Shown here one piece after another: positions 1 through 39,534 of a stretch of DNA of 39,534 bases. The DNA is from Chitinophagaceae bacterium (GTDB lineage: Bacteria > Bacteroidota > Bacteroidia > Chitinophagales > Chitinophagaceae): the NCBI GenBank assembly GCA_947456025.1, contig CANGQQ010000004.1, positions 1 through 39,534 of the forward strand, written 5' to 3'. The position numbers were made by a program, and so were the translations under genes. The notes below the pieces were generated by a model. It did not search any database. It saw nothing but the letters and a program-made list of their open reading frames with translations, and was not told the origin of the DNA. Position 1 is the first letter of the stretch, and every line of letters starts with the position of its first letter.

Positions 1-303
1 CAGGACCGTGTAAATTCTGCACCCATGCAAATCCATTCCAATATTGTTTAAGATTGCGTTCAACTCTGCGTGACATACGTACGGATATTTCGTTTGCAAA
101 TAAGCACCCTGTTTGCCCCAAGGAAACGCATCGTCTTCACAACCCTGAGGTAAACCGTTATAGCCTGTTCCAACAATTTTATTTTTTTTATTGACAATAC
201 AGGCACCTACCTGGGTGGAAGGATCCTTGCTTCTTTGTGCAGACAATAAGGCCACGCCCATAAAATATTCATCCCAGGAAATATAATTATTTCTTTTGTC
301 CAT
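1..303 (-). CDS. dCMP deaminase family protein (3' end truncated by window edge)
   Basis: Manual reverse-strand translation from ATG at 303: [62 protein letters not shown]...[12 protein letters not shown]; zinc-binding HAE motif and STQVGACIV typical of the cytidine/deoxycytidylate deaminase fold. Confidence 0.88.
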
Positions 304-328
304 GTGCTTTATTAGAAAAATGGGATAA

Positions 329-362
329 AAAAAATCCCATTTAGTTTCAAACGGGATTTTTT
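329..362. terminator. Rho-independent-like hairpin, likely bidirectional
   Basis: Perfect 10-bp inverted repeat AAAAAATCCC / GGGATTTTTT, A-tract and T-tract on either side, between lpd and the dCMP deaminase gene. Confidence 0.75.
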
Positions 363-385
363 ATGAAATTGTTTTAAATGGATCA

Positions 386-1792
386 TTAAATGTCAATGGC
401 TTCACCATAAGCAGCAGCCGTTGCTTCTTTAACCGCTTCGCTCATTGTTGGATGGGGGTGGACACCGTTCAGAATTTCATGATAAGTTGTCTCCAGTTTA
501 CGGGCTACAACAACTTCGGCAACCATTTCTGTTACGTTGCTTCCAATCATGTGTGCGCCTAAAAACTCTCCGTATTTCGCGTCAAAAATGACTTTTACAA
601 AGCCTTCCGTGGCACCGGCAGCACTGGCTTTACCACTGGCAACAAAGGGGAATTTGCCAACTTTAATTTCGTACCCGGCTTCTTTGGCTGCTTTTTCGGT
701 ATAACCAACGCTTGCAATTTCGGGGGTACAGTAGGTGCAACCGGGGATATTGTTGTAGTCCATGGCTTCAGGCGCATGATGGTATTTCTTTTCAAGATAA
801 GCCATATGTTCTGCCGCATTGATACCTTCTTTACCTGCAACGTGGGCCAATGCTTGTCCCGGAGCAACATCTCCAATGGCATAGATGCCTGCAACTGAAG
901 TTTGTCCGTATTTATCAACAACAATTTTTCCTTTCTCTGTTTTAATTCCGTTCTCTTCCAGTCCTATGTTTTCAATGTTGGCCACAACACCCGCAGCACT
1001 TAAAAGCAGATCGGCTTCCAGAATCACTTCACCTGATGCTGTTTTCACCTTTGCTTTAACGCCGGCTCCGCTTGTATCAACGCCGGTTACTTCAGCATTG
1101 GTCATGATCTCGATTCCTTTTTTCTTGAATTGTTTTTCCAGTTCTTTTGAAATGTCTTCATCTTCTACAGGAACAACGCGGGGCATGAATTCAACGATGG
1201 TGATTTTGGTGCCCATACTGTTGTAAAAATCTGCAAATTCAACACCTATGGCACCGCTACCTACAACGATCATTGATTTAGGTTGTTGGGGCAATACCAT
1301 TGCTTCACGATAGCCAATGATTTTCTTCCCGTCTTGCGGCATGGAGGGTAATTGACGACTTCTTCCACCGGTTGCGAGAACGATGTATTTTCCTTCTACA
1401 ATCTTTTTTGTTCCGTCTGCGGCAGTAACTTCCACTTTCCCTTTTGCAGCCACTTTACCGTAGCCCATGATGACATCAATTTTATTCTTCTTCATCAGGA
1501 ATTGAACGCCTTTGCTCATTTTATCGGCAACACCGCGACTTCTTTTGACCACCGCCGTAAAATCGTGTTGAACACCACTGGCCTGTATGCCATAATCAGC
1601 ACTGTGTTTCATGTATTCGTAAACCTGTGCACTTTTCAGCAAAGCTTTTGTTGGGATACAGCCCCAGTTCAGGCAGACACCCCCAAGACTTTCTTTTTCA
1701 ATGATTGCTACTTTAAAGCCCAGTTGTGAAGCACGGATTGCAGCGGGATAACCGCCGGGGCCACTACCTACAACAATTACATCGTATGCCAT
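386..1792 (-). CDS. lpdA: Dihydrolipoyl dehydrogenase
   Basis: GSGPGGYPAAIRASQLG FAD motif, redox-active GGVCLNWGCIPTKALL, C-terminal HPHPTMSEAVKEA. Confidence 0.96.
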   Translation of the reverse strand: MAYDVIVVGSGPGGYPAAIRASQLGFKVAIIEKESLGGVCLNWGCIPTKALLKSAQVYEYMKHSADYGIQASGVQHDFTAVVKRSRGVADKMSKGVQFLMKKNKIDVIMGYGKVAAKGKVEVTAADGTKKIVEGKYIVLATGGRSRQLPSMPQDGKKIIGYREAMVLPQQPKSMIVVGSGAIGVEFADFYNSMGTKITIVEFMPRVVPVEDEDISKELEKQFKKKGIEIMTNAEVTGVDTSGAGVKAKVKTASGEVILEADLLLSAAGVVANIENIGLEENGIKTEKGKIVVDKYGQTSVAGIYAIGDVAPGQALAHVAGKEGINAAEHMAYLEKKYHHAPEAMDYNNIPGCTYCTPEIASVGYTEKAAKEAGYEIKVGKFPFVASGKASAAGATEGFVKVIFDAKYGEFLGAHMIGSNVTEMVAEVVVARKLETTYHEILNGVHPHPTMSEAVKEATAAAYGEAIDI

Positions 1793-1898
1793 AATTTCTG
1801 TTTGAATGGATGAGAAGAAATCTATTTAATTAAATCGGTTGCGAAGGTACTTGAACTGAAGGAAATGACAAAAAGCGGACACAGGGTGCAAAAATGAA

Positions 1899-1935
1899 AA
1901 AAGGCATGCAGTGATATAAGTACTACATGCCTTTT
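1899..1935. terminator. Terminator hairpin downstream of DEAD-box helicase
   Basis: Inverted repeat AAAAGGCATG / CATGCCTTTT with T-run, just past the stop of the 1957-3669 gene. Confidence 0.7.
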
Positions 1936-1956
1936 AATGTATTGTATTTTAGCAAC

Positions 1957-3669
1957 TTATCTACTGTTAGCGTCGTTCATCCGTATCTTTCTGCCTTTGA
2001 AATTTTTACCGTCAATGGCACTGATCATTTGTCGGGCCGATTTGCTGTCTACTTCAACCCAGCTGTTAAGGTCGCGCATATCAATTTTTCCCAGTGATTC
2101 TTTTCTGAGATCGCTCATGTCCAGAATGAATTGCAAAAAACTGGCTTTGTAGAAACCGTCTTTGGTACCCAGATTTACAAAGAGTTTGGTGTAACTACCA
2201 CCACCTGAAAATTCACGACCGGCGGTATCTCTGTGAGGTTTACGCCCTTCTGTACGAACGCCGGTGCTGAAACGTTCTCTTTCACTGCGTCCGGTCCCGG
2301 TGCGGCTATCTTTTCTGAATTTATCAAACTCCCTGCCACGTTCTCTGATGTTGAGGTCTTCTGCATTTTCATAGTATTTCAGGAACCGGTCAAATTCCAT
2401 GGCCGCAACACGTTTCAGAATTTCTTCCTTGGTCATATCGGCAAACTTTTCCTGTAGCATCGGTACATAAGTCTCGTATTCTTCATTGCTTACATCGGTA
2501 CTGATGATTTTGTCCATGAAAGAAAAAAACTGTTTTCTGCAAACATCTTTTCCGCTGGGGATCTCAAGCTTATGGAACTGTGACTGTACAATACGTTCAA
2601 TTTGGCGGACTTTGCCAATTTCACGACTGTGAACAATACTCATGCAGATGCCTGTTTTTCCGGCACGTCCCGTTCTTCCGCTCCGGTGTGTATACACTTC
2701 AATGTCATCGGGAAGTTCGTAATTGATCACATGTGTGATGTCTTTTACATCAATACCACGGGCGGCAACATCGGTGGCAATCAGCAATTGAAGTGTTTTG
2801 TCTCGAAACTGACCCATGACGGTATCTCGTTGTTGTTGTGTGAGATCGCCATGCAGGGCATCAAGATCGTAACCTTCTCTTGTAAGTTTTTCTGTAATTT
2901 GTTGTGCATCCACTTTGGTACGGGTAAAGATGATACCATAGATGCCGGGATTGAAATCGATCAAACGTTTTAATGCTTCATAACGGTGTTGAGATGAAAC
3001 AACATAATATTGGTGATCGATATTTTTATTCGCTGTATTGACCTTACCCACCGTTACTTCAACAGGTTCTTTCATGTACTTGCGACTCACTTTCCGAATT
3101 TCGGGCGGCATAGTGGCACTAAAGAGCCAGGTACTTTCTTTTTTGGGGGTATTTTGAAGAATGAATTCAATGTCATCCTGAAAGCCCATATTCAACATTT
3201 CGTCCGCTTCATCCAAAACGACGTATTCGATTTCGCCGAGATTGATCGCTTTCCGTTCAATTAAATCGATCAAACGTCCCGGTGTTGCAACAACAACCTG
3301 AACACCTCTTTTAATGTCGCGTATCTGCATCCCAATGGAGGTACCTCCGTAAACAGCAACGATGGATACGGATTTCATGTATTTTTTAAAAAGTTCCAGT
3401 TCTTTTACGATCTGCAGGCAAAGCTCCCTGGTAGGGCATACGATCAATGCTTGGGGATGTTTTTGATTTTCATCCAGAAGTTGTAAAAGAGGAAGTCCAA
3501 ATGCTGCGGTCTTACCGGTGCCTGTTTGGGCGAGACCAATTAAATCTTTTGTACCGCTTAATAAAACCGGGATTGCTTTTTCCTGAATAGGGGTTGGAGT
3601 TGTAAAACCAAGATCACCAATCGCTCTCATCAATCTTTCTTCGAGGCCCAGCGCTTCAAATGTGTTCAT
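1957..3669 (-). CDS. DEAD-box ATP-dependent RNA helicase with C-terminal DbpA-type RNA-binding domain
   Basis: AQTGTGKTAA, VLDEADEML, SATMP, HRSGRTGRAG motifs; C-terminus KLFVNLGTKDGFYKASFLQFILDMSDLRKESLGKIDMRDLNSWVEV resembles the DbpA RNA-binding domain. Confidence 0.93.
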   Translation of the reverse strand: MNTFEALGLEERLMRAIGDLGFTTPTPIQEKAIPVLLSGTKDLIGLAQTGTGKTAAFGLPLLQLLDENQKHPQALIVCPTRELCLQIVKELELFKKYMKSVSIVAVYGGTSIGMQIRDIKRGVQVVVATPGRLIDLIERKAINLGEIEYVVLDEADEMLNMGFQDDIEFILQNTPKKESTWLFSATMPPEIRKVSRKYMKEPVEVTVGKVNTANKNIDHQYYVVSSQHRYEALKRLIDFNPGIYGIIFTRTKVDAQQITEKLTREGYDLDALHGDLTQQQRDTVMGQFRDKTLQLLIATDVAARGIDVKDITHVINYELPDDIEVYTHRSGRTGRAGKTGICMSIVHSREIGKVRQIERIVQSQFHKLEIPSGKDVCRKQFFSFMDKIISTDVSNEEYETYVPMLQEKFADMTKEEILKRVAAMEFDRFLKYYENAEDLNIRERGREFDKFRKDSRTGTGRSERERFSTGVRTEGRKPHRDTAGREFSGGGSYTKLFVNLGTKDGFYKASFLQFILDMSDLRKESLGKIDMRDLNSWVEVDSKSARQMISAIDGKNFKGRKIRMNDANSR

Positions 3670-3693
3670 ATACGAAATTCAAATAATTTGGTG

Positions 3694-3701
3694 CAAAGGT
3701 A
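3694..3701 (-). promoter_or_regulatory. Bacteroidota -7 box (TACCTTTG) upstream of DEAD-box helicase
   Basis: Exact TAnnTTTG on the minus strand, 24 nt before the ATG; no clear -33 box seen. Confidence 0.5.
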
Positions 3702-3806
3702 AGGTATTGAAGGCAGGTTCGGTGCGAATGTGTCATTTGAAGCCGGTCATGCGTTGAAGACGGAAGTTCTTCAGTGTCAATTTGCAGTTGTTTGTTCAAG
3801 ATCGGT

Positions 3807-3836
3807 TTTGAGGTCATCGAACATCTATTAACTTTG
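3807..3836 (+). promoter_or_regulatory. Bacteroidota promoter TTTG-N18-TAACTTTG
   Basis: TTTG at 3807-3810 and TAACTTTG at 3829-3836, 4 nt before ATG 3841. Confidence 0.65.
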
Positions 3837-3840
3837 CCGC

Positions 3841-4371
3841 ATGCGAAAATTGGCGATGGACGAACTCAACCGAAAAACGATCGATGAATTTAGGGAAGCC
3901 CCTAAAAACAAGGTTGTTATAGTGTTGGAGAACGTTCGAAGTATGCAAAATGTAGGGAGTGTGTTTCGGACGGCGGATGCATTTTTGATCGAAGCGATCT
4001 ATTTGACCGGATATACACCTCAACCACCTCACCGTGATATCCAGAAAACGGCACTTGGCGCCACTGATACGGTTCGCTGGAACTATTTTGAAACAGTCGC
4101 AGAAGCTGTGCACTCATTACGGAGTGAAGGATATTGTATTTATGGCGTTGAGCAGGTTGAAGGAAGCAAGATGTTGCATGAATTGAAAATGGAACATTCT
4201 ACGCCAATCGCTCTTATATTTGGAAATGAAGCACAAGGCGTTGAGGCAGATACTCTTTTGATGTGTGATCAGTGTATCGAAATTCCACAGGCAGGTATGA
4301 AGCATTCGCTCAACATCAGCGTAGCGGCAGGTATTGTAATGTGGGAGTTTACCCGAAATCGTTTAAAATGA
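3841..4371 (+). CDS. SpoU/TrmH-family RNA 2'-O-methyltransferase
   Basis: LENVRSMQNVGSVFRTADAF, IFGNEAQGVE, IPQAGMKHSLNISVAAGIVMWE SPOUT motifs. Confidence 0.9.
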   Translation: MRKLAMDELNRKTIDEFREAPKNKVVIVLENVRSMQNVGSVFRTADAFLIEAIYLTGYTPQPPHRDIQKTALGATDTVRWNYFETVAEAVHSLRSEGYCIYGVEQVEGSKMLHELKMEHSTPIALIFGNEAQGVEADTLLMCDQCIEIPQAGMKHSLNISVAAGIVMWEFTRNRLK

Positions 4372-4384
4372 TTAACCAGAAGCA

Positions 4385-5275
4385 ATGAGCGGAATCAAGA
4401 ATTATTTAAGTCTGATCAAATTTTCGCATACCATATTTGCGATGCCTTTTTCCTTAATCGGTTTTGTATTGGGTGTTGCTTTTTTGAAAGATTCGGCAGA
4501 TGGAGCGGAAGTATCCATTGAACCGATGTTTTATGTCGTTACACTCGCCTTAGTGATTCTTTGTATGATTTTCGCTCGTAGTGCCGCAATGGCTTTTAAC
4601 CGGTACCTGGATCGTCATTTTGATGCTCAAAATCCACGAACAGCCATCCGGGAGATACCCAGCGGGATCATACAGCCCAAAAATGCATTGATGTTCACGG
4701 CCATCATGAGTTTTCTTTTTATTGCTACGACCTATTGGATCAATATACTCTGTTTTTTCCTTTCGCCTGTGGCGTTGTTGGTCATTCTTGGCTACAGTTA
4801 TACCAAACGGTTTACGTCCTTGTGCCACCTCGTACTTGGATTGGGATTGTCGTTGGCACCTATTGGAGCCTATCTTGCGGTTACAGGTGAATTTGCGTGG
4901 CTGCCGGTATTGTTTTCTCTAACGGTATTGTGTTGGGTCAGTGGATTTGATATTATTTATGCTTTGCAGGATCATGAGTTTGACCGTGCGCATCAATTGA
5001 AATCGATTCCGGTTTGGCTCGGTGTTTCAAAGGCATTGCGGGTCAGTCGGTTGCTACATATCGTTGCAATAGGCTGTTTGATTGCAGCAGGTTATTCCGG
5101 AGGATTTGGTATATACTATTGGATCGGGGTATCGGTTTTTTCCTTTTTGCTGATCTATCAGCATACAATCGTAAAACCCGGCGATCTTTCAAAAGTCAAT
5201 CTGGCATTTTTTACAACCAATGGTATTGCAAGTGTTGTATTTGCCGTATTCGTAATCATTGATAAATTAGTCTGA
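4385..5275 (+). CDS. UbiA-family polyprenyltransferase (possibly menaquinone pathway, MqnP-like)
   Basis: Aspartate-rich NRYLDRHFDAQNPRTAIREIPSG and DIIYALQDHEFDRAHQLKSIP motifs; multiple TM segments. Confidence 0.88.
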   Translation: MSGIKNYLSLIKFSHTIFAMPFSLIGFVLGVAFLKDSADGAEVSIEPMFYVVTLALVILCMIFARSAAMAFNRYLDRHFDAQNPRTAIREIPSGIIQPKNALMFTAIMSFLFIATTYWINILCFFLSPVALLVILGYSYTKRFTSLCHLVLGLGLSLAPIGAYLAVTGEFAWLPVLFSLTVLCWVSGFDIIYALQDHEFDRAHQLKSIPVWLGVSKALRVSRLLHIVAIGCLIAAGYSGGFGIYYWIGVSVFSFLLIYQHTIVKPGDLSKVNLAFFTTNGIASVVFAVFVIIDKLV

Positions 5276-5688
5276 TGTCTCGAATCATGTGTATTGATTA
5301 TGGCGGAAAACGTACCGGGATTGCTGTAACAGACCCATTACAAATCATAGCAACGGGGCTGACAACCATAGACACGAAGAATTTTCTCTCTTTTTTGAAA
5401 GATTATTTTTCCAGAGAGTCGGTTGAAAAAATCATTATTGGTATGCCTTTGAACACAGACGATACGGCTACGCATGCCACTCCGCTTGTTGAACAGGCGA
5501 TCAGACAACTGAAAAAAAATTTTCCTGCGATTCCGGTTGAAACGGTTGATGAACGGTATACTTCCAAAATGGCAAAAGAGGCCATCCTGCAAATGGGTTT
5601 GAAAAAAAAGCAACGTAGAGATAAGAAATTGGTGGATGAGATCGCTGCTACAATGATGTTGCAGGAATACATGGCTCATCGTCTTTAA
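5275..5688 (+). CDS. ruvX: Putative pre-16S rRNA nuclease / Holliday junction resolvase-like YqgF
   Basis: MCIDYGGKRTGIAVTDP, VDERYTS..A, DEIAATMMLQEY; start codon overlaps the preceding stop. Confidence 0.92.
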   Translation: MSRIMCIDYGGKRTGIAVTDPLQIIATGLTTIDTKNFLSFLKDYFSRESVEKIIIGMPLNTDDTATHATPLVEQAIRQLKKNFPAIPVETVDERYTSKMAKEAILQMGLKKKQRRDKKLVDEIAATMMLQEYMAHRL

Positions 5689-5702
5689 GCCGGTGAATCT
5701 TT

Positions 5703-5734
5703 ATTGGACATTCCCTTGCGAACCGATATTTTTG
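5703..5734 (+). promoter_or_regulatory. Candidate Bacteroidota promoter for def (ATTG-N20-TATTTTTG)
   Basis: TATTTTTG at 5727-5734 with ATTG at 5703-5706; 26 nt upstream of ATG 5761. Confidence 0.5.
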
Positions 5735-5760
5735 TACTTACTTACTTCAATTGATCACAC

Positions 5761-6342
5761 ATGATTTTACCCATTGTAGCTTACGGGCATGATGTTTTAA
5801 GAAAAGTTTGCAGGGATATTACGCCTGAATATGACGGATTGCAACAACTGATTTCAGATATGTGGGAAACCATGTATGCTTCCAATGGTGTGGGCTTGGC
5901 TGCGCCGCAAATCAACCGGGATATACGTCTGTTTGTAGTAGACAGCGCTCAGATGTATGCCAATCTGGAAGAGGAGGATGCGTCGCAATATGCCGAGCAT
6001 GCCGGTATCAAACAGGTGTTTATCAATCCTTATATTGATGAATTAGCCGGAGAGGAGTGGCCCTACAATGAAGGATGCCTGAGTATACCCAAGATACGTG
6101 AAGATGTTTACCGTGCCGAAGAAGTCACACTTCGGTATCTGGATGAATCTTTTCAGCAACAGATAAAAACATTTAATGGTCTTACGGCACGTGTGATTTT
6201 ACATGAATACGATCATATAGAGGGGAAACTCTTTATCGACTACCTCAAACCATTAAAACGTCGTTTACTCAAACGAAAGCTGGACGATATTTCAAAAGGA
6301 AAAATTAAGGTGGATTACAAAATGCTATTCCCTAAATCCTGA
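5761..6342 (+). CDS. def: Peptide deformylase
   Basis: GVGLAAPQI, EGCLSIP, HEYDHIEG metal-binding motifs. Confidence 0.96.
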   Translation: MILPIVAYGHDVLRKVCRDITPEYDGLQQLISDMWETMYASNGVGLAAPQINRDIRLFVVDSAQMYANLEEEDASQYAEHAGIKQVFINPYIDELAGEEWPYNEGCLSIPKIREDVYRAEEVTLRYLDESFQQQIKTFNGLTARVILHEYDHIEGKLFIDYLKPLKRRLLKRKLDDISKGKIKVDYKMLFPKS

Positions 6343-7277
6343 TGCTCAAATTTCTGTTATTTGTCGGTTTCTTTTGGTTGCCGGCGTTACAATTAACGGC
6401 ACAGGATACTCTCATACATTACGAAGGAAAAATCATTCAGCTGAAGGAAGTGGTTGTTCGCTCCAATGTGAACGTCCCTTCCTTTATGCAGCGACTGAAG
6501 GATGACACAAGCTTTTACAAGGCATTCAAAAATTTACGTATTCTAAAATTCAATGCCATCAATGATGTCCGAATGCTGGATCAAAAAGGGCGTTTAAAGG
6601 CCTCTTGCAGAAGCAAATCCAGACAGTATGTCAACGCCGGCTGCAGACATACTGAAATTACAGAGGAACAGGTTACGGGTGACTTTTACACCAATGATGG
6701 CAAGTACAATTATTACACAGCCTCTTTATACGATCATCTTTTTTTCTCTAAAACACAAGTTTGCGGCGAAACAAATGTTGTAAAGGGTTCGTCCATTGCA
6801 GTAAACAACAAACGAGGAATTGAGCGTCACAAAGAGCAATTGAAAATGTTATTCTTTCAACCGGGGACAAAAATTCCGGGCGTACCATTTATTGGTAACA
6901 AAGTGGCATTCTTCGATAAAGATGTTTCTCCTTATTATGATTTTACGGTGGACCTGTCCGAGTATTTGGGTGAAAATTGTTATGTATTCCGGGCAAAAGC
7001 CAAAAGCGGTTTATCAAAATCGGAGCAGGACCTGATTGTGATTGATGAAATGAATACGTGGTTTGCTGTTTCTGATCTCGCGATAAGAGGTCGTACCTAT
7101 CACATGAGTTACAATGCCGGAATCTATGATTTTGATGTGGAGATGGAAGTGCAGATGATACGGTTCAACGAACTGACCGTGCCTGCAATTATCCGATACA
7201 TTGGAAATTGGGATGTGTTGTTTAAGAAACGTGAACGGGGTGTTTTTACTGCGCTTTTGTCTGATTTTTCCTATTGA
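6342..7277 (+). CDS. Conserved secreted hypothetical protein
   Basis: Signal peptide MLKFLLFVGFFWLPALQLTAQ; ATG overlaps def stop (TGATG); 311-aa intact ORF. Confidence 0.7.
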   Translation: MLKFLLFVGFFWLPALQLTAQDTLIHYEGKIIQLKEVVVRSNVNVPSFMQRLKDDTSFYKAFKNLRILKFNAINDVRMLDQKGRLKASCRSKSRQYVNAGCRHTEITEEQVTGDFYTNDGKYNYYTASLYDHLFFSKTQVCGETNVVKGSSIAVNNKRGIERHKEQLKMLFFQPGTKIPGVPFIGNKVAFFDKDVSPYYDFTVDLSEYLGENCYVFRAKAKSGLSKSEQDLIVIDEMNTWFAVSDLAIRGRTYHMSYNAGIYDFDVEMEVQMIRFNELTVPAIIRYIGNWDVLFKKRERGVFTALLSDFSY

Positions 7278-8335
7278 ATATTTTTTACGGCCGCGTAATT
7301 CCGCCATTTCTCAATGACCGATTTCATGTCATTCGGTATTTCACTTTCAAAGCGGATCATTTTTTTAGTTTCCGGATGTACAAATCCCAGCGTTTGGGCA
7401 TGCAACGCATGTCTGGGACACATGGCAAAACAATTTTCGACAAACTGTTTGTATTTCGTGTAAATCGTTCCCTTCACGATTCGGTCACCGCCATAGGTAT
7501 CATCATTGAATAAGGGGTGGCCAATCAGTTGCATATGTACACGAATTTGGTGGGTGCGTCCGGTTTCCAATTTACATTCGATAAGCGTAGTATAACCGAA
7601 TCGTTCAATCACCCTGTAATGGGTAGTCGCTTCTTTTCCATGATCGCCGTCCGGATAAGCAGCCATGATTTTACGGAAGCGCTGATGCCGACCGATGTGT
7701 GCTCGAACGGTGCCGGAATCTTCCTCAAAATCCCCCCATACCAATGCGATGTATTTTCGTTCAACGGTATGTTCAAAAAATTGTTTTGCCAGAAAAAAGC
7801 TTGCCTGTTCGCATTTTGCCAGAACCATCAAGCCGCTCGTGTTTTTATCTATTCGGTGAACAAGTCCAAATCGGGGGAGTTTGTCTTCGGTAAGTTCCGG
7901 ATCCTTTCGTTTCAAATAACCCACAACACCATTCACAAGAGTTCCGGAATAGTTCCCGCATCCCGGATGAACGACCATTCCGGGTACTTTGTTTACGATA
8001 AGTATCTGACTGTCTTCATGCACAATGTTTAAGGGTAAATCTTCAGGTACAATTTCATGACTTTCCGGGGAGTTTTCAGAAAAGGTGACGATTGCATCTC
8101 CCGGTTTCACTTTGTAATTTGATTTGACCGGTTGGTTATTGACCAGTACAAAATTGTTTTCAATTCCTTTCTGGATTTTGTTTCGTGTTGCTCCTTCAAT
8201 TTTTGACAGGAGGTATTTATCGATCCTGATCGGTTCCTGACCTTTTGTTACAACGAACCGGTTGCGTTCATAGAGCTCTTCGGCTCCGTCGCCGTTTTCC
8301 AATTCATTATCCTGATCGATGTACGCATGATTCAT
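7271..8335 (-). CDS. rluD: RluA/RluD-family 23S rRNA pseudouridine synthase
   Basis: S4-like N-terminus, HRIDKNTSGLMVLAKC catalytic motif, LETGRTHQIRVHM. Start placed at MNHAYIDQ (8335) because the longer ORF (to 8602) overlaps lipB. Confidence 0.92.
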   Translation of the reverse strand: MNHAYIDQDNELENGDGAEELYERNRFVVTKGQEPIRIDKYLLSKIEGATRNKIQKGIENNFVLVNNQPVKSNYKVKPGDAIVTFSENSPESHEIVPEDLPLNIVHEDSQILIVNKVPGMVVHPGCGNYSGTLVNGVVGYLKRKDPELTEDKLPRFGLVHRIDKNTSGLMVLAKCEQASFFLAKQFFEHTVERKYIALVWGDFEEDSGTVRAHIGRHQRFRKIMAAYPDGDHGKEATTHYRVIERFGYTTLIECKLETGRTHQIRVHMQLIGHPLFNDDTYGGDRIVKGTIYTKYKQFVENCFAMCPRHALHAQTLGFVHPETKKMIRFESEIPNDMKSVIEKWRNYAAVKNIQ

Positions 8336-8340
8336 ACTTG

Positions 8341-8348
8341 CAAAAATA
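8341..8348 (-). promoter_or_regulatory. -7 box TATTTTTG for rluD
   Basis: Exact TAnnTTTG on minus strand, 5 nt before ATG 8335. Confidence 0.5.
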
Positions 8349-8379
8349 ATGGCTTCGAAGGTTCTATTTGTATTGATTG

Positions 8380-8387
8380 TAAATTTG
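8380..8387 (+). promoter_or_regulatory. -7 box TAAATTTG for lipB
   Basis: Exact TAnnTTTG, 4 nt before ATG 8392. Confidence 0.5.
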
Positions 8388-8391
8388 CAGC

Positions 8392-9132
8392 ATGAAGGAA
8401 ACGGTTTATTATCAGAATTTGGGGACAATGGCTTATCAGGAAGCCTGGGCTTATCAGGAAGCATTGTTGAAGACCAATCTGGAAATAAAATCGAAGTTGC
8501 GTTCTCTTGAACAAGAAAAGAGCACAGACGATAAACCTCAGACTGAAATACTTCATACAAAAAATTATTTACTGTTTGTTGAGCATCCACCTGTTTACAC
8601 ACTGGGTAAAAGCGGCGACGTTAAGAATGTTTTGATCAATGAGATGGAGCGTGAACAAAAGGGCATTGCGTTTTTTCCTACCAACAGGGGAGGAGACATT
8701 ACTTTTCATGGTCCGCAACAACTGGTTGGTTATCCTATTCTGGACTTGGAACATTTTGAAACCGACATCGGAAAATACCTTCGGAATCTGGAAGAAGTCA
8801 TCATACGCACCATGGCTTTCTATGGACTGAAGGGCGAACGCAGCTCCGGTGAAACAGGAGTTTGGCTGGATACTGAGGTGAAAGGGAAGGAGCGTAAAAT
8901 TTGTGCCATGGGCGTTCGTTGCAGCAGGTGGATCACGATGCATGGATTTGCGTTGAACGTGAATACAGACCTTGATTATTTCAATTATATCATACCCTGT
9001 GGGATACAAAACAAGCAGGTTACCTCACTGGAAAAGGAACTGGGATTTAAAGTTGATTTCACGGAAGTGCAAGAAAAAGTCCTTGAACATTTTGCAGACG
9101 TGTTTAACGTTGATTTTGTTTCATTACAGTGA
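8392..9132 (+). CDS. lipB: Octanoyl-ACP:protein N-octanoyltransferase
   Basis: VYTLGKSG, NRGGDITFHGPQQLVGYPILDL, RKICAMGVRCSRWITMHGFALNV, IPCGI motifs. Confidence 0.95.
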   Translation: MKETVYYQNLGTMAYQEAWAYQEALLKTNLEIKSKLRSLEQEKSTDDKPQTEILHTKNYLLFVEHPPVYTLGKSGDVKNVLINEMEREQKGIAFFPTNRGGDITFHGPQQLVGYPILDLEHFETDIGKYLRNLEEVIIRTMAFYGLKGERSSGETGVWLDTEVKGKERKICAMGVRCSRWITMHGFALNVNTDLDYFNYIIPCGIQNKQVTSLEKELGFKVDFTEVQEKVLEHFADVFNVDFVSLQ

Positions 9133-9157
9133 AAAAAAATGCGGCAACTTGTTCTGC

Positions 9158-9961
9158 CTACAAAGCTTTTGAATAATACAGGAGTGATCCTGCATGGCCA
9201 AAAATCAATTCCTTTTTCGTGGCTTTGTAAACAAAGAGCATCCAGGTATAGGAATCCGTTTTAATTTCAATTTGATTGTCTGTAATAACAAGAGTACAAG
9301 CAAGTGTTTCGGTCTTATCCTTGCGGTAACAGGTTACAATTCCTTTTGCACTTTTCGATCCGGTGATGGTGTCAATTTTTAAATACTTGATTAATACAGA
9401 ATTTTCATCTGTCGCCCCTGGTTTTGCTGCTCTTCTGTAAACACTCCAATTGCCTGTTAATTGTTCGATGGTTGGCACAATGGGATTGTCCAGTTGTTCT
9501 TGTTCCATTGGTATTTTTCCAAGTGTTTCATGCCAAAAAAAATCGGTTTTTTGAAGGGTATGGATGAAGGCTTCCTGATCGTCTAAAACAAGCGTTGTTT
9601 TGCTTACCGACACAATTGTATAAATGTCGGCAGCCGCAACCAAAATATTCCCCGGATCTTCAATGGCACAGTTCCCTTTCATATAAGTTTTGGTGCCGTC
9701 TTTTGTTTCCACCTCCTGTTCGCTTTTGAAAAACAAAAAGATCGTATCTGTAATAGCTACAGATGTTCCTTTACGGGTTGTTCGTTTTACTTCTTGCCAC
9801 TTCCCCAGAAATTGGTCCATTGCATACCTGGGGCCAGGCTGCTGTGTCTGTTTGTTTTTACTGACATCAATGGGTTGCGCACCTTTTCGTTTTACTTTTT
9901 GTGCACTGCTACATAAGGAGATGAAGAGTAAAGCTGTTGAAATGAAGCAGATGTGTTTCAT
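9158..9961 (-). CDS. Secreted protein with two tandem lipocalin-like segments
   Basis: Signal peptide MKHICFISTALLFISLCSSAQ; FLGKWQEVKR and LTGNWSVYRR mark two repeated halves. ORF track start is 9982; 9961 is preferred. Confidence 0.6.
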   Translation of the reverse strand: MKHICFISTALLFISLCSSAQKVKRKGAQPIDVSKNKQTQQPGPRYAMDQFLGKWQEVKRTTRKGTSVAITDTIFLFFKSEQEVETKDGTKTYMKGNCAIEDPGNILVAAADIYTIVSVSKTTLVLDDQEAFIHTLQKTDFFWHETLGKIPMEQEQLDNPIVPTIEQLTGNWSVYRRAAKPGATDENSVLIKYLKIDTITGSKSAKGIVTCYRKDKTETLACTLVITDNQIEIKTDSYTWMLFVYKATKKELIFGHAGSLLYYSKAL

Positions 9962-10130
9962 GCGTTCTGTTTTTTGTTTCATGATCGCTAAAGCGCGTGC
10001 CTAAGACACATTTGCGGTTGGGGACTGCAAATCGTTTTGGCTTCCAATGCGATCAACTTGGCGGTTAAGTCAGTCAGAAAGGTACATCATTTTTTTGCGT
10101 ATTCAAAGAATGCGAACATACAATCCGCGA

Positions 10131-10835
10131 TCAATAATCGCGTGTAATCAGGAACTTATTCCGTTCAATCACTTTGCTGTTTTCCATAAGTTCAAAAAAG
10201 TACCAACCCGATTTCAGAAAATTGACTTTGTCCAGTAAGAGTTGCGGGGCTTCAATTTTTGGTATGTTAAACAGAGTTTGACCCTCTTCGTTCATAAATC
10301 GAATGCTGTATTGTTTAATAAGAGCATCCGGTAATTGAATAACTACATTTCCATCATTTCCCGTAAAAATAAAGGTGGAGGGTTCCCATTGTTTTCGTGG
10401 AGGGACAGACGGTGGCGGGTTAATCTCCTCCTTGGGTAAAACCGGAGCGGTCGTTGCCGGGAGTGTAGGATGGAGTGCGGGTTTCTGTACCACAAACGTA
10501 TCTTCTAATGGTCGTTGTGCAGCGGTAAAGATATAATTGACGCCTTCAAAAAGGATAAAAATCCGGTAGTAGCTACTGTCGTTTTTTGCTGTTTTGTCAA
10601 TATGGCTGTATGATTTGGCCAATGGATTTGAGGCAGAATGAATCGTGACGAAATTTCGGTTGTTTTCTTTTGATCGCTGGATGTTGATTTGTGCGGCATA
10701 TTTAAAGGTGCTGTGCCAACTGATTGTAATGATTCCATTTTTCTTGAGAACCGAAAAATTGGGCAAGGTGTCGTTTAGCGCCCTTCCCTTTGATGTTAAG
10801 AATAAAACGGATAGAATCAGAATGACATATTTCAT
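10131..10835 (-). CDS. Secreted hypothetical protein
   Basis: Signal peptide MKYVILILSVLFLTSKGRA; proline-rich linker; C-terminal beta-rich segment reminiscent of secretion/sorting-type domains, not established. Confidence 0.55.
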   Translation of the reverse strand: MKYVILILSVLFLTSKGRALNDTLPNFSVLKKNGIITISWHSTFKYAAQINIQRSKENNRNFVTIHSASNPLAKSYSHIDKTAKNDSSYYRIFILFEGVNYIFTAAQRPLEDTFVVQKPALHPTLPATTAPVLPKEEINPPPSVPPRKQWEPSTFIFTGNDGNVVIQLPDALIKQYSIRFMNEEGQTLFNIPKIEAPQLLLDKVNFLKSGWYFFELMENSKVIERNKFLITRDY

Positions 10836-10959
10836 GAGTCGTATTTAATGTTGTTCAATTGTTTACGGTAGTTATCATTGATCGGATTCGTAAGAGTCCT
10901 TAATTAAGAAATTCCCTAAACCAATCCATGATACTGATAAGGAGCAAAGATACTGTCTG

Positions 10960-11865
10960 TTAATAGCAAAGTGCGCCTCTTGGTAGAGAATCGTTACCCT
11001 GGAGTCCACCGGTATGCAACACAAGTAGGTTGCTGTTTTCCGGAAATGGGTTTGTTTCAAGTAAATGCGTTACTGCATGCATGACTTTGCCGGTGTAAAC
11101 AAAATCGGTAGGGATATTTGTTTCCTTGTAAAACGTGTTCATAAAATTCAGCAGTGTTGTATCCTTTTTTGCATATCCGTTTAAAGCATAGTTGAAGTAA
11201 ACCTGAAAGGAAGCATTCGAGTGCGTTTTTACATGCTGCCGGAGGAATCCATCTTGTTCTTCAACCGGTATTTTTAAAACCGGAATACCGATACCGGTTT
11301 GCTGTTTTTTTAAAGACTGAAGCAGTCCTCTGAAGGTGGTTCCTGTTCCAATTGCACATACGATATGCGTAAACTGATCGGCCCCTTTAATGCGCTGCAT
11401 TATTTCGGTACAACCTTTTTCCCCGTATGAATTATCGCCTCCTTCCGGAACAAAATATAAATCAGTATGGCGCTGGATCTTTTCCAGTACCAGTTGATCT
11501 GTTTGGTTAAAATGCTTGCGATCAATGGGTATAAGCTCCATGCCATTTTCAGAGCAAAAGCGCAATGAGTGATTGAGTGGGTTGGGAAGTTCGCCTCTTA
11601 TGAGACCGATGGATCTCATACCGGCTTCTTTACAGGCATATGCTGTTGCCACCAAATGATTGGAAAAGCATCCACCCATGGTTATGATTCCGGATTTTTG
11701 CTCCAGTATGGCCTGTTGAAGATTGTAAAACAACTTGAAGCTTTTGTTTCCGGAAACAACCGGGTGCAACAGGTCGAGACGCGCAACTGTTAACGGGGTT
11801 TTCTGTCCCGAATTCAAGCTCCAGGTTACTTGATCCAAACGGATTTCTTTCGCTCTTGTTGTCAT
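10960..11865 (-). CDS. PLP-dependent D-cysteine desulfhydrase / ACC deaminase-like enzyme
   Basis: LDLLHPVVSGNKSFKLFYNL (PLP lysine), TMGGCFSNHLVATAYACKEAGMRSIGLIRGE, VCAIGTGTTFRGLL, LVLHTGGLQGN. Confidence 0.85.
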   Translation of the reverse strand: MTTRAKEIRLDQVTWSLNSGQKTPLTVARLDLLHPVVSGNKSFKLFYNLQQAILEQKSGIITMGGCFSNHLVATAYACKEAGMRSIGLIRGELPNPLNHSLRFCSENGMELIPIDRKHFNQTDQLVLEKIQRHTDLYFVPEGGDNSYGEKGCTEIMQRIKGADQFTHIVCAIGTGTTFRGLLQSLKKQQTGIGIPVLKIPVEEQDGFLRQHVKTHSNASFQVYFNYALNGYAKKDTTLLNFMNTFYKETNIPTDFVYTGKVMHAVTHLLETNPFPENSNLLVLHTGGLQGNDSLPRGALCY

Positions 11866-11917
11866 GATGCGGAATGTTATTGTTTCTTATCTTCGCTGCA
11901 TTCAAAAATACGAATGT

Positions 11918-12820
11918 ATGCAACCAACCTTACTGATCTTAGCCGCCGGAATGGCCAGTCGTTACGGAAGTATGAAACAAATACAAGGATTTGGTCCCAA
12001 TAACGAGACTATAATGGATTATTCCATTTACGACGCCATACGTGCCGGATTTGGCAAAGTGGTCTTTATTATCCGCAAAGACTTTGCAGATCAGTTTAAG
12101 GAGATTTTTGAGCCGAAACTCAAGGGCAAAATTGCTGTCGATTACGTTTATCAGGAATTGACTTCCTATACAGAGGGATATAACATTCCCGAAACACGTG
12201 TAAAGCCCTGGGGCACGGCTCATGCTGTGTTGTGTGCAGAACAAAATATAAAAGAGCCATTTGCTGTCATTAATGCAGATGATTTCTACGGACGTGATGC
12301 TTTTGAAAAAGCAGCTTCCTTTTTAAAGAATGAATGCAGTGTTCAGAAGTATGCAATCATTGGTTATGATTTATCAAAAACACTCAGCGAAAATGGTACG
12401 GTCAGCAGAGGAGTATGCGAAGTAGACGCCAATCAAAATTTGACCAGTATTACGGAGCGTACAAAGATTTACGGAGAAGGCAATAAGATTTATTATGAAG
12501 ATGCAATCGGGAAGCATGAAGTGCCGTTTCATTCAAGTGTTTCGATGAATTTCTGGTGTTTTGATGATTCTGTGTTTGAGCTTTCCAAAGAATTGTTCCG
12601 TGCGTTTTTACAGGCACAAGGAAGTGAAGAGAAATCGGAATTTTTTATTCCATTGGTAGCAGATTCGTTTATTAAACAAAATAAAGGAGTCATCAAAGTG
12701 GTGCCCACCTCTGCTCAATGGTTTGGGGTTACCTATAAAGAAGACGCCCCCTCTGTTCAGAAAAGTATCGATGATCTGATTGCATCAGGGGCGTATCCAA
12801 AAAGCTTGTGGAACGAATAA
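11918..12820 (+). CDS. Sugar-phosphate nucleotidyltransferase family protein
   Basis: LLILAAGMASRYGSMKQIQGFGPNNETIMDYSIYDA, VINADDFYG; start moved to MQPTLLIL at 11918. Confidence 0.87.
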   Translation: MQPTLLILAAGMASRYGSMKQIQGFGPNNETIMDYSIYDAIRAGFGKVVFIIRKDFADQFKEIFEPKLKGKIAVDYVYQELTSYTEGYNIPETRVKPWGTAHAVLCAEQNIKEPFAVINADDFYGRDAFEKAASFLKNECSVQKYAIIGYDLSKTLSENGTVSRGVCEVDANQNLTSITERTKIYGEGNKIYYEDAIGKHEVPFHSSVSMNFWCFDDSVFELSKELFRAFLQAQGSEEKSEFFIPLVADSFIKQNKGVIKVVPTSAQWFGVTYKEDAPSVQKSIDDLIASGAYPKSLWNE

Positions 12821-12824
12821 AGAA

Positions 12825-14456
12825 TTATTTTTTTCTGAATTCTTTGTAACGGTTGATCAGTGCATTGGTGGAACTGTCGTGTGATTGCACGATGCTTCCA
12901 GCTTTCAATTCAGGCAGAATTTTATTGGCAAGTTGTTTTCCCAATTCAACACCCCATTGATCAAAACTGAACACATTCCAGATGATTCCCTGAACAAAGA
13001 TTTTGTGTTCATACAGGGCAATCAACTGGCCTAACGAGAAGGGCGTAACAGATTTCAGTAAAATTGAATTTGTAGGCCGATTACCCTCAAATATTTTATA
13101 TGGCACCAGGTCCTCTTTTGTGCCTTCTGCAAGGACTTCCTCTCTGGTTTTGCCATTCATCAGGGCTTCTGTCTGGGCAAAGAAATTACTCATCAATTTA
13201 TCGTGATGATCACCCACCGGATTGTGACTGATTGCCGGTGCAATAAAATCACAGGGAATCAGGTGCGTTCCCTGATGAATTAATTGATAAAAAGAATGCT
13301 GACCATTGGTGCCCGGTTCGCCCCAAATGATGGGTCCGGTTGCGTACGAAACCAGGTTTCCTGCTCGATCAACCGACTTGCCGTTACTTTCCATATCGCC
13401 TTGTTGCAAATAGGCAGCAAAACGATGCAGGTATTGATCGTAGGGGAGGATGGCATGGCTGCTTGCTCCAAAGAAATTGGTATACCAGATCCCCAGGAGC
13501 GCCATGATTGCCGGGATGTTGTTTTCGATAGGCTCGGTTTTAAAATGCTGATCGGTATCGTGAGCGCCCTTTAAGAGTTGTTCAAAATGATCGTATCCAA
13601 TGGTTAGCGCAATGGAAAGTCCAATGGCACTCCACAATGAATATCGGCCTCCGACCCAGTCCCAGAATTCAAACATATTAGCTTGATCGATTCCGAATTG
13701 TACAACCTCTTTTTCATTGGTTGAAAGGGCTGCAAAGTGTTTGGCAATATGTTCAGGATCGCCGGCTTGTTGCAGAAACCAGTTTCTTGCGGTATGCGCA
13801 TTGGTCATGGTTTCCTGCGTAGTAAAGGTTTTGGAGGCGATTAAAAATAGAGTTTGTTCGGGCGTTACTTTCTTCAGGATTTCACTGATATGTGTGCCGT
13901 CAACATTGGAAACAAAAAAAGTTTGAATTCCCTCTACCCAGTATGGTTTCAAAGCCTCCGTAACCATTACAGGACCAAGATCACTGCCACCGATTCCGAT
14001 GTTTACGATGTAACGGATCCGCTTACCGGTATAGCCCTTCCAGTTGCCGGAATGTATGTTTTCACAAAAGGCTTTCATTTGTCCCAATACTTTTTGAATA
14101 CCGGGCATGATATCGTTGCCATCCACCTGGATGGATGTATTTGAAAAATTGCGCAACGCCGTATGGAGTACAGAGCGGTTCTCGGTTTGATTGATTTTTG
14201 CGCCGGAAAACATGGACTGGATTGCAGATTCCAATCCGGTTTCCTGAGCCAGACGGGTCAGTAACTGAACAGTTTCCTTTGTTATGATATTTTTGGAATA
14301 ATCGAATATCAGATCTTTCATTTCAAGACAGAAATGTTCGGCTCTTTTCGGGTCTTCCTGAAACAGGGTCCGTAGATGTGTTTTTTTAATTTCCGCTGCA
14401 TGGTCGGTGAGTTGTGCCCATGCTTTAGTGGTCGTAGGATCAATTGCTGGTAACAT
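12825..14456 (-). CDS. pgi: Glucose-6-phosphate isomerase
   Basis: [65 protein letters not shown]. Confidence 0.97.
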
Positions 14457-14460
14457 AAAT

Positions 14461-15390
14461 TTAATTTAGTCGTTCGATTGTTTGTAGTTGGTCTATTTGA
14501 AGTTGTTCCTGTAATGCTTCAAGGTTCTGGAATTTCATTTCTGCCCTTAAAAAATGATGGATCCATACTTGAAGATGGCGACCGTAAATGTCTTCGTTGA
14601 AATCAAAAAGATGGACTTCAATCATACGGTTCGTGCCATCAATCGTAGGCCTTGTTCCAATATTCATCATTCCTTTTAAGACACGGGCATCGCCTTCCAG
14701 TTGTGCCGTAACCGTATAAACTCCATTGCCCGGTATCAGTTTGTCCGAGTCGGTTATTTGCAGGTTGGCAGTAGGAAACCCGATCGTGCGTCCCAGTTTA
14801 TTACCTTCGATCACCACTCCTTTGAAGAAGTACGAATAGCCCAGATAGGTGTTGGCGGTATCAATGTTGCCAATCGCCAAAGCCTTACGGATTTTTGTGG
14901 AGCTGATGATGGCATCGTTGATGAGTTCTTCATCAATCTCTTTTACCCGGTAATCATAGGCCGATGCGTTGGCTTCGAGCATTTTAAAATCTCCTTCACG
15001 ATTTCGGCCAAATCGATGGTCGTATCCTATAATGATGGTGGAGGGTTGGAATTTCTGAACCAGAAAATTGCGGATGTATTGATCTGCGGTCAGCTCTGAA
15101 AAGGCTTTCGTAAAGGGAACTACAACCAGGTTGCTGATACCATATTGCTTCAGTAAACTGATGCGTTCTTCCAGCGTGGTCAGTTGCTGTAAATTTAAAT
15201 CCGGATTGATGATTTTTCTTGGATGAGGGTAAAAGGTGATCAATACCGACTCTCCGCCATTCTTTATACTCTCTTTGACGAGTTGTTTGATGATTTCCTG
15301 ATGCCCCAGATGCACACCATCAAACGTGCCAATGGTGACGACGGCATCAGTGAAGAGCGGTAATGTGTCCAGATTTCTGTAGACTCTCAT
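14461..15390 (-). CDS. ribF: Bifunctional riboflavin kinase / FAD synthetase
   Basis: [56 protein letters not shown]. Confidence 0.96.
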
Positions 15391-15409
15391 GAGTTCGTTT
15401 AAACGGCTG

Positions 15410-15417
15410 CAAATCTA
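15410..15417 (-). promoter_or_regulatory. -7 box TAGATTTG for ribF
   Basis: Exact TAnnTTTG on minus strand, 19 nt before ATG 15390. Confidence 0.5.
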
Positions 15418-15422
15418 ATCAT

Positions 15423-15453
15423 TTTGCAGCGTGTTATAAGAACAGTAGTTTTG
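15423..15453 (+). promoter_or_regulatory. Bacteroidota promoter TTTG-N19-TAGTTTTG for AIR synthase gene
   Basis: TTTG 15423-15426, TAGTTTTG 15446-15453, consensus spacing, 20 nt before ATG 15474. Confidence 0.7.
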
Positions 15454-15473
15454 CATCTCAATTAAACGAACGT

Positions 15474-16658
15474 ATGTCTTTATACAACCAACGTGGGGTT
15501 TCGGCTCAAAAGGAAGATGTTCACAATGCCATCCGCAATTTGGATCAGGGACTTTTTCCCAACGCATTCTGTAAGTTATATCCCGATTACCTTGGCGGTG
15601 ATGCCAATTGGGTCAATGTGACACACGCAGATGGTGCAGGAACCAAAAGCATACTCGCTTACTTATACTGGAAGGAAACCGGAGATATCAGTGTATGGAA
15701 AGGAATTGCACAGGATGCCATTGTAATGAATCTGGATGATCTCCTTTGTGTGGGCATCTATGACCAGATCCTTTTTTCCAGCACGGTGGATCGTAACAAA
15801 AGTATTATTCCCGGAGCGGTACTGGAGCAAATCATCAATGGTTCTGCTGAATTGTTTGATCAACTGAAATCCTTTGGTGTAAACATTCACTACCTGGGGG
15901 GTGAAACGGCCGATGTGGGCGATGTGGTTCGAACCATTGCGGTCAATGGTACCATGACGGCTCGTTGGCCCAAAAACCGTGTCGTGAGCAATGACCGGAT
16001 CAAAGCGGGGGATGTGATTGTGGGATTTGCGGGTTTCGGACAATGCAATTATGAATCGGCCTACAACAGTGGCCTTGGCAGTAATGGGCTCACAAGCGCC
16101 CGTCATGATGTTTTGAGTAAGTTCTATGCAGCTCAATACCCCGAAACCTTTGAACCCAAACTTAAAGAAGAGGTGGTGTACATTGGAAGCCATCGTTTGA
16201 CCGACAAGGTACAAACCGAACCCAGGAAAGGATCTTCGGTTTCGGTTACGATTGGACAACTTTTATTATCGCCTACCCGAACCTTTGCTCCTGTTCTGAA
16301 AAAAATACTTGAACATCATTTCGACGCAGTGCACGGATTGGTTCATTGCAGTGGAGGCGGACAAACAAAATGTTTAAAGTACCTTCCCGGACCCATGCGG
16401 ATTGTCAAAGACAATTTATTTACGCCTCCCATCGTTTTTAATTTAATACAGGAAGCGTCGGGTGCAGATGCCCGTGAAATGTATCAGGTGTTCAATATGG
16501 GAACCCGATTGGAGTTGTTTACCGATGCACAACATGCGGATACGTTCATTCGTATCGCTCAGGAATTTGGAGTGGATGCTCAGATCGTCGGACGCGTAGA
16601 ACCTTCCGATAAAAAAGAATTGATCATTGCGAATGCAAACGGAGAAGTGGTTTTTTAA
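15474..16658 (+). CDS. Phosphoribosylformylglycinamidine cyclo-ligase (AIR synthase)-related protein, PurM-like
   Basis: HADGAGTKSILAYLYWKETGD, DLLCVG, YLGGETADVGDVVRTIAVNGT, VHCSGGGQTKCLKYLP. Confidence 0.87.
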   Translation: MSLYNQRGVSAQKEDVHNAIRNLDQGLFPNAFCKLYPDYLGGDANWVNVTHADGAGTKSILAYLYWKETGDISVWKGIAQDAIVMNLDDLLCVGIYDQILFSSTVDRNKSIIPGAVLEQIINGSAELFDQLKSFGVNIHYLGGETADVGDVVRTIAVNGTMTARWPKNRVVSNDRIKAGDVIVGFAGFGQCNYESAYNSGLGSNGLTSARHDVLSKFYAAQYPETFEPKLKEEVVYIGSHRLTDKVQTEPRKGSSVSVTIGQLLLSPTRTFAPVLKKILEHHFDAVHGLVHCSGGGQTKCLKYLPGPMRIVKDNLFTPPIVFNLIQEASGADAREMYQVFNMGTRLELFTDAQHADTFIRIAQEFGVDAQIVGRVEPSDKKELIIANANGEVVF

Positions 16659-16693
16659 TGTGAAATGCGATTATTTTTGTTCAAACAAGCAAT

Positions 16694-17377
16694 ATGGCAC
16701 CCATTGTAGAATTAAGAAACGTCAATATATACCAAAGTGGTAATCTCATACTCAGTAATGTCAATTTAACCGTAAATCAGGGTGAATTTGTTTATCTGGT
16801 TGGGAAGACCGGAACAGGGAAGTCGTCATTACTGAAAACACTCTACGGCGAGTTATTGCTTGAAGAAGGTGAAGGAACCGTTGCCGGATTCAATCTCAAG
16901 GAAATGAATTGGAAAAAAGTACCTTTTCTAAGACGTAGTTTGGGAGTGGTGTTTCAGGATTTTCAATTGCTTACCGATCGTACGGTTCACGATAATTTGA
17001 AATTTGTTTTAAAAGCCACAGGGTGGACCGATGAAAATCTGATGGAAGAAAAAATCAATGATGTTCTCGATAAAGTGGGTTTGAAATCAAAAGGGTTTAA
17101 GATGCCTTTTGAAATGAGTGGGGGCGAACAACAGCGTGTTGATATTGCAAGGGCTTTGTTGAATTCTCCCAAATTGATATTGGCAGATGAACCAACCGGT
17201 AACCTGGATCCGGAAACCAGTGATGAAATCATGCGACTATTACTCCAGGTCTCAAAAGATTACAACACGGCCGTTATCATGGCAACCCACGACTTTATGG
17301 TGATTCAAAAATTCAATGCCCGTACATTAAAAACTGAAAACGGGAAAGTGATCGACAACGTTACCATAACCAACTGA
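16694..17377 (+). CDS. FtsE-like ABC transporter ATP-binding protein
   Basis: Walker A GKTGTGKSS, MSGGEQQRVDIARAL signature, LILADEPTGNLDPETSDEIM. Confidence 0.88.
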   Translation: MAPIVELRNVNIYQSGNLILSNVNLTVNQGEFVYLVGKTGTGKSSLLKTLYGELLLEEGEGTVAGFNLKEMNWKKVPFLRRSLGVVFQDFQLLTDRTVHDNLKFVLKATGWTDENLMEEKINDVLDKVGLKSKGFKMPFEMSGGEQQRVDIARALLNSPKLILADEPTGNLDPETSDEIMRLLLQVSKDYNTAVIMATHDFMVIQKFNARTLKTENGKVIDNVTITN

Positions 17378-18494
17378 TCAGCTTTTTTGCATGTTCTTCA
17401 TTGTTGAAATGTGTTGCTAATAGTTGCTCCCGCAAAGCAATATCCTGCATCGAAAAGTTTTTGTGAAACAGACGATAGGTGTGGTATTTAATTTCTTTGG
17501 GGTTATTCGCGAGTTGACAACCTTTCTCAAGTCCTGTTCCATCAATCATTTCCTGGTTGACAATTACGTGTCGACCCTTAAACAGGGCATTCAAAAGTTT
17601 CAGTTTGATGCCGGAGTTCGTAAAGGAAGGGAGTAAATGCACCTGAGCTTTTTGAATGAGATCGTTGAGTTCTGCTTCCTGCGGATTTTCGACCAGACAA
17701 ATGTAGGGTTTGCTATGCGACAAATGTTTCAGGCGCTCGGATGGATTCTTTCCCGCGATCACAAAAGGAATTTCAAGGTCGTTGAAGATTTTTTCAATAA
17801 GCCAGATCGCAACTTTCTCGTTTTCGGCAACCGAGAGATTCCCATGATATAGTACAAAAGTTCCCTGACCTTCTTTTGAAGTCACTTTCTGATTGGGGAA
17901 AAATACAGGAAGAAAATGAGTGTCTTTGGCAAGGAATTGCTTTCGGTAGATCTGCTCATCTTTTTTTGAAACAGTAACAATGGTTGCCAGGTTGGCGATT
18001 TCCTTTTCGAACCGTTTCAGCAACCGGCTTTCATGTTTGAAATAAGCTTTTTTTACCATCGAAGATTCCCATTTGCATAAATGGTTATAGTATTCGAATT
18101 CCACATTATGCAAACGTAACAGTACACGCCTGTTTTTTAATAATCCTGCATGCAAGCCGTAACAGCAATGGACACCCTCCAGCAATACCGGATGCTTGTC
18201 TTTCGCTAAACGTTCCCAAAGAGTTGCATCATTACGCGATGCAACGATGTAAGGTATACTGAGCGAAAATCCTTTGTGTCCTTCTTTTCTGGGATAATAA
18301 TTAACCTCTTCGCAATACTTTAATAATTCTTGTTGCTCTCCTCTGCCGTATTCGAAACAATGTAAATGAATGCGAATTCCTTGTTCCTTTAACGCAACGA
18401 GTTTGTAAAAAAGATCAAATACACCTCCATAGTCAACGGGGTAGGGTACGTCCAATGCAACAATATGCAGATGCTTATCCAAAGACTGAAGCAT
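17361..18494 (-). CDS. Glycosyltransferase (GT4-like)
   Basis: LHIVALDVPYPVDYGGVFDLFYKLVAL N-terminus, VLYHGNLSVAENEKVAIWLI, HLLPSFTNSGIKLKLLNALFKGRHVIVN. Confidence 0.8.
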   Translation of the reverse strand: MLQSLDKHLHIVALDVPYPVDYGGVFDLFYKLVALKEQGIRIHLHCFEYGRGEQQELLKYCEEVNYYPRKEGHKGFSLSIPYIVASRNDATLWERLAKDKHPVLLEGVHCCYGLHAGLLKNRRVLLRLHNVEFEYYNHLCKWESSMVKKAYFKHESRLLKRFEKEIANLATIVTVSKKDEQIYRKQFLAKDTHFLPVFFPNQKVTSKEGQGTFVLYHGNLSVAENEKVAIWLIEKIFNDLEIPFVIAGKNPSERLKHLSHSKPYICLVENPQEAELNDLIQKAQVHLLPSFTNSGIKLKLLNALFKGRHVIVNQEMIDGTGLEKGCQLANNPKEIKYHTYRLFHKNFSMQDIALREQLLATHFNNEEHAKKLISWLW

Positions 18495-19632
18495 AAAATT
18501 GTGATAGCTTTTTTTGTTCCACTTGCCAATTTAAAGATTGTTGAGCGATCAAACAATTTGATTTGAGTTGCTGATACCGTTCCGGGTTGCTCAGTAATTC
18601 TTGCATGCCTTCAACAATTGAATTAGTATTAGTATCCTCAATCATGATTGCGATATCATATTGGGCATTGATGGCTTGATAGGCCGGGTAATTGACGCAA
18701 ATCTGCGGTATTCCGGCATGGATGTAATCAAAAAACCGGTTTGCCAGTGAGTAATAGTTGCTCAGTCCATTGTTTTCAAAAAGCGTGAGACCGGCAAAGG
18801 CCAAAGGACTTAGTTGATGCAGCACTTCCGGTTGCAGTTTGCCGGTTAAAATTACTTTTTGTTCCAGTTTGTGTTTCGCAATCAGAGCTTTTGTTTGTTC
18901 AAAATAATTGCCATCGCCCACAATAATCATTTGAGCGGATGTGTTTTTCATTGCAGGTATCAGGGTTTCAAAACTGCGCCCCTGATTGACGGCTCCCTGG
19001 TAGATAAAATGACGGCTTTCCTGTAAACGATCACGGAGGACTTTCTGTGCGTCCGGTATCGTTGCCTGATGTTGTTCGTTGCTTTTCAAAAAAGGTACAT
19101 TTCGTATCACTTCATAGTTTACGCCATAGATCCGCTTAAATTCTTCGGCAATGGGAGTACAAACGGTGTAGCCTTTAGGGAATTGCGGAACCGCCAATTG
19201 TTCGATGCGTTTCCAGAATTTGTAACGGGAGTGGCGTGTTACAATTTCTTTCATTTCACAAAAAAGCTCATGCGCATCGTACACACGTTTTGTTTTTTTG
19301 AGTTTTGAAACCAACAAGACGGGTAAAATGGTGTCCAGATCAATTGCACAAAGGCAGTCTGCCTGTTTTATCCATAGATAGAAAAAAAGCCGAATGTTGT
19401 ATTCGATGTAAAAAAGAGGTCCTTTTTTGAAAAAGCAAAACAATCTTTTTTGCGTAAATGGCTGGTTTTTAATCGGTAAGGATTTTTTTAGCGAAAATCC
19501 AACCAGAGAAACTTGGTACCCTTCCTGTGTAAGTGAGGTGCAGATCCGAATCATTCTTTGATCGTAGGTCAGGTCGTTCGTAACAGTACAAATGATTTTT
19601 CTCAAAGACCGATTTTGCGCAAATTTCATCAA
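18475..19632 (-). CDS. Glycosyltransferase (GT4-like)
   Basis: TNDLTYDQRMIRICTSLTQEGYQVSLVGF, YDAHELFCEM, FIYQGAVNQGRSFETLI, IIVGDGNYFEQTKALI, RFFDYIHAGIPQICVNYP; overlaps the next gene by 20 bp. Confidence 0.82.
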   Translation of the reverse strand: MMKFAQNRSLRKIICTVTNDLTYDQRMIRICTSLTQEGYQVSLVGFSLKKSLPIKNQPFTQKRLFCFFKKGPLFYIEYNIRLFFYLWIKQADCLCAIDLDTILPVLLVSKLKKTKRVYDAHELFCEMKEIVTRHSRYKFWKRIEQLAVPQFPKGYTVCTPIAEEFKRIYGVNYEVIRNVPFLKSNEQHQATIPDAQKVLRDRLQESRHFIYQGAVNQGRSFETLIPAMKNTSAQMIIVGDGNYFEQTKALIAKHKLEQKVILTGKLQPEVLHQLSPLAFAGLTLFENNGLSNYYSLANRFFDYIHAGIPQICVNYPAYQAINAQYDIAIMIEDTNTNSIVEGMQELLSNPERYQQLKSNCLIAQQSLNWQVEQKKLSQFYASVFG

Positions 19633-19666
19633 TTCCGGTCGCTTTTCAGAAAAATCTCCACCTTAT

Positions 19667-19699
19667 TTTGTATGTTTTTTTTAAAAAACCTTACCTTTG
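19667..19699 (+). promoter_or_regulatory. Bacteroidota promoter TTTG-N21-TACCTTTG for rpsO
   Basis: TTTG 19667-19670, TACCTTTG 19692-19699; spacer includes T8A6 tract. Confidence 0.7.
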
Positions 19700-19749
19700 C
19701 CGCCACTTTATTGAGATGTAATCTTTGGATGTAATTTAAAAAAATTGAG

Positions 19750-20022
19750 ATGTCAGTATTAACAAAAGAAAAAAAAGCAAACATTTTTGAAACCTACGGC
19801 GGTAAAGCGACCAATACCGGTTCCATCGAAGCACAGGTTGCACTGCTTACAGAACGGATCTTGCACATTTCCGGGCACATTAAGGGAAATAAAAAAGATT
19901 TCTCCTCAAATCGTGGTCTGGTGCAATTAGTTAGCAAACGTAAGCGCTTGCTTTCTTACCTCAGCAAAACAGATCTGCAAGGCTACCGTGCATTAATTGA
20001 GAAATTAGGACTCCGTAAATAA
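19750..20022 (+). CDS. rpsO: 30S ribosomal protein S15
   Basis: GSIEAQVALLTERI, HIKGNKKDFSSNRGLVQLVSKRKRLLSYL. Confidence 0.97.
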   Translation: MSVLTKEKKANIFETYGGKATNTGSIEAQVALLTERILHISGHIKGNKKDFSSNRGLVQLVSKRKRLLSYLSKTDLQGYRALIEKLGLRK

Positions 20023-20040
20023 GTACGGCTATGAATAATT

Positions 20041-20083
20041 AAGTATTCCCAACTGATTGTTTTACGGTTGGGAATACTTTTTT
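20041..20083 (+). terminator. Terminator/attenuator between rpsO and pnp
   Basis: Perfect 13-bp inverted repeat AAGTATTCCCAAC / GTTGGGAATACTT followed by T-run. Confidence 0.8.
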
Positions 20084-20176
20084 GCATACGTATACGATCA
20101 TTTATTCACCCGTTGATGCCTGACGAACGTAAAACGATTGCACTGTTTGTTTTGCATCAAGTTTAATTCATTTAAT

Positions 20177-22339
20177 ATGTTATCACAACCAATCAGTAAA
20201 TCATTTGATCTTGGTGAAGGACGAATTGTAACCATTGAAACCGGAAAATTAGCGCGTCAGGCAGATGGTGCTGTAACGGTTCGCCAGGGAAATTGCATTT
20301 TGCTTGCAACAGTTGTTGCCAATAAAGAACCCAGAGAAGGACAGGACTTTTTCCCTCTTTCGGTAGACTATCAGGAAAAGTTTGCTTCTGCAGGACGTAT
20401 ACCGGGTTCATTTTTCAAACGTGAAGCGAGATTAAACGATTATGAAATTCTGACCAGCCGTCTGGTCGATCGTGCCTTAAGACCTCTGTTCCCCGAAGAT
20501 TATTTTTGTGACGTACAGGTGTTAATCAGCCTTGTTTCTTCCGATCCTGAAATCATGCCCGATGCCTTGGCTTGTTTGGCAGCGTCTTCAGCACTTGCTG
20601 TATCAGATATTCCGATTAAAGAAATCATTTCAGAGGTTCGCATCGCCGTTGTAGATGGTCAAACCATTATCAATCCTACGCGTTCACAACTTGCGCTTGC
20701 TACATCTGAATTCATCATTGCCGCAACCGAAAAGAACCTGATGATGGTGGAAGGTGAAGCGAAAGAGTGCAGTGAAGAAGATCTGGTCAATGCGCTTGCT
20801 GTAGCGCACGATGCCATTCGTGTACAGATTCAGGCACAAAAGGAATTGCGTGCTGCTGTTGGTATCACCACCAAGCGCGATTATCCCAAACCCGATGCAC
20901 ATGATGAAATTCATCAGAAAGTTATCGCACTGGCTAAAGAAAAAATCTATGCTATTTCCAAAGGCGGTACTTCCAAGGCGGATCGCAGTCTGGCTTTTGA
21001 TACACTGAAAAAAGAAGTTGTTGCAAGTTTTGGCGAAGAAGTAACCGATAAAGAAAAAAAGCTTGCCAAGAAATATTTTGAAGATCTGAAGTGGGAGGTT
21101 GTTCGGGATATGATTCTCGAAGACAGGGTGCGTCTCGACGGTAGAAAACTGGATCAGGTTCGTCCGCTGGCTATGGAAATTGAGCCGCTTCCAACTCCGC
21201 ATGGTTCTTCTTTGTTTACCCGTGGAGAAACGCAGTCTTTAACTACAGTAACACTTGGTACCAAACTCGATGAGTTGCTGGTAGAAAGTGCGGCTACGAG
21301 TGAATACAGCAAATTTATATTGCATTACAATTTCCCTCCTTTCTCTACCGGTGAAGTGAAACCGATGCGCGGTCCCGGTCGTCGTGAAGTAGGACATGGA
21401 AACCTGGCTCTTCGTTCTTTGCGTCAAATGATGCCCGGAAGTGAATATCCTTACACCGTTCGTGTTGTAAGCGACATTCTGGAGTCGAACGGGTCTTCTT
21501 CTATGGCAACTGTTTGTGCGGGTTCTCTTGCGCTCATGGATGCCGGTGTTCCTGTTGCAAAACATGTAAGTGGTGTTGCGATGGGCTTGATTACCCGGGG
21601 CGATGGTAAATATGCTATCTTAACCGATATCCTGGGTGATGAGGATCATTTGGGCGATATGGACTTTAAAGTTACCGGAACACGTGAAGGTATCTGTGGT
21701 GTTCAAATGGACATCAAAGTTGATGGGTTGAGCATGGATGTCATGCGCGAAGCATTGGAACAGGCTCGTAAAGGCAGATTGCATATTCTTGATGCAATGT
21801 ATGAATGCATAACCGAAGCGCGTCCGGAAGTGAAGCCACATGCTCCGCGAATGGAAAAACTGTTTATCGACAAGGAGTTTATTGGAGCAGTGATCGGACC
21901 ACAAGGAAAAGTGATTCAGGAAATTCAACGCGAAACCGGTACTACAATCACAATTGAAGAAATCGGCAACTACGGTGAAGTAAGTGTGTTCTCACCTGCA
22001 AAAGAAGGTCTGGATAAAGCCGTTGCCTGGATCAAGGGTATTGTTGCTGTTCCGGAAGTGGGATCGGTTTACGAAGCAACTGTTAAAAGCATCAAGGAAT
22101 TTGGAGCATTTGTGGAATTCCTGCCACGTAAAGAAGGATTGCTGCACATCAGCGAAATCAGCTGGAAGCGTCTCGATAGCATGGAAGGAATCTTTAAGCC
22201 CGGCGATGTTGTTAAGGTGAAACTGATTGGTATTGATCATAAAACCGGTAAATTCAAATTGAGCCGTAAAGCACTCATGCCGAAACCGGAAAATGCAAGC
22301 CCGCGTCCTCCCCGTCAGGACGAAGAGCAACAAGCCTGA
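20177..22339 (+). CDS. pnp: Polyribonucleotide nucleotidyltransferase (PNPase)
   Basis: RNase PH repeats, KH (GAVIGPQGKVIQEIQRETGTTITIEE) and S1 (VGSVYEATVKSIKEFGAFVEFLPRKEGLLHISEIS) domains; start set at MLSQPISKSFDLG. Confidence 0.97.
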   Translation: MLSQPISKSFDLGEGRIVTIETGKLARQADGAVTVRQGNCILLATVVANKEPREGQDFFPLSVDYQEKFASAGRIPGSFFKREARLNDYEILTSRLVDRALRPLFPEDYFCDVQVLISLVSSDPEIMPDALACLAASSALAVSDIPIKEIISEVRIAVVDGQTIINPTRSQLALATSEFIIAATEKNLMMVEGEAKECSEEDLVNALAVAHDAIRVQIQAQKELRAAVGITTKRDYPKPDAHDEIHQKVIALAKEKIYAISKGGTSKADRSLAFDTLKKEVVASFGEEVTDKEKKLAKKYFEDLKWEVVRDMILEDRVRLDGRKLDQVRPLAMEIEPLPTPHGSSLFTRGETQSLTTVTLGTKLDELLVESAATSEYSKFILHYNFPPFSTGEVKPMRGPGRREVGHGNLALRSLRQMMPGSEYPYTVRVVSDILESNGSSSMATVCAGSLALMDAGVPVAKHVSGVAMGLITRGDGKYAILTDILGDEDHLGDMDFKVTGTREGICGVQMDIKVDGLSMDVMREALEQARKGRLHILDAMYECITEARPEVKPHAPRMEKLFIDKEFIGAVIGPQGKVIQEIQRETGTTITIEEIGNYGEVSVFSPAKEGLDKAVAWIKGIVAVPEVGSVYEATVKSIKEFGAFVEFLPRKEGLLHISEISWKRLDSMEGIFKPGDVVKVKLIGIDHKTGKFKLSRKALMPKPENASPRPPRQDEEQQA

Positions 22340-22361
22340 TACGGTCATCATATTCTAAACC

Positions 22362-22388
22362 AAGGTCTGTAATTTTGCAGACCTTTTT
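22362..22388 (+). terminator. Terminator hairpin downstream of pnp
   Basis: Inverted repeat AAGGTCTG / CAGACCTT with 8-nt loop, followed by T-run. Confidence 0.7.
22370..22377 (+). promoter_or_regulatory. Candidate -7 box TAATTTTG for prmA, located in the terminator loop
   Basis: Exact TAnnTTTG 21 nt upstream of ATG 22399; no good -33 box seen. Confidence 0.4.
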
Positions 22389-22398
22389 TCATAACATT

Positions 22399-23226
22399 AT
22401 GGACAATTATATCCAGATTCAATTTTCGGGTGTCAATGCAACGGATGTTGAACTACTGATCGCCTTATTGAGTGAAGCAGGCTTCGATGGCTTCGAGGAA
22501 GCGGACCAGCAATTAGATGCGTACGTTCCTGAAAAGGATTACGATCCTTCCATACTGAAGCAACTACCCGAATCCTTGTATAATTCCTGTACAATGACGG
22601 TGATACCGCCCCGTAACTGGAATGAAGAATGGGAACAGCAGTATCAACCGGTAACCGTTGACGATTTCGTATCCATAAGGGCACATTTCCATGCACCCAT
22701 TCCGGCGATGCAATATGAAATTGTGATTACACCTAAAATGAGCTTTGGAACAGGACATCATGCTACCACCTGGCAAATGATGAAACACATGCAAACAATA
22801 GATTTGCTTGAAAAAAAGGTGTTTGATTTCGGAACCGGAACAGGTGTTTTGGCCATACTGGCGGAGAAATGTGGTGCTGCAGCTGTATTGGCGGTAGACT
22901 ATGACGACTGGTGCATTGAAAATACCACCGAGAATTTAGAACGTAATCGATCTCAAAAGATCATCATCCAAAAAGGAGATGCCCCTCCTTCAAATGGGGC
23001 TTTTGATGTGATTCTGGCAAACATCAACCGACATATTTTACTCCAAAACATGAAGCAACTCTCCGGGGTATTACGGAACGAAGGCTATTTGTTAATCAGC
23101 GGATTTTATGTTGACGAAAATCCGCTGTTAACGGAGGCGGCACAATCTGAAGGATTGCATCTTGTTAAAGCGACAGAACGTCAAAACTGGAGTGCATTGT
23201 TATTTCAAAAGAAGTCCGAAAAATGA
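22399..23226 (+). CDS. prmA: Ribosomal protein L11 methyltransferase
   Basis: MSFGTGHHATTWQMMKHM, VFDFGTGTGVLAILAEKCGAAAVLAVDYDDWC, DVILANINRHIL. Confidence 0.93.
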   Translation: MDNYIQIQFSGVNATDVELLIALLSEAGFDGFEEADQQLDAYVPEKDYDPSILKQLPESLYNSCTMTVIPPRNWNEEWEQQYQPVTVDDFVSIRAHFHAPIPAMQYEIVITPKMSFGTGHHATTWQMMKHMQTIDLLEKKVFDFGTGTGVLAILAEKCGAAAVLAVDYDDWCIENTTENLERNRSQKIIIQKGDAPPSNGAFDVILANINRHILLQNMKQLSGVLRNEGYLLISGFYVDENPLLTEAAQSEGLHLVKATERQNWSALLFQKKSEK

Positions 23227-23855
23227 ATGGTGCCACGCTTGTTGCAATCGCCTATCTGTTAGGTTCCATTCCAACAGCCGTTTGGATCAGCAGGCTATTT
23301 TTTGGAATAGACATCCGTGAACATGGTAGTAAGAATATGGGTGCTTCCAATACGTTTCGTGTACTGGGATCATTCTGGGGTGTCGTTGTGTTGTTGATTG
23401 ATATGGGAAAGGGTATAGCCGCTGTACAGTTGTATCGCTGGTTACAGAGTTCTACCTGGATGTCGCAGGAAATACATTTCTGGCAATTGGTTCTGGGACT
23501 CACGGCGGTTTTGGGGCATATTCTTCCCGTTTTTGCAGGATTTAAAGGAGGCAAGGGCGTTGCTACGTTGTTTGGTGTGGTTATTGCGATTCAACCCTGG
23601 ATTGCGCTGATAAGTGTGCTTTCGTTTCTTTTAGTGGTTACACTCACACGCTATATTTCACTGGGATCCATTGCAGGTGTTCTGGTTTTTTTGGGATGTG
23701 TGTTGTTTGTTTTCAAGGAAGAGAATATTTTTATTCGGTGGTTTTCCGGTATTTCTGCTTTGGTTGTTGTTTTCATGCATCGGTCGAATTTGGCAAGACT
23801 TGTAAAAGGGACAGAAAACAAATTCAGATTCAAAAACAGGCACAAAAGAGATTAA
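23223..23855 (+). CDS. plsY: Glycerol-3-phosphate acyltransferase PlsY
   Basis: YLLGSIPTAVWISRLFFGIDIREHGSKNMGASNTFRVLG, LGHILPVFAGFKGGKGVATLFGV; overlaps prmA end. Confidence 0.95.
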   Translation: MNGATLVAIAYLLGSIPTAVWISRLFFGIDIREHGSKNMGASNTFRVLGSFWGVVVLLIDMGKGIAAVQLYRWLQSSTWMSQEIHFWQLVLGLTAVLGHILPVFAGFKGGKGVATLFGVVIAIQPWIALISVLSFLLVVTLTRYISLGSIAGVLVFLGCVLFVFKEENIFIRWFSGISALVVVFMHRSNLARLVKGTENKFRFKNRHKRD

Positions 23856-23910
23856 CCGGCTTATCTTTCGGCATTCTGGTATATGAATTGAACTACGATC
23901 TTAAACTTAT

Positions 23911-24726
23911 ATGATGAAATTCCTATTTTCTTTTATTCTTTGTTCAGGTTTACTGGTTGTTTCCTGCAGCAGAAATCAAGTTACCGGCCGTAAGCAAATG
24001 GCTTTTTTGCCGGAGTCTGAATTGCAAAAAATGGCAGGGGAACAGTACCTTCAGTTTTTATCGAAAAGTAAAATTTTACAGGTTACAGTTAACAAGGACG
24101 CCGAAATGGTACGTAGAGTAGGGACACGCATCGCGTATGCCATTACAAAATACTACGACCAACAAGGTAAATCTTCGATCATGGATGGCTATCAGTGGGC
24201 GTTTAATCTGATTGATGAAAACCAAGTCAATGCCTGGTGTATGCCGGGAGGTAAAGTAGTCGTGTATACCGGAATTTTACCTGTAACCAGAAATGAAGCG
24301 GCTCTTGCAGTGGTGATGGGACATGAAATTGCACATGCGATTGCCAAACATGGTAATGAACGGATGAGTCAGGGTATGATCCAGCAACTTGGCGGTACCG
24401 TTTTATCGGTTGCATTGTCGAGCAAGCCGGCCGAAACACAAAACCTGTTTTTGCAAGCCTATGGCGTGGGCTCTACCGTTTTGGGCACCTTGCCTTTTTC
24501 CAGAAAGCAGGAGTTGGAAGCCGATCGTTTCGGTCTGATTTTTGCCGCAATGGCCGGGTACAATCCAAACGAAGCGGTTCCATTTTGGCAACGAATGGCT
24601 CAGATTGGCGGCGGTCAAAAGCCACCGGAACTTTTGAGTACACATCCCTCTGATGAAACCCGCATCCAAAAAATGAAAGGATATGTACAGGAGGCGTTAA
24701 CTTATTACAAGCCGGCAACTAAGTGA
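23911..24726 (+). CDS. M48-family metalloprotease, predicted lipoprotein
   Basis: Lipobox VVSC; GHEIAHAIAKHGNERMSQ zinc motif; ELEADRFGLIFAAMAGYNP; LLSTHPSDETRIQKM. Confidence 0.93.
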   Translation: MMKFLFSFILCSGLLVVSCSRNQVTGRKQMAFLPESELQKMAGEQYLQFLSKSKILQVTVNKDAEMVRRVGTRIAYAITKYYDQQGKSSIMDGYQWAFNLIDENQVNAWCMPGGKVVVYTGILPVTRNEAALAVVMGHEIAHAIAKHGNERMSQGMIQQLGGTVLSVALSSKPAETQNLFLQAYGVGSTVLGTLPFSRKQELEADRFGLIFAAMAGYNPNEAVPFWQRMAQIGGGQKPPELLSTHPSDETRIQKMKGYVQEALTYYKPATK

Positions 24727-24825
24727 TTTTTATTAGGCAGGGATCCGTTGTCCTCAAAGGACGTGTCTTTGTTTAAACCCTTTAAAATATTTGCACAAAT
24801 AGTATAAACGCTGGGGAAAATTGAC

Positions 24826-24833
24826 TACCTTTG
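24826..24833 (+). promoter_or_regulatory. -7 box TACCTTTG
   Basis: Exact TAnnTTTG, 38 nt upstream of ATG 24872; no well-spaced -33. Confidence 0.5.
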
Positions 24834-24871
24834 CATTCCGGTTTTAGTTCTCATCAAAATTTCAATTTGGC

Positions 24872-25321
24872 ATGTCTATTTCCCTTTTGGAAAAACTCCA
24901 ATTAAACGACGAAAAGAACTTATTGATTCAAGGATTGCCATCCAGCATCGAAAAGCAATTTGTAAAATTGTCTTTTTCCAAAAACGTAACTCCCTTACTT
25001 CGTTCCAAAAAAATCGATTTTGCACTGGTGTTTGCCATCAATCAAAATCAATTGAATGGAATACTTAAAGAAGTGTTGCCGGCATTAAACCATCATGCCA
25101 AATTTTGGATCGCTTATCCCAAAACGGCTTCCAAAATCGTTAGCGATTTGAACCGCTGCGGTAATTGGGATTTTGTGTGTCAATGTGGTTTTGAAACGTC
25201 GGATGAAGTGGTTCTGGATCATGTGTGGACTGCTCAACGTTTTGAACGTCCCGTTATCGAGGCACCTGTAAAGGCAACACGCACCAGAAGAACCGGCCGA
25301 CTCACACCCGCCGAAGCGTAA
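24872..25321 (+). CDS. Conserved small hypothetical protein
   Basis: 149-aa intact ORF with basic C-terminus (KATRTRRTGRLTPAEA) and upstream promoter box. Confidence 0.65.
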   Translation: MSISLLEKLQLNDEKNLLIQGLPSSIEKQFVKLSFSKNVTPLLRSKKIDFALVFAINQNQLNGILKEVLPALNHHAKFWIAYPKTASKIVSDLNRCGNWDFVCQCGFETSDEVVLDHVWTAQRFERPVIEAPVKATRTRRTGRLTPAEA

Positions 25322-25452
25322 GCTTACTTTTGTTCCACTGTTTTCAAGTTGATTTGTTCGTTCCTTGCATACAGCATGCGAATCTTCCTTCGTTTGAGCC
25401 GTATAAACGCATTTTAACGATTTTATTTATCTGTTCCCTGCCTTAGGATTCT

Positions 25453-25460
25453 TAGTTTTG
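25453..25460 (+). promoter_or_regulatory. -7 box TAGTTTTG for PAP2 gene
   Basis: Exact TAnnTTTG, 5 nt before ATG 25466. Confidence 0.5.
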
Positions 25461-25465
25461 TCATT

Positions 25466-26083
25466 ATGAACTGGAAATACAATCATCCGTTGAAAAATGG
25501 ATTCACCTTCCTGGTGTGTTTGTTCATACTTGTTGGAGCATCCGTATTACTGATCTGGGACAAATCAACAACGTTCCTCTTATTAAATCAACAGCATTCA
25601 TTTATTGGAGACGTTGCACTCAAATACCTCACGCATGTTGGTGATGGTTTGTTTATGATTGGATTGGGTATTGTGCTTCTGGGTTTAGGAAAACGAAAAC
25701 TAGGGGTCTTGATGCTTCTTACATTTTTACTTTCCGGACTGTTTGTTCAGATCATCAAACACTCGAATCCTTCACCAAGGCCGGGATTGTATTTTTCAAA
25801 GTCTGAACACATCCATTGTGTAGACGGAAACCTGTTAAAAGGCAGTAACAGTTTTCCCAGCGGACATACCACAACAGCGTTTGCCTTGTTTGCGCTGCTG
25901 GCTTTTGCAACACGAAATGTCTATTGGCAAATTGCCTGCTTCCTGGGGGCACTTCTGATCGGGTATTCACGTATTTATCTGGGGCAGCATTTTTTGGCCG
26001 ATGTTTTAACCGGTGCGGTCGTGGGAACAGCAACGGCCTATTTATTGAACTGGTTGTTGCGGAACAAAGAGTGGGATTCCTGA
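25466..26083 (+). CDS. PAP2-superfamily phosphatase, membrane
   Basis: KHSNPSPRP, SNSFPSGHTTTAFALFALLAF, YSRIYLGQHFLADVLTGAVVG acid phosphatase motifs. Confidence 0.92.
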   Translation: MNWKYNHPLKNGFTFLVCLFILVGASVLLIWDKSTTFLLLNQQHSFIGDVALKYLTHVGDGLFMIGLGIVLLGLGKRKLGVLMLLTFLLSGLFVQIIKHSNPSPRPGLYFSKSEHIHCVDGNLLKGSNSFPSGHTTTAFALFALLAFATRNVYWQIACFLGALLIGYSRIYLGQHFLADVLTGAVVGTATAYLLNWLLRNKEWDS

Positions 26084-26088
26084 TCGCT

Positions 26089-28011
26089 TTACTTTAAAAT
26101 GACCGTTCCTAATTCGCGCGTAAGTTGGGATTCAAGCGATTTCAGATGTTGATGTGTTTTAATTAGAAGGGTGAGTTGCGATGCGTCTTTCACCTGTTCC
26201 AATTCGCGTTGGTTTTCATCGATCATGCCTTTGATCTTTCTTAATTTTAAAAAGATCAATACAGATTGCACTTCTGCAAGGTATTGTTGCTCGCGGGTTA
26301 TAACATCAATGTCATAGACTTCTTTCCACTTCGTACTTATTTCATGTCTGATTTCGGTAAGACCTACTACGGTTTGACTGATCGATGAATCCTCATGGAA
26401 TAAAAAGTTTTTCATGGTGGGTTCCAATCCTTCGTCCAGCCATTGTTTATACACGTTCATGATTTTTTTCAAATCAGGATTGCTGACCATATCCCATTCA
26501 TCACCTTCCGCCAAAATGTGTTGTGCAACAGAGAGCGTTTCGTCCCATGGCAAATTTCCAAAATCCATTAAGCAACGAATCAATTCTTTTTCGTGTATTT
26601 CATCTTTGGTAAATAAAGCCAGCGTTTCATCGGTGACCGATGTCTCGTTTGTTTTGGGGGGGGGAACGGGCGTATTGACTTTTTGCTCCTGTTTCGAAAC
26701 ACGTTCGCGGATCAATTTGTTGACCAATGCATGAAGTCCCGATTCGTCAATACGAAGCAGTTGTGCGCTTTGACGGATATAATCCTGTTGCCTGGTAAAG
26801 TCCTCAACCTTGTTCATGCGGCTGATGCTTTCGGCAATCGTTTGAACGACAACCGATTTTTTTGCCGAGTCGTCACCGGCATCCTTTAATAAGACTTCGA
26901 GTTGAAAAAGGATAACATCTTTTTTGTTTTGCTGAATGAATTGAATGAATGCAGCAGTACCTACTTTATGGACATAGCTATCCGGATCTTCATTGTCCGG
27001 AATCAGTACCAATTTTACATTTAAGCCTTCTTCAAGAGCCAGGTCCAGACCTCGCATCGCAGCTTTTACGCCGGCCGCATCACCATCATATAAAATGGTG
27101 AGATTGCCGGTGTATTTTTTGATTAACCGCAGTTGATCCGGAGTTAACGAAGTGCCTCCGCTGGCAACTACATGTTCGATACCGGCCTGATGCAGTGCAA
27201 TAACATCCGTGTATCCTTCTACCAGTAAACATTCGTCGTTTTTGTCGATGGCTTGTCTTGCAAAGTAGGAGCCATAAAGAATACGGCTCTTGATGTAAAG
27301 ATCATTCTCAGGTGTATTGATGTATTTGGGCGCATGTTCTTTTTTGCCAATGATACGCGCGCCAAAACCAATGATTTTACCTGTTTGATTGTGAATCGGA
27401 AAGATGATCCGCTCACGGTAATTATCCAGTAATATCCCTTGTCGCTCCGTTACAAGTCCGGTTTTTAACAACAACTCGGGATTGAATTGTTGTTGAACGG
27501 CTTCTTTACTGAATGCATCTTTTTGGCTGGGGGAATAGCCCAGTTGAAACTTCTGTATGATGTCTTCCCTGAAGCCGCGTTCTTTCAGATAACTGAGTGC
27601 AATGGTTTGGCCTTCTTCTGTCTCAGTCAGTTGTTGTGTAAAATATTTTTGAGCGAATCCGTTGATGATGAACAGACTGTCCGATGTCTGGCGCTGCTGC
27701 AGCGCTTCCGGACTGGCATAGGTTTCTTCGATTTCAACATTGTATTTCGCGGCCAGCCACTTTAAAGCATCCGTGTAGGAATATTTTTCGTGTTCCATCA
27801 AAAAGCTGATGGTGTTTCCACTTTTACCGCATCCAAAACATTTGTAGATTTCTTTCGATGGAGAAACCGTAAAGGAAGGTGTTTTTTCGTTGTGAAAAGG
27901 ACACAGTCCCAGATAGTTAGCGCCTCTTTTTTTCAGCTTAATAAACCCTCCAACAATTTCAATAATGTCAATACGGGATAGAATTTGCTGTATGGTTGAT
28001 TGACTGATCAT
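26089..28011 (-). CDS. dnaG: DNA primase
   Basis: MISQSTIQQILSRIDIIEIVGGFIKLKKRGANYLGLCPFHNEKTPSFTVSPSKEIYKCFGCGKSGN zinc finger; TOPRIM LVEGYTDVIALHQAG; start set at 28011. Confidence 0.96.
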   Translation of the reverse strand: MISQSTIQQILSRIDIIEIVGGFIKLKKRGANYLGLCPFHNEKTPSFTVSPSKEIYKCFGCGKSGNTISFLMEHEKYSYTDALKWLAAKYNVEIEETYASPEALQQRQTSDSLFIINGFAQKYFTQQLTETEEGQTIALSYLKERGFREDIIQKFQLGYSPSQKDAFSKEAVQQQFNPELLLKTGLVTERQGILLDNYRERIIFPIHNQTGKIIGFGARIIGKKEHAPKYINTPENDLYIKSRILYGSYFARQAIDKNDECLLVEGYTDVIALHQAGIEHVVASGGTSLTPDQLRLIKKYTGNLTILYDGDAAGVKAAMRGLDLALEEGLNVKLVLIPDNEDPDSYVHKVGTAAFIQFIQQNKKDVILFQLEVLLKDAGDDSAKKSVVVQTIAESISRMNKVEDFTRQQDYIRQSAQLLRIDESGLHALVNKLIRERVSKQEQKVNTPVPPPKTNETSVTDETLALFTKDEIHEKELIRCLMDFGNLPWDETLSVAQHILAEGDEWDMVSNPDLKKIMNVYKQWLDEGLEPTMKNFLFHEDSSISQTVVGLTEIRHEISTKWKEVYDIDVITREQQYLAEVQSVLIFLKLRKIKGMIDENQRELEQVKDASQLTLLIKTHQHLKSLESQLTRELGTVILK

Positions 28012-28110
28012 GAAGGGGGAGCAATTTACGAAATTTGGCACCAAGTCGTGTTTTAAGGGAAGAGGAAATTCCGGCCGATGAGGATCGAATGCCGGAATCG
28101 GATTCTTTTG

Positions 28111-28118
28111 TAGATTTG
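28111..28118 (+). promoter_or_regulatory. -7 box TAGATTTG for prfB
   Basis: Exact TAnnTTTG, 6 nt before ATG 28125. Confidence 0.5.
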
Positions 28119-28124
28119 CAATCT

Positions 28125-29220
28125 ATGACACAGGAAAAATTAAATGATATAAGGGACCGTATTCTCGTCCTGAGGAGGTTTCTTTGACGTCGAGAGCCGA
28201 CAACATAAAATAGCAGAAGACAAGCAACTTTCACTCAGTCCCGGTTTTTGGGACGACAATAAGCGTGCAACAGAGATTCTCAAAGAAATCAAGAATAACG
28301 AGTATTGGATTGAATTATACAATGCAACCAATACCGCAGTAGAAGACTTTGCTGTGCTTTTTGAGTTCTGGAAAGCAGGTGATGCAACCGAGGAAGAGAC
28401 CCAGGAAGCCTATAACAAAGCAATCGCTGCCATTGAAGATGCGGAGTTTAAAAGCACGTTGAACCAGCCGGAAGATGAATTATCGGCTGTTTTGCAAATC
28501 AATTCCGGTGCCGGCGGCACAGAAAGTCAGGACTGGGCCCAGATTCTTGCGCGCATGTATCGTATGTACGGCGAAAAGCAAGGATGGAAAGTGACGGAAC
28601 TGGATTGGCAGGATGGCGATGGGGCAGGTATTAAAACCTGTACCTATCAGTTTGATGGTCCCTTTGCCTATGGTTTTTTAAAGGCCGAAAGCGGGGTACA
28701 TCGTTTGGTTCGGATTTCTCCTTTTGACAGCAATGCAAGAAGGCACACTTCTTTTGCAAGCATTTTTGTCTATCCGCTGGTAGACGATACCATTGAAATT
28801 GAAATCAAGGACAGTGAAGTAAAAATGGAAACAGCCCGCAGTGGAGGAGCCGGTGGGCAGAATGTAAACAAGGTTGAAACGAAAGTGTTTTTAACGCATA
28901 TCGCTACCGGAATTACAGTTGTATGTCAAACCGAACGTACACAGCTTGGTAATCGTGAAAAAGCCATGCAGATGCTGAAAAGCCGTTTGTATGAAGAAGA
29001 ATTGCGCAAACGCAATGAAATGAAAGATGCTGCCAACTCCAACAAGAAAAAAATTGAATGGGGTAGTCAGATACGGAGTTATGTATTTCATCCCTACAAA
29101 ATGATCAAGGATCATCGTACTGATTACGAAGTAGGGAATGTACAACCTGTAATGGATGGAGAACTGGATGGATTTATTAAGGCCTACTTGATGAGCGAAA
29201 AAGAAGCACAGGCCGGTTAA
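28125..29220 (+). CDS. prfB: Peptide chain release factor 2, with programmed +1 frameshift: join(28125..28184,28186..29220)
   Basis: Frame-0 start [20 protein letters not shown] then TGA at 28185-28187 in context CTG AGG AGG TTT CTT TGA C; +1 frame continues [28 protein letters not shown]...; [15 protein letters not shown] motif. Confidence 0.95.
28173..28188 (+). promoter_or_regulatory. prfB recoding signal: AGGAGG internal SD + slippery CTT TGA C
   Basis: Same spacing as the classic RF2 site (SD, 3 nt, CTT TGA C). Confidence 0.93.
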
Positions 29221-29279
29221 TGATGACAGGCACTGGCTCCGAAGCTTTTGTACGATTCTTCTAAACTAAACTTTGCTAT

Positions 29280-30911
29280 ATGAATCTTGGTTATTTCAAC
29301 TACCCCTTGCCGGTAAACGAGCCGGTATTGTCTTATACACCGGCCTCACCCGAAAAAATACGTTTAAAGGAGGTTTTGGCTGAATTGAAACGTACAGAAG
29401 CCGATATTCCCATGTACATCGGAGGCAGAGAAGTTCGTACCAATAAAAAGATGGCAATCCATCCGCCGCATGAAATCAATCATACACTGGGCTATTTTCA
29501 TGCCGGTGAAGAAAAGCATGTTTATCAAGCCATTGAGGCTGCCCTTGCGGTAAAAGAACGCTGGTCGGAAATGAGTTGGGAGAACAGAGCAAATATCTTT
29601 TTACGTGCTGCCGATTTGATAGCAACCAAATATCGTCCTTACATAAACGGCACGACCATGTTAGGACAAAGTAAGAATGTATATCAGGCCGAAATTGATG
29701 CAGCCTGCGAGCTCATCGACTTTCTTCGGTTTAATGTTCATTTTCTGAGTGAAATTTACAAACAGCAACCTGTAAGCGGATCCGGCATGCACAATCGTAT
29801 GGAGTATCGCCCATTAGAGGGATTTGTGCTGGCCGTTACGCCCTTTAACTTTACAGCCATTGGAGGGAATTTACCAACCAGTGCAGCTATGTGCGGAAAT
29901 GTGGTTGTATGGAAATGTGCGAATACACAGGTTTACAGTGCACAAATGTTCATGCGTATTTTAAAAGAAGCCGGATTGCCGGATGGGGTGATCAACCTCA
30001 TTTATGTCGACGGTCCCACGATCGGGAAGGTTTGCTTTCAACATCCTGATTTTGCAGGTGTACACTTTACGGGCTCAACCGGAGTCTTCAATCACATGTG
30101 GGAGACGATCGGTAAAAACACAGGGATTTATAAAACCTATCCACGTATTGTGGGTGAAACCGGAGGGAAAGATTTTGTAATTGCACACAAAAGCGCCCAT
30201 CCGGATGTTGTGGTTGCTGCATTGCTTCGCGGAGCATTTGAATACCAGGGACAAAAATGTTCGGCTGCATCCAGAGCTTACATCCCATCCAATATTGCCG
30301 AAGAAGTCAAAAAGAAATTAATTGCCGGCGTTAAGAGTATGAAAATGGGAACGGTAGAAGATTTCTCTAATTTCATCAATGCCGTTATCGATGAAAAGAG
30401 TTTCCTGAAAATTAAAGGATACATCGACAATGCAAGAAAAGATCCCAAAGCAGAAATATGGGTAGGAGGGCGTTGCGATAAACGGGATGGCTATTTCATA
30501 CAACCTACCGTCATTGAAGCAAAGTCGGCAAAATATGTAACGATGTGTGAGGAACTGTTTGGACCTGTGCTCACGGTGTACGTATACCCTGCAAGCAGCT
30601 TTGAAAAAGCGTTGGACCTGGTAGATTCAACCTCTCCCTATGCGCTTACAGGAGCTGTGATTGCACAAGATCGGGAAGCAGTGGAATTGGCGACCCGACG
30701 ATTGAAAAATGCAGCAGGGAATTTCTACATCAATGATAAGCCCACCGGTGCCGTTGTTGGTCAGCAACCCTTTGGAGGTGCCAGAGCCAGTGGAACCAAT
30801 GACAAGGCCGGCAGTATGCTGAATCTATACCGTTGGTTGAGTGCCCGTACCATTAAAGAAACTTTCAATCCTCCAACCGATTACAGGTATCCCTTCCTTG
30901 CCGAAGAATAA
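29280..30911 (+). CDS. pruA: L-glutamate gamma-semialdehyde dehydrogenase (1-pyrroline-5-carboxylate dehydrogenase)
   Basis: ALDH fold: VTPFNFTAIGGNLPTSAAMCGNVVVWKCA, FTGSTGVF, ETGGKDFVIAH, EYQGQKCSAASRAYIP; DKPTGAVVGQQPFGGARASGTNDKAG. Confidence 0.94.
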   Translation: MNLGYFNYPLPVNEPVLSYTPASPEKIRLKEVLAELKRTEADIPMYIGGREVRTNKKMAIHPPHEINHTLGYFHAGEEKHVYQAIEAALAVKERWSEMSWENRANIFLRAADLIATKYRPYINGTTMLGQSKNVYQAEIDAACELIDFLRFNVHFLSEIYKQQPVSGSGMHNRMEYRPLEGFVLAVTPFNFTAIGGNLPTSAAMCGNVVVWKCANTQVYSAQMFMRILKEAGLPDGVINLIYVDGPTIGKVCFQHPDFAGVHFTGSTGVFNHMWETIGKNTGIYKTYPRIVGETGGKDFVIAHKSAHPDVVVAALLRGAFEYQGQKCSAASRAYIPSNIAEEVKKKLIAGVKSMKMGTVEDFSNFINAVIDEKSFLKIKGYIDNARKDPKAEIWVGGRCDKRDGYFIQPTVIEAKSAKYVTMCEELFGPVLTVYVYPASSFEKALDLVDSTSPYALTGAVIAQDREAVELATRRLKNAAGNFYINDKPTGAVVGQQPFGGARASGTNDKAGSMLNLYRWLSARTIKETFNPPTDYRYPFLAEE

Positions 30912-30918
30912 AACGATG

Positions 30919-30946
30919 AAGAGCTGTAATCCAAACAGCTCTTTTT
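30919..30946 (+). terminator. Terminator downstream of pruA
   Basis: Inverted repeat AAGAGCTGT / ACAGCTCTT followed by T-run. Confidence 0.75.
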
Positions 30947-30998
30947 CATTTAATTGACGATATTGCATTTAGTCATTAATTTTATCCAAATTCAAGCA

Positions 30999-31508
30999 GT
31001 GAAATCAATTCTATCGAAGGAGCAACTGGAATTAACGATACAGCGTCTTGCGCACCAGTTGATCGAGCATCATTATCCTTTTACCGATACCGTTTTTATT
31101 GGCTTGCAGCCCAGAGGTATTTATCTGGCCGACCGTATTGTTGCGGAAATACAGGCTTTGTATCCCAACCGTAAGTTAGAATACGGTAAACTAGATATTA
31201 CCTTTTACAGAGATGATGCGCATAAAGAATTGCACATTGCGAACCAGACAACCATTCGGTTCAGCATCGAAAACAAGAATGTTGTTTTAATCGATGATGT
31301 GCTTTATACGGGTCGCACCATTCGTGCTGCGATGGATGCCTTGATCGATTTTGGCCGTCCTTCCAAAGTGGAACTGTGCGTATTGATCGATCGGCGGTTC
31401 AACCGGCAACTACCCATTCAGCCGGATTATACGGGAAAAGCCATTGATTCGATTCTTTCCCAAAAAGTTACGGTTGACTGGGATAAGCCTGAAGTTGTAT
31501 TGTATTGA
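30999..31508 (+). CDS. pyrR: PyrR bifunctional regulator / uracil phosphoribosyltransferase
   Basis: LIGLQPRG-like FIGLQPRGIYLADRI; PRPP motif VVLIDDVLYTGRTIRAAMDAL; immediately upstream of pyrB. No ATG start: TTG 30954 (track) or GTG 30999 (preferred). Confidence 0.9.
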   Translation: MKSILSKEQLELTIQRLAHQLIEHHYPFTDTVFIGLQPRGIYLADRIVAEIQALYPNRKLEYGKLDITFYRDDAHKELHIANQTTIRFSIENKNVVLIDDVLYTGRTIRAAMDALIDFGRPSKVELCVLIDRRFNRQLPIQPDYTGKAIDSILSQKVTVDWDKPEVVLY

Positions 31509-31517
31509 TTAACCCTT

Positions 31518-31525
31518 TATCTTTG
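31518..31525 (+). promoter_or_regulatory. -7 box TATCTTTG ahead of pyrB
   Basis: Exact TAnnTTTG, 7 nt before ATG 31533. Confidence 0.4.
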
Positions 31526-31532
31526 ATTTTTA

Positions 31533-32465
31533 ATGCAACTATCCACTCGTCATCTACTCGGCATTAAAGATCTCACAGCTCAGGATATACAACTGATCCT
31601 CGATACCGCTGCTCAATTCAAGGAAGTTTTACAACGTCCCATCAAGAAAGTTCCTTCATTAAGGGATGTGACTATTGTGAATTTGTTTTATGAAAATTCA
31701 ACCCGAACAAGGATTTCTTTTGAATTGGCCGAAAAGCGGCTCAGCGCTGATACCATCAATTTTACCGCCTCCGGTTCTTCTGCAGCCAAGGGCGAGACCT
31801 TGCTGGATACCGTAAATAATATTTTGAGCATGAAGGTAGACATGGTGGTCATGCGGCACAGCGCCAGCGGAGCACCACATTTTCTCGCCAAGCACATCCC
31901 TGCAGCGATTGTCAATGCCGGAGACGGGATCAATGAACATCCAACACAAGCTTTACTGGATGCATTTTCTATCCGTGAACAACTCGGGTCCCTCGCCGGG
32001 AAAAAAGTTGCGATTCTGGGCGATATCATGCACAGTCGGGTTGCCCTTAGTAATATTTACCTGCTCAAGAAAATGGGTGCCGAAGTAACCGTAGCCGGTC
32101 CGCCCACACTCATTCCCAAATACCTGCAACAGGCCTTTGGAGTCAATGTTTCCTACAATGTAGCCGAAACCCTGCAATGGTGCGATGTAGCGAATGTGCT
32201 GCGCATACAACTGGAGCGCCAGAATCAACCGCTGTTTTCCTCACTGAGGGAATACAATCTCGCTTTTGGTATCAACCGCAAACTGCTCGATTCCTTGCAA
32301 AAAGAAATCGTCATTATGCATCCGGGTCCCATCAACAGGGGGGTGGAGTTGGATAGTGATGTGGCCGATAGCAAACAGTCGATCATCCTGCAACAAGTAG
32401 AAAACGGTGTTGCTGTAAGGATGGCGGCTTTGTATCTGCTCGCCGGCAAACGATCCGATAATTAG
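31533..32465 (+). CDS. pyrB: Aspartate carbamoyltransferase catalytic subunit
   Basis: FYENSTRTRISFELAEKRL, GDGINEHPTQALLDAFSI, IMHPGPINRGVELDSDVADS. Confidence 0.97.
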   Translation: MQLSTRHLLGIKDLTAQDIQLILDTAAQFKEVLQRPIKKVPSLRDVTIVNLFYENSTRTRISFELAEKRLSADTINFTASGSSAAKGETLLDTVNNILSMKVDMVVMRHSASGAPHFLAKHIPAAIVNAGDGINEHPTQALLDAFSIREQLGSLAGKKVAILGDIMHSRVALSNIYLLKKMGAEVTVAGPPTLIPKYLQQAFGVNVSYNVAETLQWCDVANVLRIQLERQNQPLFSSLREYNLAFGINRKLLDSLQKEIVIMHPGPINRGVELDSDVADSKQSIILQQVENGVAVRMAALYLLAGKRSDN

Positions 32466-32474
32466 TGCTGCAGG

Positions 32475-32804
32475 GTGCGTACGATTTTACTTTTGTTGTT
32501 TTCGAATGTATTCATGACCATTGCATGGTATGGTCATTTGCGCCATCAGAACATTCCTTTATGGAAAGCGATTTTGGTCAGCTGGCTTATTGCTTTTGTA
32601 GAGTATTGTTTGATGATACCCGGCAATCGGATTGGCTATCAAAGCGGATTGTCGGCTTTTCAATTAAAGATGATTCAGGAAGTGCTTACACTCGTTGTCT
32701 TTGGTTTTTTTGCCGTTTTTTATTTGCAGGAACCGTTCCATTGGAAATATCTGGTAAGTTTTGCTTTTTTACTGGGGTCGGTTTATTTTATGTTTTGGAA
32801 ATAG
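32475..32804 (+). CDS. Small multi-TM protein, DMT/DUF486-like
   Basis: GTG start; FSNVFMTIAWYGHLRHQ...SWLIAFVEYCLMIPGNRIGY; four hydrophobic segments. Confidence 0.8.
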   Translation: MRTILLLLFSNVFMTIAWYGHLRHQNIPLWKAILVSWLIAFVEYCLMIPGNRIGYQSGLSAFQLKMIQEVLTLVVFGFFAVFYLQEPFHWKYLVSFAFLLGSVYFMFWK

Positions 32805-32823
32805 AACGGTTGCCAGCGTTTTC

Positions 32824-33816
32824 TTAGTCCATTAGCTTCGCGATTTTGCCTCCAGGTCCCGCCATGTAAACCGCATTTCCCTTCTTGGCTTTTTGCACCA
32901 CATGAAAACTTTGACGCGAGACGTTGATCCAGTTATTTCCTCCGTCACGACTCACATCCACTCCGCTCGTTCCACAGGCAATAAGCCGTTTTTTTGATTG
33001 GAATGCAACACAGCTCCTATATCCGAATGGAGGCGTTTGCGGCGTTTGAAACGTTTTCCCGAAATCGGTTGTAAAAACACAAGTTCCTGTTCGCAATGTA
33101 TCATTGGTGAAGTCGCCGCCTACAATCAGGATTCTTTTTTTGCAGACTGCAATGGAATTGGCACCTGTCGTGGAGGTTCCCTGCTGTACAGGAAGTGTGT
33201 GTTTCAGATTCCGGATAAAGAGTCTTGATACCGTTCCTCCTGTTACGAAGAGGGCTTCCCGGCGGTTGTAATGTGTAATATTTGTTCCGCTTGCTGCGAA
33301 GAGGACTTCGCCATTAGCTGATGTTGGATAAGCATGTGCAGGTAATCCCCTCCAGGTTGAACCGCCATCAAATGTTCGTCTGATGTAAATGGAGCCATGA
33401 ATCGGGTCGCCAACAACAATGCCGCTTTGCTCATTCCAAAAATACATTGCGTCTAAAAACATACCATCTGTTCTATCCGAAGAAACAAGTTTCCAGCTTG
33501 CGCCACCATTTGATGTTTTGAAAATTCGTGCGGGCGACCCGGTAGCCATTAGCACGGCCGTGTGCTCGTCAAACGCTTCAATATCCCTGAAGTCGCTCTG
33601 CTCATATCCCTTGACTTGCATCCAGTTCCAGGTTTTTCCTCCATCCAGTGATTTGCCTACCGTACCATTGGATCCACTCACCCAGATCGTTTTGTTGTTG
33701 ACTACACTCAGTCCGCGAAAAGATACATTTCTGCTGCTGTCGAGCAGAAGCAGTGTTTGTCCCCAAACGCTTGTTTGAAGCACTATCAGTACAATCCCCA
33801 GCCATCTTGCTTTCAT
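32824..33816 (-). CDS. Secreted YCF48/BNR-repeat-like beta-propeller protein
   Basis: Repeats of SLDGGKTWNWM, TSNGGASWKLV, TFDGGSTWRGL, SRDGGNNWINV; N-terminal signal sequence. Confidence 0.83.
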   Translation of the reverse strand: MKARWLGIVLIVLQTSVWGQTLLLLDSSRNVSFRGLSVVNNKTIWVSGSNGTVGKSLDGGKTWNWMQVKGYEQSDFRDIEAFDEHTAVLMATGSPARIFKTSNGGASWKLVSSDRTDGMFLDAMYFWNEQSGIVVGDPIHGSIYIRRTFDGGSTWRGLPAHAYPTSANGEVLFAASGTNITHYNRREALFVTGGTVSRLFIRNLKHTLPVQQGTSTTGANSIAVCKKRILIVGGDFTNDTLRTGTCVFTTDFGKTFQTPQTPPFGYRSCVAFQSKKRLIACGTSGVDVSRDGGNNWINVSRQSFHVVQKAKKGNAVYMAGPGGKIAKLMD

Positions 33817-33820
33817 GCTT

Positions 33821-33828
33821 CAAAAATA
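33821..33828 (-). promoter_or_regulatory. -7 box TATTTTTG for the BNR-repeat gene
   Basis: Exact TAnnTTTG on minus strand, 4 nt before ATG 33816. Confidence 0.45.
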
Positions 33829-33913
33829 GGGATGTGTGCAATAGCGTTCATACAAAAATGAAGAGACTCATTTTTGAAGATGCTGTGATTACCTAATGCC
33901 GAACGCAACTGTT

Positions 33914-34669
33914 TTAAGGAATAACAAATGAAACGGCAGGAACGGTAGTTGGATTGAGATTCGGAAAGATTCTTAAGCCGGTGTTGGGGTCGAGGTAATC
34001 ATTAGACTTAAACGAATCGCCATACAACTTCACATAAACCGTTTGTCCAGACTGGAAACCCATACCAATCAGTTCGGTAGTTGTAAAGCCTGTGTTGTTG
34101 CTTAAATTGGAGAAGTTGATAACGTTGCTGTAAGCCGTATAATTGGTATTCGATACATCGGGGGTTTTGCCCAAAAAATACCGGACGAAGGCCCGGCTCG
34201 AAATTGATGGAGCAGGACTGATCGCGTAATTGAAGCTTACGCCCGGCTCTCCATTCAGGGTGTTGGATTTTACCTCGAGGTTTGTTATGGTTGTAGTAGA
34301 GGTCTTACCCATTCCAATCAGCGGTATGTTCGTAATTCCGTCAGCGTTGTTTTGATGTGTTAACCCATAGATGCGAAACGTTCCATAACCGGGTTTTGTA
34401 AAACTGAAGTCGTACTGATCGTAAGGGAGGTTTTCGAAACTGAATTTTCCGTTCGCATCCGTGGTCGTACTTGTATTAGGTAAACTGGTGATGGTAACTG
34501 TAAATCCTTCTCGGTCAGTTGTTGAAACTAATTTATCATCCCATGTTTGAATGGTCCCGGCAATTTTACCGGATAGCGGGGTGGTCTTGTCTTCTTTTTT
34601 ACAACCGGTTGAGAGCGTAAGAAGCAAGAAGGAAATAAAAAATAAGTTGAACAACGGATGATGACGCAT
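33914..34669 (-). CDS. Lipoprotein with carboxypeptidase-regulatory-like domain
   Basis: Lipobox LSTGC; GKIAGTIQTWDD...TTDANGKFSFENLPYDQYDFSFTKPGY. Confidence 0.75.
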   Translation of the reverse strand: MRHHPLFNLFFISFLLLTLSTGCKKEDKTTPLSGKIAGTIQTWDDKLVSTTDREGFTVTITSLPNTSTTTDANGKFSFENLPYDQYDFSFTKPGYGTFRIYGLTHQNNADGITNIPLIGMGKTSTTTITNLEVKSNTLNGEPGVSFNYAISPAPSISSRAFVRYFLGKTPDVSNTNYTAYSNVINFSNLSNNTGFTTTELIGMGFQSGQTVYVKLYGDSFKSNDYLDPNTGLRIFPNLNPTTVPAVSFVIP

Positions 34670-34812
34670 GAGGTAAATGAATTATATCCCCGAAATTAGT
34701 GCGTAATCACTTGTATTCATCTTAAATCGCTTCCAATATCTGACAAATAAGAATAAAGGATTATTTTCAGAAAGTAAGAATGACTATTCAGTTGTGGAGT
34801 CGATTTTTTTTA

Positions 34813-35256
34813 TCAGGGTGCCAGTTTAACCCGAACGGCATTCGCTCCTTTGGGTCCCATTTCAACTTCAAAAATCACTTTGCTGTTCTCTTGTATGGCT
34901 TCCAGTGTTTCATTGATATGTACAAAAATGCTCTCCTGGGTTTCATGGTCTTTAATGAATCCGTACCCTTTGGTGCTATTGAAAAACGTAACGGTTCCCT
35001 TCCGGATCAAATCGGCAGGGTCCGGTTCCTGTTGTTTGGGGATTCCGATCTCGATATCTTCCAGTTTAACCGATTTCATTTTTTTGGGATCGGGTGGGGT
35101 TGTTGAAAGGTTCCCGTTTTCATCGATATAGGCAAGCATGTCATCCAGATTCTTGCCTTTAGACTGTTCTTTACGTTCTTTTTTACGCTCTTCTTTTTCT
35201 TTTTTGTTTTGTTGCTTCTTCTTTTCTCGTTCCTTCTTATTCCAGGTATCTGCCAT
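34813..35256 (-). CDS. Cold-shock-domain protein with Lys/Glu-rich N-terminal extension
   Basis: GTVTFFNSTKGYGFIKD (RNP1) and SIFVHI (RNP2); start moved from 35331 to MADTWNKKEREKKK at 35256. Confidence 0.88.
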   Translation of the reverse strand: MADTWNKKEREKKKQQNKKEKEERKKERKEQSKGKNLDDMLAYIDENGNLSTTPPDPKKMKSVKLEDIEIGIPKQQEPDPADLIRKGTVTFFNSTKGYGFIKDHETQESIFVHINETLEAIQENSKVIFEVEMGPKGANAVRVKLAP

Positions 35257-35637
35257 AAAAATATAATGTGTGAGGTTGTTTGATTGATTCGGAATCTGAA
35301 GAAAATATGAGGATAATTCCGGCAGATTCACCTAAAGGTAAACTTTTTCTGCGTCATACAGAGTTATTTGAGGGAAACACCTTGAATGAATACCCATTTG
35401 TTGTTGATCGGGGAGGAGAATCCATCGAATACGAACTTCGTTTTGGTGTCTTGTCGTTTTTAATTCTTGGAAAGTTGTGGAATAATCATATCTTTAAGAT
35501 TCTTAATGTTATTGCGCACGCTGTTTGTGTGGTGTCCACTTCCTACAACTGTAGATGTTCTAACGTAAGGCAGATAAAGTATCAATAGATTCCGGTTGAT
35601 AGCCTTATCAAATTTTATTCATTAAAAATTTATTATT

Positions 35638-36879
35638 GTGTTATTTAAAGATTTACAGCTCATTGAGCCTGTATTACAGGCGTTGAGCAAAGAGGGGTAT
35701 ACTTCACCCACGCCCATTCAACAACAGGCGATTCCTGCCATTTTACAAAAACGTGATTTATTGGGATGTGCACAAACAGGAACTGGTAAAACGGCTGCGT
35801 TCACCATTCCGATTTTACAACTCATGCAAATGCAGGAACCGTTACAAGGAGCGACAAGAGAAGTGCAGACGCTGATTTTAACGCCCACTCGTGAGCTGGC
35901 GATACAAATTGGAGAAAGCATCGAAGCTTACGGAAGGTTTCTGAATTTTAAGCATAAGGTCATCTTTGGAGGTGTGCCGCAGTACAGTCAGGTGCAGGCC
36001 ATTCGCAGAGGGGTTGATATTCTTGTGGCTACACCGGGTCGTTTACTGGATTTGATTAATCAGCGTGTTTTATCGCTTTCGTCCATTCGTTATTTTGTTT
36101 TGGATGAAGCCGATCGGATGCTGGATATGGGATTTGTTCATGATGTAAAAAGAGTGATTTCAAAACTGCCCGAAAAAAGACAGACGTTGTTTTTCTCTGC
36201 AACAATGCCACCCGAAATTCAACAGCTGGCTCAAATGTTGCTCAGGAATCCGGTTAAGGTGGAGGTTACACCTGTTTCTTCTACGGCAGAAATGATCAAC
36301 CAAACGGTTTATTTCGTTGAACGACAAAACAAACTTTCCTTATTGGTTCAGTTGTTACAGGATCATCGCATAGAAACATTACTTGTATTTACGCAAATGA
36401 AACATGCGGCTGATAAACTGGCCCGAAGCCTGAACAATGCCGGTATAAAAACAGAAGCCATTCATGGTAACAAATCACAGAATGCGCGGCAGATTGCGTT
36501 GAGTAATTTCAAAAACAGGAAAACCCGCGTTCTGGTAGCAACCGATATCGCGGCCAGAGGAATTGATATTGATGAGTTGACCCACGTACTGAATTATGAA
36601 TTACCCAATGTTCCTGAAACATACGTACATCGAATTGGACGTACAGGCAGGGCAGGGGCTAGCGGAACGGCGATTTCGTTTTGTGACTGGAGTGAAAAAA
36701 CATTTCTGTCCGACATTCAGAAATTGATCAAAAAAGCAATACCGGTTGAAAAAGATCATCCGTTTGATATTCCCGCATTGCACAGTTCGGCTCCGGCACC
36801 TTCAACAGGATTACCGGTTCACAATTTTGGGTCTGCCAGCAGAGGGAAAAGATACGGCCGTACGTTTACGCAACGGTAA
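35638..36879 (+). CDS. DEAD-box ATP-dependent RNA helicase, RhlE-like
   Basis: GCAQTGTGKTAAF, VLDEADRMLDMGF, FFSATMPPEI, HRIGRTGRAG; GTG start. Confidence 0.93.
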   Translation: MLFKDLQLIEPVLQALSKEGYTSPTPIQQQAIPAILQKRDLLGCAQTGTGKTAAFTIPILQLMQMQEPLQGATREVQTLILTPTRELAIQIGESIEAYGRFLNFKHKVIFGGVPQYSQVQAIRRGVDILVATPGRLLDLINQRVLSLSSIRYFVLDEADRMLDMGFVHDVKRVISKLPEKRQTLFFSATMPPEIQQLAQMLLRNPVKVEVTPVSSTAEMINQTVYFVERQNKLSLLVQLLQDHRIETLLVFTQMKHAADKLARSLNNAGIKTEAIHGNKSQNARQIALSNFKNRKTRVLVATDIAARGIDIDELTHVLNYELPNVPETYVHRIGRTGRAGASGTAISFCDWSEKTFLSDIQKLIKKAIPVEKDHPFDIPALHSSAPAPSTGLPVHNFGSASRGKRYGRTFTQR

Positions 36880-36883
36880 TAAC

Positions 36884-37957
36884 TTAATAACGGTAACAAA
36901 CAGCGTTGATGTTCATGCCTGCGCCTACTGATGCAAACAACAGTACATCACCCGGATGCAGCGCATGTCCATCTACCTGATTGGAACGTACCAGATCCAA
37001 TAACGTAGGAACGGTTGCAACAGAACTGTTTCCGAGCCAGTGAATGCTCATCGGCATAATGAGCGCAGGGGGCTCATCAATACCGTACAATTGATAAAGT
37101 CGCTTGATGATTCCCTCATCCATTTTTTCGTTTGCCTGATGGATGAAGACTTTTTTTAACTGCTCAATGGGAATGCCGCTTTTATCCAGACAATCTTTCA
37201 TGGCTGCAGGTACATGCTTCATGGCATACTCATACACCTTGCGGCCTTTCATTTTGATATAACGGACATGCGGATCGCTGTCGGGATAGTTGGAGGCGCC
37301 TAAATAAATGTAATCAACTTCATCCAGTGCATGCGTTTGCACAGCAGTACTCAAGATGCCATTATTGGCACTTCCCGTCTCCCGGTATTCCAGTACGGCT
37401 GCACCAGCACCATCACTAAAAATCATACTGTCACGGTCAAAAGGATCAATCACTCTGGACAAGGTTTCTGTTCCAATAACCAGGGCCTTTTTGGCCATGC
37501 CGGCTTTGAAAAACGCATCGGCATGAATAACACCCTGCACCCATCCCGGACATCCAAAGAGCAGATCGTATGCAATGCAATTGGGGTTGCGGATTTTTAA
37601 TTGGTGCTTGATGATACTTGCAAGAGAAGGTACAGCATCTGTTTGGATGGTGTGCTTGAACACATTTCCGAAATTATGGGCTACAATGATTTGATCTAAG
37701 GTTTCCGGATCCACCTTGCTGTCTTCAATCGCCTTTTGGGCTGCAATGGCACCAATATCGGACGTATTCAGATTGTCGGTCGTGTACCGACGTTCTTCAA
37801 TACCGGTAATTTGTTTGAATTTAGATACGACTTCAGCAGCAGGGGTTGGTAATGGCTGATGATTATCCGCATAAAACTGATGTGTTGCAAAATCTTTATT
37901 CGATTGTACAACAGGAGGGATGTAAGAACCTGTTCCTGTAATAAGGGTGCGTTGCAT
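36884..37957 (-). CDS. 3-oxoacyl-ACP synthase III family protein (FabH-like)
   Basis: GTGSYIPP, DLLFGCPGWVQGVI (active-site Cys), IFSDGAGAAVLE, FIHQANEKMDEGI, SIHWLGNSSVATVPTLL; start set at 37957. Confidence 0.9.
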   Translation of the reverse strand: MQRTLITGTGSYIPPVVQSNKDFATHQFYADNHQPLPTPAAEVVSKFKQITGIEERRYTTDNLNTSDIGAIAAQKAIEDSKVDPETLDQIIVAHNFGNVFKHTIQTDAVPSLASIIKHQLKIRNPNCIAYDLLFGCPGWVQGVIHADAFFKAGMAKKALVIGTETLSRVIDPFDRDSMIFSDGAGAAVLEYRETGSANNGILSTAVQTHALDEVDYIYLGASNYPDSDPHVRYIKMKGRKVYEYAMKHVPAAMKDCLDKSGIPIEQLKKVFIHQANEKMDEGIIKRLYQLYGIDEPPALIMPMSIHWLGNSSVATVPTLLDLVRSNQVDGHALHPGDVLLFASVGAGMNINAVCYRY

Positions 37958-37975
37958 GACCCTTAAAGTTAAAAT

Positions 37976-38014
37976 AAAAAAACTGCAGATCGATTCGATC
38001 AATGCAGTTTTTTT
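37976..38014. terminator. Terminator hairpin between the small-gene cluster and fabH-like gene
   Basis: AAAAAAACTGCA / TGCAGTTTTTTT inverted repeat with flanking A/T runs. Confidence 0.75.
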
Positions 38015-38039
38015 ATTTCGTTTTTTTTGTTGTACTGAG

Positions 38040-38429
38040 TTATTCCGCTACATTTTCTGAAACCGGCTCACTTTCCTCTTGCAGCGCGGCTTCCTCTTGT
38101 TCTAACAGTGGCGTTGCATTGTTTTTGATGTGGAGGACAAAATCTCTTCCCATCGAAAACTCCAATTCCAGATTGCTGATCAGTTTGAATGCAGCCGCAT
38201 CTTCCTGCAAGACAATGGCCAGTTCTTTGGCCAACGGAGCTTGCTGAATGCTTGTGTTTAATTTCCCTTTGTTCAATTGCAACTGTGAAAAGCTGAATTT
38301 GATTTTTCTTCCGCCGGCCGCTCGTTCAAAATCGGTATGGTTCATGCTCAGTTCCTGCTCACTTGCAACCGATCGTTTGATTAAGATAACAATAGCAGGC
38401 AAGTACTTTTTCCAAGTTTGTGTAAACAT
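38040..38429 (-). CDS. Conserved hypothetical protein
   Basis: 129-aa intact ORF, 5-bp gap from upstream gene, terminator downstream. Confidence 0.6.
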   Translation of the reverse strand: MFTQTWKKYLPAIVILIKRSVASEQELSMNHTDFERAAGGRKIKFSFSQLQLNKGKLNTSIQQAPLAKELAIVLQEDAAAFKLISNLELEFSMGRDFVLHIKNNATPLLEQEEAALQEESEPVSENVAE

Positions 38430-38434
38430 ATCTT

Positions 38435-38689
38435 CTAATTGTTTTCAGTTAAACGTGTGAATTCAGCTCCATTAAAAATCCGGGCCAGACTGTTATCTTT
38501 CGTTCGGTTCCATTCTTCGATTTTAGATTCTGCAACAATGCGCCAAAAATTTTTTGTTTTCAGTTCATTGTAATCATTTGCTTTTATAAAGATGCCCTTA
38601 ACGGTACTTCTTTGTTTAAAGTGTATGTTCACTTTCGCATGATCAGATGCTTTGGTGTTGATAAACTTTTCAATAATATCGTTGTTCAT
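38435..38689 (-). CDS. Small (84-aa) hypothetical protein, possible Sm/Hfq-like fold
   Basis: Intact ORF co-oriented with RRM gene; KVNIHFKQRSTVKGIFIKANDYNELKTKNFWRIV resembles Sm1 motif spacing. Confidence 0.65.
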   Translation of the reverse strand: MNNDIIEKFINTKASDHAKVNIHFKQRSTVKGIFIKANDYNELKTKNFWRIVAESKIEEWNRTKDNSLARIFNGAEFTRLTENN

Positions 38690-38736
38690 ATTTAATAAGG
38701 TTTATGATGCGTTGAAAATAAGCGCAGCCTGAGGGC

Positions 38737-39009
38737 TTACCAGCTTTTATTGTTGCGCGGACGCTCTTCTCTGGGGCGGGCTTCTACAACTTTAATGGAG
38801 CGACCATCAACAGTAGTGCCATTCAGTTCTGTAATGGCTTGCTGGGCGGCCGTATCATCCGGCATTTCAACGAATCCAAAACCACGACTTTGATTGGTAA
38901 ATTTGTCCAGAATCACTTTAGCGGAAGCAACATCACCGTAAGCTGTAAATAATTCTTTCAAGTCTTCATCCCGGGTATTATACCCTAAGCTTGATACATA
39001 AATGTTCAT
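38737..39009 (-). CDS. RRM-domain RNA-binding protein
   Basis: RNP2 NIYVSSLGYNTRDEDLKELFTAYG, RNP1 SRGFGFVEMP. Confidence 0.95.
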   Translation of the reverse strand: MNIYVSSLGYNTRDEDLKELFTAYGDVASAKVILDKFTNQSRGFGFVEMPDDTAAQQAITELNGTTVDGRSIKVVEARPREERPRNNKSW

Positions 39010-39121
39010 GAAAATAGATTTAAGTTTTAATAAAAAACTTGAGAAGAATGCTGGTGTAAAGAAGAATGGCAGAGTAGAAGCTGATTATTCGCTTACAAGA
39101 GATTAACTCAAATGATTCCTG

Positions 39122-39129
39122 CAAAGGTA
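39122..39129 (-). promoter_or_regulatory. -7 box TACCTTTG upstream of RRM gene
   Basis: Exact TAnnTTTG on the minus strand; 112 nt before ATG 39009. Confidence 0.5.
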
Positions 39130-39231
39130 GGTTAATTTATGTCGTTAGGGGATTATTTTTAGAATCTGCAAGCTGTTATGCCTACACTATAGGTTAGACC
39201 GCTCATTTGGAACAGGTTCATTTTTGGGGGA

Positions 39232-39534
39232 TCATCCGATTGAAACGCCAATCAATCGTCCAATGCCGAAGGTGATGGCTGCCGCAATAAGACCAAACAG
39301 TACTTGTCTCATCCCGGAGAACCAGATGCTTTTGCCTGTAAACAATGTGATTGCCGAACCAATGATAAACAGTCCGGTTGCACTCACCAAAACACTGATC
39401 ATAATCGCTTGCAACCCGGTTGTGAACATAAACGGCAGAACAGGAAGTATAGCGCCGATGGCAAACAGAAAAAACGAATACAGTGCCGCTTCCATTGCAG
39501 AGCCTTTCAACTCATCGGTGTTGATACCCAATTC
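39232..39534 (-). CDS. VIT1/CCC1-family transporter, C-terminal part (truncated by window edge)
   Basis: KGSAMEAALYSFFLFAIGAILPVLPFMF...LVSATGLFIIGSAITLFTGKSIWFSGMRQVLFGLIAAAITFGIGRLIG; open frame continues past 39531. Confidence 0.82.
   Translation of the reverse strand, partial: ELGINTDELKGSAMEAALYSFFLFAIGAILPVLPFMFTTGLQAIMISVLVSATGLFIIGSAITLFTGKSIWFSGMRQVLFGLIAAAITFGIGRLIGVSIG

Follow-up and report, generated by a model that had tools for sequence, protein, structure and literature searches.

The prfB gene in the window (a 39,534-nt stretch of DNA from a Chitinophagaceae bacterium) almost certainly contains a standard autoregulatory +1 programmed frameshift, in which the internal Shine-Dalgarno (SD) motif, AGGAGG, most likely has a stimulatory role that is partial or conditional. 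The coding sequence of release factor 2 (RF2) is split by an in-frame stop codon that is read by RF2, and the body of the gene lies in the +1 frame. All elements are located on the forward strand. ORF0 (28125..28187) comprises 20 codons and an in-frame TGA (28185-28187), and its end reads CTG AGG AGG TTT CTT TGA C. The AGGAGG (28173..28178) is positioned 3 nt 5' of the slippery codon, with TTT as the spacer (28179..28181), and is followed by the slippery CTT (28182-28184), the TGA and C 28188, the latter three forming the shift site proper (28182..28188). The RF2 body (28186..29220) runs in the +1 frame from GAC 28186 to TAA 29218-29220 and consists of 344 codons plus the stop, giving a joined product of 364 aa. 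Profile searches identify this frame as prfB (NCBIfam TIGR00020, 4e-139, over the curated cut-off), and the genome contains a single strong prfB match. The sequence-only reading, in which an ATG at 28125 leads to the TGA at 28185 and a +1 shift at CTT joins the RF2 body, agrees exactly with the sequence and coordinates, and the programmed frameshift it proposed is backed by this complete anatomy and by comparison with relatives. It had also stated that the mechanical list of open reading frames splits the gene; that list indeed misses the gene start, showing only 28354..29220 with a GTG start.

The hexamer by itself is not rare, with 14 copies in the window against 9.1 ± 3.1 expected from shuffling. 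By contrast, the composite motif RGGRGGNNNCTTTGA is unique both in the window, where 0.01 occurrences are expected, and in the complete 2.37 Mb genome. AGG accounts for only 7% of the arginine codons in the window's genes.

A sequence upstream of the gene, TAGATTTG (28111..28118, forward strand), matches the Bacteroidota -7 promoter element TAnnTTTG and is predicted to be the prfB promoter box, 6 nt before the ATG. Transcription starts 4-5 nt from the Bacteroidota promoter box (PMC6847099), a spacing from which a leader of 1-2 nt is predicted here. In 79/117 family-level sites a TAnnTTTG box precedes the prfB ATG by 4-8 nt, and on the same spacing the prfB mRNA would be almost leaderless (predicted leader, 0-4 nt). 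Among 272 starts sampled in the window's genome, 15 have such a box 3-9 nt upstream, compared with 0-1 for scrambled boxes. An earlier in-frame ATG (28089) was rejected as the start codon, as it lies upstream of the predicted box and the family start is at codon -20 from the internal stop in all 117 family-level sites. Several relatives that have no frameshift share the same prfB promoter box, and the near-start promoter is therefore a trait separate from the frameshift. Downstream of prfB, on the same strand, lies pruA (L-glutamate gamma-semialdehyde dehydrogenase; the two genes span 28125-30911), an arrangement shared by 56 of the 80 relatives retrieved. Only 3 of these 80 have the divergent dnaG next to prfB, the flanks of some loci being short.

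Upstream regions of prfB were collected from same-genus, family and order relatives, together with those of 80 named genome records, most of them Chitinophagaceae. The collection amounts to 191 prfB loci in total, with some overlap, and yields 160 distinct frameshift sites after one false call (L066) was dropped. The source organism is close to UBA1931 and UBA1953; its genome and that of one congener (G005) measure ~2.4 Mb, compared with 3.9-5.1 Mb in the other same-genus genomes. The slippery codon is CTT in 160/160 sites, and the hexamer is AGGAGG in 126/160 and GGGAGG in 10/160, the remainder being weaker. In the 117 family-level sites the nucleotides of codons -4 to -1 hardly vary (third-position entropy, 0-0.2 bits), and in the relatives' sites the third-position entropy is near zero across AGG AGG TTT CTT GAC, whereas other conserved arginine codons of the leader vary among CGC, CGT, CGG, AGG and AGA. 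Where the internal stop is missing, the relatives retain the protein but use codons such as CTG CAC CGC, and none of them has AGGAGG. The nucleotides of the site are thus under selection, and because of this near-invariance and the absence of AGGAGG from frameshift-less relatives, the SD appears to be retained with the frameshift and not for the amino acids. No conserved downstream stimulator was seen in these sites: only a few codons past the stop, third-position entropy is back at the background level, mostly 1.3-2.0 bits. The internal stop is TGA in 156/160 sites and TAA, which is also read by RF1, in the other four (L011, L032, L053 and L096). Such variants are rare but known, since TAA makes up 1.4% of internal prfB stops across bacteria (PMC12421855).

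The SD is not strictly needed, as frameshift sites with weak hexamers (AAGAGA, AAGCGG, AACCAC, GGGCAA and AAGCAC) persist in six or more lineages; AAGAGA is the hexamer of Ferruginibacter-like relatives (L151 and L157). In an RF2 tree of 111 sequences, some joins of which fall on long branches and are uncertain, the starred branches force a minimum of four changes for loci lacking the frameshift and of six for weakening of the SD. The persistence of sites without a good SD in several lineages favors an alternative explanation, in which the frameshift works independently of the SD and AGGAGG is kept for an Arg-Arg codon or tRNA effect, or for pausing at rare codons, with no anti-SD pairing. In F. 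johnsoniae, moreover, Naeem and colleagues reportedly found an SD-less natural site to be just as effective as the native site. However, in most relatives the hexamers that replace it are SD variants rich in purines, GGGAGG still pairs although it codes for Gly-Arg, and the predominance of AGGAGG suits pairing with the rRNA better than a codon effect. This explanation is accordingly considered unlikely, although it is the only one of the alternatives to retain appreciable weight, and a stimulatory SD is preferred.

A second alternative, in which AGGAGG is the ribosome-binding site for an internally initiated, shorter RF2, would agree with the mechanically listed frame beginning at GTG 28354. 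However, this GTG is 176 nt downstream, inside the RF2 body, and the body frame contains no start codon at SD spacing; internal initiation would also leave the slippery CTT and the TGAC context unexplained, and it is rejected as highly improbable. A one-base sequencing or assembly error at 28185, which would make prfB a single uninterrupted frame and is conceivable in a fragmented assembly of 208 contigs, has a negligible probability and is refuted by conservation, the interrupted frame being found in all 13 same-genus relatives and common to the 160 distinct sites.

The setting of this programmed frameshift is a genome whose start codons are depleted of SDs. Anti-SD duplex energies were calculated over ~440 kb of this genome, made up of the window and a further 400 kb, with starts picked mechanically. 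The mean for 272 ATG starts is -0.57 kcal/mol, compared with -2.52 kcal/mol for internal ATGs and -6.08 kcal/mol for E. coli starts, which upholds the earlier description of the genome as SD-poor and is the depletion associated with anti-SD sequestration in Bacteroidia. These start-based energies were used because the genome-wide count of GGAGG-N4-9-ATG (308, against 245 for the reversed pattern) shows only a weak excess and is confounded by coding sequence. The prfB site reaches -12.6 kcal/mol, and the strongest of the 272 sampled starts -9.0 kcal/mol. None of the sampled starts is thus comparable to it, as the sequence-only reading had said of the starts it inspected, but elsewhere in the genome rpsU (AAAGGGGGTATAT before the ATG, -12.7 kcal/mol) and rpsR (ACGGAGGCATAAGCT before the ATG, -9.5 kcal/mol) carry strong SDs (jointly, L003 1480-1495 and L204 1405-1420). 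They are the only starts found in this genome to rival the prfB site.

Sequestration of the anti-SD in this organism is well supported by homology, in line with the link drawn in the sequence-only reading. The rpsU product, bS21, has Tyr54, a residue highlighted in the region of bS21 that contacts the sequestered 16S tail (PMC9976891), and both bS21 and the Bacteroidia-type bS18 match chains of the F. johnsoniae ribosome (7JIL). The window's assembly is without a 16S gene; CCTCC is present in seven same-genus 16S loci, all with GGAATACCTCCTTTT at the 3' end. In these congeners (L194-L200) the 16S 3' end reads GGAATACCTCC, while that of E. coli is GGATCACCTCC. The rpsU of the present genome has GGGGGTAT, matching AUACC, and covariation between the 16S end and the rpsU SD may possibly extend beyond the CCUCC core.

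The proposed mechanism follows the known RF2 circuit. When RF2 is abundant, translation would terminate after 20 codons; otherwise the peptidyl-tRNA at CTT would slip from CUU to UUU, so that the next codon becomes GAC (28186-28188). The anti-SD is probably sequestered by bS21, bS18 and bS6, like in F. johnsoniae, and AGGAGG is therefore most likely a partial or conditional stimulator, which might act when the 16S tail is freed during a long pause or on ribosomes that lack bS21. In F. johnsoniae the efficiency of the frameshift is reportedly about 7% and is said to increase upon mutation of bS21. A more elaborate and rather doubtful proposal is that prfB, rpsU and rpsR, as the few messages strongly complementary to the anti-SD of this SD-blind cell, make up a small SD regulon, in which frameshifting on an almost leaderless mRNA would report the level of RF2 together with the share of ribosomes whose 16S tail is free (e.g., those lacking bS21).

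A textbook RF2 frameshift in a bacterium that probably ignores SDs is a combination already described and studied in relatives. The frameshift is present in 523/726 Bacteroidia (McNutt et al., 2021; PMC8710568), and the same authors noted AGGAGGUAUCUUUGAC in F. johnsoniae and stated the puzzle of an SD in an SD-blind organism. How the anti-SD is made available, asked in the sequence-only reading with an implied novelty that is not supported, is thus a legitimate question but a published one (PMC8710568), and it is partly answered by experimental follow-up in F. johnsoniae, for which the articles that cite it give a low frameshift efficiency (Naeem et al., 2024, as cited in PMC12421855 and PMC13245932). 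The present site shares with F. johnsoniae and other Bacteroidia a perfect AGGAGG, a 3-nt spacer, CTT TGA C and a distance of ~20 codons from the start (PMC8710568); in both, the starts of the genome are SD-poor and bS21 is of the sequestration type. It differs from F. johnsoniae in its spacer, TTT (Phe) instead of TAT (Tyr), and in the predicted near-leaderless mRNA. The E. coli prfB also combines an SD-like element, a CUU slippery codon, UGA C and a +1 shift, but has AGGGGG and a UAU spacer; moreover, the E. coli anti-SD is free and most of its starts use SDs. The autoregulation of rpsU in Bacteroidia is a further case of a strong SD retained as an exception in an SD-blind genome, but it operates at initiation, through ribosomes without bS21, and not in elongation (PMC9976891).

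It has been suggested that a low demand for RF2 makes inefficient frameshifting tolerable (PMC12421855). This argument may not hold for the genome studied here, where TGA accounts for 59/287 sampled stops (21%), a threefold higher share than the 7% quoted for F. johnsoniae. The TGA usage, the repeated weakening of the SD with the frameshift retained and the predicted near-leaderless prfB mRNA are new but minor additions. A conserved internal SD in an SD-blind lineage offers a natural means of probing at what point in elongation the 16S tail is freed. To this the Chitinophagaceae and their order add natural weak-SD sites, repeated losses, TAA variants and a member with more TGA stops than F. 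johnsoniae, comparative material that could test whether low RF2 demand allows a low frameshift efficiency to be tolerated.
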